Position numbers and translations under genes: made by a program. From contig JARFPM010000012.1 of the NCBI GenBank assembly GCA_030444405.1, positions 1 through 64,000 of the forward strand: a stretch of 64,000 nucleotides of DNA, in the 5' to 3' direction. Origin of the DNA: Nitrospira sp. (GTDB lineage Bacteria; Nitrospirota; Nitrospiria; Nitrospirales; Nitrospiraceae). The first letter of the stretch is position 1, and the number at the start of each line of letters is the position of its first letter. Below, piece by piece: positions 1 through 64,000 of the stretch. Below the pieces are notes generated by a model. That model did not search any database. It saw only the letters and a list, made by a program, of their open reading frames with translations, and was not told the DNA's origin.

Positions 1-309
1 GTGGCCTGGTCCGGACACCGCAAGCCGGGGAAGGACGGCAAGCTGCCGCCGGTGGGCAACACCGTGAACGTGAAAGAGGCGACCTATACGAACGCGATCG
101 GCGCGCCCTACCTGGCGGCCCACTGGAAAGACCCGAAATTCGATCCCAAGCAGCGGGCGTTCTATTACGTGCGCGTGATCGAAATTCCGACGCCGCGCTG
201 GACGACCTACGATGCGAAGGTCTTCGGCGTGAAACTGCCGGCGGACGTGCCGCCGAGCATCCAGGACCGGGCCTATACGACGCCGATCTGGTACAACCCG
301 ACACCGTAA
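1..309 (+). CDS. DUF3604 family protein, C-terminal end (partial)
   Basis: The reading frame is open from the first base and stops at TAA 307-309, so only the last 102 residues are visible; the GTG at position 1 is simply the window edge. The block reading FYYVRVIEIPTPRWTTYDA, then GVKLP and YTTPIWYNP near the end, is the characteristic tail of DUF3604 proteins, large secreted or periplasmic proteins with a PHP-like metal-dependent hydrolase fold. Substrate is unknown. DUF3604 genes often lie near sulfatases and amidohydrolases, both of which occur further along. A strong hairpin follows the stop, so the gene probably ends its own transcript. Confidence 0.85.
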   Translation: MAWSGHRKPGKDGKLPPVGNTVNVKEATYTNAIGAPYLAAHWKDPKFDPKQRAFYYVRVIEIPTPRWTTYDAKVFGVKLPADVPPSIQDRAYTTPIWYNPTP

Positions 310-325
310 CATCCCTCGTTGAAAC

Positions 326-367
326 CGGCGTGAGCTGGACATGAGCATAGATGTCCAGCTCACGCCA
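326..367 (+). terminator. Perfect 16-bp hairpin after the DUF3604 gene
   Basis: Arms 327-342 and 351-366 are perfectly complementary (GGCGTGAGCTGGACAT and its complement) around an 8-nt loop. It starts 18 nt after the stop codon. There is no clear T-run after it, so it may be a terminator or an mRNA 3'-end stabiliser. Confidence 0.7.
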
Positions 368-459
368 GGCCGATGACAAAATCGCTTTCGGATTCCGAGC
401 AAATGTGACACTGTAATGTCTCGTCAGGTCGCGCCGCGTCAGGATCGCTTCGCTTCCGA

Positions 460-2022
460 ATGATTCCAGCAAGGTCTTCTGATCTCCGCCGCCATCATGG
501 TCCGTCCGGGCCCTTGTCCGTCGGGCTGGTGCTCATCCTCTGTAGCCTCGGCACGACGGAGCCGGCCATGGCTGAAGAGGACGGCAATCCCCAGCCATCG
601 AACAGCCCGATCATCGAGGGAACCCAGAAAGCGGTGGAGATCGTCGGGGAATCCCCGAAACAAGTCCACAGCTACACGATGGACAAGCTCTCAAAAGCTT
701 ATGCCGAGCCCTGGCATGAGACCGCAGACCAGATTCTCATCGAGGATCGGCAGGTGCGGTGGCACCGGTATATCAGGGCGTTGACGAACATGCCCGAGTG
801 GCTCGACATTGGACTCCATCATCGGATGCGCTATGAAGACTTGACCAACAATTTCCGGAAAGGACAACCTGAGGATATCAGCGGCGGGGCGTTCCGCACC
901 CGCTTGCGCTTCGGCCTTGATTGGAAAATGTTCCGGCTGTTTGTCGAAGGCCAGAACTCCTCCGAAGTCGGCAGCAGCGGCGCGCTGCTCGGCACGATCA
1001 ATACCTCTCTCTTCAGCTCCGATCGTCTGCTCCAGGCGTTCGTAGCGATCAGGTTGGATGATCTGTTCGGAAGCGGACTTCGCGCCGATTTTCACGCCGG
1101 GCGCATGACCTTCGACTTCGGAAGCCGGCGCCTCATCGCGAGAAACGACTATCGTAACACCACCAACACCTTCAACGGCTTCCACTGGAATCTGGTGAAG
1201 GCAGACGCCTGGCGTGTCCGGGCATTTCTGGTCACGCCGGTCTCCGACACCTTCGGCGTGCTCCGACCGGTTGAAGACACGCTGTTCTGGGGGACGCAGC
1301 TTGAATCCCGCCAACACCCCTGGCTGAACCTGGATCTCTATTACTTCGGCATCAACGGCGGACAGACCCTGGAGGAGCAACGGACATTCGGCACCTACGG
1401 CATGCGGGCGTTCCGCTATGCCGCCCCAGGCTGGTGGGATTATGAAGTCGAAGCGGCGTTTCAACAAGGGACGAAAGCCGGGCGTGATCACCTCGCCCAA
1501 TTCGGGCATGTGGAGTTCGGTCGTACGTTCAATGTCGCGTGGAATCCGCGCGTCGCCTTTCAATACGACTATGCAAGCGGCACAGAGAATCCCAACGGCC
1601 AAACAAGCCAGACCTTCGATACCCTGTTCGGGGCACGGCGGATGGAATACACGCCGACCGGCGTATTCGGCCCGTTTTTCCGGTCCAATATCAGCACCCC
1701 TGGTGTGCGGTTGAGGTTTCAGCCCCGGGATGACACGACGGTCGGGCTGAAGTACCGGGCCTGGTACCTTGCCCAGGCGAAAGATGCCTGGGTCGGCTCC
1801 GGGCTTCAGGATCCGACCGGAGCCTCGGGCAATTTCCTCGGCCAGGATTTTGAACTGCGAGTCACCTGGCAATGGATGACCGACCCGACACTCATCGAGC
1901 TTGATCTGGGTTTCGATTATTTTTTCAAAGGCTCCTACGTGCAGCGGCAGGCTGAGATTCCCGGCAACCCGTCTGCGCGGGATAGCGCCTACTTCTATGC
2001 GCAGACTGAAATACGATTCTGA
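460..2022 (+). CDS. Alginate-export family outer-membrane beta-barrel
   Basis: A 520-residue protein with an N-terminal signal sequence (hydrophobic run at about 20-32, then an Ala-rich cleavage region near 38). The remainder is a long series of alternating amphipathic strands such as FRTRLRFGLDW, FRLFVEGQNSS and FHAGRMTFDFGSRRLIARN, ending in aromatic Phe as outer-membrane barrels do. The R-x-R-x-R-x-G start of the barrel, the N-x-FNGFHW motif and the length fit the alginate_exp (PF13372) porin family. Despite the family name, alginate need not be the substrate; a passive outer-membrane channel is the safe reading. No good Shine-Dalgarno precedes ATG 460, so a downstream GTG is possible. The next gene is convergent. 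Confidence 0.8.
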   Translation: MIPARSSDLRRHHGPSGPLSVGLVLILCSLGTTEPAMAEEDGNPQPSNSPIIEGTQKAVEIVGESPKQVHSYTMDKLSKAYAEPWHETADQILIEDRQVRWHRYIRALTNMPEWLDIGLHHRMRYEDLTNNFRKGQPEDISGGAFRTRLRFGLDWKMFRLFVEGQNSSEVGSSGALLGTINTSLFSSDRLLQAFVAIRLDDLFGSGLRADFHAGRMTFDFGSRRLIARNDYRNTTNTFNGFHWNLVKADAWRVRAFLVTPVSDTFGVLRPVEDTLFWGTQLESRQHPWLNLDLYYFGINGGQTLEEQRTFGTYGMRAFRYAAPGWWDYEVEAAFQQGTKAGRDHLAQFGHVEFGRTFNVAWNPRVAFQYDYASGTENPNGQTSQTFDTLFGARRMEYTPTGVFGPFFRSNISTPGVRLRFQPRDDTTVGLKYRAWYLAQAKDAWVGSGLQDPTGASGNFLGQDFELRVTWQWMTDPTLIELDLGFDYFFKGSYVQRQAEIPGNPSARDSAYFYAQTEIRF

Positions 2023-2073
2023 CGGCAGCCCCCCGATTCAGGACCTTCGCCCACCTACGCATCGAGACGCCCC

Positions 2074-3579
2074 TTATTTCTTCTTTCCCTCGTAGGGCTC
2101 CGAGACGGCGATCTTGATGACGTGGCCCTCGCGCAGCGGTTCGTAGTCGGTCAGATTGTTGGCGACTGCAACCTGTTCGGGCTTCCAGACGGTATTGGAC
2201 CGAGCCGCGACGGCCCGCACGTTCTCCCCTTCCCGCGCTCTTACCAGCCTGATGCGGTCTTCGCGAATGGCGGCCCGTTCTTCCGCCGACAGAGGCCGGA
2301 AGCTCTGTGCCACTTGCCGAAAGACTTGCTCCGCGCCTTGAAATTCTCTCGTGGGCGCGAATGCGGCGATCTGGTAGACCGTTCCGCTATACGCAATCCA
2401 GGTCACATCCACGGTGAGATTCGATTCGGCAAACCTGGCCGTGGCGGCCGGCAACCCGTTCACTTTCGTCGGATGGGTCTTGGTCTCGAGCTTCGTCTTG
2501 CTCGCCTTCTCCAGGGCCCTCATGCCGTCCAACGGATCGTCACCCTCAGCCACCGCATGGAACACCACCGCTCTTTGTCCGTCCTTCGGCGCCGAGACGA
2601 CCTTGGTGGGCGTATTCTCGACATTCCAGCCATCCGGGAACTGCATGAAGAGATTCAGATCAGGATGGCTGAAGGTGTGTTCTTTGACGATGCCGTTTGC
2701 CGCCCGTTGTCCCACCGCCATCCCGTCGAGCCTTGCCAGGAAGGCCTGCTGTGAGGCCGAGATCGGCTCGCGGGCCGCTCGTTTGAGCTGCTTCGCATGT
2801 TTGCCCGTGTTCTTCACCCGGTCCGGCGTCGCAGGATGCGAATCGAAGAAGCTGGGCCGGCGCGGCCCATTGCTCAAGAGCGCTTCCTGCCGGCCCAACG
2901 TATGGAGAAACACGGAGAGCCCCTCCGGGTCCCAGCCGGCATTGGCCGCCATCTCCTGCCCGATTTTGTCCGCCTCGGACTCCTGTGACCGGCTGTAGGG
3001 CGAAAAGACAAGGCTCTGGGCAAGATCCCCGACGCCCCCGATGATATTTCCTACGAGCGGACTGATGATCCCGGTCAGCCCCGATGCAATCCCGAACACG
3101 ACCGCGAAGGGACCCTGTTTGGAAACGCGCTGGACTGTGTGCCTGGCCGCCACATGGCCGATCTCGTGGCCGACCACGCCGGCCAGTTCATCTTCCGACG
3201 TGACCAGCGCCAGCAAACCACGACTGACATAGACGTAGCCGCCGGGGAGCGCAAACGCATTGGGTTCCGGCATATCCGCCACGTAGAAGTGATACGTCAC
3301 GTCCTGCCGGGGGGACTCCGTTACCAGCCTCTGACCCAGCACGTTGAGATAGTCTGTCAGCGCCGGATCATCCAATACCCCCATCTGCTGTTCGACCTTC
3401 TCAGCCTCCTCTGCGCCGATCTTCTTCTCCTGCTCCACCGTCATCAGGGTCAGTTCGGGTCTCTGGCTTACGGGGTTCACCGAGCAAGCCGTCGCGCCGA
3501 GAAACATGGGGAACAGAAGCGAGAAACCGAGCAGAGCGCGTCGAACGGGAACCGGCATCATCGACAAGACCTTCGCCAT
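2074..3579 (-). CDS. M48-family metalloprotease lipoprotein with C-terminal LysM-like segment
   Basis: 501 residues on the minus strand. The N-terminus carries a lipoprotein signal (hydrophobic stretch, lipobox GATAC, Cys at about 32). The zinc site HEIGH lies at about 138-142, followed by AARH, with the third ligand in QESEADKIG, as in BepA/LoiP-type M48 proteases that process or degrade misassembled outer-membrane proteins. A middle region of about 150 residues follows, then the last 60 residues (VRAREGENVRAVAARSNT, then REGHVIKI) look like a LysM-type peptidoglycan-binding repeat. Probably anchored in the outer membrane facing the periplasm. Transcribed convergently to the alginate-export gene and divergently from the patatin gene. 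Confidence 0.88.
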   Translation of the reverse strand: MAKVLSMMPVPVRRALLGFSLLFPMFLGATACSVNPVSQRPELTLMTVEQEKKIGAEEAEKVEQQMGVLDDPALTDYLNVLGQRLVTESPRQDVTYHFYVADMPEPNAFALPGGYVYVSRGLLALVTSEDELAGVVGHEIGHVAARHTVQRVSKQGPFAVVFGIASGLTGIISPLVGNIIGGVGDLAQSLVFSPYSRSQESEADKIGQEMAANAGWDPEGLSVFLHTLGRQEALLSNGPRRPSFFDSHPATPDRVKNTGKHAKQLKRAAREPISASQQAFLARLDGMAVGQRAANGIVKEHTFSHPDLNLFMQFPDGWNVENTPTKVVSAPKDGQRAVVFHAVAEGDDPLDGMRALEKASKTKLETKTHPTKVNGLPAATARFAESNLTVDVTWIAYSGTVYQIAAFAPTREFQGAEQVFRQVAQSFRPLSAEERAAIREDRIRLVRAREGENVRAVAARSNTVWKPEQVAVANNLTDYEPLREGHVIKIAVSEPYEGKKK

Positions 3580-3818
3580 GTTGCCTCACAAGATTGAAGT
3601 TCAGGAATGGACCAGCCCTATCAGCGCCGGAGTCTAGCACAGTCGGCGCTCTGAGTGGAGTGGCTAAGTGCCAGGTCCTACCCGCAGACATTGCAAGAAA
3701 TGCGGGGGGGGTGATATCGTTCGCTCCGCTTTTCCGGGAGCCGTCTGCAACATAAGAAAATAGAAGGTTCCGGTGCAACGATCTCGGGGCAAGACGATTA
3801 GGTCTCGGGAGGTGCTCG

Positions 3819-5270
3819 ATGCGTATTCTATCCGGTGACAGGTTTTGGCGAACCGCAGTGCTCTGTCTTGCCCTTGGACTCACGACTTCGGGATGTGTGA
3901 CCTCTGCAGTGCATCAATTCAAACCATCAACCGGAGACAAGCTTTGTGTGCAACCGGCTCCTGACCGCGAGGTCCTGGTCGGGCTCGCCGTGTCCGGGGG
4001 CGGGAGTCGGGCCGCGCTGTTTGCGGCCAGTGCCTACGAGACGCTCAGCCAGTTGCGGGTCGGGCCCGAGAAACGGTCGCTGCTCGAGCAGGTCTCATAC
4101 ATCTCCAGTGTGTCGGGCGGGAGCCTGGCCTCCGCCTATTACACCATGAAGAAACCGGCGCGCGAGGTGCCGATGCTCACGCCGGACGGCCAACTGACAG
4201 AGGCGTACAAGGTGTTTTTTACCGAGTTCAAGAAGATGATGGCGCGCGACTATGAACGGCCGCTCTTCTGGAGGAATCTGCTGCGTCTGCGGTGGATCAA
4301 TCCGTCCTGGACAGCCATGTCCCTCAAAGAAGTTTTGCAAGACTCCTACATTGGGGATGCCTCGTTTCGGGAACTCGCCCAGCGGCAGGCGCGCGGCGAC
4401 AGTCCGTATTTTCTCATCAACACCACGCTGTATAACGACGGGCGCCGGCTGGTATTGAGTTCGCTCGATCGCGACGCCCTGCGATACGATTTGGTTCGCG
4501 ATCTCAAGGAGCAGCCCGGGTGGGTGACGATGACGCCGGAGACCGAGCAGCTTCTGCGCATCAGCTGGTCGGACTTGGAGAGTCGCACACCCGAAGACCT
4601 GAAGCTCGACCAGTGTCAGGTGAAAATCGCGACGGCCGTGGCGGCCTCCATGTGCTTTCCCCCGATCATCGGACCGATCACCGTGAGCGCCGAAGGGGAC
4701 GACCAGTACTGGCATATCGGAGACGGCGGGATGTCCGACAATACCGGCGCCGAGTCGCTCCTCATGGTCTTCTTGAAACAGCTGCAGGAGGGGCGAGCCA
4801 AACGGGCCGTCATCTTGGTGATCGATAGCTCGTTCCCGTTCGATATCGGAGGAGAGGAACTGAATCATCGGAAAGAAGGGTTTTCGTTCTTCGACGCGGA
4901 CTATTCGCGGATTCCAAGCATCATGGAAGAGCGCGCGCTGGCCTATCGTACCCTCTTCTTCCGCGTGGCCAAAGAGGGGAATCTGTTGCCGGGCTCGGTG
5001 GAGATTGTGGTCGTGCGCCTGAAGCACACGGATGCCCAATGGAAAGACGATCTGACCGACCTGCCGGAGTCCTGCCGCAAGGAAGGCGTCAATTGGAAAT
5101 CTCCTCAGGACGTCACCAAACATGTGTCCGGGGTCGTCACACGGCTCTTTTTGAAATCCACCTGTGACCAGGATCTGGTGGTCCAGGCGGCCCAGAAAGT
5201 GATCGCCCAGCACGAACCTGCGATCAGGAAGGCGATGGGGGAAGGGAGCTCGCACCGTAGAACCCATTAG
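3819..5270 (+). CDS. Patatin-like phospholipase lipoprotein
   Basis: 483 residues. The signal peptide ends in TTSGC, so the protein is probably lipidated. Patatin hallmarks are present in order: the oxyanion-hole block SGGGSRAA at about 59-66, the nucleophile serine in SSVSGGS (Ser near 99, G-x-S-x-G-like) and the catalytic Asp in the DGGMSDN block at about residue 305. These form the Ser-Asp dyad of patatin lipases, which hydrolyse acyl groups from lipids. The product probably acts on phospholipids in the envelope. The upstream stretch 3580-3818 is shared with the divergent M48 gene. A second, different patatin lipoprotein lies at 40187-41572. Confidence 0.87.
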   Translation: MRILSGDRFWRTAVLCLALGLTTSGCVTSAVHQFKPSTGDKLCVQPAPDREVLVGLAVSGGGSRAALFAASAYETLSQLRVGPEKRSLLEQVSYISSVSGGSLASAYYTMKKPAREVPMLTPDGQLTEAYKVFFTEFKKMMARDYERPLFWRNLLRLRWINPSWTAMSLKEVLQDSYIGDASFRELAQRQARGDSPYFLINTTLYNDGRRLVLSSLDRDALRYDLVRDLKEQPGWVTMTPETEQLLRISWSDLESRTPEDLKLDQCQVKIATAVAASMCFPPIIGPITVSAEGDDQYWHIGDGGMSDNTGAESLLMVFLKQLQEGRAKRAVILVIDSSFPFDIGGEELNHRKEGFSFFDADYSRIPSIMEERALAYRTLFFRVAKEGNLLPGSVEIVVVRLKHTDAQWKDDLTDLPESCRKEGVNWKSPQDVTKHVSGVVTRLFLKSTCDQDLVVQAAQKVIAQHEPAIRKAMGEGSSHRRTH

Positions 5271-5505
5271 GTCACAGTCCGGCTCGGTGAAAGGATGCAG
5301 AACGTACGGAAGTCTATCCCTCCGGCCGAAACCAGACGAACTCGTCACGGCGCTTCGATAGAACTCAAGCGGGTACCAGGCGCAATAGGACATCCCAGGT
5401 TGACGACCCGTCGGGGGTACGGGTTGTAGAAAGACACGGATGCCGCAGCGTATACTCCACAGCATCCCGACGCATGGCTCCCGTATTCATTGAAAGGCCG
5501 ATCCG

Positions 5506-6087
5506 ATGCTCAGGGAACTCCTCTCGACAAACCGTTTCTCTTCACAGACCCCGTTTCTATGGACGACCGGGCTTCTGCTCCTCCTACTCGCGACGACGGG
5601 CTGTCCCCGCATCGTCTCCCTGGACTACCAGCCGGCCAATCCTCTGAAAGGGCAGGGAACTGTCGGCACGGCGCCCTTTCGCTATCAACCGTCGGATGAG
5701 CATCGTGTGCGTCCGCGTCAGGTCGAAACCGACCCCGCATCACGGAACAAGTTGTACCTCGCGCGGGAAATCGGCATCTTTTTCGAAGACGCGCTCCGCA
5801 AAGAACTGGACCGGTCGGGGTACCGGACGAAGGAGCCGAGCGACCACCTCGTGTCCGGCTCCATCACACGATTTTATCTTGACTGGAAGAGCGGACAGGA
5901 ACGATCGTTCGAACTGGTGGTCGACTATACAGTCCGCTCGGGCGAGCGCACAGTGTTTACCTGGCCGTGCACGTCGGTGCAGAGGGGGCCGAACATGCTG
6001 GTGCAGGACGGAATCTTGATTCGCGCCGGGATCGCCGATTGTATGCAGCGTTTCATTGCAGCTGCGCAGGACGCACGCGCCTTCTGA
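5506..6087 (+). CDS. Small lipoprotein, YajG-like
   Basis: 193 residues with a strong signal peptide and lipobox ending at about TTGC (Cys near 33). The mature part contains FFEDALRKELDRSGY followed by DHLVSGSITRFYLDW and a strand-rich end. That layout (helix, then 'L-x-G-x-I' strand, then a loop about generic derivatives) resembles the YajG/DUF4136-like outer-membrane lipoproteins that pair with transport or envelope-integrity systems. No catalytic residues are apparent. It is preceded by 235 nt without a gene and followed by a 385-nt gap, so it is probably monocistronic. Confidence 0.6.
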   Translation: MLRELLSTNRFSSQTPFLWTTGLLLLLLATTGCPRIVSLDYQPANPLKGQGTVGTAPFRYQPSDEHRVRPRQVETDPASRNKLYLAREIGIFFEDALRKELDRSGYRTKEPSDHLVSGSITRFYLDWKSGQERSFELVVDYTVRSGERTVFTWPCTSVQRGPNMLVQDGILIRAGIADCMQRFIAAAQDARAF

Positions 6088-6472
6088 CACAGGCACGGCC
6101 TGCCTGCAGCAGGACGATGCAACTGAGCCAGGCGCGACGGTATCGATTTCGAGGCCGATGGGCTATTCACTGCACGGGCCGACTGCCACCGGACAACAGA
6201 CTGCTGCATCGGCCCTGTGTAGAATTCTGCTCCATGATCTCATGAGTCGCCTGCCCCTATTCTCCACAGCACAGGCATGTTCTCCATCTCCCTCCCTGCT
6301 CGTACCCTCACCAACCCCTTGGCAACAGAGGGAGTCTCGGTGATCGCTGTTTTGTTGGCGTACGTGGCCACATGGTACCCCACATGCAGGGAATGGACAG
6401 TACACTTGTGCGCCTCGCGGAAGAAGCCGTGGAGCATATGAACAATACCTACACATACTTAAGGAGGAAGGC
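6088..6472 (+). other. Intergenic stretch without recognisable gene
   Basis: Open frames here show no family motif and no Shine-Dalgarno. The last 12 bases, including AGGAGG at about 6461-6467, are the ribosome-binding site of the SYLF gene. No convincing promoter hexamers were seen. Confidence 0.4.
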
Positions 6473-7183
6473 ATGATTCAGTTATTCGAGAAGTTGCGGG
6501 CACTCACATTGACAATACCTATCATGGCAGCGGCTCTTGTGGGAGGGATGATTGTGAGCGACGCCCTGCCTGTCCTGGCCACTGACGTTGAACAGCAGCA
6601 GGTCGTGGGCAAGGCAAAGATGACGCTTGAAAGTTTCCTCGCGGATCCCAGCATGGGACCGGCGCTCCGTGACTTGAAGCAGGAAACCAAAGCCCTCTTC
6701 ATCGTGCCGCAGTTTATGCGCGGTGCCTTCATCTTCGGCGGGGCCGGTGGTCACGGCGTGTTGATCGTGCGTGACCAGGCAACGAAAAAATGGTCCGAAC
6801 CGGCTTTTTACAACATCGGCTCTGCCAGCTTCGGCCTGATGGCCGGTGCCGACGTATCGGAGATCATCTTTGTCGTGCGGACCCAGAAAGGACTGGAAGG
6901 GTTCTATCGTAACGATTTTAAGCTGGGACTTGACGCCAGCATGGCGATAGGCCCGGTCGGTGAAGGAGGGTCCGTGCAAGGGATCACCGCAGACCTCGTC
7001 GGCTATGCGAAGAAGAAAGGGATCTATGCCGGATTCTCAGCTGAAGGCGCCATCGTCACGGTATCCAATGATTCCAACGCGGCATACTATGGCAAATCCG
7101 TGCGGCCAACGGACATCGTCGTCAAGGGCTCAGTCAGTAATCCAAAATCCGCCGACCTCCGCAACGCTGCCGCCAAGTTCTGA
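6473..7183 (+). CDS. SYLF (Ysc84) domain lipid-binding protein
   Basis: 236 residues beginning at ATG 6473 behind an excellent AAGGAGG site. A signal peptide (hydrophobic 14-34) leads to a SYLF domain: AKMTLESFLADPSM, then KALFIVPQFMRGAFIFGG, GVLIVRD, W-S-x-P-A-F-Y-N-I-G, SFGLMAGADVSEIIFVV and YAGFSAEGAIV with Y-Y-G-K near the end. SYLF domains bind acidic lipids or phosphoinositides in eukaryotes; in bacteria they are secreted proteins of unknown role. A perfect hairpin follows. Codons for EGFYRNDFKLGLDASMAIG at 6901-6963 are repeated almost exactly at 10352-10414. A second SYLF gene is at 35513-36253. Confidence 0.85.
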   Translation: MIQLFEKLRALTLTIPIMAAALVGGMIVSDALPVLATDVEQQQVVGKAKMTLESFLADPSMGPALRDLKQETKALFIVPQFMRGAFIFGGAGGHGVLIVRDQATKKWSEPAFYNIGSASFGLMAGADVSEIIFVVRTQKGLEGFYRNDFKLGLDASMAIGPVGEGGSVQGITADLVGYAKKKGIYAGFSAEGAIVTVSNDSNAAYYGKSVRPTDIVVKGSVSNPKSADLRNAAAKF

Positions 7184-7200
7184 ACAGGCATGATCGGCCC

Positions 7201-7239
7201 GCTCCGGCCCCTGCGACACTCGTCGACAGGGGCCGGAGC
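7201..7239 (+). terminator. 13-bp perfect hairpin after the SYLF gene
   Basis: Arms 7201-7213 (GCTCCGGCCCCTG) and 7227-7239 are fully complementary around a 13-nt loop, 17 nt after the SYLF stop. There is no T-run, but position and stability suggest a transcription end. Confidence 0.65.
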
Positions 7240-7305
7240 ATTCGACCGACGGTTGTGGTTCCCCGTTCATGTTTTCTTCCGCCTGACTCACACTACCGCA
7301 ATAGC

Positions 7306-7515
7306 ATGCACGCTACGGTCGCAAGCAGCAGCGGTTGGTCGAGCCCGCCATGCAGCATTTCAAAGAAATGCAGCGCGTCAAAGAAAGGAAAGAGGCAATG
7401 AGAATGAGACTGCGCACCGGAGCGGCGCTCGCGCCGGGGACGCACAGGATTCAGTAGGAGTTCATCCCTGATGAGGCCAGGCCCGGTACGGAAGGTCACA
7501 GTCGAGCAGAGGTAA
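7306..7515 (+). pseudogene. Sulfatase gene remnant: start and end retained, body missing
   Basis: Bases 7306-7435 match the upstream leader and signal-peptide start of the sulfatase at 11248 (compare 11174-11290): shared blocks include GGTCGCAAGCAGCAGCG, GGTCGAGC, a GAAAGAGG-type ribosome site and an ATG followed by AGACTGC..CGGAGCGG. About 60 nt later, 7492-7515 reads K-V-T-V-E-Q-R-stop, the conserved last residues of this sulfatase family (compare KVTVEQK-stop at 13747-13770 and KVTVELLK-stop at 18623). More than 2.3 kb of coding sequence is therefore missing between the two ends. No function is expected. Confidence 0.65.
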
Positions 7516-7615
7516 CGGCGACGATCAACCTCGTATGGGCTCAGCCATACTCGATCGACTAGGCGCCCGCACATTCATAGCCGGCAGAGCCGGTGCCGGC
7601 TGAGGGGGCAGGAAC

Positions 7616-7637
7616 GGCCCCGGCAAGCGCCGGGGCC
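7616..7637 (-). terminator. Hairpin after the glycine-zipper gene
   Basis: GGCCCCGGC (7616-7624) pairs with GCCGGGGCC (7629-7637) across a 4-nt loop. It lies just 3' of the stop codon of the minus-strand gene ending at 7644. Confidence 0.6.
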
Positions 7638-7643
7638 AGCCGA

Positions 7644-8111
7644 CTACTTCACCGCGTAGCCTTTGCCTTCCATGCAGACTCCGTACGCGCGCTGGTATCC
7701 GTCCACACTCGCCTCGTATTGTTTCGCAGCCTGCTGCTGAGCGGCTTGCTGTTGCTGCTCGGCTTGGCGCCGCTTGAGGGTGCCGCCTGCGGCGCCGACC
7801 CCCGCCCCGATCGCCGCGCCTTTGCCGGCGTTGCCGCCGATCGCTCCACCGATGGCGCCGACTGCGGCACCCTTGGCCGCACCGGAGACCGCTCCCCCCT
7901 TAGGAGCCGGCGCACTCGCCTGCGCCACCGGCTTGGTAGGATCGAAGCCCGTTTGTTCCTTGGCCCATTTGTAACAGGTAAAGGTATCCTGCTCCTGCTG
8001 CTCCTTGCTTTGATTCTCCTTGGGAAAGACAAAGACATCGGCTGCCAGGGCCGGGGCAGAGCCGGCCATCACGACAACAGCCATCAGTACGACCATCCGT
8101 TCCATTTTCAT
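7644..8111 (-). CDS. Secreted glycine-zipper protein
   Basis: 155 residues with a signal peptide cleaved after about residue 23 (VMAGSAPALAA). A central glycine zipper runs from about 72 to 110 with repeated G-A-x-x-G-A-x-x-G-G spacing (GAVSGAAKGAAVGAIGG), then a Gln/Ala-rich helix (QAEQQQQAAQQQAA) and the end YQRAYGVCMEGKGYAVK. Two cysteines (in TFTCYKWAK and GVCMEG) could form a disulfide. The family is usually an outer-membrane or periplasmic structural protein; mechanism unknown. Ribosome site AAAGGGG precedes ATG 8111. It is transcribed divergently from the broken lipoprotein at 8322. Confidence 0.75.
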   Translation of the reverse strand: MKMERMVVLMAVVVMAGSAPALAADVFVFPKENQSKEQQEQDTFTCYKWAKEQTGFDPTKPVAQASAPAPKGGAVSGAAKGAAVGAIGGAIGGNAGKGAAIGAGVGAAGGTLKRRQAEQQQQAAQQQAAKQYEASVDGYQRAYGVCMEGKGYAVK

Positions 8112-8321
8112 CGAAACACCCCTTTCTTGATTTGTTCAGTTGTCGACCGCATCCGAGTGGGTCTTGAACGCGAGGTTCGTCGTCAACACTGCAAGATCTC
8201 TCCAAGATCTGTCAAGGAGGAAAATGAGGGATGCCTCGTTGTACTCGCAGGCATATTTTGCTACAGCGCGCCGCGCCGCTTGATGTCATCCACCGCTCTT
8301 TCAATTCAACGGAGGTGCCGC

Positions 8322-8805
8322 GTGCTCAGTCGAGTTTCCGTGACCTCCTGCCGACGTTCACGCACCGCGCCATGTTCGGCCATCGGTTGCTTCGCGCTGT
8401 GCTCGCTCCTCGCCATGCTGGCGCTCAATGCAGGTTGCGAAACGACTCAGCTGCGAGAGAAGCCTGAACTGAAGATGGTTGCCATTACCGATGCAGCGCA
8501 GGTGGCCGGCAAGTGGGAAGGTCTCCTGCGGTGGGTGCCCCCTCTCGGACGGATGGAGCAACCCTCATCGTGCTTCCTGACGGACGGGATTCATCAGTGC
8601 CAGAACGATCGGCGTCCTCACCGGGAAAGGCGTCTTCAGCGTCGTGGACGACCACCTCGCCCTCTCCACGGAACATGGCTCCATTGATCTCTCGCTGTTC
8701 GAGGGGGAGAGCCAGCGCCTGCTGCGCGCGACCGGCAAGTCGAGCGACGGATCGCGGTTCGGCGGCGTATCCCCGCAGCAGAGTTGTCCCCGTTGGCCCC
8801 TGTGA
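8322..8805 (+). pseudogene. Lipoprotein gene with two frameshifts
   Basis: A GGAGG site precedes GTG 8322. The first frame encodes a lipoprotein signal ending in LNAGC and the block ITDAAQVAGKWEG. Similarity then continues in a second frame (DGATLIVLPDG, from about 8550) and finally a third (ISARTIGVLTGKGVFSVVDD, from about 8590), ending at TGA 8803-8805. The pieces reassemble into a protein like the intact lipoprotein at 33575-34012, which has QVSQVVGEWEG, then MIRENGSYLFVGES and similar spacing. Two independent frame changes argue for real decay, though assembly error cannot be excluded. The end overlaps the proposed start of the channel gene. Confidence 0.65.
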
Positions 8806-10319
8806 CGCTGGACGGTCGGGTGTTGTTCAAGGTGCGCGGGGTCAGCGCCTTTCCGGCTGAGCAACGGGCCGGCCGCATCGAAGAACGCCTGCGCAACGTC
8901 GCTTCGAACGAAAGCCTCCCGCTGGATTCCCTCCGGGTAGAGGAAGGGACGGACCGCTCCCTCGTCAAATTTTCGGACGAGCTCGTGGTGACGGTGTTCG
9001 ACTCCGATGCGGAGATCGAAGGGGTGCCACGCCAACTTCTGGCCGAGACGTATCGAAACCGTATCAGGATCGAGGTCGCCGCCTACAGGCACGACAGGAA
9101 TCCGCAGATTCTCTACACTCATACGCTCTATGCGGTGGGTGCAATCATCGCGTTCTCGCTGTCCCTGTATCTGTTAGCCCTGGCGTTCAGGCGCGCGAAC
9201 CGGTTGCTCGAAACACGATACAAAGCAAAGGTCGAGAGCCTGCACGTCAAGACCTTCCGGATCGTGGAATCGGAGCGCATCTGGAGCGGCATCCGATCGT
9301 CGGAGTGGCTCTTGCGCACGTTACTCATCCTCTTTCTACTGTTCATCTACAGCCAGTTCGTTCTCGGCCTGTTTCCCTGGACCAAGACGCTCTCGACGAG
9401 ACTCCTGTCGCTGGTGCTCGATCCCCTCCGGACCATGGGTCTGGCCGTCATCGAGGCGGTGCCGAACCTGATCTTCCTCGGCATTCTCGCAATCGTCATC
9501 CGGTACGCCCTCAGACTGCTGAAGATGTATTGCACCGGCATTCAGCACGGTACGATCTCGCTCAGCGGGTTCGATCCCGACTGGGGAATGCCGACATTCC
9601 GCATTCTGCGATTGGCGACCATCGCTTTCGCGTTGGTCATCGCGTATCCGTACGTGCCGGGATCCCAGTCGGAGGCGTTCAAAGGGATCTCGATTCTGCT
9701 CGGCGTCATTTTCTCGCTCGGATCGTCTTCGGCCGTCTCCAATAGCATCGCAGGATATTCGTTGATTTACCGCCGCGCCTTCAAAGTCGGCGACCGGGTC
9801 AAGATCGACCAACTGGTCGGAGACGTCACCGCAACGCGGCTGCAGACGACGCACCTACGCTCGATCAAGAATGAAGAAATCACGATTCCGAATTCCACGA
9901 TTCTGAACAGCAGCGTCCTGAATTTCAGCTCGCTCGCGCGGGAACGAGGACTGATCCTTCATACGACCGTGGGAATCGGCTACGAAACCTCCTGGCGCCA
10001 GGTGGAGGCCATGTTGCTCGAAGCGGCACGGCGAACGGACGGGGTGTTGCAAAGTCCGCCGGCGTTCGTACTGCTGCTGTCGCTGGACGACTTCGCGGTG
10101 CAATACGAATTGAACGTGTATTCCGATCGCCCCCAAGAAAGTCCCCAGCTCTATGCTGCGCTGCACCGCAACATCCTGGATCTCTTCAACGAGCACGGCG
10201 TGCAGATCATGACCCCGGCCTACGAGGGCGATCCCGCAAGCCCCAAAATCGTGCCGAAGGATCAGTGGTTCGCGCCGCCCGCGAAGCCCTCGGCACCGGC
10301 CCCGTCGCCGGACTTTTGA
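8784..10319 (+). CDS. MscS-family mechanosensitive ion channel
   Basis: 511 residues from TTG 8784. The N-terminal 110 residues form a soluble domain (LDGRVLFKVRGVSAFPAEQRA). Five hydrophobic segments follow at about 112-134, 173-196, 212-240, 268-290 and 300-325. The last holds the pore-type helix LGSSSAVSNSIAGYSLIYRRAF, then FKVGDRVKI and the beta domain (NEEITIPNSTILNSSVLNFS), the MscS signature. The channel would release osmolytes under hypo-osmotic stress. Related proteins normally have a signal peptide ahead of the soluble domain; here there is none. GTG 8802 overlaps the preceding stop as GTGA and is an alternative start. The N-terminus has probably been damaged along with the upstream lipoprotein gene. 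Confidence 0.82.
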   Translation: MSPLAPVTLDGRVLFKVRGVSAFPAEQRAGRIEERLRNVASNESLPLDSLRVEEGTDRSLVKFSDELVVTVFDSDAEIEGVPRQLLAETYRNRIRIEVAAYRHDRNPQILYTHTLYAVGAIIAFSLSLYLLALAFRRANRLLETRYKAKVESLHVKTFRIVESERIWSGIRSSEWLLRTLLILFLLFIYSQFVLGLFPWTKTLSTRLLSLVLDPLRTMGLAVIEAVPNLIFLGILAIVIRYALRLLKMYCTGIQHGTISLSGFDPDWGMPTFRILRLATIAFALVIAYPYVPGSQSEAFKGISILLGVIFSLGSSSAVSNSIAGYSLIYRRAFKVGDRVKIDQLVGDVTATRLQTTHLRSIKNEEITIPNSTILNSSVLNFSSLARERGLILHTTVGIGYETSWRQVEAMLLEAARRTDGVLQSPPAFVLLLSLDDFAVQYELNVYSDRPQESPQLYAALHRNILDLFNEHGVQIMTPAYEGDPASPKIVPKDQWFAPPAKPSAPAPSPDF

Positions 10320-10351
10320 CCACAGACATCGAGGTGCACACCTGAGGAAGA

Positions 10352-10414
10352 GTTCTATCCTAACGATTTTAAGCTGGGACTTGACGCCAGCATGGCGATA
10401 GGCCCGGTCGGTGA
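10352..10414 (+). repeat. 63-nt copy of an internal piece of the SYLF gene
   Basis: Bases 10352-10414 equal 6901-6963 with one mismatch (C for G at the ninth base). They still read as the SYLF peptide FYPNDFKLGLDASMAIG in one frame. The fragment is isolated and lies, in antisense, inside the 3' end of the damaged vapC at 10355-10651. Confidence 0.9.
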
Positions 10415-10651
10415 GGAAGGCGGCGATTCAATCCACGCTTCAACTTGATCTATTACCATACCCGGCGTGGTCGGTGGGGCATAAATCCGCGTGCGGGGCA
10501 CAATGGCGAGAAATTCGTGGATGCACGGCCATGGTATGGCCCATGGCGCCCGTCCCTCGTCCAATCGAAGGATGTGCGCATATGCCGCCTCATGCCAGGG
10601 AGAGTCTTCGCGATGGGAGTGCACGAGAACACGACCATTGACGGCGATCAT
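10355..10651 (-). pseudogene. Damaged VapC-type PIN-domain toxin
   Basis: The 98-residue frame starts MIAVNGRVLV, where intact relatives read MIAVDTNVLV; the first catalytic Asp of the PIN fold is therefore absent. The middle (HREDSPWHEAAY, then WAIPWPCIHEFLAIV and DQVEAWIESP) is typical VapC. After about residue 77 the frame runs antisense through the SYLF fragment and stops, so the C-terminal half with the remaining acidic residues is missing (normal length about 140). RNase activity is very unlikely. Its start overlaps the antitoxin stop by 4 nt (ATGA), the usual vapBC arrangement. Confidence 0.75.
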
Positions 10652-10893
10652 CCGCCTCGGCCTTGGTAGCTCAGTTCTCGAATCTGCTCCCAGGAAGCCC
10701 CCGCGAGATGCGGCTGCAAGCCGTGGCCCTTGAACGTGGCCTTGCGGAAGTGATAACCTTTCCTCCGCTTGCGTTCTGAGACAATCCAGCGAAGCCCTTG
10801 CTCCACCAGAGCCCTCAACGTTGTCCGCTCTCGATGAGCCAACTTACGGGCCTGCTCGAATAGGCCATCAGAAATATGGATGGTTGTCTTCAT
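10648..10893 (-). CDS. vapB: VapB-type antitoxin (DUF2191-like)
   Basis: 81 residues from ATG 10893; the upstream extension of the same frame shows no conserved features. The start MKTTIHISDGLFEQARKLA and the segment TTLRALVEQGLRWIVSERK form the ribbon-helix-helix DNA-binding part; the tail with GLQPHLAGASWEQIRELSY would wrap the toxin. It should bind its own promoter and neutralise VapC, but its partner at 10355-10651 is degenerate, so it is now effectively an orphan. Confidence 0.75.
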   Translation of the reverse strand: MKTTIHISDGLFEQARKLAHRERTTLRALVEQGLRWIVSERKRRKGYHFRKATFKGHGLQPHLAGASWEQIRELSYQGRGG

Positions 10894-11247
10894 AATGGCC
10901 AGCCATATCATCGGATACGGCAAGCCGTCAACCACAGCACGAAACATTACCCGTAGAAGGATCTTGATGAAACAAATGCGAATCCCGTCGCTCGCGGTAT
11001 GGTCACTTGGGTCTATCGCACGTGAAGACGCTCGTGCCCCGCAATCCCGAATGGAGGGCAAATGGTGCAAGTGGTAATGGATGAACCGAACGTCGAGACG
11101 ATTCTCCCAGTGATCCTCGGGTTTGGTGCGGACGAAATGCTCGCTTCACGCGACGATTCAGAACATCCGTGCCATGCACTCTAGGGTCGCAAGCAGCAGC
11201 GATGGGTCGAGCGCGCAATGCAGTATTTCTCAAGAGAGGAGAGAGGC
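10894..11247 (+). other. Region upstream of the first sulfatase
   Basis: No coding sequence was recognised. Bases 11174-11247 form the sulfatase leader, duplicated at about 7306-7390. A GAGAGGAGAGAGG run directly before 11248 is the ribosome-binding site. Confidence 0.4.
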
Positions 11248-13692
11248 ATGAGGCTGTACAGAGGAGCGGTGGCAATCGCGCTCATGGTGATTGGATGCTC
11301 TGCCGTGACTGTGATTGGCGGCGGCTCTGCCGAGGCTGCCGACAAGGTCGACCGTACGGTGCTGCCGATTCAGGAGCCGAAACGCCCGACTTATTCTGAG
11401 CTCGATGTCCGCAACGTGACGGCGCCACCGCATTTCGAGGTCAGGGCCCCTGAGGGTGCACCGAACGTCCTGGTGGTCATCGTCGACGATCTCGGCTTTG
11501 CCGGCACCAGCACCTTCGGCGGGCCGGTCGGCACACCCACGTTCGATCGCATTGCGAGGGAAGGGCTGTATTACAACAATTTCCACACGACCGCCGTGTG
11601 CTCCCCGACGCGCGCCGCGCTCAAGAGCGGACGCAACCATCACGTCAACAACATGGGCTCGATCATCGAGACCGGCACGGCGTTCCCTGGGAACACCGGC
11701 CAGATCCCGAACGACGTCGCCCCGCTTCCTGAGATGCTCCGCCTGAACGGCTACAGCACCGGCGCCTTCGGCAAGTGGCACGAACTCGCCGCCTGGGAGG
11801 CGAGTGTCTCGGGCCCGTTCGACCGTTGGCCGACCCATCAGGGTTTCGACAAGTTCTATGGTTTTCTCGGCGGCGAGACCAACCAGTGGGCGCCGTTCGT
11901 CTATGACGGAACCCATGCGGTCGAGCTGCCCGCCGATCCCAACTACCACTTCTTGACCGACATGACCGATCAGGCGGTGGCCTGGATCAAGTACCAGAAG
12001 GCGCTCACTCCCCAGAAACCGTTCTTCGTCTATTACGCGCCGGGCGCCACGCACGCGCCACATCATGTGCCCAAGGAATGGATCGGGCGCTGGAAGGGCA
12101 AATTCGATCAGGGCTGGGATAGGATGCGCCAAGAGATCCTGGCGCGCCAGATCGAACGCGGCATTGTGCCCAAGGGAACGACCCTCGCGCCCAAGCCTCA
12201 AGCGATTCCGGACTGGAACAGCCTGAGTGAGGACGAGAAGAAGCTGTTCGCCCGCCAGGCCGAGGTGTTCGCCGGATTCGTCGAGATGACCGACCATGAG
12301 ATCGGCCGGCTCATCGAAGGCATCGGGGAGACCGGACAGCTCGACAACACCCTCATTCTTCTGATCTACGGCGACAACGGCACCAGCGCCGAGGGCGGTC
12401 GGAACGGCATGTTCAGCGAGATGACGTACTTCAACGGGGTCCAGGAGCAGGTGTCGGACATGCTGAAACACCTCGACCAGTGGGGCGGACCCGAAACCTA
12501 CCCGCATATGGCGGCCGGCTGGGCGGTGGCGTTCGACACACCCTATCAATGGACCAAACAGATGGGGTCCGACTTCGGCGGGACCAAGGTCGGCATGGCC
12601 GTCCGCTGGCCAAGGGGCATCAAGTCGAAGGGCGAACTGCGTACCCAGTTCAGCCATGTGATCGACGTCGCGCCGACCATCCTCGATGCCGCCGGTCTGC
12701 CCGAACCCAAGACGGTCAACGGCACGCCGCAGCGCCCGATGGACGGGGTGAGCATGGCCTATTCCTTCGACAACGGCAAGGCGAAGGAGCGCCATACCAC
12801 GCAGTACTTCGAGATGTTCGGCAACCGCGCGATCTACCAGGACGGCTGGCTCGCCAGGACCATTCACAGGGCGCCGTGGGAGCCCAAGCCTCGGCGGCCG
12901 CTGGCCGAGGACATCTGGGAGCTGTACGACACGCAGAGCGACTTCAGCCTGGCGCACGACCTCTCGGCACAGCATCCGAAAAAGCTCGAGGAGATGAAGG
13001 CCCTCTTCATGCGCGAGGCCGAGAAGAACTATGCGCTGCCCATCGACGACCGGCTGTTCGAGCGCATCATTCCGGCCTTGGTCAACCGCCCCGACCTGAT
13101 GGCGGGTCGCACCTCGCTGACGCTGGCCGACGGCATGACCGGCATGACGGAAAACATCTTTCTCAACATCAAGAACCGGTCCAACACCATCACCGCCGAG
13201 GTGAACATGCCCGAGCGGACCACGGCCCATGGAATCGTCATCGCGCAGGGCGGTCGCTTCGGCGGCTGGGCATTGTACGTGAAGGACGGTGTGCCGGCCT
13301 ATGATTACAACTTCTTGGGCATGCAACGGTTTACGGTTTCCTCCAAGGAGACGCTCAAGCCCGGCAGGTCCACGATCCGCTTCGAGTTCGCCTACGACGG
13401 CGGCGGCTTGGGCAAGGGCGGCACGGGGACACTGTACGTCAACGACCGCAAGGTGGGCGAGGGGCGCATCGAACGGACCCAGCCCATGATCTTCTCGGCC
13501 GACGAGACCGCCGATGTCGGGATAGACCTGGCCTCGCCGGTGGTCGAGACAATCGGATCAGAAGGCAAGTCGCGATTCACCGGCAAGGTCCACAGGGTCA
13601 CGATTGAGGTGCAGCCGATGAAGGCTGCCGACGCACATGAGGAAGAGACCGCCCGAACCGAAGTTGCGCACAAGAAAATACTCTCGGACTAA
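11248..13692 (+). CDS. Type I sulfatase (arylsulfatase), long form
   Basis: 814 residues from ATG 11248, chosen because a GAGAGG site sits directly upstream and the signal peptide begins there (cleavage near GSAEAA). Motifs: NVLVVIVDDLG (metal-binding Asp pair, about residue 75), the formylglycine motif C-S-P-T-R at about 117 followed by AALKSGRNHH, GKWHE, and YGDNGTSAEGG with further metal ligands. The usual L-T-G after the FGly motif reads K-S-G. The C-terminal third is a beta-rich extension ending FTGKVHRVTIEVQP, as in long arylsulfatases. It would hydrolyse a sulfate ester in the periplasm after activation by FGE. About half-similar to the copy at 16212. Confidence 0.9.
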   Translation: MRLYRGAVAIALMVIGCSAVTVIGGGSAEAADKVDRTVLPIQEPKRPTYSELDVRNVTAPPHFEVRAPEGAPNVLVVIVDDLGFAGTSTFGGPVGTPTFDRIAREGLYYNNFHTTAVCSPTRAALKSGRNHHVNNMGSIIETGTAFPGNTGQIPNDVAPLPEMLRLNGYSTGAFGKWHELAAWEASVSGPFDRWPTHQGFDKFYGFLGGETNQWAPFVYDGTHAVELPADPNYHFLTDMTDQAVAWIKYQKALTPQKPFFVYYAPGATHAPHHVPKEWIGRWKGKFDQGWDRMRQEILARQIERGIVPKGTTLAPKPQAIPDWNSLSEDEKKLFARQAEVFAGFVEMTDHEIGRLIEGIGETGQLDNTLILLIYGDNGTSAEGGRNGMFSEMTYFNGVQEQVSDMLKHLDQWGGPETYPHMAAGWAVAFDTPYQWTKQMGSDFGGTKVGMAVRWPRGIKSKGELRTQFSHVIDVAPTILDAAGLPEPKTVNGTPQRPMDGVSMAYSFDNGKAKERHTTQYFEMFGNRAIYQDGWLARTIHRAPWEPKPRRPLAEDIWELYDTQSDFSLAHDLSAQHPKKLEEMKALFMREAEKNYALPIDDRLFERIIPALVNRPDLMAGRTSLTLADGMTGMTENIFLNIKNRSNTITAEVNMPERTTAHGIVIAQGGRFGGWALYVKDGVPAYDYNFLGMQRFTVSSKETLKPGRSTIRFEFAYDGGGLGKGGTGTLYVNDRKVGEGRIERTQPMIFSADETADVGIDLASPVVETIGSEGKSRFTGKVHRVTIEVQPMKAADAHEEETARTEVAHKKILSD

Positions 13693-13722
13693 CTTGGTAG
13701 TCGAACGTCTTGCCCGGGTCAT

Positions 13723-13770
13723 AACGTCTTCGCCGGCAAGATCGTCAAGGTCACGGTCGAACAGAAGTAA
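13723..13770 (+). pseudogene. Sulfatase C-terminal tail remnant
   Basis: Thirty bases after the previous sulfatase stop, a frame reads NVFAGKIVKVTVEQK and stops at TAA 13768-13770. It matches the last strand of long sulfatases (compare FTGKIEKVTVELLK at 18623). Upstream of it the similarity ends abruptly. It is the footprint of another sulfatase gene that lost everything but its end. Confidence 0.6.
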
Positions 13771-13809
13771 CAACAACACACTTCCACATTCACAAAAGGA
13801 GCAATACCC

Positions 13810-14073
13810 ATGGCAGACGTAACGGAGCAGATGACGAAAGCAGTGGAGCATCTCAAGCAGCAGCGCGACGAGCTTCAACTTAAACTCCACCTGGCGAAGG
13901 CCGACGCGAAGGACGAATGGGCCCGCCTGGAGAATCAGTGGGAAGAGATAAAGCCCAAACTGGACGCGGCGCGTGAGGAAGTCGGCAAGACAGCGGAATC
14001 CGTCGGCGCGGCACTCGGCCTGGCAATCGACGAATTGAAGAAGGGCTATGAGCGGCTGAAGGGTCGGCTGTAA
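13810..14073 (+). CDS. Small coiled-coil protein
   Basis: 87 residues without a signal peptide. A heptad-like, strongly charged helix covers most of the chain (EQMTKAVEHLKQQRDELQLKL, then WARLENQWEEIKPKLDAAREEVGKTAE), and the end is LKKGYERLKGRL. Similar short proteins of unknown function occur in proteobacteria and Nitrospira and may associate with membranes or stress responses. AAAGGAG stands 10 nt upstream of the ATG. It lies 37 nt after the sulfatase tail remnant. Confidence 0.65.
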   Translation: MADVTEQMTKAVEHLKQQRDELQLKLHLAKADAKDEWARLENQWEEIKPKLDAAREEVGKTAESVGAALGLAIDELKKGYERLKGRL

Positions 14074-14508
14074 AGATCAGGCCGTAAGTGAGTCGGAACA
14101 GATCGCTCCATGAGACCGGCGATCATCCTGCTCGAGGTGGCGCGTGCAGAATGCCGCATAATGGAAGCGATCGGACGGTTCGCCACGGCCACCGGTGAAT
14201 GTCGGCACGTAGACGCGGAACTTCAGCGAGCCGTCCCACTACATCGATGAAGGCGTGCATGCGATGTCTATGATGTCTTCAAACTGCTTTTCGTCGCTTT
14301 CTTGCTCCTCGTGCCGTTACTGGCGACGCGTATCCCGCTGGACGAAGTCCTCACGCTTCTGGTGAGGTTGTAGATGTAGGGCGACCAGAACCGAGGGCTT
14401 CGACCCGACCCGGGTAGAGCCTGCATGGCTACGCGAGGAGAGGCTGCAAGTACTGACCGAGGCCGATGTGTCCGCCACTAATCGAGTAAGTGAAACAGGC
14501 GGCTGACG
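14074..14508 (-). other. Gene-poor stretch with possible remnants
   Basis: On the minus strand, about 14240 down to TGA 14077 reads WDGSLKFRVYVPTFTGG and then RFHYAAFCTRHLEQDD, which looks like a real protein end but starts right after a stop; I cannot name the family. On the plus strand, 14277-14373 reads VFKLLFVAFLLLVPLLATRIP with a following stop, a membrane-like piece without a start. Both look like fragments. Confidence 0.3.
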
Positions 14509-14664
14509 CTATTTCGGGGTCAGCGGGTTAGTCCATTTCAGGCCTGGAAATCGCACAAGCTCTGCACCCGAGAGAATGCTTTCCAGCCACACCCTACTCG
14601 CCTCGTGCTGGTCCGACTGTGGGTGGTAGGCATAGAGGAGGAGGTTGGCGTCAACGAGGATCAT
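14509..14664 (-). pseudogene. Truncated VapC-type PIN toxin
   Basis: 51 residues starting MILVDANLLLYAYHP with the first PIN Asp intact (V-D-A-N), then HEASRVWLESILSGAELVRFP. Similarity stops at about residue 40 and the frame ends GLKWTNPLTPK. Normal VapC proteins are about 130-150 residues, so two or three of the four acidic active-site residues are missing. The ATG overlaps the stop of the antitoxin gene by 4 nt. Confidence 0.75.
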
Positions 14665-14909
14665 CGATAGAGCGGGCCTTCGACCTGCTCCAGCAGATCG
14701 CCGACACTGTCAAGGGTGAGGCCGGGTACGAGCTTTCCGAGATCTCGGGTCACCACGCTGAACGGCTTCTTGGTGGACCGACTGCGCTTAATCGAAAGGC
14801 CACGCCGTAGCATCTCGTTCACAGTCTCTCGAAAGGAGCGACCCGAACGACGCCCCTCCGCCTTAAGCTTGGCTGCAATGTCATCATCAAGAGTCATGGT
14901 CGTGCGCAT
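14661..14909 (-). CDS. vapB: VapB-type antitoxin
   Basis: 82 residues. The start MRTTMTLDDDIAAKLKAEGRR, then SFRETVNEMLRRGL, is a ribbon-helix-helix DNA-binding domain; the rest (LGKLVPGLTLDSVGDLLEQVEG) is the toxin-binding tail. The partner toxin is truncated. A promoter-like pair with a very short leader lies just upstream. Different in sequence from the antitoxins at 10648 and 32910. Confidence 0.75.
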   Translation of the reverse strand: MRTTMTLDDDIAAKLKAEGRRSGRSFRETVNEMLRRGLSIKRSRSTKKPFSVVTRDLGKLVPGLTLDSVGDLLEQVEGPLYR

Positions 14910-14915
14910 GCTTTG

Positions 14916-14944
14916 ATGCTAATGCAAGAGCATCATGATGTCGA
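14916..14944 (-). promoter_or_regulatory. Putative vapB promoter, near-leaderless
   Basis: Minus strand: TCGACA (14944-14939), 17-nt spacer, TAGCAT (14921-14916), and the ATG of vapB only 6 nt further. The spacer includes ATCATGAT, a small palindrome that could be an operator. The geometry matches that of the vapB promoter at 33183-33210. Confidence 0.45.
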
Positions 14945-15006
14945 GATGGTGCAGATGGCACATCATCTGTCCGCTTGTTGTAGCACGTGAAGTCTCCGCA
15001 TTAAAA

Positions 15007-15209
15007 TATGACGGTCCGCGCAACTCCTATCCAAGCAAACTCGGGGTCGTAGAGGAAGGGGCTTTAGCGGATCTCGTGCTGGTCAACTGCAACCCGCTGG
15101 AGAACATCAGCCTCATTGACGATCCGGACAAACTTTTCTTGCGATCATGAAAGATGGGGCGGTATACAACAACCGGGTCAGGCAAGGTGCTTCCGCAGGC
15201 TCAGGCTGA
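15007..15209 (+). pseudogene. Amidohydrolase C-terminal fragment with frameshift
   Basis: From 15007 a frame reads GPRNSYPSKLGVVEEGALAD, then LVLVNCNPLENI and DDPDKLFL, the typical end of imidazolonepropionase-like metal-dependent hydrolases. Near 15140 the similarity moves to another frame (IMKDGAVYNNRV) and stops at TGA 15207-15209. The N-terminal 350 or so residues with the metal site are missing. It is not derived from the two amidohydrolases at 24.7 and 26.6 kb, whose ends differ. Confidence 0.65.
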
Positions 15210-15245
15210 GTCGTCCTATCACAATTCGCGAAGGAGATCCATCTC

Positions 15246-15755
15246 ATGCATGGTCGATCGTTTTCAAGAATAGTCGCTTCGGTCTGCTCGCTGATTCTCG
15301 TCCTCGCGTTTGCCGCCTGTTCCACGATGCCCCGTGACTTCGAACCGCCGAAGGTCTCGATCACCAACATCATGCCGAAGGACATGACTCTCATGGAACA
15401 GCGCTTCGAGGTGCAGCTCCGGATTCAGAACCGCAATAACGTCGACCTGGGGATCAATGGAGCACGTTTCGACATCGAGTTGAGCGGGAAAGAGTTCGGC
15501 AGCGGCATGTCGGGACAGAAAATCAGTATTCCTCGCTTCGGTTCCGAGGTGATGACCGGAGAGGTCATCACAAGCCTGGGCAGCGTTCTCCGACAGGTCC
15601 AGGGACTTAGTTCGGGAGGTACCAAGGTCCAATACCGACTCAAGGGCAAAGCCTTCGCCGATGCTCCCGGCTTGTTCACGATTCCATTTGAAGACACTGG
15701 CGAGGTCGATCTGAATATGGGGTCGTCCGGCGAGAAGAAGGCCGGAAGTTTCTAG
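15246..15755 (+). CDS. LEA14/WHy-domain lipoprotein
   Basis: 169 residues. The signal peptide ends in AFAAC, a lipobox (Cys near 20). The mature part begins with a Pro-rich linker and the WHy/LEA type 2 pattern: PPKVSITNI, FEVQLRIQNRNNVDLGINGARFDIELSGKEFGSG split across strands, and QYRLKGKAFAD. Such domains are immunoglobulin-like and linked to desiccation or solute stress; the bacterial role is unclear. A GAAGGAGAT site precedes ATG 15246. A hairpin follows the stop, then a Lys/Ala-rich stress-type protein. Confidence 0.78.
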   Translation: MHGRSFSRIVASVCSLILVLAFAACSTMPRDFEPPKVSITNIMPKDMTLMEQRFEVQLRIQNRNNVDLGINGARFDIELSGKEFGSGMSGQKISIPRFGSEVMTGEVITSLGSVLRQVQGLSSGGTKVQYRLKGKAFADAPGLFTIPFEDTGEVDLNMGSSGEKKAGSF

Positions 15756-15766
15756 AGACTTGAAGA

Positions 15767-15803
15767 ACGGTCCCGGCACGATGATGGAGCGCGCCGGGAC
15801 CGT
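15767..15803 (+). terminator. 11-bp hairpin after the LEA14 gene
   Basis: ACGGTCCCGGC (15767-15777) pairs perfectly with GCCGGGACCGT (15793-15803); the loop is 15 nt. It stands 11 nt after the stop. Confidence 0.6.
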
Positions 15804-15845
15804 CCGATTCATCTCCATCCACGATTGAGAGAAGGAGTGCCTGCC

Positions 15846-16121
15846 ATGAAGAACCTACTGCTTGGAGTTGCTGTTGCGTCTATCGCCACGATCGGATTGT
15901 CGGCCGTTTCGTTGGCCGGCGAGACGACCGCCACGATCGAAAAGGCAAAAGGAGAGGCGAAGGCGATGGCGAAGGAGGCCGAGGGCCAGACCAAGGGAGC
16001 GATTGAAGATGTGAAAGGCAACAAGACGGCTGCGGAGATCGAACGCGCGAAAGGCAGCGCGAAAGCGCAAGCGGAGCGCGCCAAGGGACAGGCAAACGCT
16101 GGTGTTGAGAAGATGAAGTAG
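15846..16121 (+). CDS. Small secreted Lys/Ala-rich repeat protein
   Basis: 91 residues from ATG 15846; an upstream ATG at 15825 would add seven residues ahead of a clear signal peptide (KNLLLGVAVASIATIG, cleaved near LAG). The mature chain is a low-complexity helix built from A-K-G-E/Q/S units (KAKGEAKAMAKEAEGQTKG, ERAKGSAKAQAERAKGQA), comparable to LEA group 3 or CsbD-like stress proteins. Placed directly after the LEA14 lipoprotein, which supports a shared stress role. AAGGAG lies upstream. Confidence 0.65.
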   Translation: MKNLLLGVAVASIATIGLSAVSLAGETTATIEKAKGEAKAMAKEAEGQTKGAIEDVKGNKTAAEIERAKGSAKAQAERAKGQANAGVEKMK

Positions 16122-16211
16122 CCCGCAGTCAGAAGAATTGCACCGTCGGCAGCCGGTTATCTGACGGCGGTGCGCCGGGTGGAGATTGTTCACCGATCGC
16201 AATCGATAGGA

Positions 16212-18623
16212 ATGGCCATGATTCGTCACGTACATGCGATTCTTGTGCTCCTCGCGATCCTCTTCGTGTCCCTGCCTGTGTCTGCCGAGACCAAGACGGT
16301 AGGGTCCAAAGGAAAAGCCGTAGCCACAAGAGCTGATGACGGCTCGGTGCTGCCGTTCCGGCCGACGCCGTCGGCGAGTGTCGCCGGCGAGACGATCAGG
16401 GAATCCACCATGAAATGGCGGACCGAGCCCCGGCGTCTGAAACCGGGTGCGCCGAATGTCCTCATCATCTTGCTCGACGACGTGGGGTTTGGGCTGGCCG
16501 AGACGTTCGGCGGCGAGGTCCATACGCCGACCCTCACCAGACTCGCGCAGACCGGCATCAGTTACAACGCCTTTCACACCACCTCCATCTGCTCCCCTAC
16601 CCGCGCTGCTCTGCTGACGGGCCGCAATCACCATCGCGTCGGGAATGGCACGATTGCAGAACGGGCATCCGACTTCGACGGGTACACAGGAGTCATCCCG
16701 AAGACCTCTGCCACCATCCCTGAGGTGCTGCATCACTACGGGTACAAGTCGGCCGCGTTCGGGAAGTGGCACAACACCCCGGCCAACCAGACCACGGCAA
16801 TGGGGCCCTTTGACCGCTGGCCGACAGGCCACGGGTTTGATTACTTCTACGGGTTCCTTGCGGGTGAAACGTCCCAGTACGAACCGAGACTCTACGAGAA
16901 CTTGAACGCCGTGGAGCCGCCGCACGACGAACGGTATCACCTCACCGAAGACATGGCCGAGAAGGCCGTCGCCTGGCTGAAGAAGCACCAGGCGTACGCG
17001 CCTGACAAGCCGTTCTTCCTGTACTGGGCCCCCGGTGCGGCCCACGGCCCGCACCATATCTTCCAGGAGTGGGCCGACAAGTACAAAGGCAAGTTTGATG
17101 ACGGATGGGACAAGTACCGCGAACGTGTCTTCGCCCGCCAGAAGGAGCTGGGCATCATCCCGGCTGATGCGAAACTCACGCCACGGGACGCAACAATGGC
17201 GCCCTGGGACAGCATCCCCGAGAGCGAGCGAGCATTCCAGCGACGGCTTATGGAGATCTACGCGGGTTTCGTCGAGCACACCGATGTTCAAGTCGGCCGG
17301 CTGGTGGACGGACTTGAGCAGCTCGGCCTCCGTGATAACACGATCATCCTCTACATCTGGGGCGACAACGGAGCAAGCGCCGAAGGACAGCGGGGCAGCA
17401 TCAGTGAGCTCCTGGCGCAAAATAATATTCCGAACACGATCGAGCAACAGTTGGCCGCGCTCGAACAGGTCGGCGGCTTGCCGGCTCTGGGCGGACCCAA
17501 GGTCGATAACATGTACCACGCCGGCTGGGCTTGGGCCGGGAGCACGCCGTTCCGATCCACCAAACTCGTCGCCGCGCACTTCGGCGGCACGCGCAATCCA
17601 CTGATCGTTTCCTGGCCAAAGGGCATCAAGCCGGACCGGACGCCGCGACCGCAGTTCCACCATGTCAATGACATTGCGCCAACCCTGTACGAACTGATCG
17701 GGATCAAACAGCCCTCCAAAGTGGACGGGTTCGCGCAGGATCCGATGGACGGCGTGAGTATGGTCTACTCGTTCGCCGATGCGAAAGCAGCAGGACGGAA
17801 GAAGACGCAGTATTTCGAAAACGCCGCCAGCCGAGGCATTTACCATGACGGTTGGTTCGCCGGCACCTTCGGCCCATCCATTCCCTGGGATTCCCCCGGC
17901 TCCATTCCTCGGATCAAGAATTGGGACGCGAAGCAGGACCGATGGGAGCTGTATGACCTCTCAAAAGACTTTTCGCAAGCCGACGATCTGGCCGCCAAGG
18001 ACCCGGCGCGGCTCGCGAGCCTGAAGACACTCTTCCTGGCCGAAGCCAAGGCGAACAAAGCCCTGCCGATCGGCGGCGGCCTGTGGACCAGACTCCGCCC
18101 TCAGGACGCGATCGGGTCGCCCTACACGACTTGGCGGTTCGATGCCACCACCAACCGTATGCCGGAGTTCACCGCTCCCGGCGTCGGCAAGCGGAGCAAC
18201 CACGTCACGATCGATCTTGAAGCGGGTGACGAAGCATCCGGCGTGCTGTACGCGCTCGGCGGCGTGAGCGCCGGTATGACCGTCTATCTGGACAAGGGGC
18301 ACCTGGTCTATGAATACAATATGCTCATCATTGAACGAACCGTCGCCAAGAGCGAAGAGAAGGTGGCGCCCGGCACCCATCGGATCGACGTGACGGAGAC
18401 CATTCCCACGCCGGGCGCTCCGGCTGATGTCGTCCTCACGGTGGACGGCAAGGCATTCGTGAAGACCACCGTGAAACGAACCGTGCCCGGCGCCTTTACC
18501 GCGAGCGAAACGTTCGACGTGGGCGTCGATCTCGGCTCCCCTGTCTCGCTCGACTATTTCGATCGCGCGCCCTTCGCGTTCACCGGCAAGATTGAAAAGG
18601 TGACGGTGGAGTTGTTGAAGTGA
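16212..18623 (+). CDS. Type I sulfatase (arylsulfatase), long form
   Basis: 803 residues from ATG 16212; ATG 16218 is equally possible, and both precede the signal peptide (cleavage near PVSAE). Motifs: NVLIILLDDVGFG, C-S-P-T-R-AALLTGRNHH with canonical FGly consensus, FGKWHNTP, and WGDNGASAEG. The C-terminal 250 residues are the beta-sandwich extension ending FTGKIEKVTVELLK. Requires FGE for activity. Similar in design to the 11248 sulfatase but clearly diverged, so the duplication is not recent. Followed after 55 nt by the truncated barrel gene and then a shorter sulfatase, probably in one transcript. Confidence 0.9.
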   Translation: MAMIRHVHAILVLLAILFVSLPVSAETKTVGSKGKAVATRADDGSVLPFRPTPSASVAGETIRESTMKWRTEPRRLKPGAPNVLIILLDDVGFGLAETFGGEVHTPTLTRLAQTGISYNAFHTTSICSPTRAALLTGRNHHRVGNGTIAERASDFDGYTGVIPKTSATIPEVLHHYGYKSAAFGKWHNTPANQTTAMGPFDRWPTGHGFDYFYGFLAGETSQYEPRLYENLNAVEPPHDERYHLTEDMAEKAVAWLKKHQAYAPDKPFFLYWAPGAAHGPHHIFQEWADKYKGKFDDGWDKYRERVFARQKELGIIPADAKLTPRDATMAPWDSIPESERAFQRRLMEIYAGFVEHTDVQVGRLVDGLEQLGLRDNTIILYIWGDNGASAEGQRGSISELLAQNNIPNTIEQQLAALEQVGGLPALGGPKVDNMYHAGWAWAGSTPFRSTKLVAAHFGGTRNPLIVSWPKGIKPDRTPRPQFHHVNDIAPTLYELIGIKQPSKVDGFAQDPMDGVSMVYSFADAKAAGRKKTQYFENAASRGIYHDGWFAGTFGPSIPWDSPGSIPRIKNWDAKQDRWELYDLSKDFSQADDLAAKDPARLASLKTLFLAEAKANKALPIGGGLWTRLRPQDAIGSPYTTWRFDATTNRMPEFTAPGVGKRSNHVTIDLEAGDEASGVLYALGGVSAGMTVYLDKGHLVYEYNMLIIERTVAKSEEKVAPGTHRIDVTETIPTPGAPADVVLTVDGKAFVKTTVKRTVPGAFTASETFDVGVDLGSPVSLDYFDRAPFAFTGKIEKVTVELLK

Positions 18624-18678
18624 ATCTGCTCGCCTCGTTCAAGAACGGCGACCGGCAAAAAACTCGAGGAGGCTGCCC

Positions 18679-19332
18679 ATGCGTGAACAACAAAATGAGC
18701 AGCGCGGTTTCTTTTCCGCGCTCCGACTTTCCGGCGCGATCCTGATCTTGACCATCGGCTTGGTCACACACCAGTCATGGTCTGAAGGCCTTCCTGAGAC
18801 CGGCGGTGAAGAGGAAACCGTCCGGAGCGCGTTCGCGACGGACAAGGCCGACCAGGGTCGAGAGACCACAATGACCGAGGCGCAGGATGCGGCACGGAAG
18901 AGATATTCGTCTTACGCAGGACGCCAGGTTCCGACCCGCGGCCACGAGTTTTCCTTCACGACGGGATTCATGTTCAACACGAAGAACGACGCAACCGACT
19001 ACTCGAGCGGGACCGAATGGCATATGGACTTCATGCTCGCGCAACACTTCTCCAAGGTGATCGCGGTCGGGCTCGACGGCTCGGTGCTCCGCGGAATCAC
19101 CGATGACAGCGGGGCCTTGCTCAACCGGGCAAATGCGACCCTCTCTGCCCTTGGACTCCAGTCCTTGGGAGGTTTTCGCGCCGAATTTCTCGGCCTGGGA
19201 CCGGCTCTCCTGCTCTCCCCGACGATCGGGAACACAACTGTGAACTTTGTTGTGAAATACCTCGTGCGGGTACTCAACGAGAACCGTTTCGACGGCAATT
19301 ACGTGAGCGCCTCGGTCGCGCTGAAATTTTAG
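18679..19332 (+). CDS. SphA/MetA-pathway type outer-membrane protein, shortened
   Basis: 217 residues with an N-terminal hydrophobic signal (about 14-32). From residue 80 (GRQVPTRGHEFSFTTGFMFN, then DYSSGTEWHMDFMLAQHFSK, GLDGSVLRGITDDSG and FLGLGPALL) it matches the second half of PF13557 proteins, beta-barrels annotated as phenol-degradation MetA or SphA transporters, and it ends in Phe. Family members are about 300 residues; the first strands seem to be missing and replaced by a Glu/Asp-rich linker. It may be an uptake pore for substrates of the adjacent sulfatases, or a decayed gene. AGGAGG at 18666 precedes the ATG. Confidence 0.6.
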   Translation: MREQQNEQRGFFSALRLSGAILILTIGLVTHQSWSEGLPETGGEEETVRSAFATDKADQGRETTMTEAQDAARKRYSSYAGRQVPTRGHEFSFTTGFMFNTKNDATDYSSGTEWHMDFMLAQHFSKVIAVGLDGSVLRGITDDSGALLNRANATLSALGLQSLGGFRAEFLGLGPALLLSPTIGNTTVNFVVKYLVRVLNENRFDGNYVSASVALKF

Positions 19333-19348
19333 TACGGAGGTTATCCAT

Positions 19349-20824
19349 ATGTCTGTCCGTCTTTTGATTCCCCTCGTGTTTGTCGCGGTCTGCCTGTTCA
19401 CCGACAGTGTGGCCGCTTCTGATAGACCCAACATCGTGGTGATTCTTGCCGACGATCTCGGCAATGCGGATCTCGGCTACCGCGGCAGCCAGATCAGAAC
19501 ACCGAACATTGACGCTCTGGCCAATGGCGGCGCGCGCCTCGAATCCTATTACGGGTTGCCGCTCTGCACGCCATCGCGCGCCGCGCTGATGACCGGCCGC
19601 TATCCGATGCGGCAGGGGTTGCAGACACTCGTAATCTTCCCGAGCCACAAGTACGGTCTACCGACTGACGAACTGACGCTGCCACAAGCGCTGAAGGAAG
19701 CGGGCTACAGCACTTACATGGTTGGAAAGTGGCACCTTGGCCATGGCGATCGGAAGTACTGGCCGCAGAACCGCGGATTCGATCACTTCTACGGCAATGT
19801 CGTCGGTGAAGTCGACTACTTCGCTCATGAACGCGGCGGGGTCATCGATTGGCAACGGAACGGCACCTTTCTCAAGGAGAGGGGGTACTACATGGATCTG
19901 ATCGGCGACGAAGCCGTCAAGCTGATCGGGAAGCACGACAAGTCGAAACCGATGTTCCTGTATTTCGCGTCGCTGGCCCCTCACGCCCCCTACCAGGCCC
20001 CAAAAGCAGACATTGACGCGTACAAGGACGTGTTTCCCGACGAGGTCCACCGGACCTACGCGGGCATGATCACAAATCTCGATCGGCAGATCGGCCGTGT
20101 CGTCGCGGCGCTTGCCGAGAACGGTATGCGCGAGAACACGATCATCGTCTTTACCACCGACAACGGCGGGGCGACAAGCGCGCTGTTCGCCACGGGCGCA
20201 CGGTCGCCTGAGGAACGGGCCGAGAGCGGTGGCGTAGAACTCGGAGCGAAACCTCCGGCCTCCAACGCCCCGTTTTCTGGGGGGAAAGGTACTCTCAATG
20301 AGGGCGGTGTGCGATTGCCTGCGATCTTCAACTGGCCGGCGAAGATCAAGCCCACGGTGGTGAATGAGCCGCTGCATCACGTGGATGTTATGCCGACGTT
20401 GCTGGCTCTCGCGGGCGTGAGCGGCGATCCATCTAAGCCGTTTGACGGCAAGGATGCGTGGGGAACGATTGCCGAGGGCAAAGCGTCGCCGCATGACGAT
20501 GTTCTGATCAACGTGGAAGCCTTCCGCGGCGCGATCCGGAAGGGCAACTGGAAGCTCACGAAGATCGCTCTGCTGCCCGGAAAGACCGAGCTCTTCGACC
20601 TGGAGAAGGATCTCAGCGAAACGGAGAACGTGGCCGATCGGAATCCGGAGGTAGTGCAAGACCTCGAAGCTCGGCTGATCGCATACGCTAAGGAACAGAA
20701 GATGAGTCAGTGGATGAAATCGCAAGTGGACTTTCTCGGCTTCCAGGGCGCAACGGTCCTCGACCAGGGCTACAACGTGGATCGAGGCCTGCCTCGCGAG
20801 AAGCCGGCGTTGCCGAGGAAATAA
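19349..20824 (+). CDS. Type I sulfatase, short form
   Basis: 491 residues, 16 nt after the barrel gene with a TACGGAGG site. Signal peptide cleaved near VAAS. NIVVILADDLGNADLG carries the metal-binding aspartates; the formylglycine motif is C-T-P-S-R in LPLCTPSRAALMTGRYPMR; MVGKWHLGH and TTDNGGATSALF complete the site. The family resembles arylsulfatase B/J-type enzymes. It lacks the C-terminal sandwich of the two longer sulfatases. A periplasmic sulfate-ester hydrolase needing FGE. Confidence 0.9.
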   Translation: MSVRLLIPLVFVAVCLFTDSVAASDRPNIVVILADDLGNADLGYRGSQIRTPNIDALANGGARLESYYGLPLCTPSRAALMTGRYPMRQGLQTLVIFPSHKYGLPTDELTLPQALKEAGYSTYMVGKWHLGHGDRKYWPQNRGFDHFYGNVVGEVDYFAHERGGVIDWQRNGTFLKERGYYMDLIGDEAVKLIGKHDKSKPMFLYFASLAPHAPYQAPKADIDAYKDVFPDEVHRTYAGMITNLDRQIGRVVAALAENGMRENTIIVFTTDNGGATSALFATGARSPEERAESGGVELGAKPPASNAPFSGGKGTLNEGGVRLPAIFNWPAKIKPTVVNEPLHHVDVMPTLLALAGVSGDPSKPFDGKDAWGTIAEGKASPHDDVLINVEAFRGAIRKGNWKLTKIALLPGKTELFDLEKDLSETENVADRNPEVVQDLEARLIAYAKEQKMSQWMKSQVDFLGFQGATVLDQGYNVDRGLPREKPALPRK

Positions 20825-20827
20825 TCG

Positions 20828-20905
20828 GTGATTCTCGACAGAAATCCGCTGACCATTGATCCTCAGGCGATCAAGGAAGGGAAGACAATCTACAAGCGAT
20901 CATGA
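20828..20905 (+). pseudogene. Amidohydrolase C-terminal remnant
   Basis: Three bases after the sulfatase stop, a frame reads VILDRNPLTIDPQAIKEGK and ends TIYKRS-stop (TGA 20903-20905). It aligns with the end of the amidohydrolase at 26611-28358 (LVILDKNPLKVDPMAIK then IKEGKTIFTRE) but lacks nine residues. In the intact copy those nine codons lie between two copies of GATCAAGGA (28295-28303 and 28322-28330), so slippage between the repeats explains the loss. Confidence 0.7.
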
Positions 20906-20996
20906 GCCGGCGCGCGGAGAGTCTCACGAGCGGTCAACAATAAGGATAGAGTGTGGACATGGTGGATCTGCATCACCGTCAACGAGGGAATGCCAG

Positions 20997-22349
20997 GTGA
21001 GCGGCCATTCTGTACCGACGCCGGAAGTCCCGTTGCCGGTCGAGCCGATCGACCGTCTCGTCGAGCCGATCGTCCGTTTCCTCCGCATCGAGTCGGCGAG
21101 CGGCGTGGTCATCCTGCTGGCCACCGTGGCCGCGCTCGTGCTGGCGAATTCCCCCGCTTCAGAGATCTTCGCATTATTTTGGCAGACCCCCGTCGGGTTC
21201 TCCTTCGGCACCTTTGAGCTGCACCACCCGTTGAAGCATTGGATCAACGACGGGTTGATGGTCATCTTCTTCTTCGTGGTCGGTCTGGAGGTCAAACGCG
21301 AACTGGTGCTCGGCGAACTTCAGGACTTCCGTGTCGCCGCGCTTCCCCTCGCTGCCGCGGTGGGAGGAATGGTGGCGCCGGCGGCGTTGTATCTGGGGGC
21401 TCAGTGGGGCGAGCCCGGTCTGAGCGGATGGGGCATCCCGATGGCGACCGACATTGCCTTCGTGGTGGGTTGTCTGGCCCTCTTGGGTCCCCGTGTCCCC
21501 AGTAGCTTGCGGATCGTGCTCCTGTCGCTGGCCATTGCCGACGATGTCGGGGCCATCCTGGTGATCGCCATCGGCTATTCGAGCGATCTCCATTGGTCGG
21601 CCCTGGGCTGGGGTGTCTTCGGGCTGGGCCTTGTGATCCTCCTGCAGCGCCTCGGCGTACGGAGTGTACCGATCTACGTTCTACTCGGGGTGGAAAGCTG
21701 GTTCGGATTTCATGAGTCCGGCATCCATAGCACGATCGCCGGCGTGCTCCTCGGACTGCTGACACCGGCCAAACCGTTGGTGAGCCCGAAACGCTTCACA
21801 CAGTTTTCCAGTCAGTTCGGCGGATTTCTTCACGGAGAGGGGTGGCGGGATGCGCATCAGCGTCAGGCTGCGTTGCAGTCGGTGCGGCGAGTGGCGCGGG
21901 AAGCCACGTCGCCGGTCGAACGATTGGAAGCCACGCTCCACCCGTGGGTCAGTTTCGTGATCATGCCGTTGTTCGCATTCGCCAATGCCGGCGTTCCGCT
22001 CGAGCCGGGGGCGTTCACGGATTCGGTTGCAACGGCCGTCCTCATCGCGTTGTGCATAGGGAAACCGTTGGGTGTACTCCTGCTGAGCTGGCTCGCGGTA
22101 CGATCGGGCACGGCAAGACTGCCGGACGGGATTTCCTGGAGCATTCTGGCCGCAGGAGGGGTGCTGGCGGGCATCGGCTTTACGATGTCGCTGTTCATCG
22201 CGGAGCTGGCGCTCAGTGATCGGCTGTTGGTCGCGGCCAAGGTCGGCATCCTGACCGGTTCAGCGCTCTGCGCCGTGCTGGGCCTGACCCTGCTGTTCTG
22301 GTTGACAGCTGAGCAGGCCGGAACAAAAACCGAACCGCATTCTGTCTGA
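20997..22349 (+). CDS. nhaA: Na+/H+ antiporter NhaA
   Basis: 450 residues from GTG 20997, preceded by GAGGGA; the frame is open further upstream but conservation starts with LPVEPIDRLVEPIVRFLRIE. About twelve membrane helices. Ion-binding signatures are intact: PMATDIAFVVG (Asp of helix IV) and SLAIADDVGAILVIA (the Asp pair of helix V). The segment LLTPAKP, the variable loop with RRVAREATSPVERLEATLHPW, and GIGFTMSLFIAELA are all NhaA-typical. It exchanges sodium out for protons in at the inner membrane. Length is slightly above the 390-residue E. coli protein because of a longer cytoplasmic loop. Confidence 0.95.
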   Translation: MSGHSVPTPEVPLPVEPIDRLVEPIVRFLRIESASGVVILLATVAALVLANSPASEIFALFWQTPVGFSFGTFELHHPLKHWINDGLMVIFFFVVGLEVKRELVLGELQDFRVAALPLAAAVGGMVAPAALYLGAQWGEPGLSGWGIPMATDIAFVVGCLALLGPRVPSSLRIVLLSLAIADDVGAILVIAIGYSSDLHWSALGWGVFGLGLVILLQRLGVRSVPIYVLLGVESWFGFHESGIHSTIAGVLLGLLTPAKPLVSPKRFTQFSSQFGGFLHGEGWRDAHQRQAALQSVRRVAREATSPVERLEATLHPWVSFVIMPLFAFANAGVPLEPGAFTDSVATAVLIALCIGKPLGVLLLSWLAVRSGTARLPDGISWSILAAGGVLAGIGFTMSLFIAELALSDRLLVAAKVGILTGSALCAVLGLTLLFWLTAEQAGTKTEPHSV

Positions 22350-22389
22350 ATACCTCGATGGCTGGTCATGAGGGAGACGCACTGCTGAC

Positions 22390-23802
22390 ATGAGATGGCA
22401 CGGCATTGTGCTCCTGCTTCTGCTGGCTCCGGATGCATTCGGCGGTGAAGTGATCACCGGGACGGCGAGATTTCGTGAGCGCATTACGGTGCCGCCGGAA
22501 GCGGTGTTTGAGGCAACGTTGGAGGATGTGTCACGGGCGGATGCTCCCGCCGACGTGCTTGGGCAGGTGCGTGTGGATTCGCCGGGCAATCCGCCCATCC
22601 GGTTCGAGATCGCCTATGATGCCACCCGCATCAAACCAAACCACACCTATTCGGTGCGTGCGCGCCTCATCGTGAACGGGCGATTGATGTTCGTGACGGA
22701 TCGTATCTATCCCGTCCTGACGCGAGGAGCCGGATCCACCGTGGAATTGTTGCTCAAGAAGACCGGCGGTCCTCTTCCTCGAGACTCGGAGAAGGAGGGC
22801 GCCATGAGCGCTGAGGCGGTTCTGCCCGCTCACGGCCTGCAGCTTCCTGCGACCTTTCGCGGAGACCTGCCCTGCGCCGACTGCGAGGCGATCCGGCATC
22901 ATCTGGATCTATGGCCGGACCAGGTCTTCCACCTGCACCGCGAATGGGTGGGGAGAAACCTGGTACGTGACGAGGTCGGTCGTTGGCGCGTCGATCCGTC
23001 CAGGCAGGCACTGATCCTGTATGGCGGAGGCGAGATGCCACTGCAATTCGAGATCAAGGCCCCCAATCGCCTTCGTCTGCTCGATCAGGCCGGCAAGCCG
23101 ATCGTTTCCACCCTGCCCTACGATCTGGTGAGCGACGGCACGCTCACGCCGGCGGACCTGAATCTGATGCTGGCGGGCGAGATGATCTACATGGCGGACG
23201 CTGCGCGGTTTACGGACTGCCTGACCGGACGCAGTTATCCCATCGCCATGGAGGGCGATTTCATAAAGATGCAGCGCGCCTATCAACAAACCGTCAGCAA
23301 GCCGGGGGCGAAGTTGTATGTGAATTTCGAAGGTTCCGTCACGGACCGTCCTACAATGGAGGGGAAGGGAACCGAGCGCGCCATCGTCGTGCGGCGGTTC
23401 ATCAACGTCTGGCCGCAACAACGATGTGAGCGGGCCATGGCGGATTCGTCGCTGACGAACACCTACTGGCGCATCGTGAAACTCGGGGAGGAACCGGTCC
23501 ACGCGGTTGAGGGACGGCGGGAACCGCATCTGGTCTTACGAAAAGGGGAAGGACGTCACACGGCAGTCGCGACGGTGGGCTGCAATCACATGACTGGAAG
23601 CTACACCTTCGCGGGCGAGACGCTGCGCTTTACCGAGCTGGCCTCTACCAAGATGGCCTGTCCACCGCCGATGAACGAATTGGAAAGGCACCTCGGCGAC
23701 ATGCTTGCCAAGGTGAGGCGATGGCGTATCAAGGGCCCGACGCTCGAATTATCGGATGAATCCGGCAAGACCGTCGGTCTGCTTGAGGCGGTGTATTTTT
23801 GA
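22390..23802 (+). CDS. YbaY - NlpE-N - META three-domain envelope protein
   Basis: 470 residues with a signal peptide (RWHGIVLLLLLAPDAFG). Domain 1 (about 20-125): GTARFRERITVPPEAVFEATLEDVS and NPPIRFEIAYD, a YbaY-type lipoprotein domain. Domain 2 (about 150-250): LPATFRGDLPCADCEAIRHHLDLW, the NlpE N-terminal domain with its C-x-x-C. Domain 3 (about 355-470): NTYWRIVKLGEEPV, then VGCNHMTGSY and STKMACPP, a META/HslJ domain. All three are usually separate small envelope proteins or paired in twos. NlpE senses surface contact and lipoprotein sorting defects, so an envelope-stress role is plausible. No lipobox Cys is seen. Confidence 0.82.
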   Translation: MRWHGIVLLLLLAPDAFGGEVITGTARFRERITVPPEAVFEATLEDVSRADAPADVLGQVRVDSPGNPPIRFEIAYDATRIKPNHTYSVRARLIVNGRLMFVTDRIYPVLTRGAGSTVELLLKKTGGPLPRDSEKEGAMSAEAVLPAHGLQLPATFRGDLPCADCEAIRHHLDLWPDQVFHLHREWVGRNLVRDEVGRWRVDPSRQALILYGGGEMPLQFEIKAPNRLRLLDQAGKPIVSTLPYDLVSDGTLTPADLNLMLAGEMIYMADAARFTDCLTGRSYPIAMEGDFIKMQRAYQQTVSKPGAKLYVNFEGSVTDRPTMEGKGTERAIVVRRFINVWPQQRCERAMADSSLTNTYWRIVKLGEEPVHAVEGRREPHLVLRKGEGRHTAVATVGCNHMTGSYTFAGETLRFTELASTKMACPPPMNELERHLGDMLAKVRRWRIKGPTLELSDESGKTVGLLEAVYF

Positions 23803-23867
23803 CAGCCGGCGCGTCGTACGACCGCACGATCAACAAAACGACGGGTGAATCAAGAAGGGAGCGTCCA

Positions 23868-24647
23868 ATGATTGGTCTCAGGCATGTAGGCAGGCACGCA
23901 GGATTGATGGCCATTCTCCTTGTGCTGACCAGCTGCAGCAGCTCGATCTACGGCTGGCAGGCCCGCACCAATTCAACCCCGACTGATTCCTCCTTTACGC
24001 CGATGATGCTGACGCAGGAACCCTCGGCGGTCTTTCTGGCGATGGCACCTGCGTCCATCAAAGGCAACGAGGTGCCGCTTGGACATCACCTTTATCGCGT
24101 GCTGAAAAAAGTGGTGTCAAACGTGAAGGTGGTTTCGCCGCACGTGGTTGCGACGCGGGTGAATCGGGAAGGGTTGGTCTCGACCTATGCCCAGCTCCTG
24201 TCTGTCTACGAGGAGACCAACATCCTTGATCGTGACCTCCTGCGGAAGATCGCGACTGCGGTCGGCGCGCGCTATGTGTTTCAACCCCGCCTGGCGTATT
24301 TTTCGCAGCGCATGACGGAGCGCTGGTCATTCTTCGATGTGCGCATCATGGAGACCCGGTCGAGCGTCATGCGGCTCACGCTGCAGTTGTGGGACAGCAC
24401 CAACGGGGAGCTCGTGTGGGGTTCCGCCACCGAGGTCACCATGCAGAACGAGGCGGTCTCGGAGGATCCGGTCTATTTTGAGGATGAGGCTGTCGTTGCG
24501 TTCGGCAGCATGGTGTCGGATCTCTTCAATAGGAAGACATCGTCGCGGTACACGCCGGTTGACAAGTTGCTGGATGACCTGATCGGAGAGGATCTGCCTG
24601 AGGAGTTCACCGACACAGCGCCCAGGGAGCCAACCGGAAAATACTGA
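23868..24647 (+). CDS. Lipoprotein of unknown function
   Basis: 259 residues from ATG 23868 behind GAAGGGAG. The signal peptide ends LVLTSC, a clear lipobox. The mature chain has FLAMAPASIKGNEVPLGHHLY, an Arg/Val-rich stretch, then RKIATAVGARYVFQPRLAYF and VMRLTLQLWDSTNGELVWGS, a pattern of bacterial lipoproteins whose fold resembles TolB-N or CsgG-like assembly proteins (strand-helix with W-x-S/A at the edge). No catalytic motif. Located between the three-domain envelope protein and the amidohydrolases; 11 nt separate its stop from the next start. Confidence 0.6.
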   Translation: MIGLRHVGRHAGLMAILLVLTSCSSSIYGWQARTNSTPTDSSFTPMMLTQEPSAVFLAMAPASIKGNEVPLGHHLYRVLKKVVSNVKVVSPHVVATRVNREGLVSTYAQLLSVYEETNILDRDLLRKIATAVGARYVFQPRLAYFSQRMTERWSFFDVRIMETRSSVMRLTLQLWDSTNGELVWGSATEVTMQNEAVSEDPVYFEDEAVVAFGSMVSDLFNRKTSSRYTPVDKLLDDLIGEDLPEEFTDTAPREPTGKY

Positions 24648-24658
24648 AAGGAGACACC

Positions 24659-26593
24659 ATGCTTCGGCTTTCTAGATGCTACCCACGCATGATCATTGTC
24701 GCTGCGAGTTTCAGCGCAACCTTCCCGCTGCTCAACGCCGCAACCAGCGCGAGCCAGAGTCTGACGCTGCAGGATCTGTCGGCCGCTACGGCAGCGCCAA
24801 GTTCCACCACAATCTATGTGGCTCGCGAAATCCTGACTATGGACCCGGCAAAACCAAGGGCCAAGGCACTGGCCGTTCGCGACGGTCGATTTATCTCAGT
24901 CGGCACCCGTGCGGAGGTCGAGGCCGTGGCCGGCGCCGGAGCGAAGGTGGACACGACCTTTGCTGACAAGGTGGTGATGGCCGGCTTTGTCGAGCAACAC
25001 GTGCACCCCGTGCTGGCCGCCCTGACCATGAACACGAAGGTCATCTCTATCGAGGACTGGGACGCCATCGACGGGTTTTCGGCGGCGGTCAGGAACGAGA
25101 AAGGCTACATCGAACGCCTGAAGAAGGCACTGGCCGACCACAAGGACAAGACGACCCCCTTCGTGACATGGGGCTACCACCATTACTTCCACGGCGAGCT
25201 CTCGCGCAACAGACTCAACCAACTGGCGCCCGATTTGCCGGTAATCGTCTGGCACCGCTCGGCGCACGAGTTCTTTCTGAACGACGCGGCGCTCAGGCTC
25301 ACGGGCATCGACGAGGCTCTGGTCAAAGGATTCAGCAAGTCCGCGCAGGAGCAGTTGAGCCTTCCCAAGGGTCACTTCTACGAGCAGGGGGCTCTGGCGA
25401 TCCTTGGAAAGCTCGCGCCCCACCTCGCCTCCGCGTCGCAGTTCCGCAGGGGGCTCGAGTTCAGCGAGGCCTACTACCACCAGAACGGCATCACGCTCGC
25501 ATGCGAGCCAGGCGGTTTCCTCAGCAAGCCGATGCAGGACGCGATCAACGTGGTCTACTCAGACGATGCCACGCCGTTCAACCACTGTTTCATCGGCGAC
25601 GACAAGAGCTTCTACGCGATCAAGCCCAACGATGCGGCGAGCCTCCTTTCCGAGACCCGCAAGGTCGAGAGCTGGGGCAAGGGCCGCACCTGGTACATCC
25701 CAAATCAGGTGAAGCTCTTCACCGACGGCGCGATTTACAGTCAGCTCATGCAGATGAAAGGCGGCTACACCGACGGTCACCACGGCGCCTGGATCATCGA
25801 CCCACCGGCGTTCGACTTCATGTTCCAGACCTATTGGGACGCCGGCTACCAGATCCATGTGCACAATAACGGCGACGGCGGCATGGACGTGCTGCTCGGC
25901 GGGCTCGAAAAAGCGATGGCACGCAAGCCGCGCACCGGCCATCGCACGGCGCTCGTGCATTTTGGCTTTGCCAAGCCTGATCAGGTCGCGCGCTGGGTCA
26001 CACTGGGCGGAATTGTCAGCGCCAATCCCTACTACGTGACGGCGCTCGCGGGGCGGTATGCCGAGCTGGGCATCGGACCGGAGCGCTCGCAGAACATGGT
26101 TCCCATGGGCGACGTGGTGAAGCACGGCGGCTCGCTCTCGTTCCACTCCGACATGCCGATGGCACCGGCCAAGCCGCTCCAACTCGTCTGGGCGGCGATC
26201 AACCGCTTCACCGCTGAAGGCCCAGTCGCAGGTCCCCGCCACAAGGTCTCTCTCGACGTGGCGCTCAAGGCCATTACCATCGACGCCGCCTACTCGATCC
26301 AGATGGAGCAGCGGGTCGGCTCGATCGAGGTGGGGAAGGACGCGAACCTCACCGTGCTTGAACAAAGTCCGTATGAGGTGGCTCCGGAAAAGGTGAAGGA
26401 CATTCAGGTCTGGGGCACGATGTTGGAAGGCCGTGTGCAGCCGGCTCCTGCGGCCCCGAAGGCGGCCGAGGGTGCGGAGGGCCGGGCGGCCATAGAGTCC
26501 ACGGCAGACGACACAGAGGTGACGCAGGGCGCAGTGGAGAAACTCGCGGCTTTGATGAATCACGGACACGGGGAGCGGGCTGCGGGGAGATGA
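24659..26593 (+). CDS. Secreted YtcJ-like amidohydrolase
   Basis: 644 residues behind AAAGGAG. Signal peptide (hydrophobic 11-28). An amidohydrolase fold follows: composite beta-domain (ILTMDPAKPRAKALAVRDG), then VMAGFVEQHVHPVL with the metal-binding H-x-H, further ligands in QIHVHNNGDGGMDV, and SFHSDMPMAPAKPL with the catalytic Asp region; the end is VGSIEVGKDANLTVLEQSP. YtcJ relatives hydrolyse amide or related bonds; the exact substrate is unknown. A charged, Ala-rich tail of about 50 residues (PAAPKAAEGAEGRAA) is extra. The gene is followed after 17 nt by a second, frameshifted relative. Confidence 0.87.
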   Translation: MLRLSRCYPRMIIVAASFSATFPLLNAATSASQSLTLQDLSAATAAPSSTTIYVAREILTMDPAKPRAKALAVRDGRFISVGTRAEVEAVAGAGAKVDTTFADKVVMAGFVEQHVHPVLAALTMNTKVISIEDWDAIDGFSAAVRNEKGYIERLKKALADHKDKTTPFVTWGYHHYFHGELSRNRLNQLAPDLPVIVWHRSAHEFFLNDAALRLTGIDEALVKGFSKSAQEQLSLPKGHFYEQGALAILGKLAPHLASASQFRRGLEFSEAYYHQNGITLACEPGGFLSKPMQDAINVVYSDDATPFNHCFIGDDKSFYAIKPNDAASLLSETRKVESWGKGRTWYIPNQVKLFTDGAIYSQLMQMKGGYTDGHHGAWIIDPPAFDFMFQTYWDAGYQIHVHNNGDGGMDVLLGGLEKAMARKPRTGHRTALVHFGFAKPDQVARWVTLGGIVSANPYYVTALAGRYAELGIGPERSQNMVPMGDVVKHGGSLSFHSDMPMAPAKPLQLVWAAINRFTAEGPVAGPRHKVSLDVALKAITIDAAYSIQMEQRVGSIEVGKDANLTVLEQSPYEVAPEKVKDIQVWGTMLEGRVQPAPAAPKAAEGAEGRAAIESTADDTEVTQGAVEKLAALMNHGHGERAAGR

Positions 26594-26610
26594 AAGATGC
26601 GGAGGGGAAC

Positions 26611-28358
26611 ATGAAAGGAAATAGGATCCTGCGCCGTGTGCATGGCGTCAGCGCATCGGTGGGCCGCACTGCCCTTGTCGCCACACTTCTGCTTGTCCCG
26701 GCACGGGTCCTGGCGAAGAACCTTCCCACCGCGGACGTGATCTACGCCGGTGGCGACATCGTCACCATCAACGACGCGCAGCCGACCGCCGAGGCCGTGG
26801 CGGTGAAGGACGGGAAGATCGTTGCCGTCGGCGCGAAGGCCGCGGTCGAGAAGGCGCATCGGGACACGACGACGAACCTCATCGATCTCGGCGGTAAGAC
26901 GCTGATGCCGGGTTTTCTCGACGCCCACTCACACTATTTCAGTTCTCTGACGGTGGCCAACCAGGTCAACGTATATGCGCCACCGGCCGGCCCGGGCAAG
27001 GATCCCCAGAGCATCGTGGCCGAACTGGTCAAGTTCCGTGACCGGCACAAGATCCCGAAGGGGGTGGTCATCCAGGCCTACGGCTACGATGACACCGTCA
27101 TGCCGGACGGTCGCCTCTTGAACCGCGACGATCTCGACAAGGCGTTGCCGGACAATCCCGTACTCGTCGGGCATGTGTCGATGCATGGAGCCGTGCTGAA
27201 CTCGGCCGCCTTGAAGAAGTGGAAGATCTCGGCTGAGACCAAGACGCCGCCTGGCGGCGTGATTGTCCGCAAGCCCGGCACGAACGAACCCTACGGCTTG
27301 ATCATGGAGACGGCGTATCTGCCGATCTTCGAGTCGCTGCCGAAGCCGACGCCCAAGGAGGAGATTGAATGGTCACGCGCCGGACAGAGGCTGTACGCCG
27401 AAGCCGGCATCACCACGGCGCATGAGGGCGCTACTCACGCCGAGGATTTGGAGGTCATGAAGCGTGCCGCCAAGGGGGCGCCACCCTGATCGATGTCATT
27501 GCCTATCCGTTCATCACCGACCTTGACAAGGCCTTGAAGACATTCCCGGTACAGATCTGGGGTAAATACCATAAGCGCCTGAAGATCGGCGGCGTCACAG
27601 TGACGATCGACGGCTCTCCACAGGGTAGGACGGCATTCTTCACCACGCATTACCTGACCGGTGGACCGGGAGGTGAGAAGGACTGGCGCGGCGAGCTGAC
27701 GTTCCCTCAGGACACCATCAACACGATGGTCAAGCGGGTGTATGACCTCGGTGTGCCGCTGAACCTGCATTCGAACGGAGACGGCGCGATCGATGCCTTC
27801 CTCGCGGCTCACGAATTTGCCGCAGCAGGCGACCTGACAAAAAACCGGCACGTCACGATGATCCACGCCCAGTTCACCCGGAAAGATCAACTCGACAAGT
27901 ACGTGCAGTACAAGATCCGGCCGTCCTTCTATACCCTCCACACCTACTACTTTGCCGAAGCGCACATCGCCAACCGGGGTAAGGAGCAGGCGATGTACCT
28001 CAGCCCGATGCGGGACGCGATCGACAAGGGACTACGTCCGACCAACCACACCGACTTCGTGGTCGCCCCGCTGGACCAGATGTTCATGCTGTGGTCGGCG
28101 GTGAACCGGGTCTCGCGGGCGGGAGCCGAGATCGGACCTGACCAGCGGATCACGCCGCTCGAAGGCCTGAAAGCCATGACGATCTGGGCGGCTGAGCAAT
28201 ACGGCGAGCAGGCATCCAAGGGGTCGCTTGAGCCGGGCAAGCTCGCCGATCTGGTGATCCTCGACAAGAACCCGCTGAAGGTCGATCCAATGGCGATCAA
28301 GGACATCAAGGTGATTGAAACGATCAAGGAAGGGAAAACGATCTTCACGCGGGAGTAA
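26611..28358 (+). pseudogene. YtcJ-like amidohydrolase with single-base frameshift
   Basis: From ATG 26611 (GGAGGGG site) the first frame encodes a signal peptide, VIYAGGDIVTINDAQPTAEA and TLMPGFLDAHSHYFSS with the metal H-x-H, then stops at TGA 27487-27489. Similarity continues without a gap in another frame from about 27477 (IDVIAYPFITDLDKALK), through LNLHSNGDGAIDAFL and TNHTDFVVAPLDQMFMLW, to IKEGKTIFTRE and stop at 28358. One missing G in the run at 27473-27477 (AAGGGGGCG) explains it. The rest of the gene is well preserved, so this is either a very recent mutation or a sequencing or assembly error; if an error, it is an intact 580-residue enzyme. Confidence 0.85.
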
Positions 28359-28403
28359 GGCCGTGTCGGGGACACAAGCGCGGTGCCACGGGAAGGAATT
28401 GTC

Positions 28404-28880
28404 ATGAGGACGCTCTGGCTGATCACGGTGATGACGGGATGGGTCGGAATTGCTTCCGTCCACGCGGCGGATCACATGAAGGCCTTTCCCCCCGCCGCGA
28501 GCGGGATGGTTCGCTATGTGCTGCAGTTACCGCCGCAGGAGAATGAATCTCTGTTCACGGTGGAATTGCTGGTCGGCAAAACGGTTCAAACCGATGCGCG
28601 CAACCGCTACTTCTTCGGCGGCAAGATTGAGGCGAGCACCATCAAAGGGTGGGGCTTCACACGATACGACGTGAAACAGCTCGGCCCGATGGCGGGCACG
28701 CTCATCGCCGTCGATCCCAATGAGCCGAAAGTGGACCGGTTCATCGCGCTGGGCGGCGAGCCGTATCTGGTCCGGTACAACAGCAAGCTGCCGGTCGTCG
28801 TGTATGTCCCGGGAGGGGTCGAGGTGCGCTATCGGATCTGGAAGGCCGGGGTAGAGACAACAACCATCGAGAAGGGTTAG
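28404..28880 (+). CDS. eco: Ecotin-type serine protease inhibitor
   Basis: 158 residues from ATG 28404 behind GGAAGGA. Signal peptide cleaved near VHAAD. Ecotin hallmarks: MVRYVLQLPPQENESLFTVE, VELLVGKTVQTD, GWGFTRYDV, LGPMAGTL at the primary binding loop, and RYNSKLPVVVYVPGGVEVRYR. Ecotins are periplasmic dimeric inhibitors of trypsin-fold proteases. The P1 position, Met84 in E. coli, appears to be Leu here (in AGTLIAV). The two cysteines that make the single disulfide in E. coli ecotin are replaced by Ala and Val, a coordinated loss. Possibly protects the envelope from host or predator proteases. Confidence 0.9.
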   Translation: MRTLWLITVMTGWVGIASVHAADHMKAFPPAASGMVRYVLQLPPQENESLFTVELLVGKTVQTDARNRYFFGGKIEASTIKGWGFTRYDVKQLGPMAGTLIAVDPNEPKVDRFIALGGEPYLVRYNSKLPVVVYVPGGVEVRYRIWKAGVETTTIEKG

Positions 28881-28959
28881 GATGGGACGACCTCCGAAAG
28901 GGAGGTGATGTCGCTGAGCTTGGCCGTGATGCTTCGCGAGGTGAGTGTGAGGAGGGACC

Positions 28960-29748
28960 ATGGGCGAGGAAAGAGAACGGGCCGCGGCCGCGATAACCAG
29001 GGCTCAACTGGAGCTTGAAGAGGCCCTGGCGGAACTCGACGCCATGCCCGCGCTGGATTCCCGTGCTGTGACGCTTGCTGCCCACCTGCTCAACAACTAT
29101 CTCACCGTCACCGGCGGAACGGTCGATTTGATTCAGAAACACCTGGCGGCGTCTGGCGATCAGCAGGTGACGACGTGGCTCGAGGCGTTGCAGCACGTGA
29201 CCAATCTGATGCACCGGACGGTCGGTCAACTCGTGATGAACTCCCAGGCCGCGATCAACCCGATACTTCGGTTCGAGAAAGTGGACCTGCCGCTGCTGCT
29301 TCAACGAGTCTGCCACTACTACCAACGGGAGGCGGATAAAAAAGGCATCCGAGTGGTTCAGGATGCGTCGAGCAGCGTCCCGCCCGTCCGTGCGGACCGC
29401 GTCATTCTCGCGACCGTCTTGGGCAACTTGCTTTCGAATGCGGTGAAGTATTCGCGGCCGGGAACGCAGATCGACGTGCACGTGCGAGATGAGAACGGCT
29501 GGGTTCACTGTGACGTGCAGGATCAGGGACCGGGCCTCAGCCAGCAGGACCAGGCTAAACTCTTTCAAGCAGGTGTTCGGCTCACCCCGCAGCCGACAGC
29601 TGGAGAGCCTTCCACGGGCTATGGTCTAGCCGTGGCCAAGCAATTGATCGAAAAGATGGGCGGCAAGGTCTCTTGCGAGAGCGTGCCCGGCCAAGGTTCC
29701 TGCTTTTCAATCTTTGTCCCCCACTACGCAGGACCGACTGACGGTTGA
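28960..29748 (+). CDS. Soluble histidine-kinase-like ATPase protein
   Basis: 262 residues without signal or membrane segment. An N-terminal charged helix precedes AAHLLNNYLTVTGG, where His42 sits where the H-box of a HisKA dimerisation helix would be (resembling H-x-L-N-N-x-L-T). The HATPase_c domain is complete: NLLSNAVKYSRPGT (N box), VQDQGPGLS (G1), and STGYGLAVAKQLIEKMGG (G2), ending SCFSIFVP. There is no sensor domain and no response regulator nearby. It may be phosphorylated from an unlinked partner or act as an ATPase regulator. GAGGGACC precedes the start. Confidence 0.75.
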   Translation: MGEERERAAAAITRAQLELEEALAELDAMPALDSRAVTLAAHLLNNYLTVTGGTVDLIQKHLAASGDQQVTTWLEALQHVTNLMHRTVGQLVMNSQAAINPILRFEKVDLPLLLQRVCHYYQREADKKGIRVVQDASSSVPPVRADRVILATVLGNLLSNAVKYSRPGTQIDVHVRDENGWVHCDVQDQGPGLSQQDQAKLFQAGVRLTPQPTAGEPSTGYGLAVAKQLIEKMGGKVSCESVPGQGSCFSIFVPHYAGPTDG

Positions 29749-29859
29749 GACTGCCCCTTACTTCCTTCGATCACTCCCGCGATTAAAACGGCATCGCCGG
29801 TTTCTCCCACGATCGATCTCCTTTCCGGTCTTCTTGTGTCGATGGCTTCGCCGTCTGCG

Positions 29860-30288
29860 CTATTTCATCACGGACGCAAGAAGACTCTTTGCCTGATCTC
29901 CGCCTGCCTTTCCGACAAAGTCCGACATGGTCTGAGAAAATTTCGGCACCATGTCCTGGCCCATTCCCAAACGGGAGAAAGCGGAGGTCAAGCCTGCTTG
30001 ATCCCCGATCGGGCCGGTCACAGCGCCAAGATCCTTGGCGGCCTTCATGAAGCCGTCCGAGCCGGGAATGAACTTAGTCAGTGTGCTGAAGTTCATGGAC
30101 GGCAACTTCTCTTTCGCGAGACTCAGGATGGATCCGACCCCGCCGTTGGCCTGATTTGATGTCACACCCAGCTGACTGGTCAAGAGTTGTGTCAACGCAT
30201 TGGTCACACCAGATGCTTGCATCTCCGCGCAGCCTACGTGAAGAAATGCGGCCGTGATGAGTACTGAGGCGAATAGTGAACGCAACAT
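29860..30288 (-). CDS. DUF2780 secreted protein
   Basis: 142 residues from ATG 30288; the frame is open further upstream but the signal peptide (LRSLFASVLITAAFLHVGCAE, with a lipobox-like HVGC) starts here. The mature region TNALTQLLTSQLGVTSNQANGG, then GSILSLAKEKL, LTKFIPGSDGFMKAA and MGQDMVPKFSQTMSDFV is characteristic of DUF2780 (VcgC/VcgE-like), small all-helical secreted proteins of unknown role. It is divergent to the FGE gene; the 30289-30340 interval is unusually AT-rich and likely holds its promoter. Confidence 0.8.
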   Translation of the reverse strand: MLRSLFASVLITAAFLHVGCAEMQASGVTNALTQLLTSQLGVTSNQANGGVGSILSLAKEKLPSMNFSTLTKFIPGSDGFMKAAKDLGAVTGPIGDQAGLTSAFSRLGMGQDMVPKFSQTMSDFVGKAGGDQAKSLLASVMK

Positions 30289-30500
30289 AAGGAGCTTCCC
30301 TATTGTAATAATTGTAATTGTAAATGAGGAGGACGCATATTGCCTGCCGGCAAATGACCTCGTCAAGTTGTTCGCCGAGAGATCTGGCATGGACAAGATG
30401 GAGATCACGAACGAATATTACGGAATGCCACGATTGGGTGGCTGGTCTTGAGATAACTGCTGCAGAATGATCTTGCTTCAGCAGATCAACAGGAGTGACA

Positions 30501-31673
30501 ATGCCGCCCATGTCACGCCTCGCATGGACGGTTTCTACGGTTGTATTCGGCGCGGTCGTCGTCGCAGGTTTTTGGCACTGGTTTTACGACGGTTCGCGGT
30601 CGTCACCAGCCCCGACCGCTATGACCTGCGACATGGGCATTTCTGCGGCTAAAGCGGCGCGGAGCGCGTCGGCCTCGACAGTGCAGCCAGCCGCGAAGAA
30701 TCCTCAAGCACCCCAACCAGCCGACCGTCTTCCAGGCCCTCCCGGTCCGCCGCCAGGTCCGACGCCGGAGGGGATGATGTGGATTCCCGGTGGCGAATTC
30801 TGGATGGGCGCGGATGAGTTTCCGGATGCGCAGCCCTGGCATCGCGTATACGTCGACGGCTTCTGGATGGACAAGACCGAGGTCACCAACGAACAGTTTG
30901 CGAAGTTCGTCAAGGCCACCGGCTATGTCACCGTGGCCGAGCGTACACCGCGGGCAGAGGATTTCCCCGGCGCACCGCCTGAAAATCTCGTCGCCGGCTC
31001 GGTGGTCTTCTCCCCACCCGCTCACCCGGTGAAGTTGAACGACCATTTTCAGTGGTGGTCTTATGTCACCGGCGCAAACTGGCGGCATCCAGAAGGGCCC
31101 AAGAGCGAGATCAAAGACCGTGGTCGGCATCCGGTCGTCCACATCGCCTATGACGACGCGCTTGCGTATGCCAAGTGGGCGGGCAAACGGCTGCCGACAG
31201 AGGCGGAGTTTGAGTACGCGCAACGAGGCGGACTTGACCGCAAGCCCTACGCCTGGGGCGATGAGTTCAGGCCGGGCGGGAAGATCATGGCCAACACCTT
31301 CCAAGGCCACTTTCCCGACAAGAATACGATGGAAGACGGCCATGCCGCTGCAGCGCCGGTGGCGTCGTTTCCTCCCAACGGCTACGGGCTCTATGACATG
31401 GCAGGCAACGTCTGGGAATGGACGAGCGACTGGTATCGCCATGACTACTACCGAACACTGGCCGCGCAGGGAACAGTCGTGCGTAACCCGCCGGGGCCGA
31501 CAGACAGCATCGATCCCAGCGAACCAGGGGTGAAGAAGAAAGTGCATAAAGGCGGCTCGTTCCTCTGTACCGACCAGTATTGCGCCCGCTACATCGCCGG
31601 CGGCCGCGGCAAAGGTGAGCCGGACACAGGCACGAATCACCTCGGCTTCCGACTGGTGCGCACTGTTCGCTGA
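30501..31673 (+). CDS. Formylglycine-generating enzyme (SUMF1/FGE), membrane-anchored
   Basis: 390 residues from ATG 30501, where AGGAG lies 6 nt upstream. An N-terminal membrane segment (about 8-28) is followed by a Pro/Ala-rich linker (residues 60-90) and the FGE-sulfatase domain: MMWIPGGEFWMGADEF, VDGFWMDKTEVTNEQFAKFV, RLPTEAEFEYAQRGG, YAWGDE, GLYDMAGNVWEWTSDWY and GFRLVR. The motif KGGSFLCTDQYCARY keeps the two copper-binding cysteines (about 356 and 361), spaced as in human FGE and absent from most non-FGE homologues. It oxidises the C-x-P-x-R cysteine of sulfatases to formylglycine, so it is the expected activator of the sulfatases at 11.2, 16.2 and 19.3 kb. The anchor puts the catalytic domain in the periplasm. 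Confidence 0.9.
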   Translation: MPPMSRLAWTVSTVVFGAVVVAGFWHWFYDGSRSSPAPTAMTCDMGISAAKAARSASASTVQPAAKNPQAPQPADRLPGPPGPPPGPTPEGMMWIPGGEFWMGADEFPDAQPWHRVYVDGFWMDKTEVTNEQFAKFVKATGYVTVAERTPRAEDFPGAPPENLVAGSVVFSPPAHPVKLNDHFQWWSYVTGANWRHPEGPKSEIKDRGRHPVVHIAYDDALAYAKWAGKRLPTEAEFEYAQRGGLDRKPYAWGDEFRPGGKIMANTFQGHFPDKNTMEDGHAAAAPVASFPPNGYGLYDMAGNVWEWTSDWYRHDYYRTLAAQGTVVRNPPGPTDSIDPSEPGVKKKVHKGGSFLCTDQYCARYIAGGRGKGEPDTGTNHLGFRLVRTVR

Positions 31674-31829
31674 GAGCCGGTGGCGGGCCGCTTATGGAAG
31701 CGCCGGCCGGTGGCCACAACAGCATTCGCCAGAAGGAACCGTGGGTATGATTATGAGATGAAGCAGCCCGCTACAACAGAGGGCTCAGTCCGGCTTTACG
31801 CCGGGGCTGGAGAAGGAGGATTATCGTTC

Positions 31830-32396
31830 ATGGAGACCCGACGACAATCAGTATGCTCTCTCATCCTATTCATGCTCGGCCTGAGCGCCTGCACACCGGT
31901 TAACGTGAAGATCGACCATGATCCCACGGCGGATTTCACCACCTTCACAACATTTACTTTCGTGGGACTGGCTGAGGCCGAAAAAGGTAGGATCCACGAC
32001 AATTCGTTGACGCACAAGCGGATTGAATCAGCCGTCGCACGGGAGCTGACCGGGAAAGGGCTTCGGCAAGTCGATCTGAGTCAACAACCCGACCTGCTGG
32101 TCTACTATTGGTTCAGCGCAAAAGAGAAGCAGCAAATTCAGAGCACCGGACCGACCGCCGGTGCCTATGGCTGGCGCGGCAGATATGGGTGGGGTGCGGG
32201 ATACGGGGGCACTGTCACCACCTATGAGTATACGGAAGGAACCTTGATTCTTGATCTGGTCGAACCAACCAAGAAGGAACTGGTCTGGCGCGCGACGATG
32301 GTCGGCACGTTGCACGAGACACCGAAAGACAATATCGAGCTCGGGAATAAGGCCATCGCGAAGGCGTTTGAAAGCTATCCACCGAAACGGAAATAG
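31830..32396 (+). CDS. DUF4136 lipoprotein
   Basis: 188 residues from ATG 31830 (AAGGAGG 10 nt upstream); a longer frame upstream has no conserved features. The signal peptide ends LGLSAC. The mature chain has VNVKIDHDPTADFTTFTTFTF, then RIESAVARELTGKGLRQV, QPDLLVYYWFSAKE, a Gly/Tyr-rich loop (YGWRGRYGWGAGYGG) and TLILDLVEPTKKELVWRA, all typical of DUF4136 outer-membrane lipoproteins. Role unknown. The last 235 coding bases and 11 following bases are repeated at 33222-33467. Confidence 0.82.
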   Translation: METRRQSVCSLILFMLGLSACTPVNVKIDHDPTADFTTFTTFTFVGLAEAEKGRIHDNSLTHKRIESAVARELTGKGLRQVDLSQQPDLLVYYWFSAKEKQQIQSTGPTAGAYGWRGRYGWGAGYGGTVTTYEYTEGTLILDLVEPTKKELVWRATMVGTLHETPKDNIELGNKAIAKAFESYPPKRK

Positions 32397-32407
32397 CCGC
32401 TGCCATG
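32162..32407 (+). repeat. 246-bp direct repeat, copy 1 (3' end of DUF4136 gene)
   Basis: Bases 32162-32407 match 33222-33467 at a constant offset of 1060, with five mismatches by eye (about 98 % identity). This copy is the functional end of the DUF4136 gene. The two copies enclose the vapBC pair. Confidence 0.93.
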
Positions 32408-32463
32408 GACGGATTTGAGTACTATTTGAGTACTAACGGCGATCAGCCTGCCCTCGGCAATAA

Positions 32464-32913
32464 TCAGGAGCGTCGGTGTGGCTTGCGGCTGAGTGGGTTC
32501 TCCCAACGAAGCCGCTTGAACCGGGCAAAGTCATTGTCGCATGAGACGAGTGTCGCGCCATAACTCATCGCGAGCGCAGCCAGGTGCGCATCGGTCACCA
32601 GATTGGCGGCAGTGCCAGCTTCGCTTAGTAAGGAACGCAGAATCTCCCAGTGTTCGTCTCTTTCCGGCAGGAGCCTTGTGCTGTCAAGAGACAGCCATGC
32701 GTGAACTTTGCCGATGGCCGTATCAGGATCCAGCGGTCGTGGAAAGATGTCGTGGTTGGTGGAGATGCGTAAGAATCCAAGCACCACAACCCACGGTAGC
32801 CCGAGAGGTTCGTCGCCATTGAGGGCCTGCTCCCACCAGGCCTGTATGGGACGGTGGTGAGGAGCGTCTTCGTTGATGGCATAGAGAAGGATGTTAAGAT
32901 CGACCAGTTTCAC
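32464..32913 (-). CDS. vapC: VapC-type PIN-domain ribonuclease toxin
   Basis: 149 residues. PIN acidic residues are all recognisable: Asp near position 5 (KLVDLNILLYA, the D-x-N motif), Glu in the WWEQAL helix region, the TDAHLAALA motif with its Asp near 110, and CDNDFARF with the last Asp near 128. It has VapC length and should be an active, Mg-dependent, site-specific RNase, often against tRNA or rRNA. The ATG overlaps the vapB stop (ATGA). It is the only undamaged toxin among the TA pairs in the window. Confidence 0.85.
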   Translation of the reverse strand: MKLVDLNILLYAINEDAPHHRPIQAWWEQALNGDEPLGLPWVVVLGFLRISTNHDIFPRPLDPDTAIGKVHAWLSLDSTRLLPERDEHWEILRSLLSEAGTAANLVTDAHLAALAMSYGATLVSCDNDFARFKRLRWENPLSRKPHRRS

Positions 32914-33176
32914 TTGCGACCGAGCACTTTTCTGACGATCTCTTCGTCCTCGAGTGCCGCGGCTAATGCAAGCGCTTTGTCGAGTTTGATCCTGGGCGGG
33001 CCCATTGCGTAGCTCCGCTCCCGATGGCGTCGGTTGCGCGCGGATAATTTGGGCGACGCACGTATGCCTGCGCGCAGAGTCCGATCAAGCAGGCGGGTCA
33101 GCGGAGTATCCTCCTTACGTGCCTGTTCCTTGAGCGTACGGAGGAGCTCGTCGTCGATGCGGATCGTCGTGCGCAT
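32910..33176 (-). CDS. vapB: VapB-type antitoxin
   Basis: 88 residues. MRTTIRIDDELLRTLKEQARK and TPLTRLLDRTLRAGI form a ribbon-helix-helix DNA-binding domain; the C-terminal part (RIKLDKALALAAALEDEEIVRKV) should occupy the VapC active site. Transcribed from a near-consensus promoter just upstream and translationally coupled to vapC. The whole pair lies between the two 246-bp repeats. Confidence 0.85.
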   Translation of the reverse strand: MRTTIRIDDELLRTLKEQARKEDTPLTRLLDRTLRAGIRASPKLSARNRRHRERSYAMGPPRIKLDKALALAAALEDEEIVRKVLGRK

Positions 33177-33182
33177 GGAGGC

Positions 33183-33218
33183 ATCATAGCATCACCTCCG
33201 ATGATGTCAAGGCATCAT
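33183..33218 (-). promoter_or_regulatory. vapBC promoter with overlapping inverted repeat
   Basis: Minus strand: TTGACA (33210-33205), 16-nt spacer, TATGAT (33188-33183), and ATG of vapB 6 nt further, so the mRNA is probably leaderless. ATGATG (33201-33206) and CATCAT (33213-33218) make an inverted repeat straddling the -35 box, a likely VapB operator. Confidence 0.65.
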
Positions 33219-33221
33219 TTT

Positions 33222-33467
33222 TGCCTATGGCTGGCGCGGCAGATATGGGTGGGGTGCGGGATACGGGGGCATTGTCACCACCTATGAGTATACGGAAGGA
33301 ACCTTGATTCTTGATCTGGTCGAACCAACCAAGAAGGAACTGGTCTGGCGCGCGACGATGGTCGGCACGTTGCACGAGACACCGAAGGACAATATCGAGC
33401 TCGGGAATAAGGCCATCGCGAAGGCGTTTGAAAGCTATCCACCCAAAAGGAATTAGCCGCTGCCATG
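33222..33467 (+). repeat. 246-bp direct repeat, copy 2 (orphan DUF4136 end)
   Basis: Carries the same coding frame as copy 1 (YGWRGRYGWGAGYGGIVTT and on to YPPKRN-stop at 33456) but with a stop codon just upstream and no start, so it is not expressed as a DUF4136 protein. It begins immediately beyond the vapB promoter region. Confidence 0.9.
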
Positions 33468-33574
33468 CATGAACAATGACGGGGGATATTCTGTAATTCC
33501 GAGCCCTCGGTTAACCATCTGAAGTCTCGGCAGAATGTCCCCATCATCGCCACGTGCGCTGATAGGGAGGCGAC

Positions 33575-34012
33575 ATGAGATCAACAGTCATCGCAGTCGG
33601 TATGGCTCGGGTTTGTGCCTGCGTGCTCGCACTGGGCTTGGTCACTGCTTGTTCCAGCAGTCCCGGTCATGGCGATCCGTCCTGGACCTCGGTTCCGATC
33701 ACCCAGGTCAGCCAGGTGGTGGGCGAATGGGAAGGCACCGTCAAAAAGAATCGGGCCATGATGCCGTCCGGATCAGTCCGTTTGATGATCCGGGAGAATG
33801 GATCCTACCTCTTCGTCGGAGAGAGCTTTTCCGACGTAGCACTTGGAGCCGGAATGCTCCAACCTGATGACGGGCGCTTGGTCAGCGCATCGGACCGGCG
33901 CGTCGTCAAGCTGTCGCTCTATGACCACAAGGGCGTTTCGGTTGTCCTGGTGGAGGGGACCAATCGCGAGACGGGGGGTCGGTATCACGGCGAATTTAAG
34001 AAGGTTCCGTGA
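33575..34012 (+). CDS. Small lipoprotein of unknown function
   Basis: 145 residues behind GGGAGG. Signal peptide ending LVTAC (lipobox). The mature protein has PITQVSQVVGEWEGTVKKN, VRLMIRENGSYLFVGES and GVSVVLVEGTNRETGGRYHG, a small lipocalin- or beta-barrel-like pattern that often starts with 'V-x-G-x-W-x-G'. It is the intact relative of the frameshifted gene at 8322-8805. Function unknown. Confidence 0.7.
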   Translation: MRSTVIAVGMARVCACVLALGLVTACSSSPGHGDPSWTSVPITQVSQVVGEWEGTVKKNRAMMPSGSVRLMIRENGSYLFVGESFSDVALGAGMLQPDDGRLVSASDRRVVKLSLYDHKGVSVVLVEGTNRETGGRYHGEFKKVP

Positions 34013-34116
34013 AGGCCTCCATGCTGCCGCTCCATGTGGAACCATACCCCTGATACTGTCATTGTGTCGGACCGCATCCCTGTATGATAATGAATCAACC
34101 AATCGGAACGAGAGCA

Positions 34117-35133
34117 ATGCGCGTCTCACGACGAACCATCCTGAAGGCAACCGGTCTCGGGGCCGTGACCGCCGCGACCGGCGGCTGCGACGCCATCGGA
34201 GGTGTGTTCGGCCGTATGTTCGCCGTCCCTCCCCGTGACACCACTTACTTCACACCCAACAACAAATTCTACGTGGTCAATTATGCCGACGGAGCCGTTT
34301 CCGCATCGCGCGATCTGAATATCGAGCAGTGGAAGCTCCATGTCAAAGGCTCCGTGAAAACCCCGATGTCGCTCGGCTGGCGCGAGATTCTGAACCGCGA
34401 TTCCTACGATCAGATCTCCACCTTGATGTGCATCGACACGCTCCCTGGCGGCGACAGCATGGGCACGGCGACCTGGCGCGGTATCTCGCTCAAGCAACTG
34501 CTCATCGACTGCGGCGCGGATAGTGAGGCCGCGCGCGACGTGGTGTTTCGCGGCATCGACGGCTACGACGACAGTATTCCCTACACACGCGCGATGCAGG
34601 ATGACGTGATGCTCGCCTTCCTGATGAACGGCGAAAAACTGTCCAGGGAGCATGGATTCCCGATCCGCCTCATCGTGCCGGGCCTCTACGGTATCAAAAA
34701 CGTAAAATGGATCGTCGAAATCGAAGTCTATCCCGGCGACTACAAGGGCTACTGGCAGCGCAAAGGCTGGACCGACGACGGCACCATCAAGGTTTTTTCG
34801 CGCATCGATTCGCCCGGACATTATCAAACGCTGCGCGGACCGGAACACACCTTTCGCGGCATCGCCTTCGGCGGACCGAACAGCATCAGCAAAGTGGAAT
34901 TGAGCTTCGATGCGGGACGTACGTGGAACGAGTGCCGGATCGAGCCGCCCATGTCGCCTTATTCTTGGGTGATTTGGACTTACACGTGGCGCCCGCCAAA
35001 GCCGGGGAAGTTTCAAACCGTCGTGCGCGCGACGGATACGAAGGGGCAACTCCAGATCGCCGAAATCGTCCGGCCACAACCAGCCGGCGCGAGCGGGTAT
35101 CACACGATCATTGCCGAAGTGGAGCAGAGCTAG
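34117..35133 (+). CDS. Sulfite-oxidase-type molybdopterin oxidoreductase, Tat-exported
   Basis: 338 residues from ATG 34117; ATG 34084 is an alternative. The N-terminus has a twin-arginine signal (SRRTILKATGLGAVTAATGG). The Mo-cofactor domain follows: LKVKG-type start (WKLHVKGSVKTPMSLGWREI), ISTLMCIDTLPGGDSMGTATWRGISLKQLL with the Mo-ligand Cys, YDDSIPYTRAMQDDVMLAF, and HGFPIRLIVPGLYGIKNVKWI. The C-terminal Ig-like dimerisation domain (FRGIAFGGPNSISKVELSFD, TWRPPKPGKF) is present. The usual E-C-x-G-N around the Cys reads M-C-I-D-T, so substrate may differ from sulfite. Sulfite oxidation next to sulfatases would be an attractive but unproven link. Confidence 0.87.
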   Translation: MRVSRRTILKATGLGAVTAATGGCDAIGGVFGRMFAVPPRDTTYFTPNNKFYVVNYADGAVSASRDLNIEQWKLHVKGSVKTPMSLGWREILNRDSYDQISTLMCIDTLPGGDSMGTATWRGISLKQLLIDCGADSEAARDVVFRGIDGYDDSIPYTRAMQDDVMLAFLMNGEKLSREHGFPIRLIVPGLYGIKNVKWIVEIEVYPGDYKGYWQRKGWTDDGTIKVFSRIDSPGHYQTLRGPEHTFRGIAFGGPNSISKVELSFDAGRTWNECRIEPPMSPYSWVIWTYTWRPPKPGKFQTVVRATDTKGQLQIAEIVRPQPAGASGYHTIIAEVEQS

Positions 35134-35165
35134 GACGATGCCGCACAACCTTTGCGAGGGAGCTT

Positions 35166-35359
35166 ATGCCCAGGGGGCGTAGGCAGGCAGTACTAAAGAT
35201 CATTGAGGAAATGCCGGACAAGTCTTCGGTGGAAGACATGATGTACGAACTCTACTTCCGACAACGAGTCGATCGTGGTCTTCAAGAACTCGCCGCTGGG
35301 AAAACCATTTCCCACGAACAAGTCAAACGGACATCGCGAAGTGGCGACAATCCTCTTGA
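35166..35359 (+). pseudogene. Frameshifted antitoxin of a RelE/ParE-type module
   Basis: From ATG 35166 the frame reads KIIEEMPDKSSVEDMMYELY, then RQRVDRGLQELAAGKTISHE and QVKR, a common antitoxin pattern. After QVKR the frame is lost, but the next frame continues DIAKWRQSS-stop (TGA 35357-35359), the conserved end of this family. One missing G near 35332 (AAACGGACATC instead of AAACGGGACATC) accounts for it. The toxin frame overlaps its end. Confidence 0.7.
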
Positions 35360-35472
35360 CGGGAGGAGCACGCCGAGACCTCCACGAGCTCATCAACTCT
35401 ATCGCCGAGGATTCTCCAATTTACGCTGCCGACTTTGCGGACCGCATCATCCTCGTCATTGACCGATTATAA
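35341..35472 (+). pseudogene. Truncated RelE/ParE-type toxin
   Basis: GTG 35341 begins VATILLTGGARRDLHELINS, then IAEDSPIYAADFADRIILV and IDRL-stop, the first half of a ParE/RelE-fold toxin (normal length about 95). After the TAA (35470-35472) the same frame continues TFPTLG before another stop, where relatives have DRL-x-TFPRLGR, so a nonsense change ended the gene and the rest decayed. It overlaps the antitoxin end as in functional modules. Confidence 0.7.
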
Positions 35473-35512
35473 ACATTCCCCACGCTCGGGTGAACGGGGC
35501 CTGAATCTCACA

Positions 35513-36253
35513 ATGTCGCGGCCTGAAATGGATCGGATAGCACCCACAGTTACCCGGTATTCGCTTCCGCTCTTGATGCTGTTCCTTTGTGTTGTGCTTC
35601 CCGCGAATGCCGCCGCAGTGGACCTCACCGATTTGGAAGCAATCGTTGACGACGCGCGCTTGGCCTTTGCCCGTTTTGTGGGTGATCCCGATATGGCCTG
35701 GTTTCGCGAGCGAACCAAGAAGGCACGCGCGGTCTTTATCGCTCCCCGCGTCACGAGAGGCGGTTATTTCTTCGGCGGCTCATGGGGCTCGGGCATACTG
35801 CTTGTCCGGGATCCCTCAACCGGTCAGTGGAGCCAGCCGGTCTTCTACCGGGTCACCGGCCTGAGCTTCGGTCTGCAAATCGGAGCGCTGCATTCCGAGA
35901 TTGTCGCGCTGGCGACCGATGATCGGACAGCCGATGAAATGGCGGCTGGCGCCTTTACACTCGGCGTCGGAGGAGCGGTCGGTGTAGGCTCCTACGGCGG
36001 CGGCCGTAGCGGATCGCTCGAGACCCTTTCCAGGACCGGGTTCCTCAGCGTGGAGTCCCCGACAGGCCTTTATGCCGGCATTGCGGCCGGCGGAACTCTG
36101 GTGCTCGTGCGGAACGCCGCAAATGAACGGTATTATGGCCGGCCCGTCGAACTCGAGGAACTCCGGCAGAATCGGGTGCGACAGTGGTACTCGGACCGAC
36201 TGGTCAAGATGCTTACGGAGCTCTCCGCAAGTGGAGAGGATGGCTTGCCATGA
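35513..36253 (+). CDS. SYLF (Ysc84) domain protein
   Basis: 246 residues from ATG 35513 (ATG 35528 also possible). Signal peptide (YSLPLLMLFLCVVLPANA). SYLF features: LEAIVDDARLAFARFVGDP, RAVFIAPRVTRGGYFFGG, GSGILLVRDPSTGQW, YRVTGLSFGLQIGALHSEIV, LGVGGAVGVGSYGGGR and GLYAGIAAGGTLVLVRN with YYGRP. Diverged from the 6473 SYLF protein. Its stop overlaps the start of the next gene by 4 nt, so the two are translationally coupled. Confidence 0.83.
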   Translation: MSRPEMDRIAPTVTRYSLPLLMLFLCVVLPANAAAVDLTDLEAIVDDARLAFARFVGDPDMAWFRERTKKARAVFIAPRVTRGGYFFGGSWGSGILLVRDPSTGQWSQPVFYRVTGLSFGLQIGALHSEIVALATDDRTADEMAAGAFTLGVGGAVGVGSYGGGRSGSLETLSRTGFLSVESPTGLYAGIAAGGTLVLVRNAANERYYGRPVELEELRQNRVRQWYSDRLVKMLTELSASGEDGLP

Positions 36254-37476
36254 GAGCGGTCCTGCAACTGTCCCTGGCTTTGACATGCGTGTGTCTCGCC
36301 TGGGCCTGCGCGCCTTCCCCCTCCTTATACAAGGAGGGACCCCTTGTCCCCCCGCCCGGCGCAGGACCGGCAATCTTCACGGTCCTCACCTACAATGCCT
36401 GGCATGGCTTGAACACCGGTGAATTCTGGGTCACGCCGGCTGAGACGATCGAGAGTAATCAAGCCCGGCTGAAGTTTCAGGCCGCACTGATCAAGGCCGC
36501 GAAGCCGGATGTCGTGCTGCTCCAGGAAGTCAATCCACTACCCATCCGGGCTGATCTCTACGTCCAGGCCCTCGCCGAACTGGGGCTTGAATACGACGCG
36601 ATCCATCAGGTGGACGCCTGCGGGATACGGATACGTGGCGGTAAGGGACTGATTCCTGGCCTCAACAACGGTCTGGTCATCCTCGCACGGCGCGAGCTCG
36701 CTTTGCGCAAGCTCCAAGGCCTGAAACTCAGTGGTGACTCCGGCCGCTGCGACAGCCTCTCCGGCTTACAGCTGGAAGAGCTTCGCTACGCGCTGATCGG
36801 CGACATCACGATTCCGGAAACAGGGCAACATTACCTGGTCGCCAGCACCCATTTGCATTCCGGTTTCGAAGCAGGGTCCCACTTCCTTGGACAGATGGAG
36901 CGAGCACACGGCGCCGGCTTTCTGGCCCGCTATCCCGCCTTTCGCTGGGAGATCGACCAATCGCGCCTCAGGCGGATCGGTGAGCTTGATCTATTGACCC
37001 GCACGCTCAGGAAGTTTCGACGTGACGGCGTCTATGCCGGTATCGCAATCGGGGGAGACTTCAACTTCGAGCCGGATTTTCCCGAGTACGAGGAGGCTCT
37101 CCTGCTCCGGCTGACCGACGCGCATACGTTGACCTCCAGAGACCGCGAATTATTCACGGCGGATCCGCAGCAGAACCGATGGATCCTGGTTCCAGAGGAC
37201 CTGGAACTCCCCGTTGAACTGCTGAAGGTGTTCAGGACCTTGCCGCCGGAACTTCAACCGAAAGCGCTGGAGACCTACCGATCGGAAGCGCGGCGTCCGA
37301 GGCGGATTGATTATCTGTGGCTCGAATCCTTCTTTCCCGGCTACTGCGTGAGGCAACGGTTGTTCGGCACGGAGGTAAACGAGGACGGCTTTCCCGCATC
37401 CGACCATTTCGGCGTCCTGACCACATTCGCTCGTCCGGAAGGGGCCTGCCTCCGGGATCAACCGGACGCACGGTAG
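36250..37476 (+). CDS. Endonuclease/exonuclease/phosphatase (EEP) family lipoprotein
   Basis: 408 residues from ATG 36250 (ATGA overlap with the SYLF stop). Lipoprotein signal ending LAWAC. DNase I-like fold: FTVLTYNAWHGL, DVVLLQEVNPL with the metal-binding Glu, LVASTHLHSGF with catalytic His, IAIGGDFNFEPDF with D-x-N, RIDYLWLES, and the final SDHFGVLTTF with the Asp-His pair. All catalytic residues are present, so it should be an active phosphodiesterase. Given the lipid anchor and coupling to a lipid-binding SYLF protein, a lipid phosphodiesterase (sphingomyelinase-like) is as plausible as a nuclease. Confidence 0.85.
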   Translation: MRAVLQLSLALTCVCLAWACAPSPSLYKEGPLVPPPGAGPAIFTVLTYNAWHGLNTGEFWVTPAETIESNQARLKFQAALIKAAKPDVVLLQEVNPLPIRADLYVQALAELGLEYDAIHQVDACGIRIRGGKGLIPGLNNGLVILARRELALRKLQGLKLSGDSGRCDSLSGLQLEELRYALIGDITIPETGQHYLVASTHLHSGFEAGSHFLGQMERAHGAGFLARYPAFRWEIDQSRLRRIGELDLLTRTLRKFRRDGVYAGIAIGGDFNFEPDFPEYEEALLLRLTDAHTLTSRDRELFTADPQQNRWILVPEDLELPVELLKVFRTLPPELQPKALETYRSEARRPRRIDYLWLESFFPGYCVRQRLFGTEVNEDGFPASDHFGVLTTFARPEGACLRDQPDAR

Positions 37477-37519
37477 CGCCCTCGCCGCCCCAGAGCGCCG
37501 GATGGCGACCCGATGGCTA

Positions 37520-37770
37520 CCGTCGGTACACCAAGGGCTTGTCCCAGCCAGCTCGTCCTTCAGCGCGGACCGAATTTGGGTTTCCCAATGCATGTGCCGC
37601 GCTACCTTCGCGGCGGGCAACTCTTCTTGAAGTTGGCCGGCAAAGGCCTTGCTTCAGAGCCATCGCCGATTCCTCGATTGCCAGTGCTTCATTCAGCAAC
37701 TTGGCGGCGGTATCCCACAACGGACCTTTGCCGCTCTGAGCGCACTTCTGGTTCGCATGCCAGACTCCTT
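37520..37770 (-). pseudogene. Possible fragment of a helical periplasmic protein
   Basis: Minus strand: a frame reads WDTAAKLLNEALAIEESAMA followed by LKQGL. Then, one base shifted, QLQEELPAAKVARHMHWETQ and IRSALKDELAGTSP. The second part resembles the 'LP-x-x-KVARF-x-QIE-x-K-x-RA ... ELA' helices near the end of certain secreted proteins. No start or ribosome site was found. This is a weak, by-eye assignment. Confidence 0.3.
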
Positions 37771-37853
37771 TCTTGTTCAATTGCCGGTATCCCCCGCTTA
37801 GGCTGATACTTCGTATCACTGATCGCGTATCTACTCACTTTCGGGCTTCATAA

Positions 37854-37882
37854 CTGACATAGGACGGTGTTTTTGCTATAAG
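37854..37882 (+). promoter_or_regulatory. Promoter-like pair upstream of the broken sulfatase
   Basis: CTGACA (37854-37859), 17-nt spacer, TATAAG (37877-37882), each one base from consensus. It would give a leader of about 240 nt before the sulfatase start at 38130. A 78-codon frame at 37887-38123 starts too close to the expected transcript start and has no family features; the rest of 37477-38129 shows nothing else recognisable. Confidence 0.5.
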
Positions 37883-38129
37883 TGCGATGCGACGGATCAA
37901 CGTCGGTTCAGAATATGGGTCTCAACACGCATACTCAACATTATTAGCCGCGGAGGCGGTTCACGAATTGAAGCGCGCAGACGATTCCCTCGCTGAAAAG
38001 GTCAATGACCCTACGACATTTCTGCATCGTGTGGACCTGGACAGATGCCCCCTTACGCCGCCGATGGAGCTGGACCGCTTACTAGGGCGCCACGGAGTCG
38101 TACTGGCTGAGACCAGGAGGTGAGCTGAG

Positions 38130-39627
38130 ATGACAACCCGCACGTTTGTCGTTAGGCTGCGAGGTGCTTGGATCAGGTCTTTAGTCACTGGAGCAGCAGT
38201 GATTGGTTTGACGCTGCAAGCAGTCGCAGCAGTACCCGCCTCGCCGTTGGAGAAACCGAACATTATCATGATCATGACGGACGACGTCGGGTATTGGAAC
38301 GTAGGCGCATACAGCCATGGCATGATGGTCCCCACCCCGAATATCGACCGCATCGCCAAAGAGGGCATCCTCTTTACCGATCACTATGCGGAGCCGACCT
38401 GTACTCCTGCACGGGCGGCGTTTATCACGGGGCAGATGCCGATCCGAACATCCGACACTCGCCGAAGTGCTGAAAGCGCTGGGGTATCGTTCCGGTCAGT
38501 TCGGTAAGAACCACGTCGGCGACCGCAACGAACATCTGCCTACCGTTCACGGTTTCGATGAGTTCTTCGGAAATCTGTATCACCTCAATACCGAGGAAGA
38601 ACCGGAGCAACCGGACTGGCCGAAGGATGCCCCGTTCAACCGGCGCATGCTTCCCAGAGGCGTCCTTGATTGTGTCGCGACGGAACGCGAGACGCCGGAA
38701 GAAGACCCGCGGTTCGGGAAATGGGGTAAACAGCAATGCGCGGACACGGGCCCGCTCACGTCGAAGCGGATGGAGACCGTGGACGAGGAATTCCTGGACC
38801 GGACCCTCCGGTTCATCGACAAAGCGGTCAAAGATCGCAAGCCCTTCTTCGCCTACTACAACCCCACGCGGATGCATATCTACACGCATTTGAGGGCCGA
38901 CCATCAAAGCTGGGCCGCGCCTTTTTCGTCCGATTACGACCTTTACGGCAGCGGCATGATGGAACTCGACCAGTATGCCGGAAAGATCCTCAGCAAGCTC
39001 GATGACCTTCGTATCGCCGACAACACCATCGTGCTCTTCACTGCAGATAACGGTGCCATGGCGGCCTGGTGGCCGGACGGCGGTACAACGCCGTTCCGTG
39101 GGGAAAAAGCGACGACGTGGGAGGGCGGACTGAGGGTGCCGATGCTGATCCGGTGGCCGGGGAAAATCCCGGCTGGGAGCGTCTCGAACGGGATTCAAAG
39201 CCATATGGATCTGTTCACCACGCTGGCTGAAGCCGCCGGCGCGGCGAACGTTGCCCAAAAGCTGAAGGACAGCCACAAGGTGCACATCGACGGGATCAAC
39301 AACTTGGAGCATTGGTTTGGGAAAGGGCAGTCAAGCCGGAATCAGTTCATTTATTACAATGAGAATGAACTGACGGCGATTCGGATCGGCCCCTGGAAAG
39401 CTCATTTCAAACAGCGCGAGGGATTCTTCGACTATAACAAGCCCAGCTTTCTGATCTTTAATCTGCGGATGGATCCCATCGAGCGGCATGATGGCATCCG
39501 CTCGAACGATATGGCCATGAAGAAAGCGTGGCTGGGCGGATTGCTCCAGCAGGCGCTGGCCGAACATTTCACTTCCTTGCAACAGTTTCCTCCACGTCAA
39601 AAAGGCGGAAGTTTGCGTCCGGATTAA
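38130..39627 (+). pseudogene. Type I sulfatase with internal deletion and frameshift
   Basis: AGGAGGTGA precedes ATG 38130. The first frame encodes a signal peptide, NIIMIMTDDVGYWNVGAYS and the FGly motif C-T-P-A-R in TCTPARAAFITGQMPIRT, then loses homology and stops at 38507. The second frame picks up at about 38450 with HPTLAEVLKALGYRSGQFGK and runs through FTADNGAMAAWWPDGG to a stop at 39627. Relatives have about 16 additional residues between IRT and PTLAEV, so a deletion of roughly 50 nt, not a multiple of three, removed them. The downstream two thirds are well preserved, suggesting recent damage. Confidence 0.8.
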
Positions 39628-40186
39628 ACGGTAATGCGATCAGATTTCCATGATCCGGCATTTGATCACAGCCTTTGCAGCGTGACTATCTACTTCTCCA
39701 GAACGATGCGGCGCTATTCAACGCCGGCTTGCAATACGGTCTTTCTCGCCTCGGACATCCCAGAGAAGAAGAGCTCCCCAGGAAATGGTCGAAGGCCTGG
39801 CGCGAATTCGCAATATCCGAAAGGTCTGCGGCATCGACATGACCGCTGTGAAATGACCCCACGAAGCCGGAGGGATGAAAGGCCACGGGTATTGGTACAC
39901 GAACCCCTGGTCACTAACGACATTCCGGCCCTGCTCAACTTCCGGTTGCCGCCTGACCGCCGTGGGCTCCTCCATTTGATGGGACGAGGACAAGATTTAT
40001 ATGCTGGTTCTTAAGAGTATCCGGAGCGCACCCTACGCACTTGAAGAGCCTATGGCTGACCACGGAGCGAACGATGCTAAAATGGGCGATCAGCCCTCCT
40101 GAATCAATAACGCGCACGATGTCCATGACCGCCTTCGTGATGGCTCTCTTCCCGGTCTTATTGTGGTTGCGGAGAGCTATCTTGCC
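39628..40186 (+). other. Intergenic stretch with one short unassigned frame
   Basis: A frame at about 39666-39842 reads LQRDYLLLQNDAALFNAGLQ and then YGLSRLGHP, with EELPRKWSKAWREFA near the end. It looks protein-like but has no start codon or ribosome site, and I cannot name a family. No other gene was seen. Confidence 0.3.
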
Positions 40187-41572
40187 ATGAATCGCATTCC
40201 CCATCATGCGCTTCTATTCCTCCTCGGCATCCTCGTCGGGTGCGACTACGTCCGTCCGACTCTCAATGCGCCGTTGAAACAATGGGAGCCTGGAGGGGGC
40301 TACCGGTTCGCGAATGTCTCCCAGGGGGGGGAGGACAACTCCGACAGTCTACTAGTCATCGCCACGTTTTCCGGCGGGGGAACCCGCGCTTCAGCTCTCG
40401 CCTTCGGAGTGTTGCGGGAACTCGCGCGCCAGCAAATAGTCTGGGAAGGACAGCGCAAGCGGTTCCTCGATGAACTGGACTCCATCTCTGCCTTGTCCGG
40501 GGGGACCTTCACGGCCGGGTACTATGTGCTGCACGGCGACCAGATCTTTCATGATTTCGAGCCCCGGTTCCTGAGAAAGGACTGGGAGAGTGAACTTCGT
40601 TCGCGCATTCTGCGTTCTCCCAGTAACTGGATTCGCTTGTGGTCGCCGTACTTTGGACGCACGCACATCTTGGCTGAATTGGTGGACGAGGCGTTGTTCA
40701 ATGGCAAGACATACGGAGATCTGCTCCAGCGGCGGCGGCGACCGATGCTCACCATCCATGCTACGGACATGGCCACGCTCTCGCGCTTCGAGTTCGAGCA
40801 AACCCAGTTCGATTGGATTTGTTCCGACCTGGCCCAATTACCGCTTGCCCGGGCGTCGGCCGCGTCGGCGGCGTTGCCGCTGATGCTCAGTCCGATCACG
40901 TTCAAGAACTACGCAGGAACGTGTGGATTCGAATACTCCAAGGGCATCGTCGAATCGGCCCTCAAGCAGAGCGGAACAGCGGCTCAACGTGCGAAGGAAT
41001 ATCTTTCCTATCTTGACGCACACAAACGACCGTATATCCACTTGCTCGATGGAGGCTTGTCTGACAACATGGCCCTCCGAGCCGTGCTGGAGGCACGCAA
41101 TCTTGCCGGAGGCGTAGAGAAGCTCCTGCAGTACATGCGCGTGACGAACGTGAAGAAATTCGTCATTCTCGCGGTGAGCGCTGAGACCAGCCCGGACGTG
41201 ATGGACTTTGGAAGCTATCAGATCCCGACTCTCGCCCAAGCCATGCGGTCTCTCGTTGATGTGCCGATCAACCGTTATTCCACCGACACGGTTTCGCTCA
41301 TGCGTCAGGCCGTGAAGCGGACGCGTGACGAACTCGGTCAACGGACGAGGCCAGCCGACAGCCCATTCGCCGAGAATGCCGACATCTATTTCATCAACGC
41401 GAGTCTCAGTGAGGTCGTCGATCCTGATGAACGGGGCGCGCTGATGAAAATTCCGACGGGCCTCTCCTTGACGGATGAACAGATCGACCGACTGCTCCTT
41501 GCTGCGTCTCGATTGATCAGAGGCGATCCTGAATTTCAACGGCTCATGAAGGATATTGATGCTGGCAACTGA
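40187..41572 (+). CDS. Patatin-like phospholipase lipoprotein
   Basis: 461 residues from ATG 40187 (GGAGAG upstream). Signal peptide LLFLLGILVGC gives a lipobox with Cys near 19. Patatin features: TFSGGGTRASALAFG (oxyanion hole, about 61-68), SALSGGTF with nucleophile Ser near 104, and LLDGGLSDNMALRA carrying the catalytic Asp. The C-terminal 100 residues are helical. Distinct from the patatin at 3819, so two lipid acyl hydrolases are predicted on the envelope side. Confidence 0.87.
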   Translation: MNRIPHHALLFLLGILVGCDYVRPTLNAPLKQWEPGGGYRFANVSQGGEDNSDSLLVIATFSGGGTRASALAFGVLRELARQQIVWEGQRKRFLDELDSISALSGGTFTAGYYVLHGDQIFHDFEPRFLRKDWESELRSRILRSPSNWIRLWSPYFGRTHILAELVDEALFNGKTYGDLLQRRRRPMLTIHATDMATLSRFEFEQTQFDWICSDLAQLPLARASAASAALPLMLSPITFKNYAGTCGFEYSKGIVESALKQSGTAAQRAKEYLSYLDAHKRPYIHLLDGGLSDNMALRAVLEARNLAGGVEKLLQYMRVTNVKKFVILAVSAETSPDVMDFGSYQIPTLAQAMRSLVDVPINRYSTDTVSLMRQAVKRTRDELGQRTRPADSPFAENADIYFINASLSEVVDPDERGALMKIPTGLSLTDEQIDRLLLAASRLIRGDPEFQRLMKDIDAGN

Positions 41573-41950
41573 CGAAGTGGTGGACCAGGCAAGATAAAAG
41601 ACCACGCTGTATTGGTCGTAGGAGGTCCTGCCTATCAGCGTCGCGGTTGAGCCGATCGACTCCCCCGTACGAATCCCGTAAAGATCCAGATGGAGCCTGG
41701 CATACCCGCTTTGCTTTTGCAGCCTATCAGATGGAAGCCGAGGGTACACACGTCCGCATCATCAACTCTCCGCGGCTCGGTTGGATCAACGGAAGACCGA
41801 ACGATCCTTGCATCGAAGAAATACCATCCAGTCTCGTCTGAACCGTACCGTCGAGAGCCTTACGCTCATCCGAGGCTTCGAGGAAACGCATCAGCGATCT
41901 TTCCGCTTCAACGCTCGGGTCCCTTGAACTGCCTACCTCCCACGTGAGCA
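41573..41950 (+). other. Intergenic stretch without recognisable gene
   Basis: Short frames here (for example 41690-41947) show no family motif, start context or codon pattern worth annotating. Confidence 0.4.
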
Positions 41951-42184
41951 TTAAGACGATTGGTCCTTGCGTGGCCGCCCAACCGGCAGCTTTCCCTTTC
42001 TCTTCTTGAACCGTTTCCCCTTTTCCAGTTTTTGGAGCGTGGATTGGATCGCGGATTCGACAACACCGGTGAGCGTCAACTTTGGACTCCAGTAGACGAC
42101 GGTTCGCAACCGCTCGACCATATCGGCAGAAAGAGACAGCGTGACTCTTTCCTTTCGTTTCGTGGTCTGCCGTTTCTGTTTCAT
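41951..42184 (-). CDS. Small ribbon-helix-helix DNA-binding protein
   Basis: 77 residues, very basic. RVTLSLSADMVERLRTVVYW is a strand-helix start of the RHH fold, followed by LTGVVESAIQSTLQKLEKGK; the tail KKRKGKLPVGRPRK is Lys/Arg-rich with an AT-hook-like GRPRK. No toxin gene is adjacent, so it is probably a stand-alone regulator or an antitoxin-like orphan. AGGAGATG lies upstream of its start. Confidence 0.6.
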   Translation of the reverse strand: MKQKRQTTKRKERVTLSLSADMVERLRTVVYWSPKLTLTGVVESAIQSTLQKLEKGKRFKKRKGKLPVGRPRKDQSS

Positions 42185-42466
42185 CTGTTCATCTCCTCCA
42201 CCATGTGGCTGCTCTCTGCATTCGAGGCTTATACTTGCATATCATGCTCCATTCCGTACAAGCAAGTGGACTTTGCGGTCCGGCCCCGTCTTGAACGTCG
42301 GAGGCGAAGAGAGCTGACGTGAGCACCCTCTATCGCTTATCTACGGCTTATCGATAGAAATCAACGACGCAGAGAAGGGTTGCTGGGATCACAATCCAAT
42401 GCCGAACCCTCCGCCACCGCCGATTCTGCCGCCCGAGCCTCCGAATACTCCGATCGAGAAGCCCGG

Positions 42467-42949
42467 CTATGGGCGAACACAGTCTGGAGATTGCGCCGGC
42501 CACGTGTGCAGATGTTTCACGATCAACACAGGGTACCGATATTCAACATCATCAAGGTGGTCGATCTTTGCCCCGGATACTTCTCCGACGATCGTCATCC
42601 TTGTTCCCTCGACAATGGTCGCGGGATCGAGAAACTCCTGCTGCATGGCAAGGAATCGCCCCTGCGATTGTTGACGGTCAAGAATCGGCCTCTCCTTCTT
42701 ATCGAGCGGCAATTGCAGAAGTTCGATCTGCGTTCCATTCTTCAGTCGTCTGGCCTTCAGCACCTCCCCTCCGAATGCCACGATCTTGCTCCTATATAAA
42801 TCAGGGACGGCCACGAGTTCACGAAACGTAACTGCTCGGTCGACCAGAGGCTCCACCGCTTCAGGAATCACTGGCTGCGAGGAACAGGCTGGGACCAGAA
42901 CCAACATCACCCACCACCAAGAGTTGAATGACGTAAGACGCATGTTCAT
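42467..42949 (-). CDS. Slp-family outer-membrane lipoprotein, ended early by TAG
   Basis: 160 residues with lipoprotein signal ending VPAC. Slp features: VTFRELVAVPDLYRSKIVAFGGEV, IELLQLPLDKKERP, QGRFLAMQQEFLDPATIVEGTRMTI split into recognisable blocks, and a final VLIVKHLHTWP. The frame stops at TAG 42467-42469, but the same frame continues for 25 more codons (PGFSIGVFGGSGGRIGGG, then GFGIGL) to TGA at 42389-42391. That Gly-rich end is the usual C-terminus of this family, so the TAG is probably a new nonsense change; the core domain is intact. Confidence 0.78.
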   Translation of the reverse strand: MNMRLTSFNSWWWVMLVLVPACSSQPVIPEAVEPLVDRAVTFRELVAVPDLYRSKIVAFGGEVLKARRLKNGTQIELLQLPLDKKERPILDRQQSQGRFLAMQQEFLDPATIVEGTRMTIVGEVSGAKIDHLDDVEYRYPVLIVKHLHTWPAQSPDCVRP

Positions 42950-43109
42950 ACTATAGCGCCATGGACATGCCGTTTCTACACAGTCATGCTTGTCGAGCGT
43001 CGAACAAGGGTCTTCCCCACTGTCCTTACTTCAGCTATGATGCACCGTTGCGCCGAAACATGTGAGACACGCTCACTCGTCGAGGACCTATCCGCGTAGA
43101 GAGGTGCTG

Positions 43110-43766
43110 ATGTTACGACTCATGCTGGCCGTCATGCTGCTGCTCATGCCGTTTGGCCTTTCCTCTTGTGACAAAGCGTATATGGCGACGATGGAGAAGA
43201 TGGGCTATGCCAAACGTGACATCCTCAGCAACCGCGTCAAATCAGCGCGAGACGCCCAGGAAGACGCGAAGAAAGAGATTCAGAGCACGCTGGAGCAATT
43301 CGGACAAGTGGTTTCCTATGAAGGGGGAGATCTGGAAGCCACCTATAAGAAGCTGAGCGGTGAACTGCAGACGAGTGAAGACAGTGCCAAATCGGTCCGA
43401 AAACGGATTGCGGACGTCGAAAGCGTGGCCGATGCGCTCTTTTCGGAGTGGGAAGAAGAACTGGGGCACTATTCTAGCGCCGACCTGCGACGGAAGAGCC
43501 AGGCCAAACTCACCCAAACCAAGGGCCGCTACCGAGAGATGCTCGCGGCCATGAAACGGGCCGAACAGCGGATTGAACCGGTCCTCAAACCGTTGCGCGA
43601 TCAGGTGCTCTACCTGAAACACAATCTGAACGCCCGCGCGCTCGCTGCCATCAAGGGAGAACTCGTAAAAGTCGACGCGCAGGTCGATCAGCTGGTCAAA
43701 GACATGAACCGTTCCATCGCCGAGGCCGACAAGTTCATTCAGTCGATGGAGAAGGAATCGGACTGA
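43110..43766 (+). CDS. DUF2959 lipoprotein
   Basis: 218 residues from ATG 43110 (GAGAGG upstream). Signal peptide ending LSSC. Starts YMATMEKMGYAKRDILSNRV with ARDAQEDAKKEIQSTLEQF, then long helices (KKLSGELQTSEDSAKSVRKR, LTQTKGRYREMLAAMKRAE, VLYLKHNLNARALAAIKGEL), the standard DUF2959 pattern. Predominantly coiled-coil and periplasmic; function unknown. Probably heads the three-gene set with ypfJ and the FUN14 gene. Confidence 0.85.
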   Translation: MLRLMLAVMLLLMPFGLSSCDKAYMATMEKMGYAKRDILSNRVKSARDAQEDAKKEIQSTLEQFGQVVSYEGGDLEATYKKLSGELQTSEDSAKSVRKRIADVESVADALFSEWEEELGHYSSADLRRKSQAKLTQTKGRYREMLAAMKRAEQRIEPVLKPLRDQVLYLKHNLNARALAAIKGELVKVDAQVDQLVKDMNRSIAEADKFIQSMEKESD

Positions 43767-43790
43767 GGTGCGGCGTGAGGGAGGGCGCCT

Positions 43791-44651
43791 ATGCGTATCG
43801 ACGGCCAACGCGAAAGCGACAACATCGAAGATCGTCGCGGCATGGGCCCGGCCCGCATCGGGAGAGGCGGCCTCGGCATCGGCACCATTGTGCTGGCGCT
43901 CGCCGTCAGTTACTTCACAGGCGTCAATCCCATGACCGTGCTGAATCTCCTTACCGGCGTCCAGAGTATGACCGAAGTGTCCGCCCCATCTGAGTCCGGC
44001 CCGGTCGGCGCCCCTCAAGACCAACTGGGCAGGTTTGCCTCCGTCGTCCTTGCAGACACCGAGACTACCTGGCGAAACCTTCTCGGTCCTCGGTATGAGG
44101 ACCCACGTCTGGTGCTCTTTTCAGGGGCCGTGCAATCGGCATGCGGTACCACGTCGTCGGCCGTTGGTCCGTTCTATTGCCCCAACGATCACCGGGTCTA
44201 TTTGGACCTTGCCTTCTTCGATGAAATGGCGCATCGTCTTGGAGCGGCGGGTGACTTTGCTCAGGCCTATGTGATCGCCCACGAGGTCGGCCATCACGTG
44301 CAAAATCTCCTGGGCATTGCGGAAAAGGTTCACCGCCTCCAGCGACAGGTATCTGAAGTGGAAGGAAACGCGCTGTCGGTCCGTCTGGAACTCCAAGCCG
44401 ATTGTTATGCCGGAGTGTGGGGTCATCACGCCAACCGAGAACGAAACTTGATCGAGCCCGGCGATTTCGAAGAAGGTCTCCGCGCGGCAGCGGCCATCGG
44501 TGACGATCGATTGCAGAAAATGTCGCGGGGCCATGTGCAACCGGAAAGCTGGACCCACGGTTCATCCGAACAGCGGATGACCTGGCTCAGGCGCGGTCTC
44601 GAGTCCGGTGACCCCTCTGTCTGTAACACGTTCGACACGAAACGACTATGA
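43791..44651 (+). CDS. ypfJ: YpfJ-type neutral zinc metallopeptidase
   Basis: 286 residues. Starts MRIDGQRESDNIEDRRG, typical of the family, then one membrane segment (about 27-45). The zinc motif is AHEVGHHVQNLLG (HExxH), with third ligand in RLELQADCYAGVWGHHA. C-P-N-D and the final S-x-E-Q-R-M-TWLRRGL are also conserved. A single-pass inner-membrane protease with periplasmic or cytoplasmic catalytic domain, substrate unknown. Its stop overlaps the next start (ATGA). Confidence 0.88.
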   Translation: MRIDGQRESDNIEDRRGMGPARIGRGGLGIGTIVLALAVSYFTGVNPMTVLNLLTGVQSMTEVSAPSESGPVGAPQDQLGRFASVVLADTETTWRNLLGPRYEDPRLVLFSGAVQSACGTTSSAVGPFYCPNDHRVYLDLAFFDEMAHRLGAAGDFAQAYVIAHEVGHHVQNLLGIAEKVHRLQRQVSEVEGNALSVRLELQADCYAGVWGHHANRERNLIEPGDFEEGLRAAAAIGDDRLQKMSRGHVQPESWTHGSSEQRMTWLRRGLESGDPSVCNTFDTKRL

Positions 44652-45094
44652 GCAACGTACCAGCACAATCTCAGAGTGGCTTTTTAGAAAAGACGCTGGG
44701 AACTCTCACGTCCGACCCTCCCTGGGCGGCCAAATCGTTTCTCACCGCCAGCGCGGCGACTGTTGCTGGGGTTGGCGCCTGGCTCACCGACATGATGTCG
44801 CCGGCTCTCGCCCGTGGGGGTGCCAGCTTCCTGGGAGGGTTTTTGCTCGGCTGGGCATTGCGGAAAACCGTGAAACTGGCTCTCTTGATCGCCGGCTCAT
44901 TGCTGGTGCTCATTGCCGTCCTGAAAACGACGGGCTGGATTCACCTGGATTGGACCTTGATCCAAGCGGATGCGACTCGTACGCTTGATTGGGCTCGAGG
45001 CAAAGCCCAGGGTTTCAAAGAAGTGCTGACCGGCTATCTCCCCTCAGCCGCTGCCACCGGCGTCGGAGCATTTTTCGGATTTCGCAATAAGTAA
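44648..45094 (+). CDS. FUN14-domain membrane protein
   Basis: 148 residues. Two to three hydrophobic segments: ATVAGVGAWLTDMMSP, GGASFLGGFLLGWALRKTVK with the FUN14-type glycine spacing, LALLIAGSLLVLIAVL, and a C-terminal AAATGVGAFFGFRNK. FUN14 proteins are small membrane proteins; bacterial function is unknown. Translationally coupled to ypfJ, and convergent with the next gene 18 nt away. Confidence 0.75.
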   Translation: MSNVPAQSQSGFLEKTLGTLTSDPPWAAKSFLTASAATVAGVGAWLTDMMSPALARGGASFLGGFLLGWALRKTVKLALLIAGSLLVLIAVLKTTGWIHLDWTLIQADATRTLDWARGKAQGFKEVLTGYLPSAAATGVGAFFGFRNK

Positions 45095-45112
45095 CCGCGT
45101 ATTTCATGCCCA

Positions 45113-45481
45113 TCAATTGTTTTTCCTCACTGACCTAACATCTAGTGTTCCCAGAAAATGCGCCTCGATTGTGACCTGATCGCCGCCCTTAAGCATGACG
45201 GTTCCCATTTGACAGATGGTTGCATAGATCGCAGCAACAGTCCCGGTTTCATCCTCCACTGAGAATGTCTGTATACACTTCTCCAGCTTGGTGTTGTTGC
45301 CGATAAAGTGATTCATGCGGTAGTTTCGCACTGTGCCCTCAACCTGGACGACTTTCATCTTGTAGGCTTCCGGATACGTGATCAGGGAATCGATTTTGAC
45401 CGGCTCCGCCGCCCAGCCGGCAGGAGCAAACAGCGTAAGGGTCAGCATCGTCAGTCCCACCAATCTCATCGTCAGCCTCAT
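45113..45481 (-). CDS. Small secreted OB-fold-like protein
   Basis: 122 residues from ATG 45481, where AGGAGG stands 8 nt upstream. Signal peptide cleaved near GWAAE. The mature part (KIDSLITYPEAYKMKVVQVE, GTVRNYRMN, CIQTFSVEDETGTVAAIYAT, GGDQVTIEAHFLG) has the strand order of OB-fold proteins of the YgiW/DUF or nucleic-acid-binding type that contain 'Y-K-x-K-x-V-x-V-x-G-x-V'. Two cysteines. Function unknown. Confidence 0.65.
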   Translation of the reverse strand: MRLTMRLVGLTMLTLTLFAPAGWAAEPVKIDSLITYPEAYKMKVVQVEGTVRNYRMNHFIGNNTKLEKCIQTFSVEDETGTVAAIYATICQMGTVMLKGGDQVTIEAHFLGTLDVRSVRKNN

Positions 45482-45543
45482 CGCAGTGCCTCCTATGTTT
45501 GAAACATGATTTTGCATCCTGAGCATTCTAGGTCACTTCGGCG

Positions 45544-46455
45544 CTACAGAACGTGGCGCAGGGCTTGACCCGTCGCCGCACTGTAGGCCTCCGCAAAGGT
45601 ATGCACCTCGATCACTTGGATGGATCGCTCAACTCCAGTGAAATTGAGATGGCTGTTATCCACTGCATCGGGCACAATCATCGTGGTCTTTCTGAGATCC
45701 CGACAGGCACTCATCTTATCCACGAGTCGCCCCACGGCTTGGATCTCCGCGTTCGGCTCGATCGTCCCCGACATACAGACATCTCCGCGAATCGGATCGC
45801 CGAGCAGTGCGGCGGCAATGCCCACAGCGAAAATCCCTCCCGCACTGGTGCCATCCAACCGAGCCGGGACCAGGATGCGCACACTCAAGTATCGGGGGTC
45901 ATATCCCACTGCCCTCGTCGCAACCGCGACAGCCGTATGAAATGAATGGACGGATACGGGCATCAAGTTTGAATCGCCAAAAATCTCAGGCCCCTTTCCA
46001 TCAGCCTTGTACGCGACCGTGAGTTGCGCCACAAATCCGGTCCATGAGCCGGTAATGGAGCCGACCTTATCCTGACCAACAGTCAAAAGGGGTACTGGCA
46101 GAGACACTTCGGGAAACGGCAACGGCTTCCTTCTCTCTTGTGGCTGGGGAAATCCGGAAGCGATGCTATTCGCAATTGCCGGGGAAAGAATGCCGCCTTG
46201 TGAAGATTTCGGCGCCGGGGAAATGGTCACCGGCGAATAGGTCTTTGCCTCGCCGAGTTGCCGACAACCCGGCCATTCACGATCCGTGTACAGATCCGCT
46301 TGCCCTCGCCGAGGACACACCCAGGTCTCGCCCAGTGCCGAATGTATGGAAACATCGTTTCCGATGAAGTAGGCCAGAAACAATAGTGCAGCCAGGCGCT
46401 GCAAGTGCTGACGATTTAGAGGGTCTTCCACCACGTATACCCTTGTCTTTGGCAC
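45544..46455 (-). CDS. Stand-alone Lon-like serine protease, exported or membrane-anchored
   Basis: 303 residues. A hydrophobic segment at about 20-32 suggests a signal or anchor, followed by a region with two cysteines (WVCPRRGQ, WPGCRQ) and a Pro-rich linker. The C-terminal half is a Lon proteolytic domain: ARLDGTSAGGIFAVGIAAAL with Ser204, and AEIQAVGRLVDKMSACRDL with Lys247. The Ser-Lys spacing of 43 equals that of E. coli Lon (679/722). The AAA+ module is absent, so it would cleave without ATP-driven unfolding. Between the OB-like gene and the rnhA-ABC fusion. Confidence 0.78.
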   Translation of the reverse strand: MPKTRVYVVEDPLNRQHLQRLAALLFLAYFIGNDVSIHSALGETWVCPRRGQADLYTDREWPGCRQLGEAKTYSPVTISPAPKSSQGGILSPAIANSIASGFPQPQERRKPLPFPEVSLPVPLLTVGQDKVGSITGSWTGFVAQLTVAYKADGKGPEIFGDSNLMPVSVHSFHTAVAVATRAVGYDPRYLSVRILVPARLDGTSAGGIFAVGIAAALLGDPIRGDVCMSGTIEPNAEIQAVGRLVDKMSACRDLRKTTMIVPDAVDNSHLNFTGVERSIQVIEVHTFAEAYSAATGQALRHVL

Positions 46456-46540
46456 ATACCGGCATCTGAAGCCTATCGCTCAAAACGAGGTTCGTCAAAA
46501 ACAGCGGGGATTGTAGAACAAGAGAAGAAGACGGCGGTTG

Positions 46541-47815
46541 TTATCCCGGCAAGGCTTGATACCAGCCGTTGGCCTGAGACAGGACGATGCGGCAGTCGAA
46601 CAGGTGGCTGACGTGATCGCTGGTGAGCAACTGTAATTTCAAACCATCGGCCATGATCTTTCCCTCTCGCAGGAAGATCACGCGATCAATCTCCGGTGGA
46701 ATTTCATGCAGATGATGCGTCACAAGCAGAACGGTTTTCCCTTTTCTAATCTGAGCGCGCAGCAGCTCGAGGTACTGAAAGCAGGCCTTAGGATCGAGGC
46801 CGCTGGTTGGTTCATCAAACACGAGCACCGGGGGGTCATGCACCAATGCACGGCCCAGCAGAAATCGTCGCTGCTCGCCGGTAGACAGATGGCCGAAGCG
46901 GCGGCCTGACACGGCCAGAATCCCCAATTCCTGCATCACCTCATACGCCCTAGTCATCTGCGTTTTAGTGAAGTGTTGGTACTCGTAGGTATCGTTGCTG
47001 GCATAGAAGCCGGAAAGGATCACGTTGAGCCCTTCGGCACAGATCAGATAGTCTCGTTGGAGATCGTGCGACACCATGCCGATCTGTTTCCGCACATCCC
47101 AGACATTCCAGCGCTCATCACCCAAGAGAGCCATCCGCGTTTCGTCTCTCGGCATCACATGGACTTCGCCCGACAACAATTTGAGAAGCGTCGATTTTCC
47201 AGCTCCATTGGGGCCAAGAATGGCCGCATGTTCTCCCGCCCGCAAGGCGAAGGAGAAATCCGAGAAGACGCAGGCATCTCCTCGATAGACCGTGGCATGC
47301 TCGATATCAAGGATTGAGGCGGAACCCTCTGATCGGCTCGACTCTTGGACTGAGAAATCAATCAGACCCGAGGCTGATCGCCCGGTGCGGCGAGCCTGTT
47401 CAAGACCGGCGCGAGCCAACGCATCCGCTCGCTCATTCTCCGGGTGTCCGTTATGCCCTCTGACCCAGTGCCATTCAATGGTATGCTTGGCAACCAGCGC
47501 ATCAAGTCGCCGCCACAGGTCTTCATTTTTCACTGGGTCTTTGCCGACCGTTTTCCATCCACGCTGCTTCCAGCTGTGGATCCATTCGCTGATGCCTTTC
47601 TGGACATATTGCGAATCGGTGTAGACCCCTGCCTTCACCGACTCGGTGAATGATTGCAGCGCCTCAATCACCGCGAGGAGCTCCATCCGATTGTTTGTCG
47701 TCGCCGGCTCTCCGCCGCAGAGTTCCGTTTCAGCATCGCCGATTCGCAGCAAGACTCCCCACCCCCCAGGGCCTGGATTTCCGCTACAAGCACCATCTGT
47801 ATAGATCTCGATCAT
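46541..47815 (-). CDS. rnhA: RNase HI fused to an ABC-transporter-type ATPase
   Basis: 424 residues in one frame. Residues 1-145 are a complete RNase HI: catalytic Asp7, Glu45, Asp67 and Asp131 each sit three positions before the E. coli residues (10, 48, 70, 134), and the [12 protein letters not shown] loop is intact. A 20-residue Ser-rich linker (about 148-167) follows. Residues 168-424 are a complete ABC ATPase: Walker A GPNGAGKS at 201-208, Q-loop region near 253, signature HLSTGEQRR at 309-317, Walker B VLVFDEP at 330-336 and H-loop VTHH. RNase HI removes RNA from RNA-DNA hybrids; the ABC half resembles YlmA-type soluble ATPases rather than a permease partner. A partial copy of the ABC start lies at 50136-50246. 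Confidence 0.93.
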
Positions 47816-47973
47816 TCAATTCTTCGCTGTGTAACCGGCGTCAGGATTGTACTACGACACCTTCCACTTCGACTATCCCTGCCGTGACGACGTCCCGCCT
47901 GGTCGCGTGACTTGGTTGGACGACTTCAGTAGAATGGGGCGTCAATCGAGCTAATCCTTCTGGAGCGAGTCGC

Positions 47974-48360
47974 ATTCTGCGCACCCTCTTCCTCATCGGC
48001 ACAGGCGGCTTCATCGGCTCAATCCTGCGCTACCTGATGAGCGGCTATGTTCAACAGCTGAGCAAGAGCATCCAATTTCCCTTCGGCACGCTGGCCGTCA
48101 ATCTTGTGGGCTGTGCGCTGGTCGGATTTTTGGCTGAGCTGGCCGATCAGCGAGGCGTCGTCTCAGGGGAAACCAGAGCCTTTCTTATCGTCGGTCTATT
48201 GGGGGGATTTACCACATTTTCCGCGTTCGGCAACGAAACGATGAACCTCCTGCGGGACGGAGAGCTGTGGCTCGCCTGTGGAAATCTCATCGGTCATACC
48301 GTCTTGGGGCTCGTCGCCGTGTGGCTCGGCTATACGCTGGCATATCTCATCTGGAGGTGA
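47974..48360 (+). CDS. fluC: Fluoride channel FluC/CrcB
   Basis: 128 residues if started at ATT 47974. The first ATG (48037) is too late because it would remove LFLIGTGGFIGSILRYL, the first conserved helix. Upstream in frame there is no ATG, GTG or TTG; GGAG 8 nt before ATT 47974 supports that start, with CTG 47977 as an alternative. Four helices are predicted. FPFGTLAVNLVGCALVGFL and GLLGGFTTFSAFGNETMNLL carry the conserved Asn, the central Na+ site Gly-Gly-Thr/Thr and the Phe residues that line the fluoride pore. The protein is a dual-topology dimeric channel exporting fluoride. Followed after 3 nt by a DUF190 gene. Confidence 0.88.
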   Translation: MLRTLFLIGTGGFIGSILRYLMSGYVQQLSKSIQFPFGTLAVNLVGCALVGFLAELADQRGVVSGETRAFLIVGLLGGFTTFSAFGNETMNLLRDGELWLACGNLIGHTVLGLVAVWLGYTLAYLIWR

Positions 48361-48363
48361 TCG

Positions 48364-48729
48364 ATGCTTCCTTCAGACGGCACTCTTCTTCGAATCTTCA
48401 TCGGGGAACGCGACAAACATGAGAAGCAACCGTTGTACGAATGGATCGTGACTCAGGCCAGGGCCCATGGCCTGGCAGGGGCCACTGTGTTGCGTGGCCT
48501 GATGGGGTTCGGCGCCAACACCCGTGTGATCCACACGTTCAAGATCGAACGACTCTCAGAAGACCTCCCCATGATCGTTGAGCTCGTCGATACCGATGAC
48601 AAACTGGAGGACTTTCTCTCATTTGTCGAACAGCACATTCACTCGGGGATGTTGGCCACGATGGAAAAAATCCAGGTGAGGTTGTATCGGGGGAACTCCT
48701 CGTCCCAACCCGATTCACCGGCTCGGTAA
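48364..48729 (+). CDS. DUF190 protein, FluC-associated
   Basis: 121 residues, no signal. LLRIFIGERDKHEKQPLYEW, IVTQARAHGLAGATVLRGLMGFG, and DLPMIVELVDTDDKLEDFL are the DUF190 pattern, a PII-like (GlnB-like) ferredoxin-type fold. DUF190 genes commonly follow crcB, and a regulatory role in fluoride export has been proposed on that basis; it is inference. GGAGGTG overlaps the fluC stop. Confidence 0.87.
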   Translation: MLPSDGTLLRIFIGERDKHEKQPLYEWIVTQARAHGLAGATVLRGLMGFGANTRVIHTFKIERLSEDLPMIVELVDTDDKLEDFLSFVEQHIHSGMLATMEKIQVRLYRGNSSSQPDSPAR

Positions 48730-48835
48730 ATCCCTGCTGCGCATCGGACTTCTTTTCATACGTGGTTTCATGCAGCTATTCAAACCTTGCTTTTGGCGAC
48801 TCCTCCAGTGCGTGTAACTCTATGGTCCAATTCTC

Positions 48836-48863
48836 TTGACGAAGACACATATCGGCCTATAAT
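48836..48863 (+). promoter_or_regulatory. Near-consensus sigma-70 promoter
   Basis: TTGACG (48836-48841), 16-nt spacer, TATAAT (48858-48863). It would start transcription near 48870 and drive the OmpA-type gene at 48981 with a leader of about 110 nt. Confidence 0.75.
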
Positions 48864-48980
48864 TCCACCTTCAACTCGATGAGAAATAAGCACTTCTCTT
48901 CAGCCGAACGTTCGAGTCGTCGGGCATCAAGCTTGCTCCATTCAATATATTCCTTGCGCCTTTATTCATGGGAGGAAACT

Positions 48981-50006
48981 ATGCGATCCACATCACGTCA
49001 CCGAACCACGCCGTTCAGGAGCGCCGCCTTACCTCTACTGTGCGCGTTGGCCCTAGGAGGCTGCGTGAGTGCGCACAGTCACAAGCAGGCTCTTGATGAA
49101 CTCGAAGCGGTCAAAAAACGGTCGGCGGAACAGCAAGCGCAACTGACCGGTATGCGAGAGTCGCTCGACCGGGAAGCAGCTCAGCGGAAGGCCGCTGAAG
49201 AACAGGCCGCCTCGTTGGCGAAGGAACGGGAGGACCTCAAAGTTCGATCCGAACAGTTGGCCGGAGATCTCGACACTGTGCGTCGCCAGATTACGGATCT
49301 CGAACAGAAACATGCAAGCGACAGCGCTGCTGCGCAGGAGGAAGTCGCGAAGTTGCAGCAACAGGCTGCATCGCTGGAAGCCGAGGCAGCTCAAATCGCG
49401 AAGGAGCGTGAGCAACTCCGCCAGGAACAGGCTCGATTGGGCGCGACGCTCGATCATGAGCGGGCCGCCAAGGAGGCGAAGGAAGCGGAGATCGCGCGGC
49501 TTACCCGAACGCAGGAAGAGTTATCCAAGTCGCTCCAAGACGAGATCTCCAAGGGCAACATCACGATCCAGCAAGTCCGCGACCGCCTCACCATCAATTT
49601 GGTGGACCGAGTCTTGTTCGACTCGGGTCACGCGGAGGTGAAACCGGCAGGCCAGAAGGTGCTGAAGCAGGTCAGCGACCTCTTGAAAACCGTCACGGAC
49701 AAGCAGATCCGAATCGAAGGCCACACGGACAATGTGCCGATCAGCGTCAAACTGCAGAGCCGTTATAGGACGAATTGGGAACTCTCGACGGCACGGGCCA
49801 CGGCAGTCGTACGCTATCTGATCGATCAGGGCGGCGTGGATGCCCGGCAGCTCTCCGCAGTCGGGTATGCGGACACGCAACCTGTCGCCTCGAACGACAC
49901 CGACGAGGGGCGATCGGCCAACCGCAGGATTGAAATCGTGCTGTACCCCAAGGACCTCAAAGAAATCGCCGACCAGGTCGAAACCGGCGCGGCAGTATCA
50001 CAGTAG
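48981..50006 (+). CDS. OmpA-family lipoprotein with long coiled coil
   Basis: 341 residues from ATG 48981 (GGAGGAAACT). Signal peptide with lipobox ALGGC. Residues 30-200 are an uninterrupted Glu/Lys/Gln/Ala coiled coil (LDELEAVKKRSAEQQAQL and similar heptads). The OmpA_C domain at about 215-330 has VLFDSGHAEVKPAGQKVL, IRIEGHTDNVPIS, NWELSTARATAVVRYL and VGYADTQPVASNDTDEGRSANRR(I), all needed for peptidoglycan binding. A spacer between outer membrane and cell wall is the likely role. It is followed by a hairpin. Confidence 0.9.
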   Translation: MRSTSRHRTTPFRSAALPLLCALALGGCVSAHSHKQALDELEAVKKRSAEQQAQLTGMRESLDREAAQRKAAEEQAASLAKEREDLKVRSEQLAGDLDTVRRQITDLEQKHASDSAAAQEEVAKLQQQAASLEAEAAQIAKEREQLRQEQARLGATLDHERAAKEAKEAEIARLTRTQEELSKSLQDEISKGNITIQQVRDRLTINLVDRVLFDSGHAEVKPAGQKVLKQVSDLLKTVTDKQIRIEGHTDNVPISVKLQSRYRTNWELSTARATAVVRYLIDQGGVDARQLSAVGYADTQPVASNDTDEGRSANRRIEIVLYPKDLKEIADQVETGAAVSQ

Positions 50007-50020
50007 GAGAGAGTCTCATC

Positions 50021-50050
50021 GGAGGCGCGCATAGGAGACGTCGCGCCTCC
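50021..50050 (+). terminator. Hairpin after the OmpA-type gene
   Basis: GGAGGCGCG (50021-50029) pairs with CGCGCCTCC (50042-50050) across a 12-nt loop, 14 nt after the stop. A short TTT occurs about 13 nt further on. Confidence 0.6.
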
Positions 50051-50135
50051 TGCTCGGCTCCTTTAATCGACTGCTACTTCCTGTCCTTGGAGGATTCTTG
50101 GGGAGGCTTGTTATTCGAGTTATTCCAGAACCCGC

Positions 50136-50246
50136 CCCCTTCAGGCCCACGATTGCAGCATGTTCACCTTCTCGAAGCCTGAATGAGATGTCGGAGAAAA
50201 CGCAGGTGTCACCCCGGTAGACTATCGCGTGTTGGATGTCGAGAAT
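50136..50246 (-). pseudogene. ABC-ATPase N-terminal fragment behind aroC
   Basis: Minus strand: a frame reads ILDIQHAIVYRGDTCVFSDI, then SFRLREGEHAAIVGLKG. It aligns with residues 168-204 of the rnhA-ABC fusion ([20 protein letters not shown], then [17 protein letters not shown]) at about three quarters identity and breaks off inside Walker A (G-P-N-G became G-L-K-G, and A-G-K-S is missing). It has no start and lies 48 nt beyond the aroC stop. Confidence 0.8.
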
Positions 50247-50294
50247 CGGGCGTGCCTGAGAAGAGGAGACGCTGCATGTCGCCGTGAAGACTCG

Positions 50295-51458
50295 CTACGC
50301 CTCGTATGGAGCTGGATTCTTCTTCACCAGGGGTTTCTGCCCACCGGTAGCGGGAGTGCTCTCCAGGGAGCCGGGAAGCTTGGGCGTCTTCGTCATCACA
50401 TCGGCATTTTGTGCGCGATGGAGCAGCGCATGATCCATAAGCACGAGCGCCAGCATCGCTTCGGCAATGGGGGTGGCGCGGATGCCGACGCAGGGATCGT
50501 GGCGGCCATTGGTCTCGACCATGACGGGGTTGCCTTGTTTGTCGATTGATCGACGCGGCACACGGATGCTCGAAGTCGGCTTAATGCCGATCGTGACGAC
50601 GATATCCTGCCCGGTGGAAATGCCACCAAGAATGCCGCCGGCGTGATTCGTGATAAAACCATCGGGAGTCAGTTCATCGCCATGTTCGGAGCCGCGCTGG
50701 GTAACCGATGCAAAACCTGCCCCGATCTCGACGGCCTTTACCGCATTGATGCTCATCATCGCTGCGGCCAAATCGGCATCCAATTTTCCATAGACCGGCG
50801 CGCCCCACCCCACCGGCACATGCTCGGCCACCGTTGTGATTCTGGCACCAACCGAATCGCCGGCCCTCCGCAATTCGTCCATGAATAATTCCAGCTTCGG
50901 AACGATATCCGGATCAGCGGAGAAAAAGGGATTCTGACCCACTACGTCCCAACCTTTGAAAGCCAATTCATGTGGACCCAACTGGCTCAGATAGCCCCGA
51001 ATCACAATGCCATATTTCTCGCTGAGCCACTTTCTCGCAATGGCGGCGGCAGCCACTCGAACCGCTGTCTCACGCGCCGATGCACGTCCCCCGCCTCGAT
51101 GGTCACGAATCCCATATTTCTGCCAGTAGGTATAGTCCGCATGGCCAGGACGGAAGGTATCGATCAAATTTCCGTAGTCGCGGCTTCGGGCATCTTCGTT
51201 GCGGATCAACAGCGCGATCGGCGTGCCAGTCGTCTTACCCTCGAAAACACCAGAGAGAATTTCAACGATATCCGACTCTTGCCGCTGAGTCACATGGCGA
51301 GAGGTACCGGGCTTGCGACGATCCAGATCCTTCTGAATATCTTCTGCTGAAAGCGAAAGACCCGGTGGGCACCCATCCACGACACAGCCGATCGCAGGGC
51401 CGTGACTCTCCCCGAACGACGTGACGGTGAAGATTCTGCCAAACGAATTGCCGGCCAT
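50295..51458 (-). CDS. aroC: Chorismate synthase
   Basis: 387 residues from ATG 51458; the open frame extends upstream but [20 protein letters not shown] is the conserved start. It converts 5-enolpyruvylshikimate-3-phosphate to chorismate, the last common step of the shikimate pathway, with reduced FMN. Motifs: [47 protein letters not shown] in blocks, [17 protein letters not shown], and [17 protein letters not shown]. Lies 17 nt after aspS in the same orientation. Confidence 0.96.
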
Positions 51459-51475
51459 GAAAACGGTAGCGCTCC

Positions 51476-53239
51476 CTACTCGACCAGGTCCAGCTTGATG
51501 CGCAATTCCTTGAGTTGATCGGGACCGACGGTGGACGGCGCATCGGTCAATGGACACTGCGCCTTCTGGGTCTTGGGAAATGCGATGACGTCGCGGATCG
51601 AATCGGCGTTGCCGAGTAGCATGACCAATCGATCCAAACCAAACGCGATTCCGCCATGCGGCGGCGCTCCGTATTCAAGAGCCTCAAGCAGAAACCCAAA
51701 CTTGACCGCTGCTTCGTCTTTGCCGATGCCGAGAAGATCGAACACTTTGCTTTGTACATCGCGCCGGTGGATACGAATACTGCCGCCCCCGATCTCGCTC
51801 CCGTTCAACACCATGTCGTAGGCCTTCGCCCGCACTTTCAGAGGATCGGCCTCGAACAGCGACAGGTCTTCATCAAGCGGTGCAGTGAATGGATGATGCA
51901 TGGCCACATACCGCTTCTGCTCTTGATCGTAATCCAGCATCGGGAAATCGATCACCCAGAGCGGTCGCCATGCGGAGGTGTCAATCAACTTCAACTCTTC
52001 TCCCAAGAGAAGCCTGATTCGTCCCATCACATCATGGACGACCGCCGGCTTATCAGCACCGAATAGGACTAGATCCCCAGGCTTCGCCTCAGGCAAGGCC
52101 GAGGCAAACGCATTGGCATCGAGAAATTTCGCAATGACGGATTCCAGCTGCCCTTCAGCCGTCATCTTGAGCCATGCCAGGCCTTTTGCACCGAAACTCT
52201 TCGCTGTTTCTCCCAATGCGTCGATTCGCGTTCGCGACAGCGTCGCTCCTCCTTTTACGATTAACGCCTTGACGATACCGCCCTTAGTCGCCGCGTCTTT
52301 GAAGACCTTAAACTCACTCGCCGCGCCAAATGCCGTCATATCGTAGAGCGGCATCTCGAACCGGAGATCGGGTTTATCTGAACCGTAGCGACCCATGGCC
52401 TCCGCATAGCTCATCCGAGGAAAGGGCGTCGGCAGCGAAACATCACCGACCTTACTGAAGATGGTCACGATCATGCGCTCCATGAGACTCATGATCTGCT
52501 CGCGATCGACGAACGACATTTCTAGGTCGATTTGTGTGAATTCGGGCTGCCGATCGTTCCGGAGATCCTCGTCGCGGAAGCAACGCGCAATCTGATAGTA
52601 GCGATCAACTCCACTGACCATCAGAACTTGCTTGAACAATTGCGGTGACTGCGGCAGCGCAAAGAACTGTCCGGGATTGACGCGGCTCGGCACCAGATAA
52701 TCCCGAGCACCCTCCGGCGTACTCTTCGTCAGAATCGGCGTCTCTACTTCCAAGAATCCTTCAGCATTCACGAATTCCCTGGTGGCCTGCGTGATGCCAT
52801 GACGTAAACTCAAAAGCCGTTGCATCCTGGGCCGACGCAGATCCAAAAAGCGGTATTTCAAACGAATCGCTTCCGTCACCTCCGCATCGTCTTCGATCAA
52901 GAACGGCGGCGTCTTGGCATCATTCAAAATCTCCACCTCGTCGACGAAGACCTCGACTTCTCCGGTGGAGAGATTAGGATTCTTCGATTCGTCGGGCCGC
53001 GCCATGACCTGGCCGGTGACCGACACGACACACTCGCTGCGGAGCGAATGGGCGGCCTGATGTACTTTAAGGTTTCGCTCAGCGTTAAACACGACCTGTG
53101 TGATGCCCGTTCGATCACGAAGATCGATGAAGATGACCATGCCATGATCGCGCCGACGCTGAACCCAGCCATTCAAGACGACGGTCTGACCGACGTGTTT
53201 TGCATTCAACTCTCCACAGCGGTGAGTTCGGATGTTCAT
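51476..53239 (-). CDS. aspS: Aspartyl-tRNA synthetase
   Basis: 587 residues from ATG 53239, the conserved start [22 protein letters not shown]. An OB-fold anticodon domain precedes the class II core: motif 2 [19 protein letters not shown], the bacterial GAD insertion in the middle, and motif 3 [14 protein letters not shown] near the end, followed by [14 protein letters not shown]. The presence or absence of AsnRS cannot be judged here, so it may be discriminating or non-discriminating. Its start overlaps the rluB stop by 4 nt. Confidence 0.97.
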
Positions 53240-54081
53240 GCAACCTTCGCTTTCTTCCCAGAAAACTTCTTGCTTCTTTCTGGCTTGGCCCAACCTTCTC
53301 TTCTGACCGGCCGCTTCGGTCTCGATACCGGCTCCCCTCCCCGTTCAACCGAGGCCATCCGCTCATCGACCAACTCGCGCAGCGCGTTCGCCTCCCGATC
53401 CGTGAGGAACCGAAATTCCCCCGGTTCCAGATTGCCGAGCGAGAGAGGCCCCATCCTGACCCGAAGCAATTTGAGCACCGGATGCCCGACCGCGTCCAAC
53501 ATGCGCTTGACTTGATGCTTGCGGCCCTCACGGATGGTGATCTCCAACCAGGAGTTTGCCTCGACTTTTCGTACCTTCTTCACCTGGGCTGGACTCGTCA
53601 TGCCGTCTTCGAGTCTGACCCCCCTCTCCAGACGAACGATCTCTTCGTTATCCAACGCACCCTTAACTTTTATCAAATACGTCTTCGGCACGTGGTAACG
53701 AGGATGCAACAGGGCCTGCGCAAGCTCCCCATTGTTCGTCAGCAGCATCAACCCTTCGCTGTCGAAATCGAGCCGGCCGACAGGGAACACGCGAACGGAT
53801 ACACCCCGCAAGAAATCCTTCACGGTCGTCCGTCCACCCGGATCATCCAAGGTGGACATCACGTTCTTGGGTTTGTTCAGCATCAGATACACAAATGGCT
53901 GCGCCGATGTGAGGTGCCTCCCATCGACCTTCACATGATCGCGCTCCGGATCGACCTTGGTCCCGAGTTCCGTGACGACCTTCCCGTTCACCGACACTCG
54001 CCCAGAAGCGATCAACATCTCCGCCTTCCGACGGGACGAAAGCCCCGTACTGGCGATGAGTTTTTGGAGACGAATCTCCAT
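53236..54081 (-). CDS. rluB: 23S rRNA pseudouridine synthase, RluB/RsuA family
   Basis: 281 residues from ATG 54081. An S4 RNA-binding domain ([33 protein letters not shown]) leads to the synthase core with the catalytic Asp in [21 protein letters not shown], and [22 protein letters not shown] near the end. RluB modifies U2605 of 23S rRNA in E. coli; RsuA/RluE-type specificity cannot be excluded. The basic C-terminal tail ([22 protein letters not shown]) is common in RluB. Coupled to aspS by an ATGA overlap. Confidence 0.9.
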
Positions 54082-54144
54082 TGCGTTAACCCTAATCTTT
54101 AATAGTGAATCGTGAACTACAAAACACAACAGTATCTTATGACT

Positions 54145-54194
54145 GTAGTGCCCCCTGAAATCAAGCGAGGTGATTTGATTTCAAGGGGCACTAC
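54145..54194. repeat. 20-bp inverted repeat next to the IS remnant
   Basis: Left arm 54145-54164 (GTAGTGCCCCCTGAAATCAA) and right arm 54175-54194 are complementary at 19 of 20 positions around a 10-nt loop. The right arm covers the stop codon of the transposase remnant. It could be a terminator for that gene or the relic of insertion-sequence ends brought together by deletion. Confidence 0.8.
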
Positions 54195-54499
54195 ACAGCG
54201 TGGCTCTCACTCATCGGATATCTTCCGTCCAAATGGTACGGTTTCAAGGCCTCCCGTGAGATGTCGTTATCTAGGACCATATCCCCAATCTTCTGTTTCA
54301 GATTCTTGATCTGCTGGCCCTTGAGGGCCTCTTCGTCCTTGAGACGGCTCCGGAGCCCGTTTTATGCGCTTAAGCGAAAATTCTCCCGCCAGTCTTCCAC
54401 CTCGGCCACCGAGCTCTCGCCCTTCAAGGTACCGATGACTAATACCACGCGGCGCTTCGCCGGACACCGTTTAATCGGTTCGATTGCTTCTGCTGCCAT
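54191..54499 (-). mobile_element. IS3-type OrfA remnant with in-frame stop
   Basis: Minus strand from ATG 54499 (GAGGAGATG upstream): MAAEAIEPIKRCPAKRRVVL and GTLKGESSVAEVEDWRENF, then TAA at 54362-54364, then in the same frame NGLRSRLKDEEALKGQQIKN, LKQKIGDMVLDNDISREALK and PYHLDGRYPMSE to a stop at 54191. The AKRR..LKGES..VAEVEDWRE..LRSR..DEE pattern is the helix-turn-helix OrfA of IS3-family transposases, with part of the HTH missing. No OrfB (DDE integrase) is present, so the element is dead. Confidence 0.7.
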
Positions 54500-54591
54500 A
54501 TCGCCATCTCCTCGGTCCGCTCAGGACCATGTCGTGACAGTGGTCTCAAGTACAAGATACGATGGCCGACACGAATCTCTCTTGCTCCAGG

Positions 54592-56229
54592 TCATTCCAT
54601 ACGTTCATAAACTACGACTTGTCTTCCCGTGCCTATATTCAGCAGCTCAACCTGCTTATACCGCGACTGAGGGTTCTTCGTGAAACATGACAAAACCTGC
54701 TCATCCGGTCGGTCTACAACGAAACGAGGCCCTTTCTGTTCAATCTTTTCACAATACTCTTCTGGTATCGTGGGGATATCAAGCCCCATGGGCTTCCGAA
54801 CCTTCACCCACCAGTTGTTGAAAATGTGCTCCGTATGTGAGGCGTGCGGAAAGCCGTGACGAGATTGATCGAGCGTCCAGTGCAAATACATATGGCTTGG
54901 ATTTAAGAAGTCCACATTAACAAGATGACGCTTCTCGAAATAGTCCTGAAGAGCCGTCCGATCTGCCGCCCATTTATGGGAATAGTCTTTCGAGAGAACA
55001 AGACTCACTACGGCTTGCTTGAAATCACCCCGTACAGCCACCAATAGGGCCGCAGTAAGAAATAACGACAAAGCCACTGCTGCTCTCGGGCCTCTCCCCT
55101 GAAACCATTTGAGCCGAGAAAGCGATGCCATTAAGAATGCGACGGAGATTGTCGCATAGGGAATAAAGAACTGCTGGTAATGCTGCCAAAAATGCTTGCT
55201 CAAGATCATCAATTCTAGCGCGAGCGGCGAAAGAACTACGGCAAAAAGTATATCGATTTTTGAGATTCGGATGTCTGGCGTCTTGCGATCATGATTGCGC
55301 ACCATACCGGCCAAAAACCAGAATGCAAACGCACACCACGCGATAATGACAAAAACGGTAAGATCATTCGCTCTCTTGAATTCACTGAACTCCTTCTGTA
55401 CTACGTCCAGCATAGACATGGGAGTCAATTTCTGAGATAAAAGCTGGAGCCCGTCAAGAAAAGAGTCTATCTGGCCTGTGAGTATGTACGGGCCAGCATT
55501 GAGAATCAGACCGATTATGCCCATTGCAGTTGCCCATAGCAGGAAATCTTGGAATGCTAAAACATACGCCCGGGCCGGTGTGCGGATGGCCGTTGCCTCA
55601 TGAAAAGCCTCAGAAACCACTGCCCCCCGAAGCGCAACCCACAATCCTGCCAGCAAGGCCGGGGCCAAAAAATGCGGTCTCATTGAGACTGCGACGCTCG
55701 CGAAGAATACCGAAACAATGAAGCTGCTCGGCGCACCCCGTAACAAGCCCTTCTTGCCCCCTCCTTTTACTAGCAGCAGAACCGTAGCCAAACTCAGTAG
55801 GGAAGCAGCCATCGGATTGATATGGCTGAGAGAGCCGGGGAGGACTGCAGTAAAGTAGAGATAGAGGGTCGCTGCCGAGAGCGCGATCGCCTGAGATTTT
55901 GAGCTGGGGAGACCCCAATCGCGCGACAAGAGCAGTTTCAATCCCCAATAGAGAGAAAATGCGCCCAAAACAACTGAGAGGATTGAAAGGAACTGCCACA
56001 TCCGTATTGACCCAGCCGCCGCAGGGAGGGCAAAAAGAATCTGAACGACGGGCAGTTTGTCATCGAACTCCCTGGTCCATACCAACTCACCATGCAAGAG
56101 TCGCCCACCGAAGTACATCATGTGATCGATGTCAATGTCGTACTTGGTACCAAGTAAGGTGGCACACACATGCAGGACAAAGATTGAGAACAACACACCT
56201 GCCGGCAGCATCCATAGACGGGGGGTCAT
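54592..56229 (-). CDS. GT-C type polytopic membrane glycosyltransferase-like protein
   Basis: 545 residues, about eleven to twelve membrane helices. The first periplasmic loop has YDIDIDHMMYFGGRLLHGEL and DDKLPVVQILFALPA, where acidic residues occupy the place of the catalytic D-x-D/E-x-D of GT-C enzymes that use polyprenyl-phosphate sugars (ArnT/PMT type). A periplasmic C-terminal domain of about 120 residues follows. It would transfer a lipid-linked sugar in the periplasm. Same strand as the FAD, flippase-like and GT2 genes upstream, 118 nt after the FAD gene. Confidence 0.7.
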   Translation of the reverse strand: MTPRLWMLPAGVLFSIFVLHVCATLLGTKYDIDIDHMMYFGGRLLHGELVWTREFDDKLPVVQILFALPAAAGSIRMWQFLSILSVVLGAFSLYWGLKLLLSRDWGLPSSKSQAIALSAATLYLYFTAVLPGSLSHINPMAASLLSLATVLLLVKGGGKKGLLRGAPSSFIVSVFFASVAVSMRPHFLAPALLAGLWVALRGAVVSEAFHEATAIRTPARAYVLAFQDFLLWATAMGIIGLILNAGPYILTGQIDSFLDGLQLLSQKLTPMSMLDVVQKEFSEFKRANDLTVFVIIAWCAFAFWFLAGMVRNHDRKTPDIRISKIDILFAVVLSPLALELMILSKHFWQHYQQFFIPYATISVAFLMASLSRLKWFQGRGPRAAVALSLFLTAALLVAVRGDFKQAVVSLVLSKDYSHKWAADRTALQDYFEKRHLVNVDFLNPSHMYLHWTLDQSRHGFPHASHTEHIFNNWWVKVRKPMGLDIPTIPEEYCEKIEQKGPRFVVDRPDEQVLSCFTKNPQSRYKQVELLNIGTGRQVVVYERME

Positions 56230-56347
56230 TCTGGCTCCTGTGATTTCTTAGGGGATTAGGCGACTGTGCTCACCAATGCGACTGAGAACGTGGATTTGTT
56301 TGGGACCGCGACGGAAGTCTTACTTATTTATCAGGACAATCTACCCG

Positions 56348-57673
56348 TTACTCCCGTCGATGAAGTGCAGCAATCTGGTGGCCTATTTTTCGACCTTCCC
56401 TGATTGCGTAATTGGTCCCTCTATCTTCGGGGTAGATCTGAGCCATTGAACACAGATGCAGGCCGTCTAAAGGCCCGTCATGCGAGGGAATTAATTCGCT
56501 GTAGTTCCTTACAACCACAGGCTGGGACCAACGTGCGCGCCACAGGTGGTGTGCCTTGATCCAGCTACGACTAAACGTAGGAAACATTTGTTGTAGATAG
56601 GGTAGAGCATAGTCGCGGAACTCATCGGCACTCATATGGTAAAGACGATCGGTATGTGGGAGATATTTGGATAGGTAGACGATGTGGCGGCCACCATAGG
56701 TCTGTGGTCGTTCAAAGTTCGTGTGCTCTATAACACCCACGAAGGGAAATCTCGGATCATTCACATTTAACCAATAAATCCCTGAAAGCGACCGATCGAG
56801 TTCAAGTACCAAACACACATTGCCGAGATATCGAATCTGCTCCAGTGAACGAACATACTGCGGTGGCGCCCAGTGTCGAATCATATCGGCCATCAAGGGC
56901 AGCGCGGTAGTAACAACTACACGATCAGATGTTAGAGTGCCCTGGTTGGTGTCGGCGTACCAACGTCCATCTCGCTGTTGGATAGCTGTCACCGCACTGT
57001 TGACTTCAATGCGCCCACCGAATTGACGGACTCTTTCGGCTAGCGCATGAGCCAATGCAATAAAGCCGCCTTTGAAGTAAGCAAGACGCTCCTCACCGTA
57101 TTTACCACGACTGCTTCCCCGTAGTTTGAGTTTGTTCCAGAACCACACTGCGGATACTTCGTCGGCGTAGGGGCCAAACTTCCCCTTGAGCAGAGGCTCC
57201 CAGACCACTCGGAATACATTGTCCCCACCGAGTTCCTTGAGCCACTCATGGGCTGACTTGCCCTCGAGCTTTCGCCAATCCTTGACTCGGCGCGCACGCA
57301 ACGCCAAGAGACCGAGCCGTATGCGGTCTGGGAGTTTCAGTGGCGTGAAATTCAGGAGGTCCCAAGGAGACGACAGCTTGAAGAACTGGTTCGCGTAATA
57401 GACGCCAGTGTTAGTTGGGCTGATTTCGACGCGGTCGTTTAGACCCAACTCCTCAACCAGCCCCATGACATCGAGATCATTGGTAAACCAATGATGATAA
57501 AAGCGGTCGAGCTGTTCTCCGCCTACATCAAAGGCGGCCGCCAGCCCGCCGATTTCAGGCTCGGCCTCTAAGACAGTGACAGAAATTCCTTTCTTCGCCA
57601 ACTCATAGGCGGCTGCCAATCCAGTAAAACCTCCACCTACGACGGTGACCTGGGTGTTATGATTTATGGTCAT
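56348..57673 (-). CDS. FAD-dependent oxidoreductase of the amine-oxidase/protoporphyrinogen-oxidase type
   Basis: 441 residues. Dinucleotide motif VTVVGGGFTGLAAAYELAKKG near the N-terminus, then VLEAEPEIGGLAAAFDVGG. Central block YHHWFTNDLDVMGLVEELGL and WNKLKLRGSSRGKYGEERLAYFKGGF; the end is NYAIREGRKIGHQIAAL. This subgroup usually sits, as here, with a polyprenyl-phosphate glycosyltransferase and a flippase-like protein, so it likely oxidises a lipid or sugar-lipid intermediate. Exact substrate unknown. Its start overlaps the end of the flippase-like gene by 4 nt. Confidence 0.82.
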   Translation of the reverse strand: MTINHNTQVTVVGGGFTGLAAAYELAKKGISVTVLEAEPEIGGLAAAFDVGGEQLDRFYHHWFTNDLDVMGLVEELGLNDRVEISPTNTGVYYANQFFKLSSPWDLLNFTPLKLPDRIRLGLLALRARRVKDWRKLEGKSAHEWLKELGGDNVFRVVWEPLLKGKFGPYADEVSAVWFWNKLKLRGSSRGKYGEERLAYFKGGFIALAHALAERVRQFGGRIEVNSAVTAIQQRDGRWYADTNQGTLTSDRVVVTTALPLMADMIRHWAPPQYVRSLEQIRYLGNVCLVLELDRSLSGIYWLNVNDPRFPFVGVIEHTNFERPQTYGGRHIVYLSKYLPHTDRLYHMSADEFRDYALPYLQQMFPTFSRSWIKAHHLWRARWSQPVVVRNYSELIPSHDGPLDGLHLCSMAQIYPEDRGTNYAIREGRKIGHQIAALHRRE

Positions 57674-58662
57674 TGCGAAATAGTCTGCGTCAGGAATCTA
57701 TCTTGAACGGGGTAGCACAGCAGATAGAGACCACCTGCAATTGTTGGAGGTAGCCATAGCAATGCATGAACCAATAATGCGTAAGCTGTGGCCGCAGCAA
57801 ACGGATTGCCAAGTACTGTCATGGCCCGAGCTGAAAAGTAATCAAACGTACCGATAAAACCAGGCGTGCTCGGAATTACCGTTGCCAGCGTACCAACGGG
57901 CAGCGCCAACCACGATGCAAGTGGCTGCGTCATCGCTGGCAAGGACAAGGCAGCGAACCAGAAGACTAAGCCCTCAAACAGCCATGCGAGCACTGACCAA
58001 AATAGCAAGCGTATGATGGTGTGACTGCGCGAGGTGTGGTCTAAGGCGACAAAAACATGGTCAACTGAGGTTAATAATTTATGTCCCAACCTCGGCAGAA
58101 CACCAGTTGCGACGCTCACTAGCCCTGACGCGAGTGGTTTGAAAGAGGCTGGGAAGAGCAAGATGAACAAGATAACCACGCTACCCACGACCAAGATGCC
58201 GCCACTCAGCCCCATGAAACGTGACGACTCTACTCCAAACCAGGACAAGGTGGCGCCAAATAGGGACACCATCATCAATAGGTCCAGCAGTCTTTCGACC
58301 AACAAAGTTGTCAACGATGTCGTTGCTTTAATACCTAGCCTGCGGTTAAACCCAAATGCGCGTAGGATGTCTCCAGCCCTTAACGGTAATAGATTATTGG
58401 CGGCTACGCTCGCCATCAATGGTCCGGCACAGTGCTTCCACTCCAACTTCGGGTTTTCCGAAAGAAGCATCAGGCGCCAGCGCTGGATGCGGCAGGCGTA
58501 GCCACTGTAGAACGCTAGCACAGCTGCTCCTAACCACCAGCCGTTGGCTTCGGCGAAGGTGGCTTTCACTTCACTCAATTGGATATGTCGAAAAAGTAGC
58601 CACAGGAAAAAGCCTGTGAGCGCCATACCACCGAATAGGCGTAACCATCTCCGTGCGTTCAC
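57670..58662 (-). CDS. Lysylphosphatidylglycerol-synthase TM/flippase-like membrane protein (UPF0104)
   Basis: 330 residues with about eight membrane helices. Conserved blocks: LLPLRAGDILRAFGFNRRLG, LVERLLDLLMM and VIPSTPGFIGTFDYFSARAM, the signature of the LPG_synthase_TM family (PF03706). Stand-alone members are thought to act as lipid-carrier flippases. Both ends overlap neighbouring genes by 4 nt (with GT2 upstream and FAD oxidoreductase downstream), so the three are translated together. Confidence 0.87.
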   Translation of the reverse strand: MNARRWLRLFGGMALTGFFLWLLFRHIQLSEVKATFAEANGWWLGAAVLAFYSGYACRIQRWRLMLLSENPKLEWKHCAGPLMASVAANNLLPLRAGDILRAFGFNRRLGIKATTSLTTLLVERLLDLLMMVSLFGATLSWFGVESSRFMGLSGGILVVGSVVILFILLFPASFKPLASGLVSVATGVLPRLGHKLLTSVDHVFVALDHTSRSHTIIRLLFWSVLAWLFEGLVFWFAALSLPAMTQPLASWLALPVGTLATVIPSTPGFIGTFDYFSARAMTVLGNPFAAATAYALLVHALLWLPPTIAGGLYLLCYPVQDRFLTQTISQ

Positions 58663-59666
58663 TTAATCACATGCACCGGACTACGTGAAACCGTGGGCTG
58701 CTTTTCCGTGAATCCTGTGTATTCTTGCACCACGTATAGGGGCCGACCCTTGATCTCGTTATAAATTCGGCCAACGTACTCGCCAAGGATGCCTAAGCTG
58801 ATCAGTTGCACGCCACCAATGAACAAGACCGCGATCATCAGAGCTGTCCAGCCCTCAACCCAGATGTTGGTGAACAACCTCAGTGTCACGGCGTAAACAA
58901 TCCCCGCCATGGCCATTACGGCGGATATCATTCCCATAGCGACCGATGCCTGGAGTGGTTTGGTTGAAAACGATAAGATCCCGTCCGTCGCAAAGCGCAC
59001 CATTTTTCGAAGCGGATACTTGCTCTCACCTGCAAATCGCTTCGCTCTGATATACGGCAAAGCCGTTTGTTTGAAGCCGACCCAACTCACCATGCCACGG
59101 ACAAAGCGGTCACGTTCAGGCATTGCCCTCAGGGTGTCGACCACATTGCGATTCATCAAACGAAAGTCTCCCGTATCGAGCGGGATTGGGATGTCGGAGA
59201 GTTTATTCAGTAGTCGATAGAAAGCACGGGCTGTAGCTAACTTGAAAACCGATTCGCCCGGCCGCTCGGTCCGAGTGCCGTAAACAACGTCGTAGCCTTC
59301 GCGCCACTTTTCGATCATTTGATGTATGACTTCAGGTGGATCTTGAAGATCGGCATCGATCAGAACCACGATATCGCCGCTGGATGCATCTATTCCTGCC
59401 GTAACGGCTATTTGATGACCAAAGTTCCTTGCAAAACCAACTACTTTGATACGAGGATCTTGCGCTGCGAATTCTTTTAATATGTCTCTGGTGCAGTCGC
59501 GACTTCCGTCGTCTACGAAAATCAACTCGACGTTCAGATCCTGCACTTCATCACAAAATTGGCGCAGGCGTTTAACCGTTTCACGTATTGCCTCTTGTTC
59601 GTTGTAACAGGGTATGACTAGTGACAACGAAGCGTCGGGGAGTGAGATGCTTTGTCTGTTATTCAT
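58659..59666 (-). CDS. GT2-family polyprenyl-phosphate glycosyltransferase (GtrB/DPM1-like)
   Basis: 335 residues from ATG 59666; ATG 59696 would add ten residues with no better ribosome site. GT-A motifs: LSLVIPCYNEQEAIRETVKR, LIFVDDGSRDCT, NFGHQIAVTAGIDAS, VVLIDADLQDPPEVI (the D-x-D), and GESKYPLRKMVRFATDG. Two C-terminal membrane helices (MGMISAVMAMAGIVYAVTL and MIAVLFIGGVQLISLGILGEY). It would transfer glucose, mannose or a similar sugar from a nucleotide to polyprenyl phosphate at the inner face of the membrane, supplying the GT-C protein downstream. Confidence 0.92.
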   Translation of the reverse strand: MNNRQSISLPDASLSLVIPCYNEQEAIRETVKRLRQFCDEVQDLNVELIFVDDGSRDCTRDILKEFAAQDPRIKVVGFARNFGHQIAVTAGIDASSGDIVVLIDADLQDPPEVIHQMIEKWREGYDVVYGTRTERPGESVFKLATARAFYRLLNKLSDIPIPLDTGDFRLMNRNVVDTLRAMPERDRFVRGMVSWVGFKQTALPYIRAKRFAGESKYPLRKMVRFATDGILSFSTKPLQASVAMGMISAVMAMAGIVYAVTLRLFTNIWVEGWTALMIAVLFIGGVQLISLGILGEYVGRIYNEIKGRPLYVVQEYTGFTEKQPTVSRSPVHVIK

Positions 59667-60079
59667 TGACGGTGACAGTCTCCGGCCGCCCAGCAAGCGT
59701 CAGAGCGTTCTTGCGATGACATCCTTGTTTCGACATGCCAGCTAACACTGCGCAAAACACCACAATTGTCCAGTCGTCCAGTGATATGCATCCGTGCACT
59801 CTTTGATGACCAGAGCTTGCGATCGGTGTGCCAATTTGCCCCAATGTAAGCGAGAACTTTCTCCCTATTCAAGCAAGAGTCCTCAGTCTGTGAAGACGGG
59901 GGTGAGGGCAAGGTCGTTCGAAGCAAGACGAGCCCCGCCCGTAATCATTGAGGACCTCACCTGTTAAGCAGGGGAATCCATGAGACAGTGGCGGCATTTT
60001 CAAACAGGTTCTAGGCAGCTATCTACGCATCTATGCTCCAACCAATAATTCAGGCGAAAACGGCGATAACTGGGGCACT
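59667..60079 (-). other. Gap between the GMC oxidoreductase and the glycosyltransferase operon
   Basis: No gene recognised on either strand; several short frames lack family features. It should contain the promoter of the GT2 operon, but no clear hexamer pair was found. Confidence 0.4.
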
Positions 60080-61513
60080 TCAGGAATTCCGCAAATGTTC
60101 CGACAATCGCAATGCGAGCTGAACAATCGTGAGTGTTGGGTTGGCTGATCCGCCTGATGGAAAAACTGATGAGCCAGCGATGTACAGGTTCTCTTGTCCA
60201 AATACGCGACAATTTGAATCCACAACACCATTCTTGACCGTGTCTGCCATTCGAGTACCGCCCATGTGGTGATAACCAGCGCCTGAATCGTTCGTCACGC
60301 GGTAATCGGGGAAACCATCATTGCTAAACACCCAATTAGTAAACTTGATACGTCCGAGATTCCTGGCCATCACATAATCATTGAACTGAGAGAGAGATTT
60401 CCGTAGAGTAGCAAGATCTCGATCCGTTTTTTTCCAATGAAGCTCCGTCAACGGAATTCCAAACCGGTCACGCTTCGTCTCGGATAGCTTCACATGATTG
60501 TCCCAAATAGGCTCTTGTTCCCAGTCTGCAAAGAGGGTCGTCCCACACACGAGATTCTTCCCTACTCGCGAAGCGGCCCATGCGCCCGCTTTCGGCGCAA
60601 CGCATAAAAGGTCGCGAACTAGAGCCTGTGTGCCTTCACGTGGCAGTTCTCTTACCCAGAATCGGCAATCTAACGTCGATAACTTTCTTTTTACCGCGTC
60701 TGTTAAACCGACCAAGCGCATCTTAGTCTTCGCCATTTCGAGCTGAACGAGCGCATGACCGACCCTGAAGGAGGGGTGCTCCATCCAATAGTGGCCTAAC
60801 GGCGCTCGAGGGTCAACGCATTTCCCCTTTGTCTGATGATTGCTCCACAGAAGCATCCGGCTGTTTTCTATTCCCCCCATCGCTAAAATGAAGTGTTTCG
60901 CCTTGACGTTGGCCGATTGCCCAAAAAAGTTAGTAGCCGTTACACTCACTACACGTTGGCCATCTGTTTTCAAGCCCGTTAGGTTGGCGTTGGTAACGTA
61001 GGTGACGTGTTTCGACGCATTCAGTCTCTCCCGATATTTTTCACCAAACCGAACTTGCGAATACGAAATACCAATTTCTTTGATACCAAATTCCTGATCC
61101 AACACAATGTCATCTTGTGGTTGCCGAATATCGAGAATAGACAGCGCTTTTTTCAAGAAGGGGTCTAGGCCTTTCTTTTCTATTGGCCAGTGAGCATTCT
61201 CAAACCCCTCCTTCTTTTGGAAATCACTTTCGCCTAATGGCACGCAGTGTCCATCCCAATGGCCACTCGTACCACCAAGATATCGAAGCCGAGCAGAATC
61301 AAGTTCGAAGTAGGGGTCCCCTATCACATCCCCCTTATAAATGTCCTGAGATTCATCGCTCTGATGAAGTCCACCTCCCTCTAAGAGAATAACTGAACGA
61401 CCATAGTCTCCAAGTTCTAATGCGACAGTCATTCCGGCAGGTCCTGATCCCACCACACAAAAGTCTGCAATCTTTGGGAGGCCATTTACCGAAAGGCTGA
61501 AATCAATATGCAT
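60080..61513 (-). CDS. GMC-family FAD oxidoreductase
   Basis: 477 residues. FAD motif FCVVGSGPAGMTVALELGDYG, then LEGGG; substrate-side blocks LRYLGGTSGHWDGHCVPL and AHWPIEKKGLDPFLKKA; HFILAMGGIENSRMLL; and the C-terminal GMC signature GYHHMGGTRMADTV ... NLYIAGSSVFPSGGSANPTLTIVQLALRLSEHL with the catalytic His. No signal peptide of its own. It starts at ATG 61513-61511, overlapping the TAA of a 47-residue Tat-signal protein by one base, which suggests co-translation and possibly co-export. It oxidises an alcohol or sugar; substrate unknown. Confidence 0.88.
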   Translation of the reverse strand: MHIDFSLSVNGLPKIADFCVVGSGPAGMTVALELGDYGRSVILLEGGGLHQSDESQDIYKGDVIGDPYFELDSARLRYLGGTSGHWDGHCVPLGESDFQKKEGFENAHWPIEKKGLDPFLKKALSILDIRQPQDDIVLDQEFGIKEIGISYSQVRFGEKYRERLNASKHVTYVTNANLTGLKTDGQRVVSVTATNFFGQSANVKAKHFILAMGGIENSRMLLWSNHQTKGKCVDPRAPLGHYWMEHPSFRVGHALVQLEMAKTKMRLVGLTDAVKRKLSTLDCRFWVRELPREGTQALVRDLLCVAPKAGAWAASRVGKNLVCGTTLFADWEQEPIWDNHVKLSETKRDRFGIPLTELHWKKTDRDLATLRKSLSQFNDYVMARNLGRIKFTNWVFSNDGFPDYRVTNDSGAGYHHMGGTRMADTVKNGVVDSNCRVFGQENLYIAGSSVFPSGGSANPTLTIVQLALRLSEHLRNS

Positions 61514-61656
61514 TAAACATCTCCTGTTTGTAGCACCCAGCCTTGTTTAATGAATCTTCCACTCCTGCTGCTATGAGCATTGCCGGAAATACGAGTGAGC
61601 AGAACCATTTGGCTGAGCAATAACGCTCCGATCAAGAATCCTCTGCGTGAACACAT
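61513..61656 (-). CDS. 47-residue twin-arginine signal protein coupled to the GMC oxidoreductase
   Basis: ATG 61656 follows a very strong AAAGGAGGTGAAGAAC site. The chain begins MCSRRGFLIGALLLSQMVLL, a textbook Tat signal (S-R-R-x-F-L), and ends RSGRFIKQGWVLQTGDV. TAA 61513-61515 overlaps the next ATG as TAATG. Larger Tat-exported partner subunits accompany GMC dehydrogenases (gluconate-2-dehydrogenase subunit 3 type); this looks like a minimal version that could carry the oxidoreductase out by the hitch-hiker route. The 299 bases upstream (61657-61955) show no gene apart from its ribosome site. Confidence 0.65.
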   Translation of the reverse strand: MCSRRGFLIGALLLSQMVLLTRISGNAHSSRSGRFIKQGWVLQTGDV

Positions 61657-61955
61657 GTTCTTCACCTCCTTTGACTATCTCGCCGTCCGCTCGTTAACAC
61701 TCTGGAGATCCCAGCCCAAGCAGCATTTTGATCGAAGGCATTCTGAAAGCGCTCTTTCCATCCCACAACGCGATGGCTTTCTCCTTCTCATATCATCCAT
61801 CAAGAATGTCCACACTCCCCATCGGATGCATTTAGGGGATCTCCCTACCAATATCGAGGTCCCTGGTCAAGTCCTTTTTCCCGTAAAAGCTGTCATGGCG
61901 CTGATTGCTCCGGCGATGGTCATCACGCGACATGACTTTGCGCATGATACTGCTC

Positions 61956-62147
61956 TCAGTGAATCGCATCCAGCTCGCGCCAGCGCTGTGAGGCTGTCAG
62001 CATTGTGGCGAACACCAGCTTCAAACAGGCTCTCTCCGTTTTAGGAGAGCGTACGAACCTCGAAGCCGCAAAGCTAATGCCGACACCAATCAAAACCGCC
62101 CAGCTCGCTGTATCAATAACGGCAAATACAAGCTGGCCGTCGTTCAT
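61956..62147 (-). CDS. Possible small membrane protein
   Basis: 63 residues from ATG 62147, whose ATGA overlaps the end of the UbiA/HAD pseudogene. One hydrophobic helix (LVFAVIDTASWAVLIGVGIS, then FAASRFV) and a charged C-terminus (RSPKTERACLK). No family recognised. The overlap is the only support for translation; it may equally be a leftover of the pseudogene's operon. Confidence 0.35.
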   Translation of the reverse strand: MNDGQLVFAVIDTASWAVLIGVGISFAASRFVRSPKTERACLKLVFATMLTASQRWRELDAIH

Positions 62148-62524
62148 AAGTCCTCTATGTGCGTCGAACCGTATCCAACTAACAGGTGGCCTGCGATCCG
62201 TTGTGCCACATTGATATTTGTGGCTGTACAGAGCACCAATCTATGCCCAAGTGTTTTTTGCTGTTTCAGCCAGTCGATTAGCTGAATGTTGTAAGGTAAA
62301 GTCGCTGGATTTAACTCAACGGAGTCTGCCAACTTCTGCTTTACAAATGTCTTTCCGACAAGCAATCAAAATAGAGGATAGGGAACGGAAATGGTTTTAT
62401 CACGAAGTGACTGCAAAGCAGATTCATGTAGGATATCGGTATGGCGAAGTGACCCATCCAAATCAACCACTATCATAATCTCCGTGTTGCTTTCCAGGGC
62501 AGGCCGCTCATGCGTGTAGGCCAT
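62144..62524 (-). pseudogene. UbiA prenyltransferase with HAD domain, N-terminal fragment with nonsense codon
   Basis: Minus strand from ATG 62524: IMIVVDLDGSLRHTDILHES, the D-x-D-G motif of a HAD phosphatase domain, up to VPYPLF and TGA (62366-62368). The same frame continues LLVGKTFVKQKLADSVELNP, ATLPYNIQLIDWLKQQKTLG and HRLVLCTATNINVAQRIAGH, matching HAD-UbiA proteins that read P-L-W-L-L at the stop position (TGG to TGA). The frame ends at TGA 62144-62146, so all of the UbiA membrane domain is missing. Family members attach a sugar-phosphate to decaprenyl phosphate. Confidence 0.65.
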
Positions 62525-62579
62525 GACTTCTTGTGATAGACATCGAGTCGCAATAAATCTAGCATATGTACTACAGTTC

Positions 62580-64000
62580 TTACTCCCACTCGATGGTGCT
62601 CGGCGGCTTCGAGCTGATATCGTACACGACCCGGTTCACGCCCTTCACCTCGTTGATGATCCGGTTCGACATGCGACCAAGAACCTCATTCGGTATCTTT
62701 GCCCAGTCTGCCGTCATACCGTCCACGCTGGTCACGGCTCGAATGGCGATCACGTTCTCATAGGTCCGTTGATCGCCCATCACCCCGACAGTTCGAATCG
62801 GCAACAAGACGGCAAAGGCCTGCCAGATCTCACGATAAAGACCGGCACTTCGGACTTCCTGGTCGACGATGGCTTCGGCAGCCCGCAAAATCGCCAACCG
62901 TTCCGGCGTCACGGCGCCCAGAACGCGAATAGCCAATCCTGGACCTGGGAACGGTTGTCGCCAGATGATCTCATCCGGCAATCCCAGCTCTTTTCCCAAC
63001 ACCCGCACTTCGTCCTTGAACAACTCGCGCAGCGGCTCGATAAGCTTGAGCTTCATACGTGCCGGCAACCCGCCAACATTGTGATGGGTCTTAATCGTGG
63101 CCGAGGGGCCTTTGAAGCTGACGCTTTCGATCACGTCGGGATACAGTGTCCCCTGGACAAGGTACTTGACGCCCTTCAGTTTCTTCGATTCCGCCTCAAA
63201 ATGTTTGATGAATTGCCTGCCGATGATCTTTCGCTTGCGCTCCGGGTCCGTCACACTCTTCAGGCCGGCGAGAAACTGCTTGGTTCCGTCAAGGACCTTG
63301 AGATTCAGGTGCAGCTGTGAGGCAAAGGTCTTCTGCACTTGGTCCCGTTCGCCAGACCGCAAGACGCCGTTATCGACGAAGATGCAGGTGAGTTGATCGC
63401 CGATCGCCCGGTGCGTCAGCGCCGCCGCAACCGAGGAATCTACGCCGCCGCTCAGCGCGCAGATGACTCGTTCCTTGCCGACCTGCTCGCGAATCTGCTT
63501 GATCGCCGTTTCCACATAGGACCGCATAGTCCAGGTCGGTTTGCAGCCGCAAATCTCGTAGACGAAGTTCTGTAGAATTTTCGTCCCTTCCGGCGTGTGA
63601 GCCACTTCGGGATGGAACTGCAGGCAATAGATCCGGCGCTTGTGATCGTCCCGCTTCATCGCCGCGACGGGCGAATTGCTCGTATGCGCGATCGATCGAA
63701 ACCCCGGCGGCATCCGTTCGATGCGATCCCCATGCGACATCCATACGGTCGTCTGCTTGTCGCTTCCCACCTCTTTAAAGAGATCACTGGCATCGTCGAT
63801 TGCGAGATCAGCGCGGCCATACTCACGGTGAGGTGATTTCGTGACGGCTCCCCCGGAGAGATGTGTCACCAACTGCATGCCGTAGCAGATGCCAAGGATT
63901 GGAATGTTCTGATCAAACAGTTCCTTGGCAACGACCGGCGCTTTTTTCTCGTACACGCTGGAGGGTCCTCCGGACAGCACAATGCCCTGGGGGCGATACG
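62580..64000 (-). CDS. guaA: GMP synthase (glutamine-hydrolysing), 5' end outside the window
   Basis: The frame is open to the last base; the visible part starts within [17 protein letters not shown], so about 50 N-terminal residues are outside. Glutamine amidotransferase domain: [17 protein letters not shown] with the catalytic Cys and [13 protein letters not shown] with His/Glu. ATP pyrophosphatase domain: [20 protein letters not shown] (PP-loop), [15 protein letters not shown]. The dimerisation domain ends in [13 protein letters not shown]. It converts XMP to GMP using ATP and glutamine in purine synthesis. Length and motifs are normal. Confidence 0.97.

Follow-up and report, generated by a model that had tools for sequence, protein, structure and literature searches.

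A 47-residue Tat-signal protein encoded in overlap with a GMC oxidoreductase of Nitrospira is a putative minimal Tat hitchhiker subunit

Introduction

Why should an oxidoreductase that has no export signal be encoded directly behind, and in overlap with, the gene for a 47-residue protein that carries a twin-arginine (Tat) signal? This arrangement is found in Nitrospira sp. (GCA_030444405.1), in the stretch of 64,000 nucleotides of contig JARFPM010000012.1 that was analyzed here and is referred to as the window. Tat hitchhiker pairs, in which the signal on one partner serves a folded, signal-less partner, are known from the subunits of [NiFe]-hydrogenase and from PaoABC (PMC10924467; PMC4273604). 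The comparisons described below address what so small a protein is likely to do for the GMC enzyme with which it is paired, and how widely the pair occurs.

Architecture of the locus

The minus-strand frame that runs from 61656 down to 61513 specifies a product of 47 aa, MCSRRGFLIGALLLSQMVLLTRISGNAHSSRSGRFIKQGWVLQTGDV* (Table 1). Directly ahead of its ATG lies AAAGGAGGTGAAGAAC, a strong Shine-Dalgarno sequence, and because an alternative GTG three codons earlier falls within this element, the ATG is the likely start. An AGGAG that serves the GMC gene sits inside the 3′ end of the small frame. The GMC protein reads MHIDFSLSVNGLPKIADFCVVGSGPAG, so that it begins directly with its Rossmann motif and lacks an export signal. 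The preliminary description of the locus, which had reported a 47-residue protein with a strong ribosome site and an S-R-R-x-F-L signal, is borne out in its frame, its ribosome site and its motif (S-R-R-G-F-L), and the TAATG junction that it placed between this protein and a signal-less FAD oxidoreductase is indeed a one-base overlap.

Table 1. Coordinates of the features of the small gene and its GMC neighbor in the window
Feature	Position	Strand	Remarks
Mini Tat-signal protein (putative hitchhiker)	61513..61656	-	SRRGFL motif, hydrophobic stretch, C-terminal tail GRFIKQGWVLQTGDV
C-terminal tail GWVLQTGDV, putative docking segment	61516..61542	-	W and D invariant (31 aligned relatives); low-confidence predicted beta-hairpin
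Shine-Dalgarno region AAAGGAGGTGAAGAAC, 5′ of the small ORF	61657..61672	-	Same box as AAAAGGAGGTGAAGAGC in Nitrospira BO4
TAATG stop/start overlap, translational coupling	61511..61515	-	One base common to the small ORF's TAA and the GMC start codon ATG
GMC oxidoreductase, 477 aa, without signal peptide	60080..61513	-	Starts in TAATG; H85 aligned to BcGDH His105

The GMC_oxred_C domain (PF05199) scores well above its cut-off in this enzyme (94.9 versus 24.6 bits). The best Foldseek matches are fructose dehydrogenase (FDH) and FAD-GDH, with pyranose oxidase also among the closest solved folds, and the modeled fold points to a sugar or an alcohol as the probable class of substrate. In an alignment to FAD-GDH, the 3Fe-4S cysteine cluster is absent from the window enzyme, in which the corresponding stretch is short. 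The nearest relative, at 82% identity, is the GMC of Nitrospira sp. BO4; the other searched genomes of the same order contain distant GMCs only.

On the minus strand of the window, at 62082-62524, lies the remnant of a broken HAD-UbiA prenyltransferase gene that has lost most of its UbiA part and that matches the intact HAD-UbiA of a related locus, L062, with 41% identity over 54 aa (tblastn, E=3e-7). Elsewhere, at loci of separate lineages (L044, L057, L062, L042, L077, L005), the GMC gene is found near genes for a DprE1-like FAD oxidase, an SDR and/or a UbiA or HAD-UbiA prenyltransferase. These neighbors, and the UbiA remnant in the window, offer a hint of a polyprenyl-phosphate sugar pathway around GMC loci. 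Downstream of the pair in the window is a tightly packed minus-strand run of genes (54592-59696) encoding a GT2 glycosyltransferase, an LPG-synthase-type membrane protein, an FAD amine-oxidase-like protein and a large multi-span membrane protein; the run is not shared with Nitrospira BO4.

The pair in other genomes

When genome contigs were scanned with the GMC sequence, 80 loci were found, more than half of them from Mesorhizobium and the others including Ruegeria, Sneathiella, Pelagibacteraceae, Vreelandella (Halomonas), Burkholderiales and Nitrospira. At 77 of the loci, a small frame that ends at the GMC start encodes twin arginines and a hydrophobic stretch, together with a tail of the form W-[ILV]-[LI]-x3-D (at one of these 77, L062, the signal part of the small frame is masked). 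The junction is a 4-nt overlap in 55 cases and a 1-nt overlap in 14, while the two frames abut in five, stand 1 nt apart in two and 19 nt apart in one, which places 76 of the 77 junctions within -4 to +1 nt. The encoded proteins, here called mini partners, are 38-67 aa long, with a median of 51. Each exception has its own setting: L055, without a small frame, lies where its contig ends; L079 is the later of two GMCs in tandem, the small gene belonging to the first copy; and L097 is an extra GMC about 5 kb from a complete pair, apparently on the same contig, as placed by contig coordinates. Because 77 of the 80 relatives have a counterpart, the pairing of small frame and GMC is not chance. In the preliminary description, a missing small frame upstream of orthologous oxidoreductases had been named as the observation that would speak against its reading; when this was checked, the frame proved to be present almost throughout, with near-constant coupling.

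Searched with a profile of the small proteins, the window's own genome yields this gene alone (1.8e-11; next match, 0.2). Full-length profile matches in other genomes adjoin a GMC gene, once downstream instead of upstream, and weaker matches correspond to ordinary Tat signals. One candidate for an orphan small gene, L137, was rejected, as it sits downstream of its GMC gene. In a Rhodospirillum-like genome (G068), two pairs of mini partner and GMC (L126 and L122) lie side by side. Comparison of the gene neighborhoods revealed no conserved operon neighbor, other than the GMC, that is common to separate lineages.

The small proteins share a simple layout, in which twin arginines and a hydrophobic stretch are followed by a C-terminal xGW[ILV]L-x3-D. 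The W, the D and one arginine of the pair are invariant among 31 aligned mini partners; the other arginine and the L are nearly so. From 48 Mesorhizobium-type pairs, we obtained dN/dS values of 0.13 in the tail (last 17 codons), 0.35 in the Tat part and 0.083 in a segment of the GMC gene; between the window and BO4, the 47 codons of the small gene give a weak estimate of 0.73, and the last nine residues are identical. The tail has the lowest dN/dS within the small gene and its last nine residues are unchanged in BO4, and so it is, by these measures, the most constrained portion of the small protein, under purifying selection in Mesorhizobium. Judged from its pattern of substitution, the small gene encodes a real protein.

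Longer partners and the phylogeny of the enzymes

Tat proteins of 114-141 aa are paired with GMCs that are about 30-37% identical to the window enzyme, in Nitrospirales and Alphaproteobacteria; their genes stand upstream or downstream of the GMC gene, and the frames often overlap. These uncatalogued long partners (L004, L166, L169, L180, L187, L197 and others) resemble the mini partners in having a Tat signal, an adjoining or overlapping GMC gene and a C-terminal V-x-x-D-G-W-x-L, but differ from them in an extra helical middle of about 60-80 aa, in a C-terminal TEARLCALAAL and in a position that is often downstream of the GMC gene. Their C-termini, of which DTVVIDGWILARTEARLCALAALG, DTVYVDGWTLSRTEARLYALAS and QTAHINGWVLSVTEARQCALF are examples, feature an ending of DGWxLSRTEA that is akin to the mini tail. 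When a profile built from the long tails is applied to the mini tails, 12 of 31 exceed 5 bits, a threshold passed by 0.5% of the tails after shuffling and by 0.4% of the decoy C-termini. When full-length mini and long proteins are compared profile to profile, the alignment is confined to the Tat part; a comparison of tail windows scored better, with the bias that these windows had been picked by motif. The mini partner looks like a long form from which the middle and the last helix are missing, a putative link that rests on a short motif.

The long-partner profile was also run over 372 genomes of the class, in which it found additional long partners that adjoin GMCs, as well as one hitchhiker-like protein, L218 (G148; DVAGWRLSRTEARVYAVVAKRA), that has no GMC gene adjacent to it. 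Another partner, L178 (G117), is encoded downstream of its GMC and ends in LLILDGWVLSEKDLK; at 79 aa, its length lies between those of the mini and long forms.

A tree of 65 GMCs groups all 38 enzymes with mini partners in one clade (SH-aLRT 100); for the others either a long partner or none was seen. The existence of a single mini-partnered clade suggests a single reduction of the partner, in which the mini form presumably arose from a longer hitchhiker. The window and BO4 enzymes are placed among Pseudomonadota in this tree, which suggests horizontal transfer. Median GMC length is 478 aa with a mini partner, 525 aa with a long partner and 550 aa without a partner.

Partners and the flavinylation histidine

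His105 of Burkholderia FAD-GDH is deemed to be covalently bound to FAD (PMC6719666), and H85 of the window GMC, within GGTSGHW, aligns with this residue. The histidine is present in all 38 GMCs with a mini partner and in 15 of 16 with a long partner. The only histidine-bearing enzyme among 11 scored as partnerless, L203, was rejected as such when a long partner was found for it; with L203 counted as partnered, the histidine occurs in 54 of 55 GMCs that have a Tat partner versus none of the 10 that do not. It is likewise present in all six of a further group of partnered GMCs from outside the set in which the rule was found. Partner and flavinylation histidine thus appear to go together, as a strong pattern rather than a formal proof, with few independent changes on the tree and a formal tree test that was not decisive. 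The link fits export of an enzyme that has been folded and loaded with flavin in the cytoplasm.

Nitrospira also contains GMCs of about 550-570 aa without a Tat partner (L006, L007, L008, L010), which have Cys, Leu or Arg at the position of the flavinylation histidine. Two of these, L007 and L008, sit among sugar-processing genes (aldo-keto reductase, epimerase).

Discussion

The small proteins bear twin arginines (31 aligned), while the GMC starts straight at its Rossmann fold, so that one partner has a signal and the other does not; the host genome contains two TatC genes. The 47-aa protein is likely to be a minimal Tat hitchhiker subunit. Coupled translation would yield the small protein and the GMC together, and the C-terminal tail ([ND]GWxLxxxD), probably a short beta-hairpin, would dock on the folded, FAD-loaded enzyme in the cytoplasm. 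The twin-arginine signal would then take the complex through the Tat translocase. Conceivably, the small protein remains afterwards as a membrane tether, because many members are without a conserved cleavage site close to the tail. Binding, co-export, the periplasmic site and tethering are the parts of this scheme that we infer. The role of dedicated export carrier or subunit that the preliminary description had assigned to the small protein gains support from the pairing at 77 of 80 loci and from the coupling, co-export being the predicted part of it.

Two AlphaFold2 runs were made on read-through pairs, in which one stop codon is read as glycine, an artefact of joining two chains. The second alignment (A4) consisted of read-through rows only, the small-only rows in the first (A1) having been misaligned onto the GMC. 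The small part reaches a pLDDT of about 45-62, with no confident interface; both models contain the tail hairpin, with strands 26-29 and 32-35 around Asn30-Gly31, at a pLDDT near 55.

A short protein with one hydrophobic stretch might instead be a permanent single-helix membrane anchor of the GMC, with the enzyme at the cytoplasmic face and export secondary or absent. Such an anchor would be in keeping with the patchy occurrence of a loose signal-peptidase-like [AVSGT]xA triplet between signal and tail, which is present in only 45 of 76 mini partners and is not common to the window gene and that of BO4. However, a plain anchor has no need of conserved twin arginines, and if the arginines stay inside, the tail comes to lie outside, beyond the reach of a cytoplasmic GMC; moreover, the longer, homologous-looking partners are typical Tat subunits. 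We therefore regard an anchor as unlikely.

A still less probable explanation is that the small protein works on its own in the periplasm or membrane and has nothing but an operon in common with the GMC. Physical interaction between the two is itself a proposal, which suits this explanation, but no further neighbor is conserved between lineages, the pair is kept across many families, and the type of partner tracks the phylogeny of the GMC. The strong Shine-Dalgarno sequence and the TAATG/ATGA overlap of nearly all pairs would be equally expected of a leader peptide or translational coupler that merely sets GMC expression. Against this stand the constraint at the protein level, which is strongest in the C-terminal tail, and the position of the gene downstream of the GMC in G148 and G117, as for many long partners; a gene so placed cannot act as a leader, and a leader role is highly improbable overall. 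For the hitchhiker reading of the window protein, an extension to the whole GMC clade seems somewhat favored on balance: its members would use a detached Tat signal peptide, a separate polypeptide of 38-67 aa that binds via a hairpin tail of about 10 residues and that would be the most reduced form in a family of GMC export partners, uncatalogued so far, that is linked to covalent flavinylation.

By analogy, the nearest precedent for the mini tail is the C-terminal loop of FAD-GDH gamma. The small subunit of FAD-GDH is a Tat hitchhiker, and its C-terminal loop, which contains Trp159, lies packed against the catalytic subunit (PMC6719666). Burkholderia cepacia FAD-GDH (BcGDH; gamma-alpha; 6a2u, 8grj; PMC6719666) and Gluconobacter fructose dehydrogenase resemble the window pair in combining a signal-less GMC catalytic subunit with a separate small Tat subunit, and BcGDH does so further in the Trp-containing C-terminal segment that packs on the enzyme and in the aligned covalent-FAD histidine. 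However, BcGDH gamma has 168 aa (121 mature) and five helices, whereas the window protein has 47 aa and no globular domain, and the 3Fe-4S cysteine cluster and c-heme subunit of BcGDH are not seen at the window locus. Homology of the mini partners to BcGDH gamma was considered and rejected: the best PDB match of one profile was non-significant (E=0.19) and was not reproduced with another set. [NiFe]-hydrogenase and PaoABC differ in that the carrier is itself a folded redox subunit, whereas a mini partner is approximately a signal plus a tail.

No family in Pfam or NCBIfam covers the small proteins, which give only weak matches to Tat-signal models, and no significant match to them was found in the PDB, nor any paper in the literature that describes a mini Tat partner for a GMC; the annotation of example relatives reads hypothetical protein. 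Hitchhiker export is known, but a carrier cut down to a signal and a tail of about 10 residues, serving a defined GMC clade, is something that we did not find in the databases and literature searched.

If the detached-signal reading is true, the mini partner would be, to our knowledge, the smallest natural hitchhiker carrier. Such a case suggests that a protein can be exported by a Tat signal peptide that belongs neither to it nor to a folded subunit, and that a helper of 40 residues may suffice. The mini tail could be put to use as a compact, portable tag for moving folded proteins through Tat. Where the small gene is unannotated, GMCs of the mini-partnered clade may have been wrongly assigned to the cytoplasm, and the link between partner and flavinylation histidine would make it possible to tell from sequence, by a simple rule, which GMC enzymes are exported.
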